53,348 nucleotides of DNA from Campylobacteraceae bacterium (GTDB taxonomy: Bacteria > Campylobacterota > Campylobacteria > Campylobacterales > Sulfurovaceae): NCBI GenBank assembly GCA_027068975.1, contig JALXFN010000084.1, positions 1 through 53,348 on the forward strand, given 5' to 3'. The translations under genes were made by a program, and so were the position numbers. Positions 1 to 53,348 of the stretch are shown one piece after another. Position 1 is the first letter of the stretch; the number at the start of each line of letters is the position of its first letter. Below the pieces are notes generated by a model. It was given only the letters and a program-made list of their open reading frames with translations, was not told the origin of the DNA and did not search any database.

Positions 1-62
1 GCATAATACTCTAACCCTTCTAGCTTATCTTCTTTTATCTCTATTTTTATACTCTTTTCCAT
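1..62 (-). CDS. 5' end of an unidentified gene, cut by window edge
   Basis: An ATG at 62 on the minus strand opens a frame without stops to the window edge; the first residues read MEKSIKIEIKEDKLEGLEYY. A purine-rich stretch AGAAGGAAGAGAC lies just upstream as a ribosome binding site. It starts 13 bases after the TRAP permease stop, so it is probably the next gene of that operon. Only about 20 charged residues are visible, so no function can be given. Confidence 0.55.
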   Translation of the reverse strand, partial: MEKSIKIEIKEDKLEGLEYY

Positions 63-75
63 GTCTCTTCCTTCT

Positions 76-1929
76 CTATTTTCCAAATAAATATATCAAA
101 TTTGGAAATTTTACAATAATTAATAGTGCCACAAGTTGCAACAAAATAAAAGGAATAACCCCTCTATATATCTGTGCTGTTGTTACCATATCTCCTGCTG
201 CACCCTTTAAAAAGAAGAGTGCAAAACCAAATGGGGGTGTTAAAAATGATGCCTGTAGATTTAACGCTATAAGTATGGCAAACCAAACAGGGTCAATACC
301 AAAAGCATGGGCTATGGGAACCAGTATAGGCACTACTACAAAGGCAATCTCTATAAAGTCTATAAAGAATCCTAAAAGGAATATCACCAACATAGATATG
401 AGTATAAATGTCCATTTATCCCCTACTTCATGTTTAAAAAACTCCATAGCCATTACATCACCACCGAGTTCATTAAAAACCAATGAAAAAGCTGTAGCAC
501 CTATGAGTATCATAAATATCATAGAAGTCAGTTTGACTGTCTCTACCGAAGCATAACGTAAAAGTTCAAAAGAGAATCTACGCTTATAAAGTGCCAAAAG
601 TAAAGCACCTATCACCCCAATGGCTGCCGACTCTGTAGGTGAAGCTATACCTGCAAAAATAGAACCCAAAACAGCCATAATAAGCAACAACGGAGCTACC
701 ATAACCTTTAAAGCATCCCTCAAAACTTTAGAGTAAGGTTCATCGTTCTCTATGGCAGGTGCAACCTCTTTTTTTAAATAAGCATAAACCAAAATATATA
801 CTATATAGAGCCCAATAAGTAGCAATCCTGGAACCAAAGCAGCCCGAAATAGGTCACCTACACTTAAATGCATTTGGTCTCCTAAAACTATAAGTACAAT
901 CGATGGAGGAATAATCTGCCCCAAAGTCCCTGAAGCAGCGATGGAACCTGTGGCTAATTCAGGGGAATACTTATGTTTTAACATTAAAGGCAAAGCAATC
1001 AAACTCATCATAACGACCGAAGCCCCTACTATTCCAGTACTTGCAGCGAGTATGGCTCCGACCACAACCACCGAAATAGCCAAGCCTCCTCTTATGCCTC
1101 CAAAAAGTTTTCCCATAGATAGAAGCAAATCTTCTGCTACCTTGGATTTTTCTAAAATAAGCCCCATCAAAATAAAGAGAGGAACCGACATCAATGTGAC
1201 ATTTCCCATGATTCCATAGACTCTATAAGGCAACATATCAAGTACATGTATGCCCAACTCATCAGAGATAAGTGCAAAAAAGAGTGCCACCCCTGCAAAA
1301 ACAAATGCCACTTGAAAACCCGTTAAGAGTAAAAAGAGTGTCAGCATAAACATTAACCATAAAGGGTCAGTCCAAAAAGCCAAATTTTGCGTAGAAAAAA
1401 TTAAAAATAGTAGCACCCCACTAAGTACAAAAAAGAAACTCTTTTTTGATTTTAGTTTTGCATAGGCTTTGATAATCTCAGAGATGGCTTGTAAAACCAA
1501 CAATATAAAAGCAACAAAGAGAACACCTTTTATAACAAAACGATAAGCCAAGCCCCCAGGGTCAGAAGAGACCTCATTTTGTACATAAGACTGTACCATC
1601 ATCTCAAATGCTCCATTTAAAAAGAAAAGGGAAAAAGGAATAAGCAGAAACATCATAGAGAGTATTTGAACTATTGCTTTTGTCTCTTTAGAGTAGTGAG
1701 CAAACATTATGTCTACACGCACATGTTTGTCATGTTTCAAAGCATAAGAGAGTCCCAAAAGAAAGACGATGTCAAAAAGATGCCACTCTACCTCTTGCAG
1801 AGCAATAGACCCCTCTGAAAACAGATAACGCATCATGGCATCATAGCCTATGAGCAGAGCTAAGAGTAAAACTAGTATGGCTGTAAAAAAACCTATTTTT
1901 TTAGTTAACGTATCAATTAAATAACTCAT
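76..1929 (-). CDS. TRAP transporter fused small and large permease (DctQM)
   Basis: This 617-residue membrane protein is a fusion of the two TRAP permease subunits. Residues 1-165 hold four hydrophobic segments of the DctQ type, including the FLLGLSYALKHDKHVRVD stretch. From about 170 on is a DctM-type subunit with many membrane helices and glycine-rich re-entrant segments such as GASVVMMSLIALPLM and SGTLGQIIPPSI. TRAP systems use ion gradients to import carboxylates or related acids delivered by a periplasmic DctP protein. No DctP gene adjoins it; the only one in the window lies at 21388-22488. The substrate cannot be told from sequence. The small gene at the window edge follows after 13 bases. 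Confidence 0.92.
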   Translation of the reverse strand: MSYLIDTLTKKIGFFTAILVLLLALLIGYDAMMRYLFSEGSIALQEVEWHLFDIVFLLGLSYALKHDKHVRVDIMFAHYSKETKAIVQILSMMFLLIPFSLFFLNGAFEMMVQSYVQNEVSSDPGGLAYRFVIKGVLFVAFILLVLQAISEIIKAYAKLKSKKSFFFVLSGVLLFLIFSTQNLAFWTDPLWLMFMLTLFLLLTGFQVAFVFAGVALFFALISDELGIHVLDMLPYRVYGIMGNVTLMSVPLFILMGLILEKSKVAEDLLLSMGKLFGGIRGGLAISVVVVGAILAASTGIVGASVVMMSLIALPLMLKHKYSPELATGSIAASGTLGQIIPPSIVLIVLGDQMHLSVGDLFRAALVPGLLLIGLYIVYILVYAYLKKEVAPAIENDEPYSKVLRDALKVMVAPLLLIMAVLGSIFAGIASPTESAAIGVIGALLLALYKRRFSFELLRYASVETVKLTSMIFMILIGATAFSLVFNELGGDVMAMEFFKHEVGDKWTFILISMLVIFLLGFFIDFIEIAFVVVPILVPIAHAFGIDPVWFAILIALNLQASFLTPPFGFALFFLKGAAGDMVTTAQIYRGVIPFILLQLVALLIIVKFPNLIYLFGK

Positions 1930-1987
1930 TTTTAATCCTTAAAATCCATAGGATGCTGTTTTCCAACATACCCCTATTCATAAAAAA

Positions 1988-3016
1988 CTATCTTAAAACC
2001 TTAGCATGTTTTTTTTTGTAGCCTCTCTTTATTTTTTGGGCCAAAAGATGTACTGCCATCGCATAATAAACACTATGATTGTAACGGGTAATAACGTAGA
2101 AGTTTCTTGCTCCAAACCATAACTCATCAAAATTATACCTCTCAAGTTTTAAAAGATATACAGGTTCTTTGTATGACCATTTATACATGGTCTTTAAACC
2201 TTTTAATTCTGATTGTGAATATTTATACTGAAAGCCTGTCTTTTTCCCCTTATATCTTGTCCCTTTAAAGGAGACTCTTTCAGCTACAGGTTCCCATTTT
2301 TTCCAACCATTTTTTTCTAAATAATTTGCAACACCAGCTATGGCATCAGGTACTTGTTGCATACTTCGTTTTCCATCTCCATCATAGTCTACGGCATAAT
2401 GTTTATAACTACTTGGCATAAACTGTCCTAAACCAATGGCTCCAGCATAAGACCCCTTTATCTTTAGAGGATTAAAATTATTGTTTTTTGCAAGAATTAA
2501 GAAACTCTCTAGCTCACCTTTAAAATAACTGTTTCGTCTGTTTTTTTCAAAAGATAAAGTCACTAAAACATCAAAAATAGGATAGTTGCCTCTTTTAATG
2601 CCATAACGGCTCTCCACACCAATAATAGCTGTAATATACTCAGGTGGAACCCCATACTTTTCATAAACTTTTTGAAAAATATTTTTATGTTTATACATAA
2701 AATTTACACCCAAATCTATTTTCTTTTCAGAGAATAGATTTTTTTCATATCGTGTCCAACTACCATATTTATTAAATTTTTTTTTCAGACCTTTTACAAC
2801 TTTAGGCTTCTCTCTATATTTAGGATTATATATACCCAACGAACGTTTCTGAAACCTAACATTTGCAAAAAGCCTATTAAGCTTAAAACGGTTAAACCCA
2901 TGCTCTTTAATCATTTTTTCAATAAATACTTTAACCTCTTTTTCTTTAGAATAATCTTTGGAGTAAAGGGTTACACTAAGAAGTATAATCACCAAGATAA
3001 TATTAAAGTATTTCAT
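1988..3016 (-). CDS. mltB: MltB-family lytic murein transglycosylase
   Basis: A 342-residue exported enzyme predicted to cleave the glycan strand of peptidoglycan with formation of 1,6-anhydro-muramic acid. Residues 1-19 form a signal peptide. The SLT_2/MltB signature is clear: IIGVESRYG (131-139) holds the predicted catalytic Glu135, and GAIGLGQFMPSSY (192-204) and DYDGDGKRS (210-218) are typical family motifs. There is no lipobox, unlike E. coli MltB, so it is probably a soluble periplasmic form, and no C-terminal peptidoglycan-binding domain is visible. It starts 10 bases after murF ends on the same strand, which links glycan cleavage and precursor synthesis in one transcription unit. Confidence 0.9.
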   Translation of the reverse strand: MKYFNIILVIILLSVTLYSKDYSKEKEVKVFIEKMIKEHGFNRFKLNRLFANVRFQKRSLGIYNPKYREKPKVVKGLKKKFNKYGSWTRYEKNLFSEKKIDLGVNFMYKHKNIFQKVYEKYGVPPEYITAIIGVESRYGIKRGNYPIFDVLVTLSFEKNRRNSYFKGELESFLILAKNNNFNPLKIKGSYAGAIGLGQFMPSSYKHYAVDYDGDGKRSMQQVPDAIAGVANYLEKNGWKKWEPVAERVSFKGTRYKGKKTGFQYKYSQSELKGLKTMYKWSYKEPVYLLKLERYNFDELWFGARNFYVITRYNHSVYYAMAVHLLAQKIKRGYKKKHAKVLR

Positions 3017-3026
3017 AAATTATAAA

Positions 3027-4451
3027 CTATATAAAACTTGGAGCATCATTCGCAAACAGTATCAAATCACCTGCTTGTGTCTGCTCTATTAACATCTCTT
3101 GCATTTTATCTTTGCTCTCAAGTTTTACCAATTTACTTTCATCTACATATTGTTGAAATATTCTATAGTTTAAATCACCCGTAAGTACTACTACATCAAA
3201 AACCTCATCTGCCCTTTTGGCTACTTGTATGTTAAACTCGTCGTCTACTTCTACCAAGCCTGGGGTAATGAGTACTTTTCTTCCTGTGTAGGTTGAGGCT
3301 AGGTTAAAGCCTTCCATCATACCGTCTATGTTACCGTTGAAACTGTCATCAATAATAACTTTTCCACCTGCATCCATTCGTTGTAGTCTGTGAGGGGTTG
3401 GCTCTAAGGAATTTAACTGTTTTTTAATACTCTCTTCATCTACATCTAACGCTTTAGCTACTTTAATAGCAAGACCTAAGTTCATGGCATTGAACGAACC
3501 TAAAATATTGGCATGGTAAAGTTCATTATCCATTTCAAAATCTAAACCATCAAGAGTGGCTTTTACTCCTGAAATCTCTTTACCAAAAGTATGAACATGA
3601 GCAATAGGACTAAGCTTAGCAGAATCATGAACCCAAGCCTCTTTAAGTCTTTCTGAGGAGAGTATCTCCATTTTGGTATTTCGTATGTTTTCTAAACTTC
3701 CAAAATACTCTATGTGTGCAGGTCCTATTTTACCAACCACAGCCAAGTGAGGATTAACAAACTTAGCTATTTCAGCAATATCCCCTGCTCCTCTTGCTCC
3801 CATCTCTACTACATAAACTTCTGTATCAGTAGGTAAGTCTTCATTAATATCTTTTAATATACCCCCAAAGGTATTAACCGAGCGTGGTGTTGCATAGACA
3901 TTATACTTCGCAGACAATATATGAGCTACATAATTTTTAATACTGGTCTTACCATATGATGCAGTTATTCCTACTACTACCATATTTGGCATAGACTCTA
4001 ACTTCTTTTCTGCTTTCATTTGAAAACCTCTAAAAAGAATCTTTTCTATCATAGAAGATACAAAATAAGCTAAAATAAGAGGAATAATCACGACTAAAAT
4101 CTCAAATTTAATAATATACTTCATCATCACTAGAAAAAGTGTAAAAAATATCAAGGCACCAAAAAAACGTTTTACCCGTCCTGTAAAGACTAAAGGTTTA
4201 TCTTGTTCTTTTCTCCACATATAGAGCATGGCTATATATGCTAAAGAGACTACTATACTAAAATTTGTCTCACGACTTACAGCGAAGTAAAGAAAGAGAG
4301 GAATTAAAAAGTAAACCAAATGCCACCATGTTTTGGTATGATGAAACAAAACCCTATCTAACTTATACGAATACCACTGCATGTTGGTCATAAAATAATA
4401 CCCCAATGCTAATACAAAGAGTACATTACTTAATACATTAACTATTTCCAT
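3027..4451 (-). CDS. murF: MurF, UDP-MurNAc-tripeptide-D-Ala-D-Ala ligase, membrane-extended form
   Basis: The protein (474 residues) adds the D-Ala-D-Ala dipeptide to the peptidoglycan precursor using ATP. The Mur ligase P-loop GITASYGKTS is at 161-170, followed by the central domain segment VYVVEMGARGAGDIAEIA and the C-terminal segment with IIDDSFNGN. The first 140 residues contain several hydrophobic segments, so the ligase is probably membrane-tethered; N-terminally extended MurF proteins are known in Campylobacterota. It lies two bases after the hydrolase gene and ten before mltB, indicating one operon. The assignment to MurF rather than MurE or cyanophycin synthetase rests on the EMGARGAGDI motif and the neighbours. 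Confidence 0.9.
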   Translation of the reverse strand: MEIVNVLSNVLFVLALGYYFMTNMQWYSYKLDRVLFHHTKTWWHLVYFLIPLFLYFAVSRETNFSIVVSLAYIAMLYMWRKEQDKPLVFTGRVKRFFGALIFFTLFLVMMKYIIKFEILVVIIPLILAYFVSSMIEKILFRGFQMKAEKKLESMPNMVVVGITASYGKTSIKNYVAHILSAKYNVYATPRSVNTFGGILKDINEDLPTDTEVYVVEMGARGAGDIAEIAKFVNPHLAVVGKIGPAHIEYFGSLENIRNTKMEILSSERLKEAWVHDSAKLSPIAHVHTFGKEISGVKATLDGLDFEMDNELYHANILGSFNAMNLGLAIKVAKALDVDEESIKKQLNSLEPTPHRLQRMDAGGKVIIDDSFNGNIDGMMEGFNLASTYTGRKVLITPGLVEVDDEFNIQVAKRADEVFDVVVLTGDLNYRIFQQYVDESKLVKLESKDKMQEMLIEQTQAGDLILFANDAPSFI

Positions 4452-4453
4452 TC

Positions 4454-5176
4454 TTATCCTTTACTATCTTCTGTTATTTCATCTGCTATAAACTTTGCAT
4501 GTTTCAAAAAGAAAAAGTGGTCACCCTCTAAAGGATAAAATTTAGAATTTTCTATAAGAGCTACAATCTTCTCACCTGTGTAGAGTGGTGTAGCTGTATC
4601 ATCTATGCCCCAAAAGCACAATGCCCTACTTTTTGACTTAGCAAATTCAGCTTCAAAATCTTCATCGACCACATTTTTAAAGGTCTCGTACATCTCATGA
4701 CTCATGCCTTGAGCATCGGGTGCTACAAAGAGTTCTCTTATTTTTTTCATACCTAAAGGCTTTAAAAATTTAAACGTTGCTATTTTTATTTTAACTGACC
4801 AAGGCTTCTCTGTTACTACACCAGCTGATGAGAGCAGAACCAGAGTGGGAGGGTCAAGTAGGGTTGACACCTTTCCACCAAATGAGTGTCCCATTATAAT
4901 TTTAGGTTCAACAGATAAAGTATCTAAAAATTTTTGAACTATTTGAGCATAATCATTTGTAGTTAAAATCATCTCATTTGTACTGGCACCAAAACCTGGC
5001 ATATCCAAATAGATATGCTTATACTCTTTAAACTCTTTCCCAAATGCTTGTTTCATTATCTCTTTATTACTTCCCCAACCATGAAGAACCAATAGTACAT
5101 CGGTTGCACTTGGGTTTACTATTTCATAAGAGAGTTTAAAAACTTGCTCTTTATAAGTTATCTCTTTTACTGCCAT
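4454..5176 (-). CDS. alpha/beta hydrolase, operon partner of murF
   Basis: A 240-residue cytoplasmic alpha/beta-hydrolase fold protein. The oxyanion motif LHGWGS is at 31-36 and the nucleophile elbow GHSFG at 96-100 places Ser98 as nucleophile. Candidate acid and base are in WGIDDTATP and EGDHFFF near the C-terminus. An alpha/beta hydrolase beside murF is a recurrent arrangement in Campylobacter relatives, but its substrate is not known to me. It is two bases upstream of murF and 17 bases after the flavoprotein gene, so it is likely cotranscribed with both. Confidence 0.85.
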   Translation of the reverse strand: MAVKEITYKEQVFKLSYEIVNPSATDVLLVLHGWGSNKEIMKQAFGKEFKEYKHIYLDMPGFGASTNEMILTTNDYAQIVQKFLDTLSVEPKIIMGHSFGGKVSTLLDPPTLVLLSSAGVVTEKPWSVKIKIATFKFLKPLGMKKIRELFVAPDAQGMSHEMYETFKNVVDEDFEAEFAKSKSRALCFWGIDDTATPLYTGEKIVALIENSKFYPLEGDHFFFLKHAKFIADEITEDSKG

Positions 5177-5193
5177 ATATTCACTTTCGTCTA

Positions 5194-6348
5194 TTATTTA
5201 TTTAAACTGTTTGCACAGACATAAGCTGTAGAAAATGCCCATTGAAAATTATAACCACCAAGCTCTCCTGTTACATCTAGTACTTCACCTAAGAAGTAGA
5301 GACCTTCTACTTTTTTACTCATCATAGAACTGGCATCTATCTCATCAGTTGAGACTCCACCTTTTGTAACCTCTGCTTTACTATAACCAAAAGTACCTGC
5401 TGGTGCAAAACTGTATTTTTTTAACATTTCTAACTTTTTCCACTCATCAGAGTTTAATTGATTAGCTGTTTTATCTTCTATCTTTAAGTGTTCTAAAAAT
5501 GTCTTGGCAACACGACTTGGAAGAGCTAAAGTACGGCTTATATTTTTCTTGGACAATTTTAGACTATCTATACTTAAAGAGGGTAAAAAATCAATGGTTA
5601 TTTTTCCTTTTTTCCAATAAAGAGAAGCATCTAAAACAGCTGGTCCAGAGATTCCCTTATGTGCAAAAAGTAAAGCTCCATTTATCTCTTTATATTTATC
5701 TTTTGTTTCAATACTAATTTTAACATCTATGGCTATACCACTTAAAGATTTAAAAAAGAACTGTTCAGGCTGAACTGTAAAACCAACTAGACCAGCACTA
5801 AGAGTATGCACAGTATGGTCAAAACTTTCAGCAATATCATAACCTATAGAGGTTGCACCAATTTTTGGAAAACTTAACCCCCCTGATGCTACGACTACTT
5901 TTTTTGTAATAACAGTACCTTTAGATGTTTTCACTTCAAAAAAATCTGATTTTTTTTCCACACCTCTTACTACTGTTTGAAGTTGTATACTTTTTGAAGA
6001 TATCTCTTTTCTTAATATATCTACTATATCTTTGGCAGAGTCTTCACAGAAAAATTGATTATTCTTTCTAATTAAAGTTTTTAATCCTCTCTCTCCAAAC
6101 CAATTCAACAAATCATTTTGGTCAAAACGTTTAATAATATTTCGTATAAACCGTTGATTTCCCAAGTAATTACTGGGCTTCACTTTTCCATTGGTAATGT
6201 TGCATTTTCCACCACCAGAGATTAATATCTTTGAGCCTATTTTACTGTTATTATCTATTATAAGTATATTATGCTTTTCAAGAAGAGCTGCTAACATCAA
6301 CCCACTTGCTCCTGCCCCTAATATAACTATATCAATTTCATTTTTCAT
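5194..6348 (-). CDS. HI0933/YhiN-family FAD-dependent oxidoreductase
   Basis: This 384-residue flavoprotein has an N-terminal dinucleotide-binding motif ILGAGASGLMLA, followed by the family signature ISGGGKCNITNG. The C-terminal part has the matching FAD-binding segment LYFLGEVLDVTGELGGYN. These are the marks of the HI0933 (BaiN/YhiN) family, whose physiological reaction is not firmly established in most bacteria. It appears to be the first gene of the minus-strand run through the hydrolase, murF and mltB. The 187-base gap upstream faces the divergent repeat lipoprotein gene and must hold both promoters. Confidence 0.88.
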   Translation of the reverse strand: MKNEIDIVILGAGASGLMLAALLEKHNILIIDNNSKIGSKILISGGGKCNITNGKVKPSNYLGNQRFIRNIIKRFDQNDLLNWFGERGLKTLIRKNNQFFCEDSAKDIVDILRKEISSKSIQLQTVVRGVEKKSDFFEVKTSKGTVITKKVVVASGGLSFPKIGATSIGYDIAESFDHTVHTLSAGLVGFTVQPEQFFFKSLSGIAIDVKISIETKDKYKEINGALLFAHKGISGPAVLDASLYWKKGKITIDFLPSLSIDSLKLSKKNISRTLALPSRVAKTFLEHLKIEDKTANQLNSDEWKKLEMLKKYSFAPAGTFGYSKAEVTKGGVSTDEIDASSMMSKKVEGLYFLGEVLDVTGELGGYNFQWAFSTAYVCANSLNK

Positions 6349-6535
6349 TCTATAATTATAGCACTATTTAATGCTTCCTCCCTAATATTTAACGTAAGTA
6401 TAATGTTCTATGTATTAAATTGTTTTTATTTATTAGACAATAATTAATTTATTTTTTTATATTTTTTAATAAAATAATAATTAATTTTGTGATATCATAT
6501 CTTAACCATAAAAATTAAAACTTCAAAGGATATTT

Positions 6536-7969
6536 ATGTTAATTCAAAAGAGTCTATTATTATCAGTTGTAGCAGCAGCTCTACTTACAACAGGTTGTTC
6601 TCAAACAGCGTCAACACCTAAAGCAAAAAGAAACACTGCTCCAGTAGCAGCACAAAAAACGAGTGACGGTTCGTTTACATTACCTAATGCAAAATCTGGT
6701 ACATGTTATGGAAAAGTTATTATTCCAGCTCAATACAAAACTGTAACTGAAAAAATTAAGGCAACAGATGCTGATACAAAACTAACTATTATTCCAGCAA
6801 CTTACAAAACTGTAACAGAGAGAGTTTTAGATACTCCAGCAAGTACAAAAATCGTAGCTGTTCCAGCAACCTATAAAACAGAGAGTAAAACAGTAACTGT
6901 TTCACCTGCGTATACAGAGTGGAGAACTGGTCTACACCCAGAAGCAAGAGTAGCATCATCTGCTGTTTTAGCATCTGCAAAAGCTGGAGGAGTTAACTTA
7001 GAAGCTGCAAAAGCTGGTTCTTGTTACTATGAGTTTTATGCTGCTCCACAGTATAAAACAACAACTGAAAAAGTTTTAGCATCAGCTCCTTCTTCAAAAA
7101 TCATTGCAGTACCTGCGGCATTTAAAACAGGAACTAAAAGAATTCTTGTAACTCCTGCATCTACTAAATTGGTTAAAGTTCCAGCTACATACAAAACTGT
7201 AACTGAAAGAGTTATGGTCGCTCCAGCAAAAAAAGTATGGAAAGAGACAAAATGTCAAGATAAAGATTGTAGTGTTGAAGAGATGATGTGTCTAGTAGAT
7301 ATTCCAGCTCAGTACAAAACTGTTACAAAACAAGTTGTTGTTACTCCAGAGACAACAAAAACTGTAACTATTCCTGCTGTTTATAAAACTGTACAGGTAA
7401 ATGAACTTGCAGCTCCTGCATCTACAAAAACTGTAAACATTCCTGCAACATACAAAACATTAGAAAAAACGCAAAAAATTTCTGATGCAAAATATGTATG
7501 GTCAGATTCTATGATGGAAAAACCAGGTATGTCAAGAACATCTTCAGTAATATGTAAGGTATCTGTTCCTGCTGTAACTAAAACAATTACTAAACAAGTG
7601 GTAGCTACTCCAGCAACTACAAAAACCGTAACTATACCTGCTACATATAAAACTGTAAAAGTAACTAAACTTGTTACTCCTGAAAGAACTAAGAAAACTG
7701 TTATTCCTGCTACATACAAAACGGTTACAAAACAAGTTAAAGTTTCTGACCAGTCAGTTAAATGGATGCCTGTTCTTTGTAAATCAAGTATGACAGTAGA
7801 GACTATCTCTAGAATCCAAAAAGCATTAACAGCTGCAGGATTTAAAACTCCAGTAACTGGTATGTTGGATGAAGCTACAAAAGCATCAGTAAAAGCTTAC
7901 CAAACTAAAAAAGGTCTTACAGTATCTGGACTTTCTATTGATACACTTAAAGATTTAGGTGTTCTTTAA
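6536..7969 (+). CDS. PATYKT-repeat lipoprotein with C-terminal peptidoglycan-binding domain
   Basis: A 477-residue lipoprotein. The signal peptide ends in the lipobox LLTTGC at residues 16-21. The middle, about 55-410, is made of roughly twelve copies of a unit of about 21 residues with consensus PATYKTVTxxVxxxPASTK. The units group in threes into four blocks, each opening with a cysteine (CYGKV, CYYEF, CLVDI, CKVSV) and closing near a tryptophan. The last 60 residues resemble a PG_binding_1 domain (ISRIQKALTAAGF, then ASVKAYQTKKGL). The likely role is an outer-membrane or surface protein that holds peptidoglycan; this is inference. An AAAGGA ribosome site precedes the ATG. A hairpin follows the stop, so it may be monocistronic. 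Confidence 0.85.
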   Translation: MLIQKSLLLSVVAAALLTTGCSQTASTPKAKRNTAPVAAQKTSDGSFTLPNAKSGTCYGKVIIPAQYKTVTEKIKATDADTKLTIIPATYKTVTERVLDTPASTKIVAVPATYKTESKTVTVSPAYTEWRTGLHPEARVASSAVLASAKAGGVNLEAAKAGSCYYEFYAAPQYKTTTEKVLASAPSSKIIAVPAAFKTGTKRILVTPASTKLVKVPATYKTVTERVMVAPAKKVWKETKCQDKDCSVEEMMCLVDIPAQYKTVTKQVVVTPETTKTVTIPAVYKTVQVNELAAPASTKTVNIPATYKTLEKTQKISDAKYVWSDSMMEKPGMSRTSSVICKVSVPAVTKTITKQVVATPATTKTVTIPATYKTVKVTKLVTPERTKKTVIPATYKTVTKQVKVSDQSVKWMPVLCKSSMTVETISRIQKALTAAGFKTPVTGMLDEATKASVKAYQTKKGLTVSGLSIDTLKDLGVL

Positions 7970-7988
7970 TATCTAAACCTTTTAACCT

Positions 7989-8014
7989 AACAGCAACTCT
8001 TTTGAGTTGTTGTT
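7989..8014 (+). terminator. hairpin after the repeat lipoprotein gene
   Basis: The stem AACAGCAACTC (7989-7999) pairs with GAGTTGTTGTT (8004-8014), one G-T wobble, around a TTTT loop, 19 bases after the lipoprotein stop. There is only a weak T-rich tail, so termination strength is uncertain. Confidence 0.55.
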
Positions 8015-8270
8015 AACCTCTTATACTTACTCACTAATCAATTCAAGTCCATTTCTCTTATCATCATATTCATTTATAATAAATTTCTTAATCCATCAAA
8101 AGTATAATATATATAAATATCAACGGTAAAAAACATACTTTAAAAAAAAAACATACTTTTACTCACCTTTAAAATTTACTAGTTGTATATTTTGCCTTCC
8201 TAAGTAAAAGTAAATTTTTAAAAGACTATTATAGCAAGATGAAAAAATTAAAAAAAACAATGTAGCGTAA
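8015..8270. other. AT-rich gap before the coiled-coil membrane gene
   Basis: With the hairpin just before it, this is part of a 301-base stretch without a gene. It is very AT-rich. A TATAAT hexamer at 8103-8108 could be a promoter -10 for the plus-strand pair downstream, which would give a leader of about 155 bases. AAACATACTT occurs twice (8131-8140 and 8149-8158). No conserved RNA fold or open frame was recognised. Confidence 0.4.
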
Positions 8271-9758
8271 ATGTATAAAAAAACATCTAAACCCTTAGAA
8301 AATCCTTCCTTTTATCAATTGCTTGGTATTGGCATAAACAAAGTTTTAAACTTTTTTAAGCAGCATATTACCTATCAAGCTGTATTAATTCTCTCATTAA
8401 TATCTTTTAGTACCTCTTACTATGGGTTTATCTCTTTAGTATCAGATGGGATGTTATTGACTAAAATACTCTTTTTTGCTGTAGTGGGAGTCATTCAGTT
8501 AGCATTAGTCTACTCTATCTCTCAACTCTATTTACGAGAGTTCTTCTCTCGCCATATATTAAGAGCCTCTTTACTTTTGGTTACCTATCTGTTATCACTT
8601 TTTATTAGTGTACTTTTTAGTTTTAACTTTTATTACAAAATCTTTTCAGCCTCTGAATTTTCTCAAAGAAATGTAACACTTCAATTAGAGAGAATTAAAA
8701 ATTCATTAGAAGATGCACAAAGTAGTTTTGATTCAGTCTATATTTCACTAAAAAAATTGAGTGACTACTCAATGAAAGAGTCTATTGAAGAGCGTACCTA
8801 TGGGGGTACTTGTGATGAGACTAAAATTCCAACACCTGGTCCAAGAAGTGCATTAAGAGAAGCAGAGAGCAAACTTTTTCAAAGTCATTTAAGCTCTTTT
8901 GATGAGTTAAGGAAAAAAGTTCAAAGTGAAATTACTGTTATAAAAAAAATGTTAGTAAACTTTAACCCTAAAAAAGATGATGTAGAAAAGTTAGAGGAGC
9001 AAGTCAACAGTCGTATTTCTAAAATCAATAGAGTTTTTAGGGGAGGTGAGATTACACTACTTCCTAAAGTTTTAGCCAATCATAATGGTTCAGCACGGAT
9101 GAAAATGGAATCTTTAGGAAGAATTATTAGCTGTCCAGACAGTCAAATTAGTCTAAAAATCAACACCATTAATGAAAATTTAAATGCACTAAAAGTCTTA
9201 GAAAAAGTAAGTTTTTTTGATGCAAACAATCAGCAACAACTTATTGAACGAACCATTAATGTACTCTTAGCCATTATCCCTTTTACCAATACACATGTTG
9301 TTGCTTTAGATAAGGTAACAAGTCCAACAGATGTTACACAGAGTGATATTAAAGCCATTGGACTAGGATTCTTGGTCGACTTTTTTATCTTCTTTTTTAC
9401 AATTTTAGCCAAAGAGCCTTATAGAGCTAGATTCTTTACCGAAGAAAACATAGCACACTATCTTCGTTATGATATACGACGAATACTTAAACCTTTTGTT
9501 TTTGAGAGCCATTTCTCTTACCATCTTATTATTCCAAACCAGAGAAAAAATCATAAAATAGATGAAGTTTTAACCCGTTTTAAAATAGATAAGATGATTA
9601 CTTTAGTGGGGAACAATGTCTATTATGATGAGCTACTTTTTTTACATCAAAGTAAACTAAGAAATTTTAAAGATTTCACTTTTACTGTTTATAAACTTGA
9701 TAAACAAAAGTACAATACACTCTTAGCCTATATAGACGAGTTACGTAATAATGATTGA
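8271..9758 (+). CDS. coiled-coil membrane protein of unknown function
   Basis: I do not recognise this 495-residue protein. Three hydrophobic segments lie at about 35-58, 62-85 and 97-120. A long charged, helical, probably coiled-coil stretch spans about 130-335, then a fourth membrane segment near 360-378 (GFLVDFFIFFFTILA) and a C-terminal soluble domain of about 115 residues. The stop overlaps the start of the PBP-like gene by 8 bases, which implies translational coupling and a shared complex. The ATG lacks a strong Shine-Dalgarno sequence. A structural partner of the PBP-like protein is a reasonable guess only. Confidence 0.75.
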   Translation: MYKKTSKPLENPSFYQLLGIGINKVLNFFKQHITYQAVLILSLISFSTSYYGFISLVSDGMLLTKILFFAVVGVIQLALVYSISQLYLREFFSRHILRASLLLVTYLLSLFISVLFSFNFYYKIFSASEFSQRNVTLQLERIKNSLEDAQSSFDSVYISLKKLSDYSMKESIEERTYGGTCDETKIPTPGPRSALREAESKLFQSHLSSFDELRKKVQSEITVIKKMLVNFNPKKDDVEKLEEQVNSRISKINRVFRGGEITLLPKVLANHNGSARMKMESLGRIISCPDSQISLKINTINENLNALKVLEKVSFFDANNQQQLIERTINVLLAIIPFTNTHVVALDKVTSPTDVTQSDIKAIGLGFLVDFFIFFFTILAKEPYRARFFTEENIAHYLRYDIRRILKPFVFESHFSYHLIIPNQRKNHKIDEVLTRFKIDKMITLVGNNVYYDELLFLHQSKLRNFKDFTFTVYKLDKQKYNTLLAYIDELRNND

Positions 9759-12027
9759 GATGTTTTGGAGTATTAAACTCAAATTAACAGCAATGTTAAA
9801 TGAGGTTAAGTGGAGTATTTTTATTAGAAAGCATGATGTAAAGAGTCTAAAAAAATCTTTCTCTATGGTTTTAGAAATTATTACTATTCACGCTATTCTT
9901 ATCGCCTCAGATATAGTAAAGTTTTTTAATTTCATGAAAGAGATGATAACTCAAAAACTTATTTTTATACCTTTAAGCATTATGTTTTTACTTTTTGGAG
10001 TCTATCTCTCTTTTATCAATGGGCAACCAGACAAAGAGCTTTTTAATGAGAAAATTTTTCCTAAACTTTATTATGATACAGGTATTGAGATTCGTGATTC
10101 ACAAAACAGATTTGCAGGAACAGTAGCAAGTCCTCAAAGTACCGTTACTAATCCTTCTTTATTTATAGAAAAAACACCCTCGCTCTTTTGGTCACTACTT
10201 AAGGAAAAGTATGACCCAAAACTAGATTTTGATAGCAATGCAACTACTTTTTTTGAGGCACTTTCTGAAAACATAACCTACTATAACGGAATAGATATTT
10301 CGTCTCCATTTAGTGAGAGCAGACGCTTGGTACATCATCTTATTACAGAACAGAGTTTAGCGTTAAAACCCAAATTAACATTGACTCAACAACTTATTAA
10401 TATATTTCTAAGAAAACACCCTTTTGAGAGATCTAGTAATAATATAGCACGGTTAAAATTAGCAAAAACATTTTTTCATTCACTTAAAGCCAATGATGGA
10501 GCAAATTTTAAATCATGGTTGCTTTTGGAAAAAAAATTTTTTATTGCTGATGGTAAAGGCTATGGCTTTAAAGATACTGCAGAGATTTTCTTTGGAAAAT
10601 CACTAGATGAACTCTCAAATGCTCAAGAGGCTGTTTTGGTTGCAATGTATGCGAAACCTTTTCATCTGAACCAATCGTTACAAGAGCAAAAAAAAGCATG
10701 GGAAAATATTAAGAGTGATGCCATAGAGATTGTTGATAACTCTGATATTATCAAACATCATTATAATATTGTCTCTAACATAAAAAAGATGCACTTTCCA
10801 AAAATTCCCTATTTTTCAGATTCTCTTATGGAGGTTGTAGGAGAGATAACCTCAAAAAATAGAGAACAGTTTAGCTCTTTACCCACTCGAAGTAATGCTC
10901 TATTACAAAGCTCTAAAGCAGTGGTACGTCAAGAGTTAGATAAACTATTTAAAGTCTATAGTATCTCGCCTAAAAGTCAACTGGTAACAAAAGTATCTAT
11001 TAACTTTGAACTCAATAAAATTTTTTATTTTAATCACTATTTAAAAGAGCAAGTAGAGACATTAAACTTGTCAAATATGTGGGTCTCGGTAGTCAATGAA
11101 GAGGGAAAGATGATTCGTCTTTATCAAAAAAACACCATTTATCAACGCCCACCACAAATTGGAAATCTTGGTAAAATTTTTTCAGCACTTCTTTTTGCTG
11201 ATAGAGGAGATAAGTACTATAGCCAATATTGTAATAAAAAGGCAACATCAGAGATACCCATGGAAGAGGGATTAAAAAAGTGTAGTAGCAACGCATGGAT
11301 TGATGCAAGAAGAGTTTTTTCCTCAAACAAGATGCTTCCACTCTATGATGGTTTTATAAAATATAAAGAACGAGATAGAAGAGGAGAAAATACCTACTAT
11401 AAACCAATTCATATGAATAAAATTGAAGCACTCTATCAAAATTTAGATTTGGTCTCTTTGGAAAACAACGAACCTAGAGTTGATTTAGGAGCAGGAAAAT
11501 TAGAGATGAATCCATTAGATGTTCAAACTGCTTTACATAAAATTACTCAACTGCTTTATCATCCAAATCATACCTTCTATGGGCTAAAGCTTGTCAAATC
11601 ATTAGAGTATCATGATATTAACAAAAGTGTCATTGACCCAACATCCAAATTTTTCTCTTTTGATTCTCCTGAACAGGTTACACCTACCTTTAAGAAGTTT
11701 TTTACAAAAGAGAAACGTATAACCTTACAGACCATCTTTAAAACACCTATCTATAAAAGTTATGGCTCACTACAGTGGTTACGAAACTATATTAATATTA
11801 AATTTGTTTTTGCACAAGAGAGCCATAAGAACGGTACACATTGGCTTGTAGGTGTTTTTAAAAAAGCAAACAAATACTATAGTTTTACAATTTTTATAGA
11901 GGATAAAACAGTTAATACAAAACAAATTAAAGAGAAAATAAAAAGTATTTTAGAGGCAACAATTAAGTCTATCAACAATGAAAGAGAGATGAAATTTAAC
12001 TATATGAAGCAGGTTTTTAGAGATTAG
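9751..12027 (+). CDS. degenerate class A penicillin-binding-protein-like protein
   Basis: The 758-residue protein has the order of a bifunctional PBP: a membrane helix at 70-90, a GT51-like domain at about 105-310 and a transpeptidase-like domain at about 430-720. GT51 features kept are LTLTQQLINIFLRK (209-222) and FGKSLDELSNAQEAVLVAMY (281-300). The first GT51 motif, normally EDxxFxxHxGxD, is replaced by KEKYDPKLDFD (151-161), losing the usual Glu-Asp. In the transpeptidase part the SxxK position reads GNLGK (471-475) with Asn for Ser, SSN (512-514) matches SxN, and KNGT (693-696) replaces KTGT. DLGAGKLEMNPLD (578-590) matches another PBP motif. It is probably a pseudoenzyme or regulator of wall synthesis. 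Confidence 0.75.
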   Translation: MIEMFWSIKLKLTAMLNEVKWSIFIRKHDVKSLKKSFSMVLEIITIHAILIASDIVKFFNFMKEMITQKLIFIPLSIMFLLFGVYLSFINGQPDKELFNEKIFPKLYYDTGIEIRDSQNRFAGTVASPQSTVTNPSLFIEKTPSLFWSLLKEKYDPKLDFDSNATTFFEALSENITYYNGIDISSPFSESRRLVHHLITEQSLALKPKLTLTQQLINIFLRKHPFERSSNNIARLKLAKTFFHSLKANDGANFKSWLLLEKKFFIADGKGYGFKDTAEIFFGKSLDELSNAQEAVLVAMYAKPFHLNQSLQEQKKAWENIKSDAIEIVDNSDIIKHHYNIVSNIKKMHFPKIPYFSDSLMEVVGEITSKNREQFSSLPTRSNALLQSSKAVVRQELDKLFKVYSISPKSQLVTKVSINFELNKIFYFNHYLKEQVETLNLSNMWVSVVNEEGKMIRLYQKNTIYQRPPQIGNLGKIFSALLFADRGDKYYSQYCNKKATSEIPMEEGLKKCSSNAWIDARRVFSSNKMLPLYDGFIKYKERDRRGENTYYKPIHMNKIEALYQNLDLVSLENNEPRVDLGAGKLEMNPLDVQTALHKITQLLYHPNHTFYGLKLVKSLEYHDINKSVIDPTSKFFSFDSPEQVTPTFKKFFTKEKRITLQTIFKTPIYKSYGSLQWLRNYINIKFVFAQESHKNGTHWLVGVFKKANKYYSFTIFIEDKTVNTKQIKEKIKSILEATIKSINNEREMKFNYMKQVFRD

Positions 12028-12032
12028 GATTG

Positions 12033-13157
12033 TTAAACTTTTAACTCTAAAACCTCTCCAAACGGAACATCACAACGTTCACTCATCACCCATAAAACAT
12101 CTATTAATGGTTCATACTTTGGAAAACTTCCTTTTCCATCGGTAAAATAAATCAAAAATTTAAAATCTTCATTCATATTCTTAATATACTCAAAAACAGG
12201 ACGAAAATCTGTTCCCCCTCCTCCTTTAAGCATGGGTTCAAGTGGCTCTTGTGGTGTAAGTCGTTGTATGTTCTGAATAGAAGCATCACACTCGATAAGC
12301 TCGATAACATAATGTGTAAAGACCTGCATTATTTCATAAAGCTCTGCTAAAAAAGTTTTTAAAAGCTCATCATCTATCGAAGCAGAAGTATCAATAGCCA
12401 CGACTATCTTTAACTCTTCTCCATAAATAGAGGGCAGAGCTATGCCTCTATATAAATGTTTTTTAGATGGAGGAAACATCCTATAGTCACTCTTAGCATG
12501 AGCATTTACATAACGATAGAGTTCATCTCTCCAAGATATTTGAGGCTCTTTTTTGCTCTCTATAAAACGCTCTATTCCCTTAGGTAAGTCACCATGTTGT
12601 TCTAGTTTTATATTAAGCTGTTCAAGTAGTAGTTCATACTCCTCTTGTGCTAAAAGTTCTTCAGGCAACTCTTGCTCTTCCATCTCTTCACTCTGCTTTT
12701 CTTGCTCATCTAAAGTTTCATCATTATCTTGTAAATCAAGCTCTCCTAGTAAAATCGTATAAATCTGTTCAGCATAAAGCATCTCAAAACGTGAAGCATA
12801 GTTTGCCATAGGTGGAAGCATAAACCCATTATCAACCAATAAGTCATTAATGGCATAATCAGAAGCCAAATTCCACACCGATGAAACTTTATCTTTTCCT
12901 CTATTACTATGAAAGAGAGCCTGATGCATGGCAGCATTGGCTAGAATCGTACTTACTTCATTAATATCAAGCACTTCTAAATACTCATCATTATACTCCA
13001 ACACATCACCCAAGGGGCGAAAAGAGGCTATATTGTTATTGACTCTTAACTCTATAGAAGTAACTAAACTTCCAAAGTATGGACTTTCAAGCATCAGTTT
13101 TGTTTTAGCTTGGGTTATCTTTTCATTACTTATTAATTTTACATCTTGAGGTATCAT
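12033..13157 (-). CDS. VWA-like protein of the DUF2201 type, MoxR partner
   Basis: A 374-residue cytoplasmic protein. The N-terminal half has the DUF2201 feature of a metallopeptidase-like domain with WNLASDYAINDLL; the usual HExxH is not intact (AAMHQALFHSNR). An acidic Glu/Gln-rich linker lies near 150-180. The C-terminal half is VWA-like, with VVAIDTSASID as a MIDAS-type metal site and a second acidic region at YFTDGKGSFP. Such proteins usually work with MoxR AAA+ ATPases as chaperones or metal-insertion factors. Here moxR is in the same operon, separated only by thiD. It ends five bases from the PBP-like gene, which converges on it. Confidence 0.85.
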   Translation of the reverse strand: MIPQDVKLISNEKITQAKTKLMLESPYFGSLVTSIELRVNNNIASFRPLGDVLEYNDEYLEVLDINEVSTILANAAMHQALFHSNRGKDKVSSVWNLASDYAINDLLVDNGFMLPPMANYASRFEMLYAEQIYTILLGELDLQDNDETLDEQEKQSEEMEEQELPEELLAQEEYELLLEQLNIKLEQHGDLPKGIERFIESKKEPQISWRDELYRYVNAHAKSDYRMFPPSKKHLYRGIALPSIYGEELKIVVAIDTSASIDDELLKTFLAELYEIMQVFTHYVIELIECDASIQNIQRLTPQEPLEPMLKGGGGTDFRPVFEYIKNMNEDFKFLIYFTDGKGSFPKYEPLIDVLWVMSERCDVPFGEVLELKV

Positions 13158-13160
13158 AAC

Positions 13161-13970
13161 TTAAACCTTCAAGGCATAAAAATGGTGAACTGCTCCATGC
13201 CCTCTACCTAAATAGTAATCTTTCCCCTCTTCTATGGCTCTATTTAAATAAGCACATGCTCTCTTTGTAGACTCCTCTAGGCTAAATCCTAAACTCACAT
13301 AAGTAGCAAGAGCAGAAGAGAGGCTACAACCTGTTCCATGAGTATTTATACTCTTTATGGCTCTGTTTTTTATACTTATACACTCTAAACTATCTTTTAA
13401 ACAGAGGGTGTCTATCATCTCATCACTCTCTTCTAGATGTCCACCTTTTAAAAGCACTGATGTATTATATTTTTTAACTAATTTTCTAGCTGAATCTACT
13501 AAGTTCTCTTTTGAAATCTTCTCATCTAGTAAAATCTCTGCTTCGGGTATGTTTGGGGTCACTAAGTAAACCTTAGGAAGAAAAGCCTTTAACCGTTCTA
13601 TAGCTTCATCTGCAAGTAAATTTTTACCAGAGGTTGCCACCATAACAGGGTCTAAAATAATTTTACTCACCCCATACTCTTCAAGTTTTCTCTCTACCAC
13701 CTCTATAACCTCTGCTGAGTGTAGCATTCCTATTTTTACTGCTCCAAACTCTATATCAGACAATACAGCTTCTAGTTGTGTTTCTATATGTGCTATTGGC
13801 ATAGGGTGTATATCTGTTACACCTTGGGTATTTTGTGCAGTTGAGGCTGTTATAACGGTAGATGCATACCCACCATTGGCAGAGATGCTTTTAATGTCGG
13901 CTTGAATTCCTGCACCTCCACCTGAGTCACTCCCTGCGATGCTTAGAACTGTGTTGTATTTTTTCTTCAT
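13161..13970 (-). CDS. thiD: ThiD, HMP/HMP-phosphate kinase
   Basis: This 269-residue enzyme phosphorylates hydroxymethylpyrimidine and its monophosphate in thiamine synthesis. Family marks are SIAGSDSGGGAGIQADIKS at the N-terminus (substrate pocket), DPVMVATSGKNL in the middle, and the C-terminal anion-hole and base motif NTHGTGCSLSSALATY. The length is normal. It sits three bases from both neighbours, between moxR and the VWA gene, so it is translated from the same transcript although no metabolic link is evident. A thiE-like gene lies at 26332. Confidence 0.94.
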   Translation of the reverse strand: MKKKYNTVLSIAGSDSGGGAGIQADIKSISANGGYASTVITASTAQNTQGVTDIHPMPIAHIETQLEAVLSDIEFGAVKIGMLHSAEVIEVVERKLEEYGVSKIILDPVMVATSGKNLLADEAIERLKAFLPKVYLVTPNIPEAEILLDEKISKENLVDSARKLVKKYNTSVLLKGGHLEESDEMIDTLCLKDSLECISIKNRAIKSINTHGTGCSLSSALATYVSLGFSLEESTKRACAYLNRAIEEGKDYYLGRGHGAVHHFYALKV

Positions 13971-13973
13971 ACC

Positions 13974-14975
13974 TTACACCAATAAGTAAGCAAACTCTTC
14001 AACCCAATCTTCCCATACAGAAGAAGCCTCTACATTTATCTTGTTCTGTTGCATATCTTTTACCAACATTACCGAAAACTCTTTTGGAAGTCTTAGTGAA
14101 AACTTTAAAGCATTGTCTACTTTCTCTTTACTAGAGTTCTGTTTTATATTACTAATAATTCCTGCTATTAAGGCAAAAAGAACTTGACTATCATGCTCTA
14201 CTTCTAGCTCTTCCCCATTAAGTAGTTTCTCAATATCAGGCAGACGGCTCATAACCTTTCTAAAGCTCATAAAAGCAGTTGCACTCTCACTCCCTACTGC
14301 ACCAGAGATAATCTCCATAAGTAGAGTAGACTCTATATTTGAAGCTAAAACTCTATGAACATACTCCCATGACCTTGGTGTAGGAAAAGATTTTTGATTT
14401 TTAGAGGGGTCAAAATCAAAAAGCTTACTCTCATCGTAGTGTAAAAATGCAATAATAGAGCTATCTATTCCATTACTATATGCCCACCCTTTCCAATCCT
14501 CAAAACTCACTTCCATATTTAAATGAACGAAACGGTTTGCCAGAGGTGGTGGCATTCTATAGACCACACCTCTATCACTCTCATGGTTTCCAGCAGCTAC
14601 TATACTCCAACCCTTTGGTAACTCATAATCCCCTACTTTTCTATCAAGCACCAGCTGATAAGCCGATGCTTGAACTGAGGGAGGTGCTGTATTTATCTCG
14701 TCTAAAAACAAAATCCCTTTGGAGTCAGGATTTTTAGGTAAAAAGTTTGGACTTGCCCAGACAGCTTCATGATTATCTTTATCAAAAAAGGGAATCCCTT
14801 TAAGGTCAGTGGGGTCAAGTAGTGACAGACGTAAGTCTACAAACTCTAAACCTTTATCTGTAGCTATCTGTTTTATAATAGAAGATTTTCCTATTCCTGG
14901 GCTTCCCCATACAAAAACTGGAATTTGACTCTCTATTAGTTTCTCTAGGCTTTTACTTAGTTCTTTTGCTTTCAT
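13974..14975 (-). CDS. MoxR-family AAA+ ATPase
   Basis: A 333-residue AAA+ protein. Walker A is WGSPGIGKSS near residues 23-32; Walker B is GILFLDEINTAPP; sensor 1 is VAAGNHESD; an arginine-finger region follows in MPPPLANRFVHLN. Members of the MoxR group act with VWA-domain proteins in protein maturation or metal insertion. Its start overlaps the thioredoxin-like gene by four bases and its stop is three bases from thiD. The VWA partner lies one gene downstream. Confidence 0.9.
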   Translation of the reverse strand: MKAKELSKSLEKLIESQIPVFVWGSPGIGKSSIIKQIATDKGLEFVDLRLSLLDPTDLKGIPFFDKDNHEAVWASPNFLPKNPDSKGILFLDEINTAPPSVQASAYQLVLDRKVGDYELPKGWSIVAAGNHESDRGVVYRMPPPLANRFVHLNMEVSFEDWKGWAYSNGIDSSIIAFLHYDESKLFDFDPSKNQKSFPTPRSWEYVHRVLASNIESTLLMEIISGAVGSESATAFMSFRKVMSRLPDIEKLLNGEELEVEHDSQVLFALIAGIISNIKQNSSKEKVDNALKFSLRLPKEFSVMLVKDMQQNKINVEASSVWEDWVEEFAYLLV

Positions 14976-15319
14976 TCATACTCTCCAAATCCATATTTTT
15001 TCATAATAATCTCCACAACAGGCTTTTTATATGCCCCTTCATGTCGGAAAACTTCATTCCCCTCAGCATCAAAAAAGAGTTGAACAGGCATAAGTTTTAA
15101 CTTATATTTATCGCGTAATATTAAACGCTCTTTTTGTCCATCAACTGAATAGATTTGATACTCAGGATGCTCCTCTAAAATTTCACGAAAGACTTTCGAC
15201 ATTTCCAAACAAGAGTAACAGTGCTTCATACCAAAAGCAATAATCGTAGGTTTGCCATTACCTATTTTATCTTTGACATCTGCATATTTTTGAACTTCTA
15301 AAATTTTAATATCTATCAT
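14972..15319 (-). CDS. thioredoxin-like protein with CYSC motif
   Basis: About 115 residues with a thioredoxin fold: the active-site segment FGMKHCYSCLEMSKVF carries a CxxC (CYSC) and the cis-proline region LKLMPVQLFFD follows. No signal peptide is seen, so it is probably cytoplasmic. I prefer the ATG at 15319 over the adjacent in-frame GTG at 15322. It overlaps the stop of the upstream repeat-protein gene by about 14 bases and the moxR start by four, which ties it firmly into the operon. A reducing role for the MoxR/VWA client is possible but inferred. Confidence 0.8.
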   Translation of the reverse strand: MIDIKILEVQKYADVKDKIGNGKPTIIAFGMKHCYSCLEMSKVFREILEEHPEYQIYSVDGQKERLILRDKYKLKLMPVQLFFDAEGNEVFRHEGAYKKPVVEIIMKKYGFGEYE

Positions 15320-16703
15320 CACTTCTCAATCCTACATGTGCAGAGTTTACACTCTTCAAATACGTTTTATTTTTTGTCATCAGCATAATCAGTTCAGAAT
15401 CCAATGCAAACTGCTCCAAATAGACCAACTCTACCGAACTGTTCAATGCCAAAGCACGATTTAGCTCATGTTCATTCAACGCACACAACTCTTTTAAAAT
15501 TTCAGCATTGGTATTTGGATTGGCAGCTAAATTTTGTATAACTTCTCTATCTCCACTCTTGTAAAAGTGTGTCAACAGTTCAGTAGAGGTATTTGGATTA
15601 GCACTAAGAGGAAGCATAAACTCTTCTCCATACATCTCATATAGTTTAGCCAGTAACTCACTATTTACTTCTGGATTAGAAGCCAATTTATAGTCTAACA
15701 GTTTGTTAAGACCTATTAAAGAGTCCACTATCTCTTCTATAAGAAGGTTTTCCCCCATAAAAGCTAAAAGTACATCAGAGAGATTTGACTCTAAAATGTA
15801 CTCTAGTCGTTTAGCTGTTAATGTTTGAAAGGTTAACAGTGACTCTACTATTTCATTATCACTTTTGAGTAGTTCTCTAAAAAGTTTATCATCCAAAGCA
15901 TTGTTTTGCGTGAGCATAAGCTTGGTAACGTCATTGGCTTGTTGAAAAATAAGCTCTTGGGCATCTACACGAATAGCCGAATTACAGGCTAAAAAACTTT
16001 TAATTCTATCGTCATTAAAACTTAAAAGGTAACGTATGCTTTCATGAGAAATATTAGGGTTAAGTGCCACTATTTCACGTAAGTTTTTAGGACGTAAATC
16101 CTCCTTACGGCTCTGTTTTATCTCATGGTTTGGCATGGTAAGCATGGCATCCAATATATCAGCTGTTTTGGCATCTCTAGCAATATTGGACAACGTAATA
16201 GGAGAGTAGACCATAGCAGGGTCACGAAAACCATCGGGTCTATAAAAACGCTCTACAAAAGTTATGGTTGTATCACGATTCTCATCGTTATCATACACTC
16301 CATCATTCCCCCAATCGTACATTTTAAAAAGTTTTAAGTAGACCTCATCAGAAAAGGCTCCATTTTTGAGCAGACGTTTCAAACGCTCTTGGTCATTAGA
16401 GAGTTTAAGTGACATCATCAAGGTGTTGGGTTTAATATGCGTCGTATAATACTCTTCAAACTGAGCCAAACGCAACTCTGGAACTTTGGCATCATATAAG
16501 GCATAAGAGGTCTCCTCCTCTAAAGGGGTCATCATGGTACTCAACACAACTAGAGCAACCTCTTGCCCCACATATTTATCTGCATAGTTCATACCTTGGG
16601 ATTCCAAAAAGTTACTAAGTTCTTCTGGCGTAAAATTAGTGACACGCCCTAAAAAAAGAACCGTGCCATTTTTATTTTGCTTTATAATCTCTTCTATATT
16701 CAT
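15306..16703 (-). CDS. LRV/HEAT-like alpha-solenoid protein, first gene of the moxR operon
   Basis: A 465-residue protein. Residues from about 195 to the end consist of helical repeats of about 24 residues containing NPNxxxExL-type turns (ALNPNISHESIRYLLS, ANPNTSTELLTHFY, ANPNTNAEILKEL), as in leucine-rich-variant or HEAT solenoids. The N-terminal 100 residues (VLFLGRVTNFTPEELSNFLE, then VALVVLST) faintly recall a BRCT fold; this is a weak guess. No cysteine cluster for an iron-sulfur site is seen. It opens the operon with thioredoxin-like, MoxR, ThiD and VWA genes and may serve as a client-binding scaffold. Confidence 0.75.
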   Translation of the reverse strand: MNIEEIIKQNKNGTVLFLGRVTNFTPEELSNFLESQGMNYADKYVGQEVALVVLSTMMTPLEEETSYALYDAKVPELRLAQFEEYYTTHIKPNTLMMSLKLSNDQERLKRLLKNGAFSDEVYLKLFKMYDWGNDGVYDNDENRDTTITFVERFYRPDGFRDPAMVYSPITLSNIARDAKTADILDAMLTMPNHEIKQSRKEDLRPKNLREIVALNPNISHESIRYLLSFNDDRIKSFLACNSAIRVDAQELIFQQANDVTKLMLTQNNALDDKLFRELLKSDNEIVESLLTFQTLTAKRLEYILESNLSDVLLAFMGENLLIEEIVDSLIGLNKLLDYKLASNPEVNSELLAKLYEMYGEEFMLPLSANPNTSTELLTHFYKSGDREVIQNLAANPNTNAEILKELCALNEHELNRALALNSSVELVYLEQFALDSELIMLMTKNKTYLKSVNSAHVGLRSDDRY

Positions 16704-16781
16704 GCTATGTCCTTATTAAAGGGATAATAACATAAAAAGAGTAAATTTCTCTTATTTAAAGAATAGAAGAAAATTTAAAGT

Positions 16782-16850
16782 TTATCTCTCTATATGTTTT
16801 TTCATATCAAAATACTTTTCACAACTCAGTGATATTTTTGATTCTTTCAT
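16782..16850 (-). CDS. possible 22-residue ORF coupled to the M50 protease gene
   Basis: The ATG at 16850 overlaps the TGA of the protease gene in an ATGA arrangement, and AGGAAAA lies just upstream inside the protease gene. The frame encodes MKESKISLSCEKYFDMKKHI plus two residues before TAA. The arrangement suits translational coupling, but the frame is short enough to arise by chance and no family is recognised. Confidence 0.3.
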   Translation of the reverse strand: MKESKISLSCEKYFDMKKHIER

Positions 16851-19318
16851 TTTTTTATTTTTCCTAACGTATATATTGCTTGTTCTTGTACTTTCTTATT
16901 TTTATCATTAAGATAAAAGTTAACACTCTCTTCCAACCTTGGGTCATAGGTTCTAACCATACTTTGCAAGAGTATAATTTTTAATAAATCATCTTTTGTA
17001 TCTTTGTACTTTTTTGCTCTGTTTTGAAGATAGTGTATAAGCTCTTCATATCTTTCTTTATCTACAATGGAGTAATATTCTCTTTGTAGTTTCGCAAATT
17101 TTTTCTCATCTATATTTAATGTTCCATTCTGCTCTATGTAAGCACCTACTCTATATGCCTCTGCTGTAACCTTTAGAAAATGGTTCCAGTTGTAATATCG
17201 CTTAATATTACTACTGTCATAACCATAAGAATAAAAAGCATAAAGTCCACTCTCATTACAATTATAGGCTAGACCATACGACTCTTCATCTCCAATAGCT
17301 AAAACATAGTTTGTCTCTCTACTTTCACCATAAGACTCTTTTTCGCGTTGAACCAATAGATGTGTATCAATCATATCTTTAAGAGAAAAAAGTTTTTGGT
17401 ATGGTATAAGCTCTTCTATTCCATTGTGCCACTGTAAAACTTGCAAATGCTCTTTCGATACAGTACAAGGTAGGCTACTTGTATCTACGGTCTTATGAAC
17501 TCCATCAATAATTTTACGCTTTACTTTTGAAGTAGAAAAATAGTTATCAAGCATTTTCATCGACTCTTCTAAAGTGTAGTCTACGTTATCAGCTTGGGTT
17601 AAGCCCCAATAGCTCTGTACCGTTTCATTAAAAGTTCGTAACTCTTTTTTTCCTTCATGGGACAAATTACTATATGCTGACTGATGCATTATATTTAGCC
17701 CAAAATAGCCAACAATCAATGTTGGTGAAAGCAGAAGCAAATAAAATGCCATACCAAAGATTATGAGAATTCTGCTTGGTTTTTTCATTTCCACAATACG
17801 TAATGCCTGTTTTGCTACCTGAGCTTTGGTGGATAAACTCTCTTTCATAAATTTTTCATCTTGAATCAAAAGTGATGCTACACTCTCTTTTGTTATCTCT
17901 TCATGTGTATAGACAGTAAAGAGTTTTTTTAACACTTCAGAAAGAAGATAACTATTTTTTAAACCAAGTGCTATTAAAACCACAAATATAAGTAAAAAGG
18001 GGTCTCGCATCCAGACCATTACCCCCGTCAATACGGCAAGACCAATGATATAAAAATAAAACTGTCCTTTTGGGTAACGTGACAGAAGCAATGTTTGAAT
18101 AATTCTTCCACCATCAAGAGGATGAATGGGAAGCAGATTAGCAAAGTTAATAACTATGCTCATAATAGCATAGCTGTTCATGAATGAGTTGTTAAAGAGC
18201 TCTACTCCATTTTGTGTCTCCATTACAAGAATAGCCACACCAATAATAATACCAGGCAAAGGTCCCATCAAGGAGACAATAAACTCTTCATAGGCACTGC
18301 CTCTATTTTTATTGCCTATGGTCACAGCACCAAAAGGAAGAAAGAATATATTGGTATCGGTATAGCCAAAATAACGCATGGCAAGAAAATGCCCCAACTC
18401 ATGCACCAAAAGGACAATGACCAATACAAAGACATCTGCAATGGAAAATCCAAAAAGTGAAAAAAGAGCAATAAAGGTAAGAAGAGAGAAAACAAACCAC
18501 TTTATCTTACTGCTACCCTTACCTCTTTGTTTATCGACTTGTTCCATTTGAGCCATAAGCCCTTGTGTTTGACTCTCCGTACTGTTTTCTGTAGTAGTTA
18601 GCGTTGCATTTGTTTTTAAAATTTTAGAAAATTTTCTATACCCTTTAAGTGTCTTCTTTGCATACTTCCACAATGCAAATGAAAACCTGTATCTGTAACC
18701 CTCCTCTGTTTTTGTAGCAACACCATACGCTACATTAGCATCTGCATATAGATGTTCAGTGTAATTTAGGTAGGCTAACCAACCCTCTTTGTCAAAAGGT
18801 TCTTTAATAATTTTTTCATTATCTACTCTTCTATCGTTTAGGTGTGCATTAAAAATATCTTCCCATAAAGGTAGATAGTGGTCAAAAAAATAGATCTCCT
18901 TTGGAACAGTGGGAAGGAAATGCTCCATACCATTTTCAGTTGTACATATCTTTTTACTCTCATAAATAGTATCATATGCCAATTTTACAGGTTGAAGAGA
19001 ACCTCTATAAGGTGTGGTTTCTAAAAAGGCATGAATCCCCTCTGTTGGGTTATAGTAGTAGAGTTTATATATCGTTAAATCTGACCCCACTATCATACTT
19101 TTATGCTTTACTGCATACTTAAACACAAAGTCATTTGCTAAGAGATGCTTTTCATAAGGAAGTAGTATTTTTTGTACCTCTTCATCAATGTCACTCTTAG
19201 CAGATAAATGATAATCAGGAAAACGAAATTTATAGTATAAAAAAATCAAAAACTGCAATAACGTCATACCTTGCCACAATATTAACCCTACTGCTACCCA
19301 TAACCATATATTTTCCAT
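16847..19318 (-). CDS. large M50-family (site-2-like) membrane metalloprotease with HEAT-like tail
   Basis: An 823-residue integral membrane protein. An N-terminal helix (about 5-28) is followed by a soluble region of about 240 residues. Zinc motif HELGH (306-310) sits in a membrane helix and NLLPIHPLDGGR (394-405) supplies the third ligand, as in M50 proteases. More membrane helices follow to about 560, then a soluble region, and the last 80 residues look like HEAT repeats (YNQ-type helices ending QEQAIYTLGKIKK). It is much larger than RseP or SpoIVFB. Substrate and pathway are unknown; there is no sigma or anti-sigma gene next to it. The gene stands alone apart from the small coupled ORF. 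Confidence 0.85.
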   Translation of the reverse strand: MENIWLWVAVGLILWQGMTLLQFLIFLYYKFRFPDYHLSAKSDIDEEVQKILLPYEKHLLANDFVFKYAVKHKSMIVGSDLTIYKLYYYNPTEGIHAFLETTPYRGSLQPVKLAYDTIYESKKICTTENGMEHFLPTVPKEIYFFDHYLPLWEDIFNAHLNDRRVDNEKIIKEPFDKEGWLAYLNYTEHLYADANVAYGVATKTEEGYRYRFSFALWKYAKKTLKGYRKFSKILKTNATLTTTENSTESQTQGLMAQMEQVDKQRGKGSSKIKWFVFSLLTFIALFSLFGFSIADVFVLVIVLLVHELGHFLAMRYFGYTDTNIFFLPFGAVTIGNKNRGSAYEEFIVSLMGPLPGIIIGVAILVMETQNGVELFNNSFMNSYAIMSIVINFANLLPIHPLDGGRIIQTLLLSRYPKGQFYFYIIGLAVLTGVMVWMRDPFLLIFVVLIALGLKNSYLLSEVLKKLFTVYTHEEITKESVASLLIQDEKFMKESLSTKAQVAKQALRIVEMKKPSRILIIFGMAFYLLLLSPTLIVGYFGLNIMHQSAYSNLSHEGKKELRTFNETVQSYWGLTQADNVDYTLEESMKMLDNYFSTSKVKRKIIDGVHKTVDTSSLPCTVSKEHLQVLQWHNGIEELIPYQKLFSLKDMIDTHLLVQREKESYGESRETNYVLAIGDEESYGLAYNCNESGLYAFYSYGYDSSNIKRYYNWNHFLKVTAEAYRVGAYIEQNGTLNIDEKKFAKLQREYYSIVDKERYEELIHYLQNRAKKYKDTKDDLLKIILLQSMVRTYDPRLEESVNFYLNDKNKKVQEQAIYTLGKIKK

Positions 19319-19442
19319 CTAGTTTTTTCCTTAATAATTTGAAGATAAAGTACAATTCTAATTTTATAACATAATTTTAGCAGAATATATTTAACTAAAA
19401 TAAAAATATATAAATTTTTAATATTATTTTAATATATAAATT

Positions 19443-20201
19443 TTATTTAATCTTTCCTTTTTCTTTCATAGGAAAAGAGCTATAATCAAACTGCCGTATA
19501 TTATCATGATTGGAGACAATAAGGTTACTGTTTTGGGCAATAACATCATAACAGTCAATATCACTCAGAATCTCTTTAACTGTGATGTTTACCTTAACCG
19601 TTCCATTGATATCACTCTTATTCATATCATAAACGTTTAATCCATTTGAGCCATCACATACAAATAGATTGTTTCCATCAATACCTAAACCTTTTGGTTC
19701 CCACATATCCACGGCTTTTATAAGCTTTGGACTCTCTGGAATTTTTACATCAACCATCTCTAAACGATTTACCCCCATTCTATCTTTCCCACAATCTGAA
19801 CCTGTATTTAGTGTAACAAATGCCACATCGTCTGAAACCACTACAGGGTCACAACTTTGTGCATGAGAAAGCTCTGCGACTCTTGTAGGCTGTGTGGCTA
19901 TACGCTTATCATAAATATAGATTCCTGAATTTGAACCAACATAAAGATTGTTGTTATAGGCAAAGAGTGTTTCTACATCAAAAGGAACGTGTATTTTAGA
20001 TATTTTTTTTGGTTTTGAAGCATCTCTAACGTCTAAGACATTCATCTCTCTTTCATTTATGGTGTAAAGATAGTCTCCTGATATGGCAAACCGTGCCATT
20101 GAACCTGCTTTACCTGTTGAAGATGAAACATCAGATGAACCAGTAGAACCACAAGCAATAAAAAGAAAAGCAAGTACTGACAATAGTATAATATTTTTCA
20201 T
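19443..20201 (-). CDS. LVIVD-repeat beta-propeller lipoprotein
   Basis: The 252-residue product has a lipoprotein signal ending FLFIAC. The mature part shows repeated blades of the LVIVD type: DYLYTINEREMNVLDVRDAS, NNLYVGSNSGIYIYDKR, NNLFVCDGSNGLNVYDMN. Such proteins form surface or periplasmic beta-propellers of unknown binding role. Its ATG overlaps the stop of the preceding lipoprotein gene by one base (TAATG). It is the third gene of a unit that begins with a small outer-membrane barrel. Confidence 0.82.
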   Translation of the reverse strand: MKNIILLSVLAFLFIACGSTGSSDVSSSTGKAGSMARFAISGDYLYTINEREMNVLDVRDASKPKKISKIHVPFDVETLFAYNNNLYVGSNSGIYIYDKRIATQPTRVAELSHAQSCDPVVVSDDVAFVTLNTGSDCGKDRMGVNRLEMVDVKIPESPKLIKAVDMWEPKGLGIDGNNLFVCDGSNGLNVYDMNKSDINGTVKVNITVKEILSDIDCYDVIAQNSNLIVSNHDNIRQFDYSSFPMKEKGKIK

Positions 20202-20692
20202 TAGTTATCTCCTCCGACCATAACACCATTACTTAGATTAAAATCACAGCCATAACTATAATTCTGATAAGCATTATAAGTAAAGGTATCATTCACTCTA
20301 TTGACCTCTTTTATGCTGTCTAAATTCTTTATATTGAGTACTACCAAATCCATGTAGCTATCAAGATATAAATAGCCATCTTTAACAGCCATATCTATAT
20401 TTCCTGCTATTTTAATAAATGCTTTAGGGCTTGGGTTATTTTTATCACTATTGTCTATAACATGCACCCCTCGGTTTTTTTCTGCAACAAAAAGAGTGTT
20501 GTTATAAACATATATTTTTCCTGCTTCTTTAATCTCTCTAGGAGCTAAAATCTCTATACCTTTTGCTCTAAACTCTTCAAAAGTCATATAGTTTAACTCT
20601 GTACATATAGGGTCATCTCTATATTCTACACATCCTTGCAGAGCGAAAAGACTCAGAAGAGCCATAAATGCAATTTTTATATTAAAATTCAT
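20201..20692 (-). CDS. short LVIVD-type lipoprotein
   Basis: A 163-residue lipoprotein with the lipobox FALQGC followed by VEYRDDP. Two or three blade-like segments are present (GKIYVYNNTLFVAEKNRGVH, DGYLYLDSYMDLVVLNIKNL). With so few blades it cannot close a propeller alone and may complete one with the related protein encoded immediately downstream; that is inference. The start overlaps the stop of the upstream barrel gene by 11 bases, and the stop touches the next start. Confidence 0.78.
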   Translation of the reverse strand: MNFNIKIAFMALLSLFALQGCVEYRDDPICTELNYMTFEEFRAKGIEILAPREIKEAGKIYVYNNTLFVAEKNRGVHVIDNSDKNNPSPKAFIKIAGNIDMAVKDGYLYLDSYMDLVVLNIKNLDSIKEVNRVNDTFTYNAYQNYSYGCDFNLSNGVMVGGDN

Positions 20693-21266
20693 ATCCTACC
20701 TTTAAAAGTTCTATATCCAAAATAAGTTTATTATCATCAATTCCCAAATTGAGTCCAGAGGAGTTATAAATATCATTATCACTCCCTATATACCCACCTA
20801 AACTCAAAGATGCACCCCAATAAAAAGGTGTATCAAAAATATCTTTAACCCTATAACCTATTTCACCACCCACTCCAAACTTCTCTACTGTTGCATATTT
20901 TCCTTCGTAATTAACTTTTCCATCTAAATAAGTATAACGACCAAACGCACCCAAGTAAGCCCCTTGCGTTCTATTTCTTGAAAAATATTTTCTATAATGC
21001 AAGTCAATATTTAACGCTGTCTCTGTATCTTCATAAATATCATTATAGTATCTATTCTTCTCCTTAGAATAAAGAATAGGCATTGCTATCTCTATACCAT
21101 TTTCATTGTCAAAGTGACTAATCGTTCCAGAAAAAGATTGCCAATCACTATCTAACACAAGAACTCGAAAAGGATTAAATTCAACACCCCAGCTTGTTTT
21201 TGGAATCACCGTCTCAGAAAAACTCAATGAGCTACCCAAAAACAAGAACAATAAAACTTTTTTCAC
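20682..21266 (-). CDS. small outer-membrane beta-barrel protein
   Basis: 194 residues from a GTG start at 21266. AAGGAGAGTGG lies a few bases upstream and the signal peptide MKKVLLFLFLGSSLSFSE follows at once, so longer upstream frames are rejected. The mature chain has alternating aromatic strands (AYLGAFGRYTYLDGKVNY, FYWGASLSLGGYIGS) and ends in KVGYEF with a terminal Phe, as expected for a BAM-inserted barrel. It heads a unit with the two LVIVD lipoproteins and is divergent from the TRAP binding-protein gene. Confidence 0.8.
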   Translation of the reverse strand: MKKVLLFLFLGSSLSFSETVIPKTSWGVEFNPFRVLVLDSDWQSFSGTISHFDNENGIEIAMPILYSKEKNRYYNDIYEDTETALNIDLHYRKYFSRNRTQGAYLGAFGRYTYLDGKVNYEGKYATVEKFGVGGEIGYRVKDIFDTPFYWGASLSLGGYIGSDNDIYNSSGLNLGIDDNKLILDIELLKVGYEF

Positions 21267-21352
21267 TCCACTCTCCTTAAAATTTAATATTATATATTTT
21301 ATCTGAAAATAATGACAAACTAATGAGAATATATTTATTGCTACTAAAATGT

Positions 21353-21358
21353 TATAAT
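21353..21358 (+). promoter_or_regulatory. -10 hexamer for the DctP gene
   Basis: A perfect TATAAT, 30 bases before the DctP start, in the gap shared with the divergent barrel gene. Campylobacterota sigma-70 promoters rely mainly on the -10 region. Confidence 0.55.
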
Positions 21359-21387
21359 TCTGCATAAATAAACTTCTGATAGGAAAA

Positions 21388-22488
21388 ATGATGAAAAGAA
21401 GAGACTTTCTAACCACTTCAGCTCTTGGCTTAGGAGCCATTGGTTTGAGTGGATGTTATAGAGAAGAGAATAAAATATCTAGTAAAAACATAAATGTCAA
21501 AAAAGGAAAAGTTGTAAAACTAAAACTGGCTACCTCATGGCCTGCCCATTTTCCTATTATGGGAACAGGTGTAGACAACTTTGCTAAACGTTGTTCTGAA
21601 CTCAGTGGTGGAACCTTGGAGATTAAAGTCTACCCTAAAAACATCTTAGTCCCTGCACTTCAAGTCTTTGACTCTACCTCTATGGGACAAATAGATGCTT
21701 TTCACTCGGGAGTATACTACTGGAAAGGAAAAAACTCTGCCTTTTCTATTTTTGGAGGAATGCCTTTAGGACTTACGAGTGAAGAGATGATAACATGGTT
21801 AAAATTTGGAGGGGGTTTAGAGCTTTGGCGTGAACTTTATGGAAAATTTAACCTCTACCCTCTTATTGGTGGGACTACGGGGCCTCAAATGGGTGGTTGG
21901 TTTAAAAAACCAATCAACTCCTTAGCCGACCTAAAAGGTCTTAAGATGAGAATCCCAGGTTTGGGTGGTGAAGTTATGAAAAAACTAGGAGTCAACCCTG
22001 TACTTCTTCCTCCAGGTGAAATTTTTACTTCTCTTGAGAGAGGAACCATAGATGCTACAGAATGGGTAGGTCCAGCACTTGATAGCATGATGGGTTTTGC
22101 AAAAGCTGCTGATTACTACTATACAGGTTGGCATGAACCTGGTTCAATTTTGGAGATTACGTTTAACAAAAATCGTTGGGAACAACTAAGCTCTGAACAT
22201 CAAGCCATTATCACAGCTGTAGCTGAAGAGATGACAGGAAATATGCTTCAAGAGTTCCGTTATAAAAATGCGAAAGCACTGCAAGAACTACCTGAAAATG
22301 TCCAAATAAAAACTTTTCCTAAAGATATAATGGATGCTGCAAAAATAGCTTTAAATGAAGTATTAGAATTAGAATCTAAGAAAAACAATGATTTTAAACG
22401 AGCTTTAAACTCTTATAATAATTTTTCAAAATTAAATAAAAAATGGGATGATATTAGTACTAAAAACTTCCTAAATATAAGAGGTTAA
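21388..22488 (+). CDS. TRAP transporter solute-binding protein (DctP), Tat lipoprotein
   Basis: A 366-residue DctP-family binding protein that would deliver a carboxylate-type solute to a TRAP permease. The N-terminus has twin arginines (KRRDFLTTSALGLGAIG) followed by lipobox LSGC, indicating Tat export and lipid anchoring. Family marks are the LKLATSWPAHFP start of the mature fold, LKGLKMRIPGLGGEVMKKLG with the conserved Arg, and SLERGTIDATEWVGPA. Two adjacent ATGs (21388 and 21391) follow AGGAAAA. No permease gene adjoins; the DctQM fusion at 76-1929 is a candidate partner. Confidence 0.92.
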   Translation: MMKRRDFLTTSALGLGAIGLSGCYREENKISSKNINVKKGKVVKLKLATSWPAHFPIMGTGVDNFAKRCSELSGGTLEIKVYPKNILVPALQVFDSTSMGQIDAFHSGVYYWKGKNSAFSIFGGMPLGLTSEEMITWLKFGGGLELWRELYGKFNLYPLIGGTTGPQMGGWFKKPINSLADLKGLKMRIPGLGGEVMKKLGVNPVLLPPGEIFTSLERGTIDATEWVGPALDSMMGFAKAADYYYTGWHEPGSILEITFNKNRWEQLSSEHQAIITAVAEEMTGNMLQEFRYKNAKALQELPENVQIKTFPKDIMDAAKIALNEVLELESKKNNDFKRALNSYNNFSKLNKKWDDISTKNFLNIRG

Positions 22489-22492
22489 ATGA

Positions 22493-22498
22493 TATAAT
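22493..22498 (+). promoter_or_regulatory. -10 hexamer for the small outer-membrane protein gene
   Basis: TATAAT within TGATATAATAT, 54 bases before the start at 22552. A strong AGGAGG ribosome site (22540-22545) follows. Confidence 0.55.
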
Positions 22499-22551
22499 AT
22501 CTATTTATATAAAAATAAATATTAACATAATAGAACTATAGGAGGTTATTT

Positions 22552-23031
22552 ATGAAAAAAATTATTTTATTGCTATTAGCAAGTTCATCCATTTATGCTG
22601 AAGGAGGCGTTTTTTCAGTGGGAAGTAAAAACGTAGGGTTTACAGTAGGGACAGATAACAGTTTTGGAAACAACTATACTGTTTTAGGGGCGAATGTAAA
22701 CTATTTTATTATAGATAACTTATCACTAGGTGCATCATATCAAGCATTTTTGGGTGGTACTCCAGATATAAACCAAGTAACCGTTCCTGTTACCTATCAC
22801 TTACCATTAGAAAATACAACTTATAAACCTTATTTAGGTGCTTTCTACAATAGAACTTTTATGGAAAAACCTTATAATGACTACGATATATATGGAGGAC
22901 GTGCAGGACTATCTGTGCAAACTTCACAAAACTCATTTATGTCATTTGGTTGGGTTCAAGAGTTTTCAAATACAGGAGAGGATAATGAGAATAGAGGCTA
23001 CCCAGAATTTACAGGAGGATTCTCATTTTAA
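22552..23031 (+). CDS. small outer-membrane beta-barrel protein
   Basis: A 159-residue protein with a signal peptide (MKKIILLLLASSSIYAEG) and alternating strands such as GKNVGF-like openings, YFIIDNLSLGASYQAF and YKPYLGAFYNRTF. It ends EFTGGFSF with a terminal Phe, so an outer-membrane barrel of about eight strands is likely. It has its own predicted promoter and an excellent AGGAGG site, suggesting high expression. The stop is followed by a hairpin shared with rpoD. Confidence 0.78.
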   Translation: MKKIILLLLASSSIYAEGGVFSVGSKNVGFTVGTDNSFGNNYTVLGANVNYFIIDNLSLGASYQAFLGGTPDINQVTVPVTYHLPLENTTYKPYLGAFYNRTFMEKPYNDYDIYGGRAGLSVQTSQNSFMSFGWVQEFSNTGEDNENRGYPEFTGGFSF

Positions 23032-23058
23032 TATATAGAAGATTTAACCTTCTATATA
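23032..23058. terminator. bidirectional hairpin between the barrel gene and rpoD
   Basis: TATATAGAAG (23032-23041) pairs perfectly with CTTCTATATA (23049-23058) around a 7-base loop between convergent genes; the right arm lies in the last codons of rpoD. Confidence 0.6.
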
Positions 23059-24906
23059 GTTCTTAAGTTTACGCCCTACTCTTGGGTGCTTAAGCTTTTT
23101 AATGGCTGAAGATTCTATCTGTCTTACACGCTCCCTTGTTACAGAAAGCTCCTTGCCTATCTCTTCAAGTGTTCTGTCGCTCTCATCAGAAAGAAGACCA
23201 AAACGCATACGAATAACTGCCTTTTCTCGCTCATTTAACTGGTCAAGTACTTCATCTATCTGATTGTTCAAATCATCTTTCAGTACAGCATCAGATGGAC
23301 TAACCGTAGCTTTATCTTCAATAAAGTCACCAAATCGTCCATCATCCTCATCTCCAACTGGAGTTTCAAGACTTACAGGTTCTTTTGTGATTTTAATAAC
23401 ATTTTTAACTTTGTCTACAGACAATCCAACCTCTTTAGCAATGGTATCTAAATCTGGCTCTTTTCCTGTCTCTTGAAGACCTTTTCTAATAATTTTGTTA
23501 ATTCGGTTAATCGTCTCAATCATATGAATAGGAATCCTAATCGTACGTGCTTGGTCAGCAATGGCTCTTGAAATGGCTTGACGAATCCACCAAGTAGCAT
23601 AGGTAGAGAACTTATAACCCTTTTGATATTCAAACTTGTCAACAGCTTTCATAAGACCAATGTTGCCCTCTTGTATAAGGTCAAGGAATGGTAGTCCACG
23701 GTTTGTATAACGTTTTGCAATTGAAACAACCAAACGAAGGTTGGACTTTGCCATTCTGGTTTTTGCAACTTCTGAACGATGCTTACCACGACGAATTTGT
23801 CCTAGAATCTCTTCTAGTTTTTCAGGGTCAAGGTCAAAGCTGTCTTTACTAGCCTCACGCGTTTCATAAAGTTTTTTAATCTCAACATAGGTACTTACCA
23901 TGGTTGTTTCAGGAACAGCGTCGGTGATATCTTCTTTGTCCATTTCTAAAATATTTTCCAATATACCTTTATGATTCTCTTTTAAAGTATCGTTAAAAAG
24001 TGGTAACTTATACTCAAGTCTTTTTAACTCTTTTTCAAAACCATCATCACTTCTCAGTGCTGTTTCCATGGCTTTTACAAGCTCATTAATTAGTTTGGAT
24101 GTAGGGCCTAAGTCAATAAGTGCTTTTTTCTGTTGCTGTTTCTTAAAGGCAACTTTCATATGTTCGTGAAGTTTTTTCTCCTCATCTGCATCACTCTCTA
24201 AAATCGCTTCAAGCTCATCAATACTTTTTAACCACTCTTTTTTAGCTTTATCAAGAGCTTTAAAGCTTGAAACAACTTGCTTTACACGTTTATTTGCACC
24301 TTTCTCATCAGCAGCTTTTTTCTCTTCAATTGAAGGTTCTTCTACATCATCAGCTTTATCATCTGCACTCTCTTTTTCATCTTCGAAACTTTTAAACAAC
24401 TCTTTCACACGTCGTTCTCTATTAAGGAGAGGCTCTTTATAATTAAGAATATAGTCTATCAAATAAGGAACTGAACAAATAGCATCTAAAATAATATCTT
24501 CACCAGATTCTATCTCTCGACTTAAATAAATCTCTTCTTCTTTTGTAAGTAAAGGAATTTTTCCCATTTCCCGTAGATACATACGCACTGGACTATCAGA
24601 GCGACTCCACTCTAAAAGCTCTTTCTCTTTTAAAAAATCGAATCCCTCGTCTTCATTCTCTTTAGCACTTTTTTCTCTAGCCAATACTCTTTTCTGCTTC
24701 TCAGAAGCTGAGAGAAATTTTGCATATTCAGAGGATGTGACAAGATTTATTTTTGTATCTTTTGAGAGTTTTAAGATTTTTTTTGATTGTGCGACAGTAG
24801 GTTGTTTTTCAAACTCTTTTGCCAAATTTTCATAGGTAATTAAATCACCTTTTTTACAGTTTTTAAAAATTTCTTCTATTTTTTTATTGATGTCTTTTGC
24901 AGCCAA
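23044..24906 (-). CDS. rpoD: RpoD, primary RNA polymerase sigma factor
   Basis: 620 residues, the housekeeping sigma-70. Region 1.2 begins near 105 ([17 protein letters not shown]). A long acidic, lysine-rich non-conserved insert follows. Region 2 ([20 protein letters not shown], then [10 protein letters not shown]) reads the -10. Region 3 follows and region 4 ([20 protein letters not shown]) reads the -35. The start is TTG at 24906 preceded by AAGGAG at good spacing; no ATG or GTG in frame fits better. A TATAAT on the minus strand lies 54 bases upstream. Confidence 0.97.
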
Positions 24907-24959
24907 GAGGAAGACTCCTTGTTAAATAATGTGGTGTTCTCGGTGTAGTAATTTTTTGC

Positions 24960-24965
24960 ATTATA
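24960..24965 (-). promoter_or_regulatory. -10 hexamer for rpoD
   Basis: TATAAT on the minus strand within GGTATAATGC, upstream of the TTG start of rpoD. Confidence 0.6.
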
Positions 24966-25035
24966 CCAAAATAATATTTAAAATATGTTAAAAAAAGAAA
25001 AAAAAGCACTATTCTAAAGAGTTAAAATAACTTTT

Positions 25036-25632
25036 TTACTCTACTATATTTTCTTCAGAATTTTTTAATACAATAACAACATTGTTTCCTTGACGCAAAT
25101 CTAATATAGAATTTGAATCTAAATTGCAGTAAAGTCCACGCAAAGCTCTATTTACCATCTCATGTGCAACCATCACTACTGTTTCTTCATCTTTAACAGA
25201 TTCTAACCATAATTTAAGCCTCTGTGTCACCAATACATAGGACTCTCCATTCTCTATTTGATACGACCATTTATTAGTTTTTCTCTCTGCTAGTGCTTGA
25301 GGATATTTCTCTTGAGACTCTGCTTCTGTTTTCCCTTCAAATATACCATAGTTAAATTCACTAATTCGTTCATCGAAAACAATCTCTTTTTTATCAATGC
25401 CTAAAGTGTTACAAATAATTTCACAGCTCTCCTTTGCTCGTCCCAAAGGAGAAGAGAAGATTTTAAAAGGTTTATTCATATTAAGAACTTTAGCTATTTT
25501 ATGAGCATTTTCTTTGGATTGTTCTTTTCCTTTTTCTGTCAAATCTGAATTTAACCGTCCTTGGTAACGCCCCTCTACATTCCATTTGGTTTGACCATGA
25601 CGAACAAGTATAATTGTCGGAAGTTTTTTCAT
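25036..25632 (-). CDS. histidine phosphatase (phosphoglycerate mutase-like)
   Basis: About 198 residues from ATG 25632. The phosphohistidine motif LVRHGQTKWN comes at 8-17, followed by the second-site ISEFNYGIFEGKTEAE and the second histidine in VMVAHEMVNRAL. This is the cofactor-independent histidine phosphatase branch seen in CobC- or GpmB-like proteins; the substrate is uncertain. The longer frame reaching 25740 would overlap the DedA gene and lacks a signal or motif, so the ATG after TAG (TAGTGATG) is preferred. Coupled to the DedA gene. Confidence 0.88.
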   Translation of the reverse strand: MKKLPTIILVRHGQTKWNVEGRYQGRLNSDLTEKGKEQSKENAHKIAKVLNMNKPFKIFSSPLGRAKESCEIICNTLGIDKKEIVFDERISEFNYGIFEGKTEAESQEKYPQALAERKTNKWSYQIENGESYVLVTQRLKLWLESVKDEETVVMVAHEMVNRALRGLYCNLDSNSILDLRQGNNVVIVLKNSEENIVE

Positions 25633-25634
25633 CA

Positions 25635-26306
25635 CTATCTTCTTTTCGTAAAGTGTTCCATTGCATACCAAATAATAGCAATAATTGCTACTAAAATCGA
25701 TACTGGAACCCACCAAGGGTAAGCATCTACAAGCTCCCATAAAGCTCGTATTTTATCGGTTGAATAGTAACTTACTAACATAACAGATGAAACAAAAAGA
25801 GTAGAAGCAAAGATATTATAAATACCGAACTTCTTAAAATCATAACGTGAAAGTGCCATAGAGATAGGAACTAAAGTCTTTATACCATAAAGATACTTCT
25901 GTATAAAAATAGCCAAAACTCCATACTTACGCATAATTAATGTGGACAAAGCCAACTTTCTTTTATGTTTTTCAAAATAGGGTTTTATCTCATCTTTTTG
26001 GTATTTACCCAAATAGAAAAGAAACATATCCCCAATATAGTTAAATGTAATCCCTACTGCTAATGCAACATAGAGGTTCATTACCCCTACAGCTGCTGCC
26101 ATTCCTGCTGCAATAGTCCAAATAAAAGAGCCTCCAAACGAGAAAAAAGCCAAAATCATATAGGCAAGAATCTGCCACTCTTTAATAAACTCTAATATAT
26201 CATCAATACCATCAATATTTTTATTTACCCAATATAAAAGAGTCCCCACAAGAATCAGTGGGATAAATAGGAGTAAATCCTTTGTTTGAAAATCTGAATT
26301 GTTCAA
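25635..26306 (-). CDS. DedA/VTT-domain membrane protein
   Basis: A 223-residue integral membrane protein with about five hydrophobic segments. The central part has VTT-domain features (GSFIWTIAAGMAAAVGVMNL, then YIGDMFLFYLGKY, and later FIQKYLYGIKTLVPISMALS with an Arg-containing turn). DedA proteins are linked to flipping of lipid carriers such as undecaprenyl phosphate or of phosphatidylethanolamine; which one applies here is unknown. The last codons touch the start of the phosphatase gene. Confidence 0.85.
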   Translation of the reverse strand: MNNSDFQTKDLLLFIPLILVGTLLYWVNKNIDGIDDILEFIKEWQILAYMILAFFSFGGSFIWTIAAGMAAAVGVMNLYVALAVGITFNYIGDMFLFYLGKYQKDEIKPYFEKHKRKLALSTLIMRKYGVLAIFIQKYLYGIKTLVPISMALSRYDFKKFGIYNIFASTLFVSSVMLVSYYSTDKIRALWELVDAYPWWVPVSILVAIIAIIWYAMEHFTKRR

Positions 26307-26331
26307 AAATAGCCTTTAATTTTTAAAAAGA

Positions 26332-26847
26332 TTATAGTATGATTTCTTTAAAAAATCGTATTGAAGCAAAGCCTTTGGCTCCATTTTTTTTGCATAATTC
26401 AATATGTTCTTCTGTAATAATCCCACCCAAAGCAATAACAGGAATAGAAAGCAAGGAGACGAGATTTTTAAGTGCTTCGACTCCTTTAGGCTCTCCCTTA
26501 TTAGGAGTAGAAAATATAGGGCTAAAAGTAATCATATCTGCCCCTAGTTCTTGAGCTTGAAAAGCCTCTTGTGTAGTATGTGTACTGATGACAACAAACA
26601 ACCCTAAAGCTTTTGCTTTACCTATATCATTCGACTGCTTAGATGTTAAATGAACACCATCTGCTTGTAAATAATGAGCCAACTTATAATCGCTATGTAA
26701 AAGTATTTTTGAAAAAGAGAGCTTTTTTGCTTGTTCTATAAATAGTTTTGCATTAGAAGCATAATTTTGATTTAGCTTATCACGATAGACAATCATGTCT
26801 GCTTCTATGGAAAAACTTATTAAATCCGTTATTGCATAAGCAATCAT
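26332..26847 (-). CDS. thiE: ThiE/TenI-type thiamine phosphate synthase-like protein
   Basis: About 171 residues from ATG 26847. The TIM-barrel features of the ThiE/TenI family are present: IVYRDKLN, then ADGVHLTSKQ, STHTTQEAFQAQELGADMIT, FSPIFSTPNKGEPKG and IPVIALGGI. It is shorter than typical ThiE (about 210), and several diphosphate-binding residues are hard to confirm, so a TenI-like or shortened ThiE is possible. The frame could begin at TTG 26874, but the ATG one base after the upstream stop fits better. Candidate partner of the thiD product. Confidence 0.82.
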   Translation of the reverse strand: MIAYAITDLISFSIEADMIVYRDKLNQNYASNAKLFIEQAKKLSFSKILLHSDYKLAHYLQADGVHLTSKQSNDIGKAKALGLFVVISTHTTQEAFQAQELGADMITFSPIFSTPNKGEPKGVEALKNLVSLLSIPVIALGGIITEEHIELCKKNGAKGFASIRFFKEIIL

Positions 26848-26848
26848 T

Positions 26849-27112
26849 TTATGCTTTAAGTACAAGCTCTTCAAGAAGTTCTGTCTGTTTTTTTAACTCA
26901 TTTAGCTTCTCTTCTCTCATTAAAAAGTACTCAATTAGAAGTACCATAAAAAGCCCAGGCATTGCACCTAAAAAAGAGGCAACAAATGAATAGAAAAAAC
27001 CCACATGAAGAAAAATAAAGAAGAGAGTAAATGCACCTAGAAGAGCAAAAGCCCAAGATGCACCTAATAATATATTTATAAGTATTGATAAAACAGGTGA
27101 AGAGAGTCTCAT
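26849..27112 (-). CDS. small two-helix membrane protein next to atpB
   Basis: 87 residues with two hydrophobic segments (about 8-32 and 36-63) and a charged helical tail (EEKLNELKKQTELLEELVLK) that may form a coiled coil. I do not recognise a family. It lies 39 bases after atpB and one base before the thiE-like ATG. A role near the ATP synthase is possible only by position. Confidence 0.7.
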   Translation of the reverse strand: MRLSSPVLSILINILLGASWAFALLGAFTLFFIFLHVGFFYSFVASFLGAMPGLFMVLLIEYFLMREEKLNELKKQTELLEELVLKA

Positions 27113-27151
27113 GTGAACTATGCCTTTATTACCAATAAATTCATTTAAGAC

Positions 27152-27826
27152 CTAGTGGTCGTCTATAGCTACAGCACCTGCAAGGTAGACATAGATAAGA
27201 ATCATAAATACAAATGTTTGTAACAGTGCTGAGAATGTTAACAATAAATATGCTGGTAATGGAGCAAAGAAAGGAACCAACATTAAAAGTACCCATAAGA
27301 AAAGGTCATCACCTTTAATGTTTCCAAAAAGTCTGAATGATAATGAGATAATTCTTGAAATATGAGAAACAATTTCAATTGGAAACATTAATGGAGCAAG
27401 TATAGGAACTGGTCCCATAAAGTGTGCAAAGTATTTTTTTACACCATTTACTCTAATACCTTCATAATTGTAGTAGATAAATACAACCAAAGCCAATGGT
27501 AAAGTTACATTAATATTTGAAGTTGGAGATTCAAAACCTGGAATAATACCAATAAGGTTTGAAATCAATACAAAAAGACCAACTGTTAAAACAAGTGGTA
27601 AGTACTTTCTTGCTTTCTCTTCTCCAATAGTGTCTTTACCCATAGAGATAGCACCCTCAATAAATGCTTCCATGAAGTTTTGAGCACCTGATGGTACTGC
27701 TCTCATTGTTGATGACGCATACTTAGCCAATAACAGAATTAGTCCTGCTGCTAAAAGTAAATGAGCAATAACCATTCCTGTTCCGTGCCCTACAAAAGCA
27801 CCTAAAAAAGTCCATACACCTTCCAT
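27152..27826 (-). CDS. atpB: AtpB, F0F1 ATP synthase subunit a
   Basis: The 224-residue subunit a forms the proton half-channels of F0. The conserved segment [16 protein letters not shown] contains the essential arginine of helix 4, and the following [20 protein letters not shown] helix holds the conserved Gln. About five membrane helices are predicted. As in other Campylobacterota, atpB stands apart from the other F1F0 genes; the window shows none of these. Confidence 0.95.
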
Positions 27827-27948
27827 ATATCCATCCTAATTTTAAGTAAATAATTTGGTCGGATTATAGCTTAGAAAGCCTTAGTTTTTCGTTATAGTAG
27901 TTATAAATAAAGATTAAGTATGAAAGTAAGTAAATAGAGGAATCAATT

Positions 27949-28035
27949 GTGTATTTTGGTGACATTGCAGAGAGAAGTATAGAACATTATCTCTATAATA
28001 TCAAAAATGAAAATTTTCACCCAAATAGTATTTAA
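27949..28035 (+). CDS. possible 28-residue ORF antisense to the lptB end
   Basis: A GTG at 27949, seven bases after AGAGGA, opens a 28-codon frame (MYFGDIAERSIEHYLYNIKN, then eight residues). It runs into the 3' end of lptB on the other strand. The composition is protein-like but no homologue is recognised; chance is a real alternative. Confidence 0.2.
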   Translation: MYFGDIAERSIEHYLYNIKNENFHPNSI

Positions 28036-28735
28036 TAACGTTTGGATCATTTTTAATCTCTTCGGTTGTACCTGTTGCTAACATCTCGCCTGACCTCATC
28101 ACATACGCTCTATCACAAATACCCAGAGTTTCACGAACATTATGGTCTGTAATTAAAACACCCATATCGAGCTTAATTAATTCTCGTACAATTCCTTGTA
28201 TATCTTCAACAGCTATTGGGTCAACTCCAGCAAAAGGTTCATCTAAAAGTAAAAATTTTGGCTTGGCTACTAAAGCTCTAGCTATCTCTACACGTCTTCT
28301 CTCTCCACCTGAAAGTTGAACTCCTAAACGTTTACGAATTGGTTCTATATTAAATAAAGAGAGTAAATTATTTATACGTTTTTCAGCCTCTTCTGTATCT
28401 ATTTTCATCGCTTCAGCAGCCATAAAAAGATTATCTTCCACAGATAAATCTTTAAATATACTCGACTCTTGAGGTAGATACCCTATTCCCATCTTTGCAC
28501 GTCTGCTAAGTGGCATTTTAGTTACATCTTCACCATCTATATAGACTGAACCACTTGTAACATCAGTTAATCCACATATCATATAAAAAGAGGTTGTCTT
28601 ACCAGCTCCATTTGGTCCCAACAGACCAACAATCTCTCGTGAGGAGACTTTTACAGATATATCATGCACTATAGTTGTCTTTTTAATGGTTTTAGACAAA
28701 TTCTTAGATTCTAAAGTGTGTATAGTATGTTTCAT
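28001..28735 (-). CDS. lptB: LptB, lipopolysaccharide-export ABC ATPase
   Basis: A 244-residue ABC ATPase. Walker A is GPNGAGKTT near 40-48, the signature is LSGGERRRVEIARAL, Walker B is FLLLDEPFAGVDP and the H-loop lies in LITDHNVRETL. The DEPFAGVDP and HNVRETL forms are characteristic of LptB, which powers LPS extraction with LptFG. Its ATG overlaps the tsaE stop (ATGA). In related genomes rpoN often follows; here no rpoN is downstream. Confidence 0.95.
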   Translation of the reverse strand: MKHTIHTLESKNLSKTIKKTTIVHDISVKVSSREIVGLLGPNGAGKTTSFYMICGLTDVTSGSVYIDGEDVTKMPLSRRAKMGIGYLPQESSIFKDLSVEDNLFMAAEAMKIDTEEAEKRINNLLSLFNIEPIRKRLGVQLSGGERRRVEIARALVAKPKFLLLDEPFAGVDPIAVEDIQGIVRELIKLDMGVLITDHNVRETLGICDRAYVMRSGEMLATGTTEEIKNDPNVIKYYLGENFHF

Positions 28736-29148
28736 GAGTTCTTCTCTATTATGTATTTTCTTTTCTCTTCAAAAGGTATGATGCTTACAGTAAAAACATT
28801 ATATCCAGCCTCAATCAAAAAGTTCTTAAGCCTATCATCACCCCACTCTACCATATGCCAACCATCTCTGTCAAACTCTTCAAAAAGTCCAAGCTCCATA
28901 AACTCTTCATTTTCTATTCTGTATAAATCATAATGAAAGAGATTTTTATCATAACACTGTTGCAGGGAAAAAGTAGGAGAGGTAACTTCACCCTCTACAC
29001 CTTTAGCTTTGGCAATAGCTTTGGTTAATGTGGTCTTCCCTGCTGCCAAATTTCCTGTTAAAAACACAATAGCATCTTTAGAAACTATTTTATTTAAATA
29101 CTCAACAACACTATTCAATTCATCTTCTGATGCAACTATCTCTTTCAT
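28732..29148 (-). CDS. tsaE: TsaE, tRNA t6A biosynthesis ATPase
   Basis: 138 residues from ATG 29148. The P-loop LTGNLAAGKTTLTKAIA, the segment TSPTFSLQQCY and the HYDLYRIENEEF plus HMVEWGDR-like motif are diagnostic of TsaE, which supports TsaB/TsaD in forming threonylcarbamoyl-adenosine on tRNA. AGGA seven bases upstream supports this start; the longer frame would run into the REP-like repeat upstream. It overlaps lptB by four bases. Confidence 0.93.
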   Translation of the reverse strand: MKEIVASEDELNSVVEYLNKIVSKDAIVFLTGNLAAGKTTLTKAIAKAKGVEGEVTSPTFSLQQCYDKNLFHYDLYRIENEEFMELGLFEEFDRDGWHMVEWGDDRLKNFLIEAGYNVFTVSIIPFEEKRKYIIEKNS

Positions 29149-29157
29149 AAAATTCCT

Positions 29158-29249
29158 GTAGGATGCGATTGCCATCGCACCTTTAATTTAAATATTATTT
29201 ATATTTATTATTTCTTTTATAAATCGGTGCGATAGCAATCGCACCCTAC
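29158..29249. repeat. inverted pair of REP-like GTAG hairpins (trpD/tsaE gap)
   Basis: Two nearly identical 24-base arms face each other: plus strand 29158-29181 and minus strand 29249-29226. Each is GTAG followed by a hairpin; the right arm has stem GGTGCGAT, loop TGCT, stem ATCGCACC. The left arm differs at two positions (one in the stem, one in the loop). The spacer is 44 bases of nearly pure AT. The minus-strand GTAG supplies TAG, the stop codon of trpD (29246-29248). Architecture matches REP doublets (BIME). Confidence 0.8.
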
Positions 29250-30238
29250 GCAAAACTATTTGAAACTTCTGCGATATACTCTAAATGTTTGAGTACCTTT
29301 CCACTCTCTATGGCTTGATTTATAGTTTCTATAGCCTCTTTCATATCAACAGCTTTTCCATCTACAAAAAGAGCGAATGCTGCATTAAGCACTACAATAT
29401 CCTTTTTAGCACCTTGCTCTACACCAGAGAAAATATCACGAGTTATCTGAGCATTTTCATCAGCTGTTCCCCCCACTATTTCCTCTTTAGGAGCCACCTT
29501 AAATCCAAATACTTCAGGATTTATTTCTCCTTGAGAGACAATACCATGCTCCACATAAGCAAAAGGTGTAGTAGTTGCTAATGATATCTCATCCATTCCA
29601 TCATTTGAACTCACTACATAAGCTCTTTTAACATCAAGTTCTAACAAAGCTTTTGCCATACGTTCTATATAGGCTGGGTCAAATACACCTAGTAGGTACT
29701 TTTTTGCACCAGCAGGATTGGTTAAAGGTCCTAAAATATTAAATATCGTCCGATGGTCAATCGACTTACGAATTGGCATAATATGCTTCATATCAGGGTG
29801 ATGGTTCATCGCAAAGATAAAACAGAAACCTGTCTTCTCTAACATCTCTACCTGTTGCTCTGGTGTTAAGTTAAGGTTAATACCAAGTGACTCTAAAACA
29901 TCAGCTGAACCTGAGTTAGATGTAATGCTTCTGTTCCCATGTTTTGCCACCACAGAGCCTAAAGAGGCTAAAAGAAGTGCTACCGTTGTAGAGATATTAA
30001 AACTTCCACTCTTGTCACCACCTGTTCCTACCACATCTATAGCTTTATTTTGTAGCTCTTCTGAAAGAGGCAGTTTAACAGAGTGTTCACGCATCACTGA
30101 AGCTGCTATGGCAATATCTTCTGCTGTTTCACCCTTTTCATAAAGCTCAACCAAAAAGGCACGGGCATCTTCTGTTGAGAGTTCGTTGTTAAATAGTTTT
30201 TCAAATTTTGATTTTACATCGCTCATGAGATTCTCCAA
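29246..30238 (-). CDS. trpD: TrpD, anthranilate phosphoribosyltransferase
   Basis: A 330-residue enzyme that joins anthranilate to PRPP in tryptophan synthesis. The PRPP-binding glycine-rich motif DVVGTGGDKSGSFNIST near 68-84 and KHGNRSITSNSGSADVLE near 98-115 are diagnostic, with the HHPDMKHIMPIRK segment of the anthranilate site. No other trp genes are nearby. The stop codon TAG is part of the REP-like arm at 29226-29249. Confidence 0.95.
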   Translation of the reverse strand: MENLMSDVKSKFEKLFNNELSTEDARAFLVELYEKGETAEDIAIAASVMREHSVKLPLSEELQNKAIDVVGTGGDKSGSFNISTTVALLLASLGSVVAKHGNRSITSNSGSADVLESLGINLNLTPEQQVEMLEKTGFCFIFAMNHHPDMKHIMPIRKSIDHRTIFNILGPLTNPAGAKKYLLGVFDPAYIERMAKALLELDVKRAYVVSSNDGMDEISLATTTPFAYVEHGIVSQGEINPEVFGFKVAPKEEIVGGTADENAQITRDIFSGVEQGAKKDIVVLNAAFALFVDGKAVDMKEAIETINQAIESGKVLKHLEYIAEVSNSFA

Positions 30239-30301
30239 TAATAAATAATTTGTGTTTATTATAGCTAAATATTATCTATTACTAAATAATATTATTTAAT
30301 G

Positions 30302-30327
30302 GCGTAGTCGAGGACTAAACCATCTAC
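30302..30327 (-). repeat. REP-like GTAG hairpin at the end of the S4-domain gene
   Basis: Read on the minus strand from 30327: GTAG, then AT, then GGTT, TAGTC, loop CTC, GACTA, CGCC. The TAGTC/GACTA stem is perfect and is extended outward by GG/CC with an intervening mismatch. The TAG of GTAG is the stop codon of the S4-domain gene (30324-30326). Its TCCTCGACTAC core is shared with the element at 36197-36220. Confidence 0.65.
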
Positions 30328-30569
30328 AGTTCTTTAACGTACTCTTCTTTTTTACTTTTAGGAATAGTCTTTGTTGTTGGTATCTGTAATACCTCGTAAT
30401 TTTGAGCACCTTTTAGGTACTCAATAGTTATCTTATCACCAATAGCAACTTTTTTACTGGCTTTTGCTTTTAAACCGTTAATAAAAACAACCCCACTCTT
30501 AACCATATCGGAAGCAATAGTACGTCGTTTTATTACATTTACGGCTGCTAACCATTTGTCTACTCGCAT
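30324..30569 (-). CDS. S4-domain RNA-binding protein (HslR-like)
   Basis: 81 residues forming a single S4 RNA-binding domain: MRVDKWLAAVNVIKRRTIA, then KSGVVFINGLKAKASKKVAI. Such small proteins (HslR/Hsp15 or RqcP type) bind ribosomal RNA or stalled 50S-tRNA complexes; the exact class cannot be fixed. The stop is within a REP-like element. The start shares its first base with the stop region of the upstream small gene. Confidence 0.85.
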   Translation of the reverse strand: MRVDKWLAAVNVIKRRTIASDMVKSGVVFINGLKAKASKKVAIGDKITIEYLKGAQNYEVLQIPTTKTIPKSKKEEYVKEL

Positions 30570-30808
30570 TATTGTTTAAACTCTTTTTCTGCTTTATCTG
30601 CCTCGATAACACCCGTCATAGAGAGATTGTCACCAACGATATAGTTTGCCTCTCTAAGCTCAGAAAGTGTCTGTTTTGCTTCTTTCATACCATTTTCAAA
30701 CATGCCTGTGTTGACCAAACTCTCTAAAGTATCTTTCATACTCTCACCCTCTTCTCTCTTGGAAACTGCCAAGAGGAAGACACGTTTAATAATGTCTAAT
30801 TCTTCCAT
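30569..30808 (-). CDS. small conserved-looking protein, function unknown
   Basis: 79 residues, highly charged, predicted mostly helical with a short beta element (DNLSMTGVIEADKAE), consistent with a small winged-helix-like fold, though I do not recognise a family. It lies nine bases after dapD and abuts the S4-domain gene on the same strand, so it is expressed with both. Confidence 0.7.
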   Translation of the reverse strand: MEELDIIKRVFLLAVSKREEGESMKDTLESLVNTGMFENGMKEAKQTLSELREANYIVGDNLSMTGVIEADKAEKEFKQ

Positions 30809-30817
30809 ACTAAGCCC

Positions 30818-32011
30818 TTAGTGAAGGTCAGCGTTAAGCTTCACTTCTCTTGTACTTCTACGAACTATAATCTCACCAGTTGTAGAGTTTTGTCTAAAGT
30901 GAAGACCATTTAAACCTTGAAGTTCATCGGCTCTAAAAGTTGTTTTAGAGTCCAAATTTGCTTCTGGATTTGCTTCGTTTATAAGTGCCAACTGCTCAGG
31001 AGCAATTTTAACTTTTGTTCCAGCAAAAATAGCCACACCACCGTCGATAATACAAGCATCACCTAAAGGAATACCACAAGTTGAGTTGGCACCTAAAAGA
31101 GTGTTCTCACCAATAGAGATAGGGTTACCATCTGTACCACTTAGAACACCTAAAATACTAGCACCACCACCAACATCTGAACCAGAACCAACAATAGCAG
31201 AACTTGAAATTCTACCTTCAACCATAACAGGTCCAAGTGTACCAGCATTAAAGTTAATGTACGATGCACCTGGCATAACTGTTGTTCCAGCTGCCAGTTG
31301 AGCACCCATTCTTACTTTAGAAGAGTCCAAAATTCTTGTATTATCAGCAGGGATAATATGCTGTAAATATCTAGGGAATTTGTCTACAGAGTCAATTACA
31401 GGGAAAGTACCATTAAGTTTCATCTCTATTTCGTTGTCTCTCAGGTACTCCAACTCGTATGGAGTGTTTCCAGACCATGCTACGTTAGATAAAATTCCAA
31501 ACGCACCATCTAGGTTTACTTTTCTAAGCTCTACTTTACTTTGAGAAAGTGCATAAAGTTTTAGGTAAACAGCCTCAACACTTTGAGATGCTGCATCTTC
31601 AAACAAAAGAGTGATTCTAAAGTTTTTAGCCAAATCATCCATAGCTGCTAATGCTTTAATAATTTGAATGTTTTTATGAGCATCACCTGCTGCTTCATTT
31701 GCATATACTGCAAATGCATTCATGGCATTTTTAACAAACTCATCATTCACTGTTGCTACAAACTCTGTACCTGAAAAGTCTACATCACAACCAGACTCTT
31801 GAAGTGCTTTTACAAAAACTGCAGCTGAACCAAAGTTCTCGTTCCAGTTAATAAGAGCATAGTTTGCTTGTAAAATTTTCTCTGCATTTTTCTGACCTCT
31901 ATCTACTCTAGCAATACCAAAAGCCATTGCTTTTCTATACCCTGCTTGTGCTTCTATCTCTGCTACCAATGCTTTAAACTCTTCTGCTGTATTTGTTTTT
32001 GCTATTGCCAT
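30818..32011 (-). CDS. dapD: DapD, tetrahydrodipicolinate N-succinyltransferase (long form)
   Basis: A 397-residue enzyme of the succinylase branch of lysine and diaminopimelate synthesis. It is the long type found in Campylobacterota and some others, with a left-handed beta-helix in residues about 230-340 (RMGAQLAAGTTVMPGASYIN, GRISSSAIVGSGSDVGGGAS, GENTLLGANSTCGIPLGDAC). It feeds peptidoglycan precursors as well as lysine. First gene of a unit with the two small genes downstream. Confidence 0.94.
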   Translation of the reverse strand: MAIAKTNTAEEFKALVAEIEAQAGYRKAMAFGIARVDRGQKNAEKILQANYALINWNENFGSAAVFVKALQESGCDVDFSGTEFVATVNDEFVKNAMNAFAVYANEAAGDAHKNIQIIKALAAMDDLAKNFRITLLFEDAASQSVEAVYLKLYALSQSKVELRKVNLDGAFGILSNVAWSGNTPYELEYLRDNEIEMKLNGTFPVIDSVDKFPRYLQHIIPADNTRILDSSKVRMGAQLAAGTTVMPGASYINFNAGTLGPVMVEGRISSSAIVGSGSDVGGGASILGVLSGTDGNPISIGENTLLGANSTCGIPLGDACIIDGGVAIFAGTKVKIAPEQLALINEANPEANLDSKTTFRADELQGLNGLHFRQNSTTGEIIVRRSTREVKLNADLH

Positions 32012-32071
32012 TTATCTTACCTTTTTATTGTCAAAATTATAATTGCGTGATTATATCAAATGAGGGTTAAT

Positions 32072-33517
32072 CTATGATGAACAACTCAATTTCTGATTTT
32101 TAAACGCATCAGGAGTCACCCCTGCCCATCTCTCAAACTCTTTATGTTCACCATAAGGGTCTTGAGCAATTTTAAAGAGGTCATCTACTAACCCAAACTC
32201 TCCTTGTTCGGCTTGGTCTATTGCCTCTTGCAGCATATAGTTTTTAAGTACATACTTTGGATTGGTTTTTAGCATCTCTTTATGTCGCTCCTCTTGCGAA
32301 GTATTATTTTGCTCTAATCTAACATCATACTCATCTAACCACTCATTCATTGGTGTATGAAAGAGTCCTAGTTTTAATAACTCTTTTCTCTCTCCATTAT
32401 AACGACTTAACGTTCTAAAAAACAGGGTATAATCCACATGAAGGGACTGCAACATTCCAAACATCTGCTTCATAAAATCAAAATCATTATCGCTAACCTC
32501 ATCTAGTCCTAACTTTCTACCCATAAGATATAAAAAGTGTCTGCTATAGAGTCGTCCATAGTGTGTCATCACTTTTTCTAAATGCTCTTTTTGTACCAAT
32601 GGTTCTAGTGCCAGTGCCAAAGCTCGTAGATTCCACTCACCTATGCGAGGTTGATTGCCAAAAGAGTAACGAGCGTGTTTGTCAGTATGGTTACAGACAA
32701 AATTTACATCATAGTCATCTAAAAAAGCATAAGGTCCATAATCTATAGTAATTCCAAGTACGGACATATTATCAGTATTCATAACACCATGGTTAAAACC
32801 AATCGATTGCCACTGAGCCATCAATCTTGCTGTTTTACCCATTACTTCTGTAAAAAAATGGTAATATTTATCTTTCTCTTCATTTAAATGTGGATAACAC
32901 TCATTAATAGCATAATTAGCCAATGCCTCCAACTCTTTAAAATTTTTAGAATGTGCAAAGTACTCAAAAGTTCCAAAGCGAACCCAAGAGGGAGAAACCC
33001 TAAGAACAATAGAGCCTTTTTCCCATGTTTGTCTATAAACAGAGTGTTCTGAACCTATAATGGCTAAAGCTCTAGTTGTCTCTATGCCCAAACCATGCAT
33101 CGCTTCACTCATAAGATACTCACGAATAGAAGAGCGTAAAACAGCACGACCATCACCAGAACGAGAATAGAGTGTTTGCCCTGCTCCTTTAAGCTGAAGA
33201 TGTTGATTTATATGGTTGACATCTTTTACTGTACCTATATTAATAGCTCGTCCATCTCCAAGTCTTGGCACAAAATGTCCAAACTGATGACCAGCATAGC
33301 ACATGGCAAAGTTATCACTTCCCTCTAATACTAACTCACCATTTACAAATGAGGTTAGAGCTTCTTTATCTGATACATCTATCTTTAATGTATCTGCTAA
33401 CTCGCTATTAACATGTATAAGGAAAGGCTTTTTTAAAGGTTTAGGTTCAACTCTACTGTAACAGAGTTCAGGCAATTCTAAATAGGGATTGGTTAATTTA
33501 ATATCTTTTAGTTTCAT
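32072..33517 (-). CDS. selO: SelO/YdiU-family protein adenylyltransferase
   Basis: 481 residues of the SelO pseudokinase family, which transfers AMP to hydroxyl groups of proteins. Typical segments are YAGHQFGHFVPRLGDGRAIN, QLKGAGQTLYSRSGDGRAVL and RSSIREYLMSEAMHGLGI, then HGVMNTDNMSVLG and IDYGPYAFLDDYD. No selenocysteine is present; the C-terminus ends QKLSCSS with an ordinary Cys, a position where some members have Sec. Divergent from yebC. Confidence 0.93.
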   Translation of the reverse strand: MKLKDIKLTNPYLELPELCYSRVEPKPLKKPFLIHVNSELADTLKIDVSDKEALTSFVNGELVLEGSDNFAMCYAGHQFGHFVPRLGDGRAINIGTVKDVNHINQHLQLKGAGQTLYSRSGDGRAVLRSSIREYLMSEAMHGLGIETTRALAIIGSEHSVYRQTWEKGSIVLRVSPSWVRFGTFEYFAHSKNFKELEALANYAINECYPHLNEEKDKYYHFFTEVMGKTARLMAQWQSIGFNHGVMNTDNMSVLGITIDYGPYAFLDDYDVNFVCNHTDKHARYSFGNQPRIGEWNLRALALALEPLVQKEHLEKVMTHYGRLYSRHFLYLMGRKLGLDEVSDNDFDFMKQMFGMLQSLHVDYTLFFRTLSRYNGERKELLKLGLFHTPMNEWLDEYDVRLEQNNTSQEERHKEMLKTNPKYVLKNYMLQEAIDQAEQGEFGLVDDLFKIAQDPYGEHKEFERWAGVTPDAFKNQKLSCSS

Positions 33518-33557
33518 AAATCTATATTACATGTTAGAGCTTTTATATGACTTAAGC

Positions 33558-33563
33558 TATAAT
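33558..33563 (+). promoter_or_regulatory. -10 hexamer for yebC
   Basis: TATAAT in the form GCTATAATC, a common sigma-70 shape in this group, 46 bases before the ATG at 33609. Confidence 0.55.
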
Positions 33564-33608
33564 CACGCCAATAAATTTAGAACTAAATATAACATAAAGG
33601 ACAATATT

Positions 33609-34346
33609 ATGGGTAGAGCGTTTGAATACCGTAAAGCAGCAAAAATGAAACGATGGGGAACCATGTCTAAAGTTTTCCCTAAACTAGGAAAAGTAATTAC
33701 CATGGCAGCCAAAGCAGGAAGCCCTGACCCTGACATGAACCCTAGACTTCGTACTGCAATTCTTACAGCAAAAGCTCAAAACATGCCTAAGCACAACATT
33801 GAAGCAGCCATTAAAAGAGCCAGTGGGAAAGATGCTGCAGACATTAAAGAGTTTCACTATGAAGCAAAAGGTCCTTATGGAACTCAATTTATTATAGACT
33901 GTGCAAGTGACAACAACACCAGAACTGTTGCCAATGTAAAAGCAGCTCTCTCACGTAACTCTGCTGAGATGCTTACAGCTGGTTCTCTTAACTTTATGTT
34001 TACACGTAAATCTGTATTTACTTTTGACAAAACAGACGAAATGGACATTGAAGAGTTAGAACTTGAACTTATTGATGCAGGACTTGAAGAGATAGAAGAA
34101 GATGTAGAACCACAAGAGAACGCTGAAGATAAAAAGATTGTTAGAGTTTTTGGTGCATTTGAAGCATTTGGTGATTTATCTAAAGCACTTGAAGAGATGA
34201 ATATAGAAGTTACAAAAGGTGAGCATCAATACATTGCCAACATGCCTATTGAACTTACAGATGAACAGATGGAAGAGGTTGATGTTCTTATTGACCGTTT
34301 AGAAGAAGATGAAGATGTTCAAGCTGTCTATACAAACATTAATTAA
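33609..34346 (+). CDS. yebC: YebC/PmpR-family regulator or ribosome-associated factor
   Basis: 245 residues from ATG 33609, preceded by AAAGGA. The family N-terminus MGRAFEYRKAAKMKRWGTMS is followed by NMPKHNIEAAIKRASG and GPYGTQFIIDCASDNNTRT. YebC proteins were described as DNA-binding regulators and more recently as factors that relieve proline-rich ribosome stalls. Frames extending 40 codons upstream lack family similarity and overlap the selO start. Confidence 0.94.
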   Translation: MGRAFEYRKAAKMKRWGTMSKVFPKLGKVITMAAKAGSPDPDMNPRLRTAILTAKAQNMPKHNIEAAIKRASGKDAADIKEFHYEAKGPYGTQFIIDCASDNNTRTVANVKAALSRNSAEMLTAGSLNFMFTRKSVFTFDKTDEMDIEELELELIDAGLEEIEEDVEPQENAEDKKIVRVFGAFEAFGDLSKALEEMNIEVTKGEHQYIANMPIELTDEQMEEVDVLIDRLEEDEDVQAVYTNIN

Positions 34347-34539
34347 TGACAATAAGTGTGTAAATTTGTTACTCATAATAAGAAATAAAAAATATTATTT
34401 TCTGTAGAGTGATATTTTTAGTGTATATATATGTAACCATAGCTCCTATTTTCCCATGAAACTTATATAGATATGGTGTATCCTTTACTCATATTTATAT
34501 AAGCTTCAGAATAAATTATTTTCTTTAAAAGAGTCTACA

Positions 34540-36183
34540 CTGAATACTGATATATTAAATTTAAATACCATTCCATTTACTATTTTATATATTGAAGATG
34601 ATAAACTCACACGAGAATATATGTCTCATTTACTGCAAGAGATATGTACAAAATTAATAATATCTCATGATGGAGAAAATGGTCTTTTAGAGTTTACAAA
34701 ACATCACGTAGATTTAATCATTACCGACCTAAGTATGCCAAAGTTAAGTGGATTAGAGCTTATAGAAAAGATTCGGAATAATAAGCATAGAAATAGTGAT
34801 GTCCCAATCATAATCATATCTGCACATGAAGATACAAAAATCCTACATTCAAGTATTAAATATGGTGTTCAAGGATTTATATTAAAACCTATAGTTTTTA
34901 GTAAATTAAACGAAACTGTTGATGAAATTAAAAAAAAGTATTTAGTAAAAACTGAAAAAGAATCTACAAAAAAATTAAATCGAAATGATAACTTAGAGTA
35001 TGGAGAGCATAAACTAATTGACCATTTAGATTCTACTAAATCATCCATAGTTATTTTTATAAAAATAAATGAGTTTAAATATCTGAATTTATCATTAAAT
35101 AGTAAAATATCTAAGAAGCTACAAAAAAGGTTTGCTAAAAAGCTCTTTTCACTTATGCCTACAACTTGTAATTTTACAAAAATATATATATTAGAAGATG
35201 GTGGATTTATTCTTACAAAACCATATGATAGTCAAGAAATAAAAGATGACTTTTATAAAAAAATAAAAAAATTTAAAAATGATGTTAACAATGCAAAAAT
35301 CAAAATTGGTCTTGTTGATTATACTTTATCTATTAGAATAAGTTTAGCCTATGGAAAAAATGCATATGAAAATGCAAAAATCGGTATGTTTAAACTTGTA
35401 GATACAAAACAGGAATTTATAGTAGCTACTGACTTACTTCAACAAGAGAGAGACTTAGCTTTTCAAAAACTTAAACAATTTAGCATGTTAAAAGAGGCTC
35501 TCAATAATTACAATATAGTCTCCTACTTTCAACCTATTGTAAATAATAAAACAAAAAAAATTGAAAAGTATGAATCTCTAGTCAGATTAATTGATTCTGA
35601 TAAAAATATTATCTCTCCTTACTTCTTTTTAGGTATAGCCAAAGAGGGAAAATATTATCAAGAAATAACGACGATTGTATTAGAAAACTCTTTTCGTGCA
35701 CTCTTTTATACCAACCAAAGTATATCAGTTAACCTTTCTGCATTAGATATTGAAAAACCAAAAACAAGAAACACATTTATAGATTTACTTAAAAGGTATA
35801 AAACTGATGCACATAGAATTGTGCTTGAACTTGTGGAAGATGAGGATATTAAAAATAAAATAGTTATTGATATATTTTTAAAAGAGATAAAAGAGTATGG
35901 TGTAAAAATTGCCATTGATGACTTTGGCTCTGGTCTCTCAAACTTTGCTAGAGTACTTGAGTATCAGCCACATTTTATTAAAATAGATGGTAGTCTGATT
36001 AAAAATATTCACAATGACACCCTTGCTCAAAACATGGTTGAGACCATTGTTACCTTTGCAAAAAAACAAAACATACAAACCATAGCAGAGTATGTAGAAA
36101 ATGAAGAAGTCTATAATGCTGTATGTAAATTGGGGGTAGACTACTCCCAAGGCTATTACTTTGGGAAACCTGCACCATTATAA
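34540..36183 (+). CDS. response regulator with degenerate GGDEF-like linker and EAL domain
   Basis: About 547 residues if begun at CTG 34540, a start needed to include the receiver beta-1 strand TILYIEDD. The receiver has the acidic pair in IEDD, phosphorylation Asp in IITDLSMPK, and Lys in ILKPIV. A middle domain is weakly GGDEF-like (EDGGF) and probably inactive. The C-terminal EAL domain keeps catalytic features: YESLVRL in place of EALxR, SVNLSA, LELVED, IAIDDFGSGLSNF, IKIDGSLI and the final TIAEYVEN and QGYYFGKP. It should hydrolyse cyclic di-GMP under phosphorylation control. No ATG, GTG or TTG lies in frame before the receiver; the first ATG (34621) would remove it. Confidence 0.82.
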   Translation: MNTDILNLNTIPFTILYIEDDKLTREYMSHLLQEICTKLIISHDGENGLLEFTKHHVDLIITDLSMPKLSGLELIEKIRNNKHRNSDVPIIIISAHEDTKILHSSIKYGVQGFILKPIVFSKLNETVDEIKKKYLVKTEKESTKKLNRNDNLEYGEHKLIDHLDSTKSSIVIFIKINEFKYLNLSLNSKISKKLQKRFAKKLFSLMPTTCNFTKIYILEDGGFILTKPYDSQEIKDDFYKKIKKFKNDVNNAKIKIGLVDYTLSIRISLAYGKNAYENAKIGMFKLVDTKQEFIVATDLLQQERDLAFQKLKQFSMLKEALNNYNIVSYFQPIVNNKTKKIEKYESLVRLIDSDKNIISPYFFLGIAKEGKYYQEITTIVLENSFRALFYTNQSISVNLSALDIEKPKTRNTFIDLLKRYKTDAHRIVLELVEDEDIKNKIVIDIFLKEIKEYGVKIAIDDFGSGLSNFARVLEYQPHFIKIDGSLIKNIHNDTLAQNMVETIVTFAKKQNIQTIAEYVENEEVYNAVCKLGVDYSQGYYFGKPAPL

Positions 36184-36196
36184 TATATGCAACACA

Positions 36197-36220
36197 GTGT
36201 AGTCGAGGACGACACCCTAC
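36197..36220 (-). repeat. REP-like GTAG hairpin at the end of the DEAD-box gene
   Basis: Minus strand from 36220: GTAG, G, GTGTCG, loop TCCT, CGAC, T bulge, AC, AC. The TAG of GTAG is the stop of the DEAD-box helicase gene (36217-36219). It shares TCCTCGACTAC with the element at 30302-30327. It also lies between convergent genes and may terminate transcription. Confidence 0.65.
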
Positions 36221-37512
36221 TTCTTCTCATTCTTTTTACGTCTCTCTCTATCTGCTTTGGCTGCATCTCTTTTTTTCTTTTGTGCCATGTAGATAAACTT
36301 TCGCTTTTTGTCATAGTCTATATACCCTTTTTTCTCACGCAGAGTCTTTTTTCTAGGTTGACGTTGTCTTGGCTGTCTATCTTCTAGTTCAAAACCTTCA
36401 TAGATTTCTCTTTTAATGTTCAAACGTAAATCTTTCTCTATTTTAGAGAACTTGTTATAGTCATGTATGGTCAGAAGTGAGACTACACTTCCCTTATGGT
36501 TTGCTCTACCTGTTCGCCCTACTCTATGAGTAAAAGCATCTGTCTCATCTGGTAGTTCATAGTTTATCACCCAAGGAAGCTCTGCAATGTCTATTCCACG
36601 TGCTGCAATATCTGTAGCTACTAAAACCTGCATCTGTCCAGACTTTAAAAGAGACAAAGCTTTAGCACGTACAGACCTTTTAACATCACCATGAATGAGT
36701 GCTACACGTATCTTTTCACTTTTTAGACGCTCATAAATCTTGTTGGCAGAACTTTTAGTATTAGCAAAGAGAAGCACTTGCTCCATTTTAAAATCTTCTA
36801 TCAGTCTAAGAACCAAAGCATCTTTCTTTTTAACATCTATTTTATATGACCTATGAGCAATAAAGTCTACCACATCACGACGGTCACTCACCTCAACAAT
36901 AGCAGGTTCACGTAAAAACTCTTTAGCAAGTCGCTTAATATTCTGCGAAATAGTAGCAGAAAAAAGAAGTGTCTGACGAGGCTGTTTACAATACTTTAAT
37001 ATCGCCTTTATTTCTGCTAAAAAACCCAGTTCCAACATAGTATCTGCTTCATCAAGTACCACTGTATTTACATTTTCAAGGTTAATCTTTTTATCACTTA
37101 TAAAATCTTGTAAACGCCCAGGAGTCGCCACAATAATATCAGCACCTTGTGACAAACGTCCTAACTGAACACTTTTTGGTGTTCCCCCTTGAACTTTAAC
37201 TGTTCTTATGTTCAAGTGTTTAGAGAACTCAACAATGGTTCTATAAACTTGGTCAACCAGCTCAATAGTAGGCACAACAATAAGAACTCTAGGCACCTTA
37301 TTTTCAGACTTAACAACCTTTTGAAGTCTATGTAAAAGTGGCAAAACATAAGCAGCTGTTTTACCTGTCCCTGACTTAGAAGCACCAATAATATCAACCC
37401 CCTTCATAACAAGAGGTATCACACGCTTTTGTATGGCTGTGGTGTTTTCATAGTCTGATGATATGGCTTTTAATATATCTGGGTGTAGATTTAATTTCTG
37501 AAATGCTTTGAT
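36217..37512 (-). CDS. DEAD-box RNA helicase with non-canonical (ATC) start
   Basis: About 431 residues. Motifs in order: Q-motif region FQKLNLHPDILKAISSDY, Walker A ASKSGTGKTAAY, PTIELVDQ (Ia), TPGRL (Ib), VLDEADTML (II, DEAD), SATISQ (III), and HRVGRTGRANHKGS (VI). The C-terminal tail is rich in Arg and Lys, as in RhlE- or RhlB-like helicases. An ATG start is missing: between an in-frame TAA and the Q motif the frame has no ATG, GTG or TTG; AAAAGGA is placed seven bases before an ATC (37512). GTG 37422 would delete the Q motif. The stop codon lies inside a REP-like element. Confidence 0.88.
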   Translation of the reverse strand: MKAFQKLNLHPDILKAISSDYENTTAIQKRVIPLVMKGVDIIGASKSGTGKTAAYVLPLLHRLQKVVKSENKVPRVLIVVPTIELVDQVYRTIVEFSKHLNIRTVKVQGGTPKSVQLGRLSQGADIIVATPGRLQDFISDKKINLENVNTVVLDEADTMLELGFLAEIKAILKYCKQPRQTLLFSATISQNIKRLAKEFLREPAIVEVSDRRDVVDFIAHRSYKIDVKKKDALVLRLIEDFKMEQVLLFANTKSSANKIYERLKSEKIRVALIHGDVKRSVRAKALSLLKSGQMQVLVATDIAARGIDIAELPWVINYELPDETDAFTHRVGRTGRANHKGSVVSLLTIHDYNKFSKIEKDLRLNIKREIYEGFELEDRQPRQRQPRKKTLREKKGYIDYDKKRKFIYMAQKKKRDAAKADRERRKKNEKK

Positions 37513-37552
37513 GATGTGTTCCTTTTAACCTGAGCTATACATTATTAAACGA

Positions 37553-37558
37553 ATTATA
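37553..37558 (-). promoter_or_regulatory. -10 hexamer for the DEAD-box gene
   Basis: TATAAT on the minus strand within GCTATAATTC, 41 bases before the proposed ATC start; it supports a real 5' end at this place. Confidence 0.5.
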
Positions 37559-37614
37559 GCAAAATTATTTATTTATAAGTTTTGACACTCTTGCCAAGAA
37601 AAACATCCTACAAA

Positions 37615-38583
37615 TTATTTATACGCCTTTAATCCATTATTTATCTGAACATACGCCTCTAAAGGTGTTGTCTCAAAATAAAAGATATTATGCTTTTTCG
37701 CAAAATCTTTGGTCATCTTTTGAACTTTAAGTAGGTTAAAACGTGGTGCTTTAGGAAAAAGATGGTGTTCTATTTGTGTGTTAAGCCCTCCATAAAACCA
37801 ATGAACCAAAGCTCCACCAGAGAGTGAACGACTTCCTCTCATTTGAAGCTCCATCCATGAGAGTTTTTTACCCTCTTCCTCTTCAAAAGTATCACAACCT
37901 AAGTGGTTCGTAATAAAGCCAAATGCCAACCAAGGTGAAACGGTAAAGTTTAAAACCAAAAAGACAATAAGCCCATCGGTAAATCCTAACTGATAAAAGA
38001 TAGTTCCCCAAATAATAGGCCAATGCAAGAGCATAAGAGCTAATTCCCCCCATAGTTTTCGTCTAATTACAAAAGCGTATGATTGTACTATAAAAGCAAA
38101 ATTCATAAAGAACATTGAACCCCAAAAGATAATGTGCTTATATTTTTTAATGATTTCACTGTTTCCTCTATGATTATCATTCGTAAATGTCCCATCTAAG
38201 GCTCGTATATCTTCATCTTTTTGAATGATGTTACAGTAGGTATGATGATTAACATTGTGTTTATAGTCCCACCAAGAGGACGAATTACTTAAAATAATAG
38301 CTGAAAATGGGTAGCTTAATTTAAATGAGAGTTTTTTATTTTTAAAGTACTGTGTATGTAAAATATCATGCGAAATAAAAACAGCACGAGTAAAAATAAT
38401 TGTCATAAAGAGTCCTAATAATACAGGATTCCAAGCAGGAGCTGTAGTTAAAGCAACTGTTATGGCAATTATTACTCCTATCATCTCTATAGACCCTCTT
38501 ACAGGTACTCTGTCAAGCAGACCTGCTGCACGAACCTCTGCTCTTAGCTCATCAAAATTATCTGGATAGGGAGTTTTAACCAT
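37615..38583 (-). CDS. membrane fatty-acid desaturase
   Basis: 322 residues with four or more membrane segments and the three histidine boxes of the di-iron desaturase family: SHDILHTQYF (about 71-80), NVNHHTYCN, and TQIEHHLFP. It would introduce a double bond into membrane acyl chains or a related lipid, using reducing equivalents from ferredoxin or cytochrome b5-type donors not seen nearby. The HHxxH-type third box with Gln before it resembles acyl-lipid front-end desaturases, but regiospecificity cannot be read from sequence. Confidence 0.9.
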   Translation of the reverse strand: MVKTPYPDNFDELRAEVRAAGLLDRVPVRGSIEMIGVIIAITVALTTAPAWNPVLLGLFMTIIFTRAVFISHDILHTQYFKNKKLSFKLSYPFSAIILSNSSSWWDYKHNVNHHTYCNIIQKDEDIRALDGTFTNDNHRGNSEIIKKYKHIIFWGSMFFMNFAFIVQSYAFVIRRKLWGELALMLLHWPIIWGTIFYQLGFTDGLIVFLVLNFTVSPWLAFGFITNHLGCDTFEEEEGKKLSWMELQMRGSRSLSGGALVHWFYGGLNTQIEHHLFPKAPRFNLLKVQKMTKDFAKKHNIFYFETTPLEAYVQINNGLKAYK

Positions 38584-38736
38584 CTTTTTCCTTTTAAACT
38601 CTTTTGCTTTGTATGTTTATTGATTATAACTATGATATACTGAAATTATAAAATTATTTTATCTATGTAACTTAGGTTAGCCAAATTTTTATCTTTTTTA
38701 GTCATAATGCGACTATAAATTAATAAAGGATTTAAT

Positions 38737-38934
38737 ATGAACGCAAAAAAAATTAGAGGCATCTGCCGACCTATAAGAATTATCTTAGGTACAGCTCTTG
38801 TAGCATACGCTGTTTACAGTGGTAATAACTGGTTCTACTTAGGAGTTATTCCTCTTATAGCTGGTCTTGTAAATTTTTGTCCACTCTGTAAAATAACAGG
38901 ACAATGTGACATTATGGGTAAAGACAACAACTAA
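38737..38934 (+). CDS. DUF2892 (YgaP-type) small inner-membrane protein
   Basis: 65 residues with two hydrophobic helices and the typical ending NFCPLCKITGQCDIMG of DUF2892, which carries cysteines. The N-terminal ICRPIRIILG is also a family feature. AAAGGA precedes the ATG. Members often accompany rhodanese or Crp-type regulators; a decayed Crp-like fragment lies directly downstream. Confidence 0.85.
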   Translation: MNAKKIRGICRPIRIILGTALVAYAVYSGNNWFYLGVIPLIAGLVNFCPLCKITGQCDIMGKDNN

Positions 38935-39001
38935 CTACTCAAAGAGTTAAGGGTATCACGATAGAATGCAAAAAACTTAATATTTGCATCTGGAGTGAAC
39001 C

Positions 39002-39112
39002 ATGCCTCTTAACTTACAAGCTTTCCCTTTTGTAGTTATAAGCCGTATTTTAAAAAAGTTGGAAAATAGAGGAGAAGTTAAGTTGCATCGTGGGTCTGTT
39101 GAGGTTGTTTAA
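39002..39112 (+). pseudogene. C-terminal remnant of a Crp/Fnr-type regulator
   Basis: A 36-codon frame from an ATG encodes FPFVVISRILKKLENRGEVK followed by LHRGSVEVV and a stop. This matches the recognition helix and C-terminal end of Crp/Fnr regulators (SRILKKLE, then LHRG plus a hydrophobic end). An in-frame TGA is only two codons upstream of the ATG, and no cyclic-nucleotide-binding domain precedes, so the rest of the gene is gone. It could also be a chance resemblance. Confidence 0.45.
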
Positions 39113-39132
39113 GCTAACCCTTCCACTTCAGC

Positions 39133-39420
39133 TTAACACCCTTTATTTCTCATATCATAATCATCATGGTCACAAATACAAGCTAAAAGGGCTTCATTAT
39201 TTACTACTGTCATTAAAATTCTATATTGAGTATTAACTACACGAATAGAATAACGATTTTTATCTTTTTTACAAGTCATTTTTTTATAATGCAATAAAGG
39301 GTCATTTTGATTGTTTTGGAAGAGTGTTAGTGTTGATGCTATCTCTTCTTCTGTTAAGATGTATTTTTTAATGATTTTTTTCTTAGTTCGTAAATATTGA
39401 GTAGTTTCAACAATGGTCAT
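39133..39420 (-). CDS. RelE/ParE-like toxin
   Basis: 95 residues with the RelE-superfamily pattern: helical start, then YKKMTCKKDKNRYSIRVVNT, YRILMTVVNN and ACICDHDDYDMR, equivalent to the beta-sheet with the conserved Arg residues and terminal HxxxY-like end of the family. The expected activity is cleavage of mRNA at the ribosome. It follows the upstream partner gene after five bases. Toxic activity is inferred from family resemblance only. Confidence 0.7.
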   Translation of the reverse strand: MTIVETTQYLRTKKKIIKKYILTEEEIASTLTLFQNNQNDPLLHYKKMTCKKDKNRYSIRVVNTQYRILMTVVNNEALLACICDHDDYDMRNKGC

Positions 39421-39425
39421 ACGTT

Positions 39426-39827
39426 TTATGCACTCTTCTCTTTAGAAAGAACACGAATTTCAAGTTGTCCCATTCTATCCATATGATGAACATAAGCTTC
39501 ATGTAAATCTGTAATGGTTTTACTTAATTCTGAAAATAGAATATCTTTTTTTTCTATTTTTAAAATACTCTTTTTTAGTAATTTTACATCTTCAACTGCA
39601 TCTAGTGTAACATCATAATACTCTTCTAAATCATTCACAGGGATAATACTCATTTCATCTATCTGTAGAGCCTGTTTTTCTAGCTCTACTACTTGCTGAT
39701 GTAAAGTAGAATTAATCATCTGCATCATCTTCTCAAAAAGTTCTCTTGGTGCAGTTTCAAGAGCATCTAAAGAGACAGAGATAAAGTCTGAGTAATTAAT
39801 AAAGTTATTATTCATTCTTACTGTCAT
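39426..39827 (-). CDS. putative antitoxin or coiled-coil partner of the RelE-like toxin
   Basis: 133 residues, mostly helical and rich in Glu, Leu and Lys; a coiled coil is likely at about 85-130. It has no recognisable ribbon-helix-helix, Xre or Phd domain, which is unusual for a RelE partner. AAGGA lies upstream of the ATG. It precedes the toxin-like gene by five bases on the same strand, the normal antitoxin-first order. Confidence 0.6.
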   Translation of the reverse strand: MTVRMNNNFINYSDFISVSLDALETAPRELFEKMMQMINSTLHQQVVELEKQALQIDEMSIIPVNDLEEYYDVTLDAVEDVKLLKKSILKIEKKDILFSELSKTITDLHEAYVHHMDRMGQLEIRVLSKEKSA

Positions 39828-39900
39828 TTAGATAGTTCCTTATTATTTTTTTTAATTATAGCATACTTTATTTCAATTCACGAACCCTAATTTTCTACTA

Positions 39901-40416
39901 TTAAAGCTTCTTCAAAAAAGCAGCAATAATAAAAATGGTAGAGCCGTTAACTTTACCTTGGATATGCGTTGGGTCACCTGGAACCATACGGATGTTTTTA
40001 ACAGTAGTACCTTGCTTTGCTGTAAAACCTGCACCTTTAACCACTAAATCTTTAATAATAGTTACCGAGTCTCCTTCTTTTAAGATATTACCATTAGCAT
40101 CTCTAACAGGTTCTGCATTTTCTGCTGCTAAACCCTCTTCTGCCCATGTTTTAACGTCATCTTCCATATACATCATATCTAACTGTTCTTGGTTTCCAAG
40201 TCTGCTGTATATTCTGTATGCCATCACTTGAACAGCTGGAACTTCTGACCACATAGCGTCATTTAGACAGTGCCAGTGAGATTCATTTTCTGCTGGTTTT
40301 TCGTGTGTTGCTAAACATACATCACAAAGAGTTACAGTATCATCTTTTGGCTCTACTTTATACTCTGTTAAATTCTCTTCTGACCCACATAAGTCACATT
40401 TATCATTTAAGCTCAT
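39901..40416 (-). CDS. PhnA/YjdM-domain protein
   Basis: 171 residues. The N-terminus has two CxxC pairs (CDLCGSE and CDVCLATH) forming a zinc ribbon. The C-terminal PhnA domain is clear: VRDANGNILKEGDSVTIIKD followed by LVVKGAGFTAKQGTTVKNIR. Despite the name, the family is not shown to act in phosphonate breakdown generally. Single gene with AGGAT before the ATG. Confidence 0.88.
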   Translation of the reverse strand: MSLNDKCDLCGSEENLTEYKVEPKDDTVTLCDVCLATHEKPAENESHWHCLNDAMWSEVPAVQVMAYRIYSRLGNQEQLDMMYMEDDVKTWAEEGLAAENAEPVRDANGNILKEGDSVTIIKDLVVKGAGFTAKQGTTVKNIRMVPGDPTHIQGKVNGSTIFIIAAFLKKL

Positions 40417-40461
40417 TATTATCCTTTAAAAAAATTATCACATTATACTAAATAAAAAAAA

Positions 40462-41310
40462 TTAATACCCATAAATACTATAAGTAACATAAAAAACTAT
40501 CTTGGTTGTGGTAGATGGATACGGATAATCCTTATAGGCTGAACGAATAAGAGAAAGAGTATTATCATCTAATGGTCGTGAACCAATACGCTGTTTTAAA
40601 CGTAAATCTGAAATATCTCCATTAGGATGTAGATTAAATGTAACCACATTGGTTCCCTCTTGATGATTACGACCTGCTCCTTCAGGATAACCCCTTCTTG
40701 TTAAAAGATTTTGAGTGATACGCTGAATCTCGTCAAGATTGTTCTCTATAAACTCTTTTTGAGCTGGGGTAAAAGTATGAAAAGTAGAGCCATAAAGTTT
40801 CTGAATTTTTTTGTTTGGGTAGCTTTTTTGAGAAGAGACAACAGTAGGGGTTGCTGTCCCTAAAAAAGAGGCTAAATCATCAGAGGTCTTAACCTCTTTA
40901 GGTTGGGTAATAAACGGCTCTTCTATATAAACCATCTCCTCTTCTACTTTAGGTTCTGTTTTTTTGGCTATTTTTTTCTTAACTATTTTCTTTTTTATAG
41001 GCTTCTTTTTTTTAGGCTTCTTTTTAATGATTTTTTTCTTTACTACTTTTTTCTTGACAACTTTCTTTTTTGGAGTTTTTTTCTTTACTACTTTTTTCTC
41101 TATAGGCTCTTTTTTAACTACAGGCGTAGGAGCTTTAACCTTTACTGGTTCTACTTTTTTAGGCAAAGGCATATTAATAATATCTATTTTAACTATACGC
41201 TCATTCATTGTTTTTTCAGGTACTTTTATTTTAGAAAACTGGGTCATATACATCCAAATAAGAGCCATATAAATAAACAGTGATATGAAAAAAGCAACAA
41301 AAAATCTCAT
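40462..41310 (-). CDS. tonB: TonB-like energy transducer with lysine-rich spacer
   Basis: 282 residues: one N-terminal membrane helix (about 3-23), a spacer with an extreme run of KKK/VVKK/IKKK units (about 65-120) where most TonB proteins have Pro-Lys or Pro-Glu repeats, and a C-terminal TonB domain at about 200-282 (VVTFNLHPNGDISDLRLKQR, then YPSTTTKIVFYVTYSI). It would couple the inner-membrane proton gradient to outer-membrane transporters. No exbB or exbD adjoins it. Reverse-strand frames through the lysine run are shadows. Confidence 0.85.
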   Translation of the reverse strand: MRFFVAFFISLFIYMALIWMYMTQFSKIKVPEKTMNERIVKIDIINMPLPKKVEPVKVKAPTPVVKKEPIEKKVVKKKTPKKKVVKKKVVKKKIIKKKPKKKKPIKKKIVKKKIAKKTEPKVEEEMVYIEEPFITQPKEVKTSDDLASFLGTATPTVVSSQKSYPNKKIQKLYGSTFHTFTPAQKEFIENNLDEIQRITQNLLTRRGYPEGAGRNHQEGTNVVTFNLHPNGDISDLRLKQRIGSRPLDDNTLSLIRSAYKDYPYPSTTTKIVFYVTYSIYGY

Positions 41311-41340
41311 AAACCATCCAAAATAAAATATTAAAAAGAG

Positions 41341-41346
41341 TATAAT
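41341..41346 (+). promoter_or_regulatory. -10 hexamer for hemL
   Basis: TATAAT in AGTATAATCG, 53 bases before the hemL ATG. Confidence 0.5.
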
Positions 41347-41398
41347 CGAATAAAATTTATATTTGGTTAATAAAACCCAAAAAAGGACAATATATACA

Positions 41399-42691
41399 AT
41401 GAGTTATAATAAAAGTGAAGAGGCATTTAAAGAAGCGTACGAAGTAATCCCAGGTGGTGTTGACTCACCTGTTAGAGCATTTTCATCGGTTGGTGGAACA
41501 CCTGTGTTTATTGAGCGTGGTGAGGGTGGTCATCTTATTGACATTGATGGAAACCGTTACATAGACTTTGTTCAAAGCTGGGGACCACTTATCTTGGGTC
41601 ACTGTGATGCAGATGTTGAAGCTGCTGTTATAGAAGCTGTTAAAAAAGGTTTAAGTTTTGGAGCTCCAACTCTGGGGGAGACTGACTTAGCAAATGAGAT
41701 AGTTGAGATGTATGATAGTATTGAAAAAGTACGTTTTGTAAGCTCTGGAACCGAAGCTGTTATGTCTGCTATTCGTTTGGCTCGTGGATATACTAAAAGA
41801 GATGACTTTATTAAATTTACTGGTTGTTACCATGGTCATGCTGACTCACTTTTGGTTCAAGCAGGTTCAGGTATGGCAACATTTGGAAGCCCATCTAGCC
41901 CAGGTGTTCCAGCTGACTTAACAAAACATACACTTCTAGCAACCTACAATGATATAGAGTCTGTAAAAAAATGTTTTGAGCAGAGTGAAAATGGTGTATC
42001 TTCTATTATCATCGAGCCAATCGCAGGGAATATGGGTCTTGTACCTGCCGATGAAGATTTTTTAAAAGAACTTAGAGCTTTATGTGATGAGCATGGAGCA
42101 TTATTAATTTTTGACGAAGTGATGTCTGGATTTAGAGCTTCACTTTGTGGTTCTCAAGGCATTACCTCTGTTAAGCCTGATATTGTAACACTTGGAAAGG
42201 TTATTGGTGCAGGTATGCCAGTGGGTGCTTTTGGTACCCGTAAAGAGATTATGGCAGAGCTATCACCTGAAGGTCCTATCTACCAAGCTGGAACACTTTC
42301 AGGTAACCCTGTAGCTATGGCAGCTGGTTTAGCAAGTCTAAAAAAACTCAAATCTGACCCTGCTATTTACGTTACATTAGAAGCAAAAGCTAGAAAACTT
42401 ATGGAGGGTTTCCAAGCAGCAGCAGATGCAGTTAATGTTCCTATGGTAACCACTGTACGTGGTTCTATGTTTGGCTTCTTCTTCTCTGACAAACCAGTTA
42501 AAAACTTTGACGATGCCTTAGAGAATGACTCTGAACTATTTGGAAAGTTCCATGGTAAAATGCTTGAAAAAGGTGTCTATTTAGCTTGTTCTTCTTATGA
42601 GACAGGGTTTATATCTACAGTAACTACTGATGAAATGATTGAAGAGGCGATTGTAGCTGCTAAAGCGTCTTTGAAAGAGATAATGGGGTAA
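41399..42691 (+). CDS. hemL: HemL, glutamate-1-semialdehyde 2,1-aminomutase
   Basis: 430 residues from ATG 41399 with AAAAGGAC upstream; a TTG 12 codons earlier is not needed. This PLP enzyme makes 5-aminolevulinate for haem. Motifs: [17 protein letters not shown], then [43 protein letters not shown], and the PLP lysine in [12 protein letters not shown]. The stop is followed by a hairpin shared with rpiB. Confidence 0.97.
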
Positions 42692-42700
42692 AATATTTGT

Positions 42701-42721
42701 GGGTCGATAAATCGACCCTAG
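42701..42721 (-). repeat. CTAG hairpin at the convergent hemL/rpiB ends
   Basis: GGGTCGAT (42701-42708) and ATCGACCC (42711-42718) form a perfect 8-bp stem with a 2-base AA centre. On the minus strand it is headed by CTAG, whose TAG is the rpiB stop codon (42718-42720). Placement between convergent genes suggests a shared terminator; the layout parallels the GTAG elements elsewhere in the window. Confidence 0.65.
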
Positions 42722-43170
42722 CCTAAATTTTCCCCAAAAGAACACCCCTCTATCTTATCTACGCGTCCAGCATGTCGTCCACCTTCAAACTCCGTATTAC
42801 AAAAAGCATCTATCATACTCTCTATAACACCTTTTCCTACCACACGCTCACCAAAACATAAAATATTGGCATCATTATGAGCTCTTGTAGCAGCTGCTGT
42901 ATAAGCATCATGACAAAGAGCTGCTCTGATTCCTTCTACCTTGTTTGCTGCTATAGAGATGCCAATTCCTGTACCACAAATTAAAATACCAAAGCTACCT
43001 TTGTCCTCTATAACTTTCTTTGCACACTTCTTGGCATAATCAGGATAATCTACTCTATCAGCAGAATCTGGTCCTAAATCAATTATTTCATGACCCAACT
43101 CTTCTACATAATTTTTAGTAAACTCTTTTAAAGCATAACCTGCATGGTCTGTTGCAATATAAAACTTCAT
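42718..43170 (-). CDS. rpiB: RpiB, ribose-5-phosphate isomerase B
   Basis: 150 residues from ATG 43170 (an in-frame GTG lies one codon earlier). The enzyme interconverts ribose 5-phosphate and ribulose 5-phosphate. The motifs YIATDHAGYALKEF, then GILICGTGIGISIAANKV with the catalytic Cys, and HDAYTAAATRAHNDANILCF are diagnostic. It follows lepB after a few bases. The stop codon is part of the hairpin at 42701-42721. Confidence 0.95.
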   Translation of the reverse strand: MKFYIATDHAGYALKEFTKNYVEELGHEIIDLGPDSADRVDYPDYAKKCAKKVIEDKGSFGILICGTGIGISIAANKVEGIRAALCHDAYTAAATRAHNDANILCFGERVVGKGVIESMIDAFCNTEFEGGRHAGRVDKIEGCSFGENLG

Positions 43171-43181
43171 CACTAACCCCT

Positions 43182-44015
43182 TTAGTATCTTGGTTGTTCA
43201 TATTGAATATCATCTACAAAAGTACCCAATCTATCCCACCTAACAGTCTTAGTTTCTGAGTCAAATGAGAAGTAGATAAACCAAGGCTTTCCAATAACAT
43301 TACGATAAGGCACTGCCCCCCAAAAACGACTGTCTGATGAGTTATCTCGGTTATCACCTATCATGTAGTAGTCATCTTCTTCTACTTTTTTATAAAAAGC
43401 ATTCATATCTATTCCACTTCTACTTGTGTAAAGTACTGGACCTAACTCTTTAACATATACAGGACTCATATCATTTGGTAGTCCTATTAAGTTTTCAAAA
43501 GCTGTTCTAGTTGTTGGCTCATACTGAATTCCTGGGTATTTATCCATATAAGGGTTATCGACCCACAATTTATCTCTAAACTTTTTTATTTTCTCGGAAG
43601 GATAATTTGTTCTAATATACTCATCACCCTCTGTAAAGTGTATATATAAATGTTTATCTTGATAGATTATCTCATCTCCACCTGTTGCAACACAACGTTT
43701 TACAAAATGGGTTTTACCATCCATAGGATATAAAAATATTACAATATCTTCACGTTGTGGTTTTGGTCCTTCTATAAGATGCCCATTATTATTAAAATCT
43801 GGAACCAATTTTATATTAAACCATGGAAGCATAGGAGTAGGTATTCCATAAGAGAATTTTTTTGCAAAAAGGAAATCTCCTATCTGCATAGTTCTCTTCA
43901 TTGACCCAGAAGGGATAACAAATGATTGAACCACAAAAAATATAAGAAAAAGTACGATTATAATCGTACCTGTCCAAGAGCTGGTAAATCTATATAGCTT
44001 ATTAAAAAAATTCAT
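43182..44015 (-). CDS. lepB: LepB, signal peptidase I
   Basis: 277 residues. After an N-terminal membrane helix (about 17-33) comes the catalytic PSGSMKRT with Ser38, then HFVKRCVATGGDEI with the general-base lysine, and the box-E segment MIGDNRDNSSDSRFWG. It removes signal peptides from exported proteins at the outer face of the inner membrane. It lies 11 bases after folD and 11 before rpiB, in an order common in Campylobacterota. Confidence 0.96.
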   Translation of the reverse strand: MNFFNKLYRFTSSWTGTIIIVLFLIFFVVQSFVIPSGSMKRTMQIGDFLFAKKFSYGIPTPMLPWFNIKLVPDFNNNGHLIEGPKPQREDIVIFLYPMDGKTHFVKRCVATGGDEIIYQDKHLYIHFTEGDEYIRTNYPSEKIKKFRDKLWVDNPYMDKYPGIQYEPTTRTAFENLIGLPNDMSPVYVKELGPVLYTSRSGIDMNAFYKKVEEDDYYMIGDNRDNSSDSRFWGAVPYRNVIGKPWFIYFSFDSETKTVRWDRLGTFVDDIQYEQPRY

Positions 44016-44026
44016 TAATTACCTTT

Positions 44027-44881
44027 TTATTTAATACCAGCAAATTGCTGAGCTGATTTTAGTGTGTTTTGAAGAAGCATAGCAATAGTCATGGGACCAA
44101 CACCTCCTGGAACAGGAGTGATGTATGAACATTTTGGAGCCAGTGCTTCAAAGTCAACATCTCCTACCAAGCGACCATCATCTAAACGGTTGATTCCTAT
44201 ATCTATAACAATAGCACCCTCTTTTACCATATCTTCTTTTATAAGATTTGGGACACCAACTCCAACGATTACGATATCTGCTTTTCGAGTATGAGAAGCC
44301 AAATCTTTAGTATAAATATGCGTTACAGTTACCGTTGCATTTTTGTTTAGAAGCAGACTTGCCATTGGTTTACCTACAATATTACTCGCACCAACCACAA
44401 CAACATCTTGCCCCTCTAGGTCAATATTGTACTCTTCAAACATCTTCATTACACCAAGTGGTGTACAGGCTACAAAACTTTCAAGGTTAGAGACCATACG
44501 TCCTACATTGTAAGCATGAAAACCATCTACATCTTTTTTAGGGTCAATCACTTCTAAAATTTTATTGGTATCTATCTGTGGTGGGAGTGGTAACTGTACC
44601 AAAATACCATGAATATGAGGATTGTTGTTCATCATGGTAATAATTTGAATAATTTCATCTTGAGTAATGGTCTCAGGCATTTTATGAGCAATAGAGTAAA
44701 ACCCTACATTTTTACATGCTTTCTCTTTCATACCAACATAGGCATGACTAGCAGGGTCATCACCTACTATAACAACAGCCAAACCAGGGACAATTCCCTG
44801 TTCTTTTTTTAAACTCTCTACTTCATTTTTAACATAATTTTGGACTTTTTTGGATAAGGATGTTCCATCGATAAGTTGCAT
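44027..44881 (-). CDS. folD: FolD, methylenetetrahydrofolate dehydrogenase/cyclohydrolase
   Basis: 284 residues; a bifunctional NADP-dependent enzyme of one-carbon metabolism. Motifs: VGDDPASHAYVGMKEKAC with the catalytic Lys region, ILVQLPLPPQID, PKKDVDGFHAYNVGRM, VVVGASNIVGKPMASLLL for the dinucleotide, and TPVPGGVGPMTIAMLLQNT. The start region overlaps the 5' leader of the divergent cytochrome gene. Confidence 0.96.
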   Translation of the reverse strand: MQLIDGTSLSKKVQNYVKNEVESLKKEQGIVPGLAVVIVGDDPASHAYVGMKEKACKNVGFYSIAHKMPETITQDEIIQIITMMNNNPHIHGILVQLPLPPQIDTNKILEVIDPKKDVDGFHAYNVGRMVSNLESFVACTPLGVMKMFEEYNIDLEGQDVVVVGASNIVGKPMASLLLNKNATVTVTHIYTKDLASHTRKADIVIVGVGVPNLIKEDMVKEGAIVIDIGINRLDDGRLVGDVDFEALAPKCSYITPVPGGVGPMTIAMLLQNTLKSAQQFAGIK

Positions 44882-44948
44882 TTTTTCACTTTTAGGTAAA
44901 TTTTCGGTATTATATCAAAAAATCTTTATTACAGAGGTAATCCTTACT

Positions 44949-45464
44949 TTGAAAGCTCTATTACTACTATTTTTACTTTCTATCACTCTTTTCTCGTTTA
45001 GCGAAGATAATCTTTCACTTGAACTTGATGAAAATGACTTTAGCCTTGAAGAGGCTCTACGTATCGATGAAGATTCTGATGATAACAACTATACAGAAGA
45101 GAACAACTCCATAGCAGATGTAGAGACACAAGAGAGTTTTTTATCATCTGTTGAGTATGGTAGAATGCTCTATAAAAATCCTCGTGGTATATCTTGTTCT
45201 AAATGTCATGGAGAGATGGGAAAAGGTGGTCAAAAAATTGCTAAATATTATGACAAACAAAAAAATCCTAAACTCTTAAAAGGTGTCGATATTCGCTCCT
45301 ATTCACTTGAAGATTTAAAAGCAAGTCTTGAAAATAAATACAAAGAGAACAATCGTCGAAAATACCATAAAATAATGCCTATCTACTACCTAACAGATGA
45401 AGAGGCTCAAGCAATACATGACTACCTAACATACAATTATGAGAAAGAGCAAGAAGAGAAGTAG
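44949..45464 (+). CDS. exported monohaem cytochrome c
   Basis: 171 residues from TTG 44949, preceded by AGAGG; the signal peptide (LKALLLLFLLSITLFSFS) begins at once, so the longer upstream frame is rejected. An acidic stretch (about 20-60) precedes the haem site CSKCH in GISCSKCHGEMGKGGQK; a Met axial ligand is likely in KIMPIYYLTDEE. Class I-like, periplasmic, probably an electron carrier. The partner enzyme is unknown. Confidence 0.82.
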   Translation: MKALLLLFLLSITLFSFSEDNLSLELDENDFSLEEALRIDEDSDDNNYTEENNSIADVETQESFLSSVEYGRMLYKNPRGISCSKCHGEMGKGGQKIAKYYDKQKNPKLLKGVDIRSYSLEDLKASLENKYKENNRRKYHKIMPIYYLTDEEAQAIHDYLTYNYEKEQEEK

Positions 45465-45482
45465 TTTAAGAAGAGAAGTAAC

Positions 45483-45770
45483 TTATAGTACTAAAGTTGT
45501 TCTTCTATTACATCTCTCCAATGCCTCTTTTAATTTTATAATCTCCTCTTTTAAAAGAGCATTCTCTTCTTCAAGTGTCATTTTTGGAGTATCTTTTTCA
45601 GCTATTTTTTTATTAACTTCTTCTTTATCATCTATCAAAATATACTCTATATCTTTCCCATTTTCAGAGACCGTTTCACTCTTAACCTTACCATTTCGTA
45701 CCAACTTCATAACGGCAAAATAACTTAACTTATTTCTTCTTGCATACTCTCTTAAGGTGACTTTTTCCAT
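45483..45770 (-). CDS. small HTH protein with C-terminal coiled coil
   Basis: 95 residues. The N-terminus (TLREYARRNKLSYFAVMKLV) looks like a MerR/excisionase-type helix-turn-helix with a following beta wing (NGKVKSETVSENGKDIEYIL). The C-terminal half (EEENALLKEEIIKLKEALER) is a clear coiled coil that could dimerise it. No named family is recognised; a small DNA-binding regulator is the best guess. Monocistronic and convergent to the cytochrome gene. Confidence 0.7.
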   Translation of the reverse strand: MEKVTLREYARRNKLSYFAVMKLVRNGKVKSETVSENGKDIEYILIDDKEEVNKKIAEKDTPKMTLEEENALLKEEIIKLKEALERCNRRTTLVL

Positions 45771-45867
45771 AATTTTCCCTCATATTTTAATAAATAGATT
45801 TTAACAAGATAATTCTTTCACACAAATTATGTTATGATTCCATTTTAATTTTAATAAGGCTTTCTCT

Positions 45868-46716
45868 ATGCAAAAACTACTTATTTTTTTACTTTTAAGC
45901 ACCCTAACCTTCGCAAAAACCAATATTATTGTGAGTATTTTACCTCAAAAAATATTTGTAGACAAAATCGGTGGAGAAAAAGTAGATACCATTGTTATGG
46001 TTGAAGCTGGTTCATCTCCCCATAACTATGAACCAAAACCTTCACAAATGAAAGCAGTAACCAAGGCTGACCTTTACCTCTCTATCGGTGTAGAGTTTGA
46101 AAAAGTCTGGTTAAACAAGTTTAAAAATCAGAACAAAAATCTAATAATTTCTGATATTTCACAAGATATAAATAAATCGGCAATGAAGAGTCATCATCAT
46201 GAAAAAGATGAAGAGCATGAAATAGAGAGTAAAGACCCACATATTTGGGTTGACCCTATTAATGTAAAACAGATAGCTCAAAATATATTTGAAACACTCT
46301 CCTCTGTAGACACAAACAACACAGAGTATTACAAAAAGAATTTAACAAGCTATCTAAAAGAGCTAGAGACACTTGACACTAAAATAAAAGAGATTTTAAA
46401 AGATACCCCTAAGAACTCAACGTTTATGGTTTTTCATCCTGCTTGGGGCTATTTTGCTAAACGCTATGAGTTGAGACAACTTCCTGTTGAAGTAGAAGGA
46501 AAAGAGCCTAAAATGAAAGCCTTGGTTCAGCTTATGAAAAAAGCAAAAGAGCAAAAGGTTAAAGCCATTTTTACTCAACCAGAGTTTTCTGACAAATCAG
46601 CACAAATTATTGCTAACAATTTAGGAATAAAAGTCATTAAAACTTCTCCTTTAGCCAAAAATTGGGCTGAGAACTTAACAAACCTAGCCAAAGCCATTGC
46701 AAAAAAAGAGCGATAG
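45868..46716 (+). CDS. znuA: ZnuA-type metal-binding protein
   Basis: 282 residues with a signal peptide (MQKLLIFLLLSTLTFA). Metal ligands are predicted in SSPHNYEPKPSQM (His52), DPHIWVDP (His125), VFHPAWGYF and the late TQPEFSD acid. A His/Glu-rich loop (HHHEKDEEHE, about 109-118) is typical of zinc-specific ZnuA rather than manganese binding proteins. It is followed at once by the ATPase and permease genes. Confidence 0.88.
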   Translation: MQKLLIFLLLSTLTFAKTNIIVSILPQKIFVDKIGGEKVDTIVMVEAGSSPHNYEPKPSQMKAVTKADLYLSIGVEFEKVWLNKFKNQNKNLIISDISQDINKSAMKSHHHEKDEEHEIESKDPHIWVDPINVKQIAQNIFETLSSVDTNNTEYYKKNLTSYLKELETLDTKIKEILKDTPKNSTFMVFHPAWGYFAKRYELRQLPVEVEGKEPKMKALVQLMKKAKEQKVKAIFTQPEFSDKSAQIIANNLGIKVIKTSPLAKNWAENLTNLAKAIAKKER

Positions 46717-46717
46717 T

Positions 46718-47455
46718 ATGTCTGTTGTTATCGAAATAAAAAACCTCTCTTTCTCATACCACAAGCAGAAGATTTTAGAAAATATAAATTTAACTGTTAA
46801 AGAGAAAGATTTTTTAGCCATTATAGGTCCAAATGGTGGGGGGAAATCTACCCTACTTAAACTAATTTTAGGAATCTACCCTGTTAAAGAGGGAACCATT
46901 CGTACCTTTGGTGAAGTACCTAAAAAAAACCTCTCTAAAATCGGCTATGCTCCTCAAAACACCAATGTCAACACCGACTTTCCCATAAAGGTTATAGAGG
47001 TTGTACTTATGGGTCATATAGGAACTAAAAAACCTCTCTTTGGTTATGCAAAAGAGGAGACCATGTGTGCTATGGGAGCATTGGCTCAAGTAGGCATGGA
47101 GAAGTTTGCCAATGTTAAAATAGGTGAACTCTCTGGTGGACAGAGACAGCGTGTTATGATAGCCCGTGCCTTATGTGCTCACCCTCAAATACTTATACTC
47201 GATGAGCCTACATCTAGTATTGACATTGATGGACAAAAGCAGATATATGAACTGCTTAAAGAACTCAATAACTACATTACTATTATTGTCGTAAGCCATG
47301 ATATTTCGGTTATTATGAAATATGCCAATTCCGTAGTACATATTAATAAAAAGCTAACCCATCATGATACATCTACAAACGACCATACTCTCTCACATCA
47401 ATGTAACCACTTTTGTGAAGTAGAGATGTTCAACAGATTTAAGGAGCAAAAATAA
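46718..47455 (+). CDS. znuC: ZnuC-type metal ABC transporter ATPase
   Basis: 245 residues from ATG 46718, one base after the znuA stop. Walker A is IGPNGGGKSTLLK, the signature LSGGQRQRVMIARAL, Walker B ILILDEPTSSID and H-loop VVSHD. The C-terminus carries a His-rich tail (HHDTSTNDHTLSHQCNHF) that may bind metal. A TTG seven codons earlier overlaps znuA and is not preferred. Confidence 0.92.
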   Translation: MSVVIEIKNLSFSYHKQKILENINLTVKEKDFLAIIGPNGGGKSTLLKLILGIYPVKEGTIRTFGEVPKKNLSKIGYAPQNTNVNTDFPIKVIEVVLMGHIGTKKPLFGYAKEETMCAMGALAQVGMEKFANVKIGELSGGQRQRVMIARALCAHPQILILDEPTSSIDIDGQKQIYELLKELNNYITIIVVSHDISVIMKYANSVVHINKKLTHHDTSTNDHTLSHQCNHFCEVEMFNRFKEQK

Positions 47456-48261
47456 TGTTAGATGCTCTCTCTTTTCCTTTCATACAAAATGCTCTCATCG
47501 CTGGTCTGTTGGTCTCTATGGCTTCAGGAATTATCGGTTCGCTCATTGTCGTTAACCGTATGGTGTTTCTTGCAGGGGGAATTGCACATACTGCTTATGG
47601 TGGTATTGGTATGGCTGTCTTTTTAGGGCTACCTATTTTTCTAGGTGCTTCAGTTTTTGCTGTAGCTGCGGCACTTATTATCTCTATTATCACCCTAAAA
47701 CATCGTGAACGGATGGACACCTTCATTGGTCTTATGTGGGCTGTAGGTATGGCTGTGGGTGTGGTACTCATAGACCTCACCCCTGGGTACAATGCCGACT
47801 TTATGTCTTATCTTTTTGGCTCTATCTTGGCTGTAAGTCAAAGTGACCTCTATTTTATGGGAGGACTCTTAGCTGTCATCATATTTATTATGACCTTTTG
47901 GTATCGTGATATATTGGCTGTCTCTTACGACAGTGAGTATGCAAATTTACGTGGAATCAATGTTAAATTTTTCTATACGCTTATACTTGTACTCTCTGCT
48001 CTTACTGTAGTTGTAGCCATAAAAGTAGTAGGCTTAATCTTAGTCATTGCCCTACTCACCATACCTGTCTATATTGCTGAAAAGCTCTCCAATACCCTAT
48101 ATATGATGATGATTTTATCAGGTATATTCTCCTCTATTTTCACCGTAATTGGACTGGCTATCTCTTATGAGTACGACATCGCTTCAGGGGCTTCTATTAT
48201 TTTAGTTTCTGCTATTTCACTATTTCTATTTTTAGGCTTTAATCGTTTTACGATAAAATAA
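47455..48261 (+). CDS. znuB: ZnuB-type metal ABC transporter permease
   Basis: 268 residues with eight or so membrane helices. Family motifs include VVNRMVFLAGGIAHTAYGG and GYNADFMSYLFGSILAVS. Its start overlaps the ATPase stop by one base. The response-regulator gene begins four bases after its stop, so all four genes are likely on one transcript. Confidence 0.92.
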   Translation: MLDALSFPFIQNALIAGLLVSMASGIIGSLIVVNRMVFLAGGIAHTAYGGIGMAVFLGLPIFLGASVFAVAAALIISIITLKHRERMDTFIGLMWAVGMAVGVVLIDLTPGYNADFMSYLFGSILAVSQSDLYFMGGLLAVIIFIMTFWYRDILAVSYDSEYANLRGINVKFFYTLILVLSALTVVVAIKVVGLILVIALLTIPVYIAEKLSNTLYMMMILSGIFSSIFTVIGLAISYEYDIASGASIILVSAISLFLFLGFNRFTIK

Positions 48262-48265
48262 AAGC

Positions 48266-48931
48266 ATGAATATTTTAATCATAGACGACAACCAAGAGAT
48301 TCTTTTTGGTTTAGAAAAACTTCTAAACGAAGCCCATTTTACTACCTGCACAGCTCCAAATCTTCAAAAAGCAAAAGAGGCTTTAGAGGAGCAAGAGTAT
48401 GACCTCATCATCTTAGATTGGATGTTGCCAGATGGTTCAGGAGTTGAGTTTTTAGCTCAAATGCGAAAAGAGTTTTACTCGACATCGGTACTTCTACTCT
48501 CATCTAAGTCAGAGATAAATGAAAAAGTAGAAGCTCTTGATGCAGGAGCCGATGACTACTTAGCAAAGCCTTTTTCAAACATAGAGCTTTTGGCACGTAT
48601 TCGTGCTTTATTACGACGTGAAAGTGCTTATAAAAAATCTCTTATAGAGATAGGAAACTTCAAAGCAGACTTGGCAACCCATGAAGTCTATATTGAGCAG
48701 AAAAAAATAGAACTCACTAAAAAAGAGTTCTCTTTACTTGAACTTCTTTTACTTAATCAACATGTTGTCTTAACCCGTTATCAAATCAATGACCATCTAA
48801 ATCATGATTTTGATGCTTTAAAAAGTAGTAATTTGGTTGATGTTCATATTAAAAATTTACGTAAAAAGTTGAGTTTAGCATCTATTACCATAGAGACCGT
48901 CAGGGGTGTTGGATTTAGAATTAACACGTAG
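48266..48931 (+). CDS. OmpR/PhoB-family response regulator
   Basis: 221 residues. Receiver: acidic pair in IIDDNQE, phosphorylation Asp in LIILDWMLPDGSG, Lys in DDYLAKPFSN. The C-terminal winged helix is PhoB-like (ELTKKEFSLLELLLLNQHVV, then VDVHIKNLRKKL and RGVGFRI). It follows znuB by four bases and its stop TAG is formed by a REP-like element. The histidine kinase convergent with it is the natural partner. Confidence 0.93.
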   Translation: MNILIIDDNQEILFGLEKLLNEAHFTTCTAPNLQKAKEALEEQEYDLIILDWMLPDGSGVEFLAQMRKEFYSTSVLLLSSKSEINEKVEALDAGADDYLAKPFSNIELLARIRALLRRESAYKKSLIEIGNFKADLATHEVYIEQKKIELTKKEFSLLELLLLNQHVVLTRYQINDHLNHDFDALKSSNLVDVHIKNLRKKLSLASITIETVRGVGFRINT

Positions 48932-49033
48932 GTTTGACCATGTCAAACGCCAAAACCAAACTTAGCATGATTGTATATTTTAAATTTCCATTTATTTTAA
49001 CCAAGATTTGACGTTTGACATGGTCAAACCTAC
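48928..49033. repeat. perfect inverted pair of REP-like GTAG hairpins between regulator and kinase genes
   Basis: The plus-strand arm is 48928-48949 and the minus-strand arm 49033-49012: identical 22-base sequences, each GTAG followed by GTTTGAC, loop CAT, GTCAAAC, G. The 62-base spacer is AT-rich. The plus TAG (48929-48931) is the response-regulator stop; the minus TAG (49030-49032) is the histidine-kinase stop. The whole gap between the two genes is therefore one REP doublet. It can also fold into a long hairpin and terminate both transcripts. Confidence 0.85.
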
Positions 49034-50466
49034 AGGGACGAAAATCTAAAAGTTGCCGTTGTTCCAAACCCCACACCCTCACTCTCTATTTGAATCTCCC
49101 CATTAATAAGCATCGCCATCTTTTGGCTCAATGCCAAGCCCAAGCCCGTACTGTGTTTAACCTCACCACTATGGGCTTGATAAAACTCAGAAAAGAGAGC
49201 CATCTGTTTCTCTTTTTCTATGCCACAACCTGTGTCTCTTACCTCAAAAATAAAAACTCCATCTTTTTGAGTTAAATGAATTGCTATGCTTCCTTGTTCG
49301 GTAAATTTAATGGCATTGGAAAGGAGGTTAATAAGCACTTGTTTAAAGAGATGCACATCGGTTTTTATCATAGTATCATCAACACCAATGCTCTTTTTTA
49401 AAAGCAACGCTTTTTCCTCTATTAAAGGTTCAACTATCTCTATCATCTCTTCTATGACCAAACGTACATCTATGCTCTCTTTCGTTACATTCATACTGTT
49501 TGATTCCAATTTTGAGAGTTGTAGTAGGTTGTTTATCATCCCTAAGAGGTGTTCTGAAGAGTTCTCTATCTTCCCCAACATCTCAACCTCATCGTCTCCT
49601 ATTTTAGGGCTAACCATAAGGTGTTGGGTAAGGTTCAATATCGACCCCAACGGCGTACGTAACTCATGCGACATGGTAGAGAGAAACATCCGTTTCAGTG
49701 CCAAAACCTCTTGGGTATGTTCCAAAATTTTTATCTGTTTTTTAGAGAGTACCCAAACCACAAAAAGTAGTGAAAGTAACGACAACACAAAAGCAAAAAG
49801 TAAAATCTGCTCTATCTCTCTAACACTCTTTAACGCATACTCTTTTTCATAAGACAAAGAGAGTCTCCACCCTTTTAAAATGCTCTTTAACTCTTTTGAA
49901 ACCACAATGCTCTTTTTTAAATTTGGAGTCGTAGCGTGATTTTTCTCTAACCAAAGTTTTTGATGTGGGTTATCTATTTTTAGTTCTTTTAGGTTTTTAA
50001 AAGGATAAAGCAACAAAAGAGACCCAACGGTTTTATTTTTATCAAATGAAGCTTGAACTGATACTTTAAATTCTAAAAAGTTATTTCTATTATAATTTTT
50101 ATGAGAAGAGGCAACAACCCCTTTGTTATCTATTGCTAACAGAACAATATTTTCAGATAAATCTTTAGATTTTTTTTCCAACAAAACAGTAATACGTTTG
50201 TCGATGTCTTTCACCAAAATATCGTCCATAACCTCCAAAGTAGACAAAAATGCCAACTCTTTCTCTAAGCTTTTCATCTGTTGTAAAAGAAGCTTTGCGT
50301 TAATGTCAAGTTCATAAGAGAGGTTCTGCCGTTCTTTTTCTAACAGCACTTTTGACTCAACCTTCCAAATATAAACAAGCGTACTAAGCTGAATAAGCAT
50401 AACAAAGAGAAGCATGGAGATTAAAATCTTATAGGTGTCTGAGAGGTTTTTCCATAGGGGTTTCAT
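49030..50466 (-). CDS. membrane histidine kinase
   Basis: 478 residues. TM1 at about 11-31, a periplasmic sensor of about 170 residues, TM2 at about 222-243, then HisKA (FLSTMSHELRTPLGSILNL with the phospho-His) and HATPase with the N box (FKQVLINLLSNAIKFTEQG) and G boxes (EVRDTGCGIEKEK, HSTGLGLALSQKM). Partner of the convergent response regulator is likely. The signal sensed is unknown. Its stop is formed by a REP-like arm. Confidence 0.93.
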   Translation of the reverse strand: MKPLWKNLSDTYKILISMLLFVMLIQLSTLVYIWKVESKVLLEKERQNLSYELDINAKLLLQQMKSLEKELAFLSTLEVMDDILVKDIDKRITVLLEKKSKDLSENIVLLAIDNKGVVASSHKNYNRNNFLEFKVSVQASFDKNKTVGSLLLLYPFKNLKELKIDNPHQKLWLEKNHATTPNLKKSIVVSKELKSILKGWRLSLSYEKEYALKSVREIEQILLFAFVLSLLSLLFVVWVLSKKQIKILEHTQEVLALKRMFLSTMSHELRTPLGSILNLTQHLMVSPKIGDDEVEMLGKIENSSEHLLGMINNLLQLSKLESNSMNVTKESIDVRLVIEEMIEIVEPLIEEKALLLKKSIGVDDTMIKTDVHLFKQVLINLLSNAIKFTEQGSIAIHLTQKDGVFIFEVRDTGCGIEKEKQMALFSEFYQAHSGEVKHSTGLGLALSQKMAMLINGEIQIESEGVGFGTTATFRFSSL

Positions 50467-50531
50467 TTTTCCAACACTTTCATAAAAACATATCCCCTTT
50501 TTTGATTATAGAAAGAATTATATCAAAATTT

Positions 50532-50552
50532 GTAGGGTGCTATTATTGTTAA
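50532..50552 (+). repeat. possible decayed GTAG element
   Basis: GTAGGGTGC on the plus strand resembles the start of the 29226-29249 element but the following TATTATTGTTAAC does not pair well. It is in the gap between the lipoprotein and kinase genes, possibly a worn copy. Confidence 0.25.
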
Positions 50553-50990
50553 CTAGTCCTTCAACGCCTCCCAAGTACCACGACAACCAAAATCATCACT
50601 CCAAGTTCCTTTACCTCCGTCTATATTCATTAGACCACTGTAGTTTCCGACCATCTGTTCCATCTCTTTGAAGCCACCCGTCAGTTTTCCCGTTTCAGGA
50701 ACATACGTTCCAAAAACAACACAAGGTCTACTAAGTCCAGCCATCATCATTCCTGTTACAACACTATTTTTTATAAGTAGCATTCCCTTTCCTCCTTGAC
50801 ACATCATTGCTGAGAGTCCATCTGCGGGAGTTGTCACTATTCTATAATTTTGAGAATCGATAAAACCTCCTGCTGCTCTATTTAAGGGGTTTCCATCTGA
50901 AAGCCCTCCTTTACTCGGAGAGCTACTTCCTCCACCACCACAACCTATAAACAAACTTGCTAACACTCCAATTTTAACTATTTCCTTCAT
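50553..50990 (-). CDS. small lipoprotein, function unknown
   Basis: 145 residues from ATG 50990 with AAGGAT upstream; the ATG ten codons earlier lacks a ribosome site. The lipobox is SLFIGC, followed by a Gly/Ser linker (GGGGSSSPSKGG). The mature domain has Cys residues and a beta-rich pattern (MMCQGGKGMLLIKNSVV, then YSGLMNIDGGKGTWSDDFGC). No family recognised. It lies between the PstS-like gene and the kinase gene on the same strand. Confidence 0.72.
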   Translation of the reverse strand: MKEIVKIGVLASLFIGCGGGGSSSPSKGGLSDGNPLNRAAGGFIDSQNYRIVTTPADGLSAMMCQGGKGMLLIKNSVVTGMMMAGLSRPCVVFGTYVPETGKLTGGFKEMEQMVGNYSGLMNIDGGKGTWSDDFGCRGTWEALKD

Positions 50991-51100
50991 TTTTATCCTT
51001 GATTTAAAATTAATAATCAATTATATTGAAAAATAACTAAGTAATTTAACAAAAAAATATATTAAAATTTAAACGTATGGTTATTCTAAATAAAAAAGAG

Positions 51101-51517
51101 CTACTCACACTCTATCTGATAAAGCACCTTAAACTCTTTGTCCAAAGTAGCATTCACATCAACATAGCCAATGGAGGGTTGAACACTTTGTAGGTACAAA
51201 AAAAGCATCTCATTAGAACTGACTATCTTAGGTGGGCGTTTTCCTTGGTAGTAGGCTTTTCTCCAGTAACGTTCTAAACTTTTTTCACTCTTTTCTAAAA
51301 TATTCTTCTCAAAACAAATCCGTAAAGGTTTTTCATGTTCGTGGTTCATAACCAAAACTTTGGACTCACCTATAAAACGTTTTTTGTCTAAAAAAATGGC
51401 TTTAAGGGTCTCTTTACTTAAGTTGTTTTCAGGAAAATTCTTATCTCCAATAACCACCAATTCAAGTGAAAAAAGTCCCCCTGTAATGCTGATAAAAACG
51501 ATGAAGTATTTTAACAT
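51101..51517 (-). CDS. short PstS-like periplasmic binding-domain protein
   Basis: 138 residues with a signal peptide (MLKYFIVFISITGGLFSLE). The mature part matches one lobe of a phosphate-binding-like fold (LVVIGDKNFPENNLSKETLK, then IFLDKKRF, YYQGKRPPKIVSSNEMLF, and SIGYVDVN). Such short proteins are common in Proteobacteria next to porins and sensor kinases; their ligand is uncertain. Its ATG overlaps the stop of the porin gene. Confidence 0.75.
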   Translation of the reverse strand: MLKYFIVFISITGGLFSLELVVIGDKNFPENNLSKETLKAIFLDKKRFIGESKVLVMNHEHEKPLRICFEKNILEKSEKSLERYWRKAYYQGKRPPKIVSSNEMLFLYLQSVQPSIGYVDVNATLDKEFKVLYQIECE

Positions 51518-52470
51518 TAAAAAAGCACCGAAAAGGAGTAGACAAAACGGTTTAGAGGAAGTTTTGTATGATAAACATATTCACCTTTGAGTGCTATATT
51601 ACTAGTAGGTCTATAGACATAGCCAAGCAAATAGATATTTTCTTCTATATCTAAGGCATTGTCTTTATAACTTTCAAAACGTAAAACAGCATCTTGTTCC
51701 TCTTTAAAATGCCATGTTGACTGAACGTATCCACTATAAGGCTTTTCATCACTCAACTCTGTATCTTGTATAAAGAGTTCAGCTAGTATAGAAAAATCTT
51801 CTCCATCATACTCTGAACCCATACCCATATAGGTAGACTTTTTATGGTTACTCTCTTGGTATCTACCTAAAGAGAAACGCCATGACAAATCGTCTTTAAC
51901 CCCATAATATGCCAAGGCTTTATGTCTATTTACCTCAATGATATTATCTTGATGGGCAATATCATTGTTATCTTGAAAGGTCAGAGAAAAGGAGTTGTTT
52001 TCATTAATATTTTGATTAAATAGCACTCCTGTAGTAGCTTTAGGGAAAAAGTTTCCTACAATGTGTGGTGTGGTTGTTGTGTCTTGTAAAATAGTAATCG
52101 GAGCTTGATTCCAGTACCCAATATCTGAGTTAAATCGTCCTACTCTAAGGCTCTGCTCATCACTTACTGCATAAGTTAACTGTAATCGTTCCACATTTAA
52201 GTCTATGTCTGAACTGCTATTACTTTGTCCATTTAAAGAGATATGAGAAAGCTCTACTTCTCCTAGTAAATCAAAACGGTTTTGATTGGCTGAAAATATC
52301 ATGGCAATATCATTAAATAAAAATTTATCTTCTCTTTTCTCATCATAGCTCATATCTAAATAGCCACCTATGTTTATAGGTGTATTTGGGATATCCCAAC
52401 CATAACTCTCTGTTTCTGTAGCACAGAGAGAGGAGCTAAGGAGGGTTAGGATTAATAGGTGTTTATGCAT
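51517..52470 (-). CDS. outer-membrane porin-like protein
   Basis: 317 residues with a signal peptide (MHKHLLILTLLSSSLCATE). The mature chain alternates polar and aromatic residues through many strands (INIGGYLDMSYDEKRED, then AYYGVKDDLSWRFSLGRYQE, and LKGEYVYHTKLPLN) and ends FVYSFSVLF with a terminal Phe. It resembles carbohydrate- or phosphate-selective porins in layout; specificity unknown. First gene of the run to the PstS-like protein, lipoprotein and perhaps the kinase. Confidence 0.8.
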   Translation of the reverse strand: MHKHLLILTLLSSSLCATETESYGWDIPNTPINIGGYLDMSYDEKREDKFLFNDIAMIFSANQNRFDLLGEVELSHISLNGQSNSSSDIDLNVERLQLTYAVSDEQSLRVGRFNSDIGYWNQAPITILQDTTTTPHIVGNFFPKATTGVLFNQNINENNSFSLTFQDNNDIAHQDNIIEVNRHKALAYYGVKDDLSWRFSLGRYQESNHKKSTYMGMGSEYDGEDFSILAELFIQDTELSDEKPYSGYVQSTWHFKEEQDAVLRFESYKDNALDIEENIYLLGYVYRPTSNIALKGEYVYHTKLPLNRFVYSFSVLF

Positions 52471-52565
52471 TGTTTTTTCTTTTTACTTTAAATTTCATCT
52501 ATAAACTATTGATTGTCACTAAGGTTATTACCGACCTCTCTTTATGACTATAGAGGTCTAGTGTT

Positions 52566-52652
52566 TCATTGCATTTTTTTTAAGTGATATTGAACGGTTG
52601 CTAATCCTACTCCAAGAATTCTAGCTATTTTTCTTTGTTTGGCTTTCGCATC
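52566..52652 (-). pseudogene. remnant of an HTH recombinase-like or regulator gene end
   Basis: The minus-strand frame reads DAKAKQRKIARILGVGLATV then QYHLKKMQ and a stop. It resembles the C-terminal helix-turn-helix of resolvase-type recombinases or Trp-repressor-like regulators (RKIARILGVGLATVQ). An in-frame TAA lies immediately upstream, so it is only a fragment of about 28 codons. Confidence 0.35.
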
Positions 52653-52728
52653 TTATACATTTCATACTTATTATTTTAGCTAAAATATTCTTATCTGCCT
52701 AGTTTGTCAGTACCAAAATAGAACCTCC

Positions 52729-52764
52729 TTGACAAACCAAAAAAACTTAGCTAACATTAGCTAA
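52729..52764 (+). promoter_or_regulatory. toxin-antitoxin promoter with overlapping operator palindromes
   Basis: TTGACA (52729-52734) and TAACAT (52752-52757) are 17 bases apart. Two TTAGCTAA palindromes (52747-52754 and 52757-52764), ten bases centre to centre, overlap the -10, as expected for binding of a Phd-type antitoxin dimer to its own promoter. AAAAGGAG precedes the ATG. Confidence 0.55.
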
Positions 52765-52785
52765 TACAAACAAAAGGAGTTTATC

Positions 52786-53019
52786 ATGACTGTAAATATG
52801 CATGAAGCCAAAACAAACCTTTCTAAACTCATAGCCTTTTTAGACAAAGGCGAAGAGATTATTATTGCCAAAGCAGGTAATCCTGTTGCAAAACTTGTCT
52901 CTTATATTCCGAGTAAAAAAAAGAGAACACCAAATCTTTTAAAAGGACAAGTCATATTTTATGAAGATTTCAATAGTTCAAACGATGAAATTACAAAGCT
53001 CTTTGAGGGTGGCTTTTAA
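52786..53019 (+). CDS. Phd/YefM-type antitoxin
   Basis: 77 residues with the Phd fold at the N-terminus: MTVNMHEAKTNLSKLIAFLD followed by GEEIIIAKAGNPVAKLVSY. The C-terminal tail (FYEDFNSSNDEITKLFEGGF) is the likely toxin-binding part. The stop overlaps the toxin start as TAATG, giving coupled translation. The operator palindromes upstream suggest autorepression. Confidence 0.9.
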   Translation: MTVNMHEAKTNLSKLIAFLDKGEEIIIAKAGNPVAKLVSYIPSKKKRTPNLLKGQVIFYEDFNSSNDEITKLFEGGF

Positions 53020-53348
53020 TGGCTAAATATCTACTAGATACCCATATATTTTTATGGTGGATGAGTGATGCTGACCAACTAAGTCAAGAGGTTTTTGATA
53101 TTATTTCTGATACTTCAAATCAAATCTATATCTCATCTGCAACCATTTGGGAGATAGCCATAAAAGAGGCATTGGGAAAACTAAAAGTAGATGCAGACTT
53201 AAATAGTGCCATAGAAGCCAATGGATTTATAGAGTTGAAAATCTCTGCTATTTGTGCTAATGCTACTAAAAAATTAGAACAAATACACCGTGACCCATTT
53301 GATAGAATGCTTATTTCACAAGCAATTGAGGGGGATATGACACTTATT
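53019..53348 (+). CDS. PIN-domain toxin (VapC-like), cut by window edge
   Basis: The first 110 residues are seen. Acidic active-site residues expected of PIN nucleases are present: Asp in YLLDTHIFLWW, Glu in SSATIWEIAIKE, and Asp in HRDPFDRMLISQA. It would cleave RNA, often tRNA, and be neutralised by the upstream Phd-type protein. The window ends before the last acidic residue and the stop. Confidence 0.9.
   Translation, partial: MAKYLLDTHIFLWWMSDADQLSQEVFDIISDTSNQIYISSATIWEIAIKEALGKLKVDADLNSAIEANGFIELKISAICANATKKLEQIHRDPFDRMLISQAIEGDMTLI

Follow-up and report, generated by a model that had tools for sequence, protein, structure and literature searches.

Class A penicillin-binding proteins (PBPs) such as Escherichia coli PBP1A and PBP1B and Staphylococcus aureus PBP2 carry a membrane anchor followed by a GT51 glycosyltransferase fold and a transpeptidase fold. 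A penicillin-binding fold is also present in the beta-lactam sensors BlaR1 and MecR1, in which the acylating serine is kept. In E. coli PBP1b, E233 acts as the general base of the GT51 domain, and S510 and K513 lie in the transpeptidase site (PMC8119973). Bacillus subtilis PBP2B has a structural role in cell division for which its catalysis is dispensable (PMC5656894).

The window analyzed here (contig JALXFN010000084.1, 53,348 nucleotides) belongs to a 2.78-Mb assembly whose closest named relatives are metagenome-assembled genomes (MAGs) labeled Campylobacteraceae or Sulfurovum. It codes for a class A PBP homologue (9751-12027, + strand; 758 amino acids [aa]) in which both active sites are lost and which we refer to as the type-a PBP. 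Like class A PBPs, this protein has an anchor followed by GT51-like and transpeptidase folds in the same order, and it holds the GT51 motif remnants TLTQQL, YG, and FGK. Unlike them, it lacks the catalytic GT51 glutamate and the SxxK/SxN/KTG triad, and it has an N-terminal extension of ∼65 aa and a conserved membrane partner gene. As in B. subtilis PBP2B, its retained role may not need catalysis; in contrast to PBP2B, a class B protein whose active site is intact, it shows a complete loss that arose naturally. In the open-access literature, to which the search was confined, no paper on the type-a PBP and its partner was found.

The PBP homologue and its two former active sites

The reading frame was uninterrupted over all 758 codons, as an earlier note on this DNA had stated. 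The same note's assignment to the class A PBPs was borne out by a weak match to Pfam Transgly (aa 268 to 312; E=1.6e-5, 24.8 bits, just below the 27-bit cut-off), which reached 28.7 bits for the protein together with its neighbors in a whole-genome search, and by the predicted structure. The AlphaFold2 model, built from a 19-row alignment (pLDDT 84.7, pTM 0.79), retrieved S. aureus PBP2 and E. coli PBP1b as top Foldseek matches (E 7e-14 to 4e-13), with PBP1a and class B PBPs ranking lower. Bifunctional PBPs matched the model across most of its length, and the low full-length TM-scores (0.3 to 0.5; rmsd 10 to 17) probably reflect a rotation of the two domains relative to each other. Three relatives (L042, L038, and L039) scored above the Pfam cut-offs for both Transgly and Transpeptidase. 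As triad-intact relatives found no PDB match by phmmer, profile and fold evidence was used instead. HHalign aligned type a with the housekeeping PBP1A over only 41 columns, so that the connection to canonical PBPs is made through the paralogous type-b PBPs, to which type a aligned over its full length (E=4.5e-60), and through Pfam and fold. By fold and descent, with a GT51 domain preceding a transpeptidase domain, the protein is thus assigned to class A. A membrane anchor was predicted at about aa 68 to 92 (9952-10026, +) from the sequence and from a predicted helix at residues 72 to 89.

In the GT51 domain, the register of former motif I (aa 143 to 160; 10177-10230, +) was given by an ungapped multiple alignment, in which the spacing P143..W147..L158.F160 is common to the family. 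The R-E-E or R-E-D of type b corresponds to K-Y154-D155 in the window protein, which places a tyrosine at the position of the general base (E233 of E. coli PBP1b). Position 154 was tyrosine in 10 of 11 type-a sequences and isoleucine in the remaining one, and the adjoining Asp155 was conserved. The earlier note had described the Glu-Asp motif as replaced, and the loss of its glutamate was confirmed. A motif II remnant, TLTQQLIN, was retained at aa 210 to 217 (10378-10401, +). The glutamate of GT51 motif IV is likewise important. From this region to YG..FGK (aa 247 to 283; 10489-10599, +), YG and FGK were kept, and the motif IV glutamate was absent in all aligned members, although the stretch aligns poorly in the most distant one (G632).

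The register of the transpeptidase site was set by type-a orthologues (50 to 97% identity) and type-b paralogues (about 25% identity), the latter retaining S-x-x-K, S-K-N, and K-S-G-T. By alignment and HHalign to type b, the former SxxK motif reads N472-L-G-K475 (11164-11175, +), the former SxN motif N526-K527-M528 (11326-11334, +), and the former KTG motif Q689-E690-S691 (11815-11823, +), so that none of SxxK, SxN, and KTG(T/S) is present. The previously proposed Ser-to-Asn replacement at SxxK was found in all 11 type-a sequences. Two further readings had been register errors: the "SSN" taken for a retained SxN is displaced from the aligned position, and the supposed KNG variant of KTG belongs to an H-K-N-G just downstream of the actual site. 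The earlier statement that SxN and other motifs persist therefore fails for SxN and KTG. With SxN, KTG, and the motif IV glutamate gone as well, the loss is more complete than had been reported. Asn472 and Lys475 were invariant in 11 of 11 aligned type-a sequences despite free drift at position 526 (N/D/T/S/E/P), indicating that constraint persists at the position of the former nucleophile.

The membrane partner and the distribution of the pair

Directly upstream, a gene at 8271-9758 (+) codes for a 495-aa membrane coiled-coil protein of no known family, described here from its predicted model and from co-occurrence. The model (pLDDT 79, pTM 0.54) contains hydrophobic predicted helices at aa 33 to 57, 62 to 85, 96 to 125, and 357 to 379, long coiled-coil helices between them, and a C-terminal mixed alpha/beta domain; Cys181 and Cys288 in the coiled-coil region are conserved. 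The two genes share an 8-base overlap (ATGATTGA; 9751-9758, +) that places the PBP start codon within the end of the partner gene, making translational coupling likely. The same overlap occurred in almost every Sulfurovum pair, whether type a or b, and was replaced by a short gap in two.

Searches against Pfam, NCBIfam, and the PDB gave chance-level matches only, leaving the partner unnamed in the libraries searched. A similarity to the type III chaperone CesA (E=0.004, below that model's cut-off) was rejected as coiled-coil similarity. Neither protein matched the anti-phage defense models of PADLOC 2.0.0. In a protein-level search of phages and plasmids no match was found, so that nothing there pointed to mobile cargo. 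A scan for promoters and terminators yielded counts at the level of shuffled sequence.

Of 34 genomes of the genus, 15 contained the partner. These 15 are also the genomes that carry the PBP, to which only G010 has to be added, where the PBP lies at a contig end. Partner identities ranged from 71 to 95%, compared with 50 to 97% for the PBP, and the partner was the better conserved of the two among more distant orthologues. Within the genus only the pair stays together, whereas the other neighbors in the window change, except in two near-identical relatives. Upstream of the pair, the region 1988-5176 (-) codes for an SLT_2/MltB-type lytic transglycosylase, a murF-like ligase (3027-4451), and an EstV lipase. 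The murF-like gene lies near the pair in several loci (L022, L023, L028, and L030), so that it recurs at L028 and L030 in addition to the two close relatives. The gene directly upstream of the pair (6536-7969, +), whose 477-aa product ends in a PG_binding_1 domain (Pfam, 33 bits), is not kept beside the pair in most relatives. On the other side, the region 12033-14975 (-) codes for a VWA-type DUF2201 protein and a MoxR-like AAA ATPase, which flank thiD. Beyond it are genes for a 465-aa protein containing repeats of the leucine-rich repeat variant (LRV) type (15306-16703, -) and for an 823-aa protein (16847-19318, -) in which a central peptidase M50 domain is preceded by a long N-terminal region of unrecognized type.

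In two genomes (G025 and G026), a type-a pair coexisted with a type-b pair. Type-b pairs were followed by a third membrane protein gene of about 244 to 251 aa (L017, 3605-4336; L021, 759-1511) without an NCBIfam match. A phylum-wide search of 397 genomes recovered the window genome only, as few members of the genus had been drawn. Outside the genus, the pair was present in Thiotrichales (Leucothrix arctica and Thiotrichaceae MAGs) and, with reversed gene order, in one distant gammaproteobacterium (G632). A type-b pair was also present on L035, a contig assigned to Candidatus Gracilibacteria; the pair falls within the Sulfurovum type-b group, and the contig is probably mis-binned.

Among these relatives, the transpeptidase triad was kept in L039, L040 (the same contig as L155 and counted once), G746, and G632. 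Leucothrix and its relatives have A/V/Q at the serine position, A/T/S at the lysine position, and R-A-S or R-E-S at SxN; G816 and G813 keep the serine and have methionine in place of the lysine; a fourth group has G or N at the serine position and KSA instead of KSG. A maximum-likelihood tree implied at least three changes of triad state. Support is low (59/45) on one of the branches concerned, which leaves two independent losses firm and a third likely. The branch leading to type a is long in this tree, at 1.56 changes per site. In the most economical history, the ancestor was a partner-associated PBP whose polymerase was lost early and whose transpeptidase was lost repeatedly but kept in some lines, with selection on the protein beside its partner persisting throughout. 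As type b and some Thiotrichales pairs are triad-intact, the module may originally have had a catalytic job. In many Thiotrichales the partner homologue had no adjoining PBP, which makes the partner family the wider one; conversely, one PBP contig (G832, L157) had no partner within 0.8 kb upstream, and the link is therefore not absolute outside Sulfurovum. Some Thiotrichales partners (L077 and L094) have a long charged C-terminal tail with E/K/Q-rich repeats, unlike the Sulfurovum partners.

Selection on the type-a PBP and its possible roles

Alignment of the orthologues, which the earlier note had proposed as a check, revealed that both active sites are absent throughout and that the same replacements are conserved in all of them, which at identities down to 50% is far beyond chance. 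Pairwise dN/dS against the window gene (Nei-Gojobori, with dS near saturation in distant pairs) was 0.08 to 0.18, compared with 0.07 to 0.11 for the housekeeping PBP1A in the same genome pairs and 0.05 to 0.08 for the partner gene. No frame breaks were found in full-length orthologues. These dN/dS values, together with the shared replacements and unbroken frames, argue that the gene is not decaying and agree with the earlier view of a selected pseudoenzyme: catalytic residues gone, their loss conserved in orthologues, and purifying selection maintained. That note had overlooked the upstream partner gene, the paralogues with an intact triad, and the independent inactivation in Thiotrichales. 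Nearly all searched genomes of the genus also had a separate PBP1A, complete or in part (G013 being an exception), and the catalytic transpeptidase motifs were kept in every one of the 29 full-length copies examined. Since every motif is present in the PBP1A of the window genome itself, catalysis does not have to be supplied by the type-a PBP.

At the level of sequence comparison and predicted models, the PBP fold, the double catalytic loss, purifying selection, the conserved pairing, the intact paralogues, and repeated loss of the triad are established. Both reactions having been lost while selection persists, the role that was kept points to ligand binding, synthase regulation, or assembly. 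We consider it probable that the type-a PBP is a noncatalytic, PBP-derived subunit for peptidoglycan binding or regulation that acts with the membrane partner. It would be a membrane-anchored pseudoenzyme of class A descent, located in the periplasm, which would neither make nor cross-link peptidoglycan. With the coiled-coil protein encoded upstream, it would most probably form an envelope complex, in which its PBP-fold domains would bind lipid II, nascent glycan, a stem peptide, or another cell wall synthase, in a regulatory or scaffolding capacity.

A narrower form of this explanation, possible but on the unlikely side, is that of a division or elongation scaffold that recruits working PBP1A or SEDS enzymes. 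B. subtilis PBP2B offers a precedent by analogy (PMC5656894), the same genome codes for a PBP1A with intact motifs, and a murF-like ligase is close to the pair in several genomes. However, the ancestry is class A and not class B, and a pair present in fewer than half of the genomes of the genus cannot be core division machinery. We regard as doubtful an envelope sensor in which the type-a PBP would read muropeptides, lipid II, or beta-lactams and the partner would relay the signal to a cytoplasmic C-terminal domain. The predicted topology of the partner, which combines several membrane helices with a long coiled coil outside the cytoplasm and an alpha/beta domain at the C terminus, is consistent with such a relay, as is the conserved pairing, and a Foldseek similarity of the partner to the TorS sensor domain (E 0.16 to 0.4) gives a weak hint; yet the partner has no recognized output domain, and no conserved regulator gene adjoins the pair. 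BlaR1 and MecR1 provide a possible analogy for sensing with a PBP fold, except that the type-a PBP has an asparagine where they keep the serine. An enzyme with changed chemistry, for example using Glu152 or Asp155 as the GT51 base or hydrolyzing a new substrate in the transpeptidase cleft, appears quite improbable: Glu152, Asp155, Asn472, Lys475, and Ser691 are invariant in 11 of 11 type-a sequences, but none of the three transpeptidase motifs is left, the second GT51 glutamate is gone as well, and we know of no PBP with asparagine as the nucleophile. A decaying gene or an assembly artefact, which the long branch to type a might suggest, is refuted by intact orthologues in many separate assemblies and by their low dN/dS.

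Beyond the noncatalytic subunit favored above, the pairs could, more speculatively, represent an unnamed two-gene envelope module in which a class A PBP was repeatedly turned into a noncatalytic subunit of the conserved coiled-coil partner, the latter being the constant component and PBP catalysis dispensable. Leucothrix is known for its filaments. As the hosts include this filamentous genus and vent relatives of Sulfurovum, the module may shape septa, filaments, or attachment; a connection with filament formation is conjecture based on how the hosts live. Noncatalytic roles of PBPs become directly testable with a class A PBP that is naturally dead at both sites, has transpeptidase-intact paralogues within the same genomes, and is paralleled by independent losses in another phylum. 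In sulfur oxidizers of vents and mats, the uncharacterized membrane partner may control cell wall synthesis.
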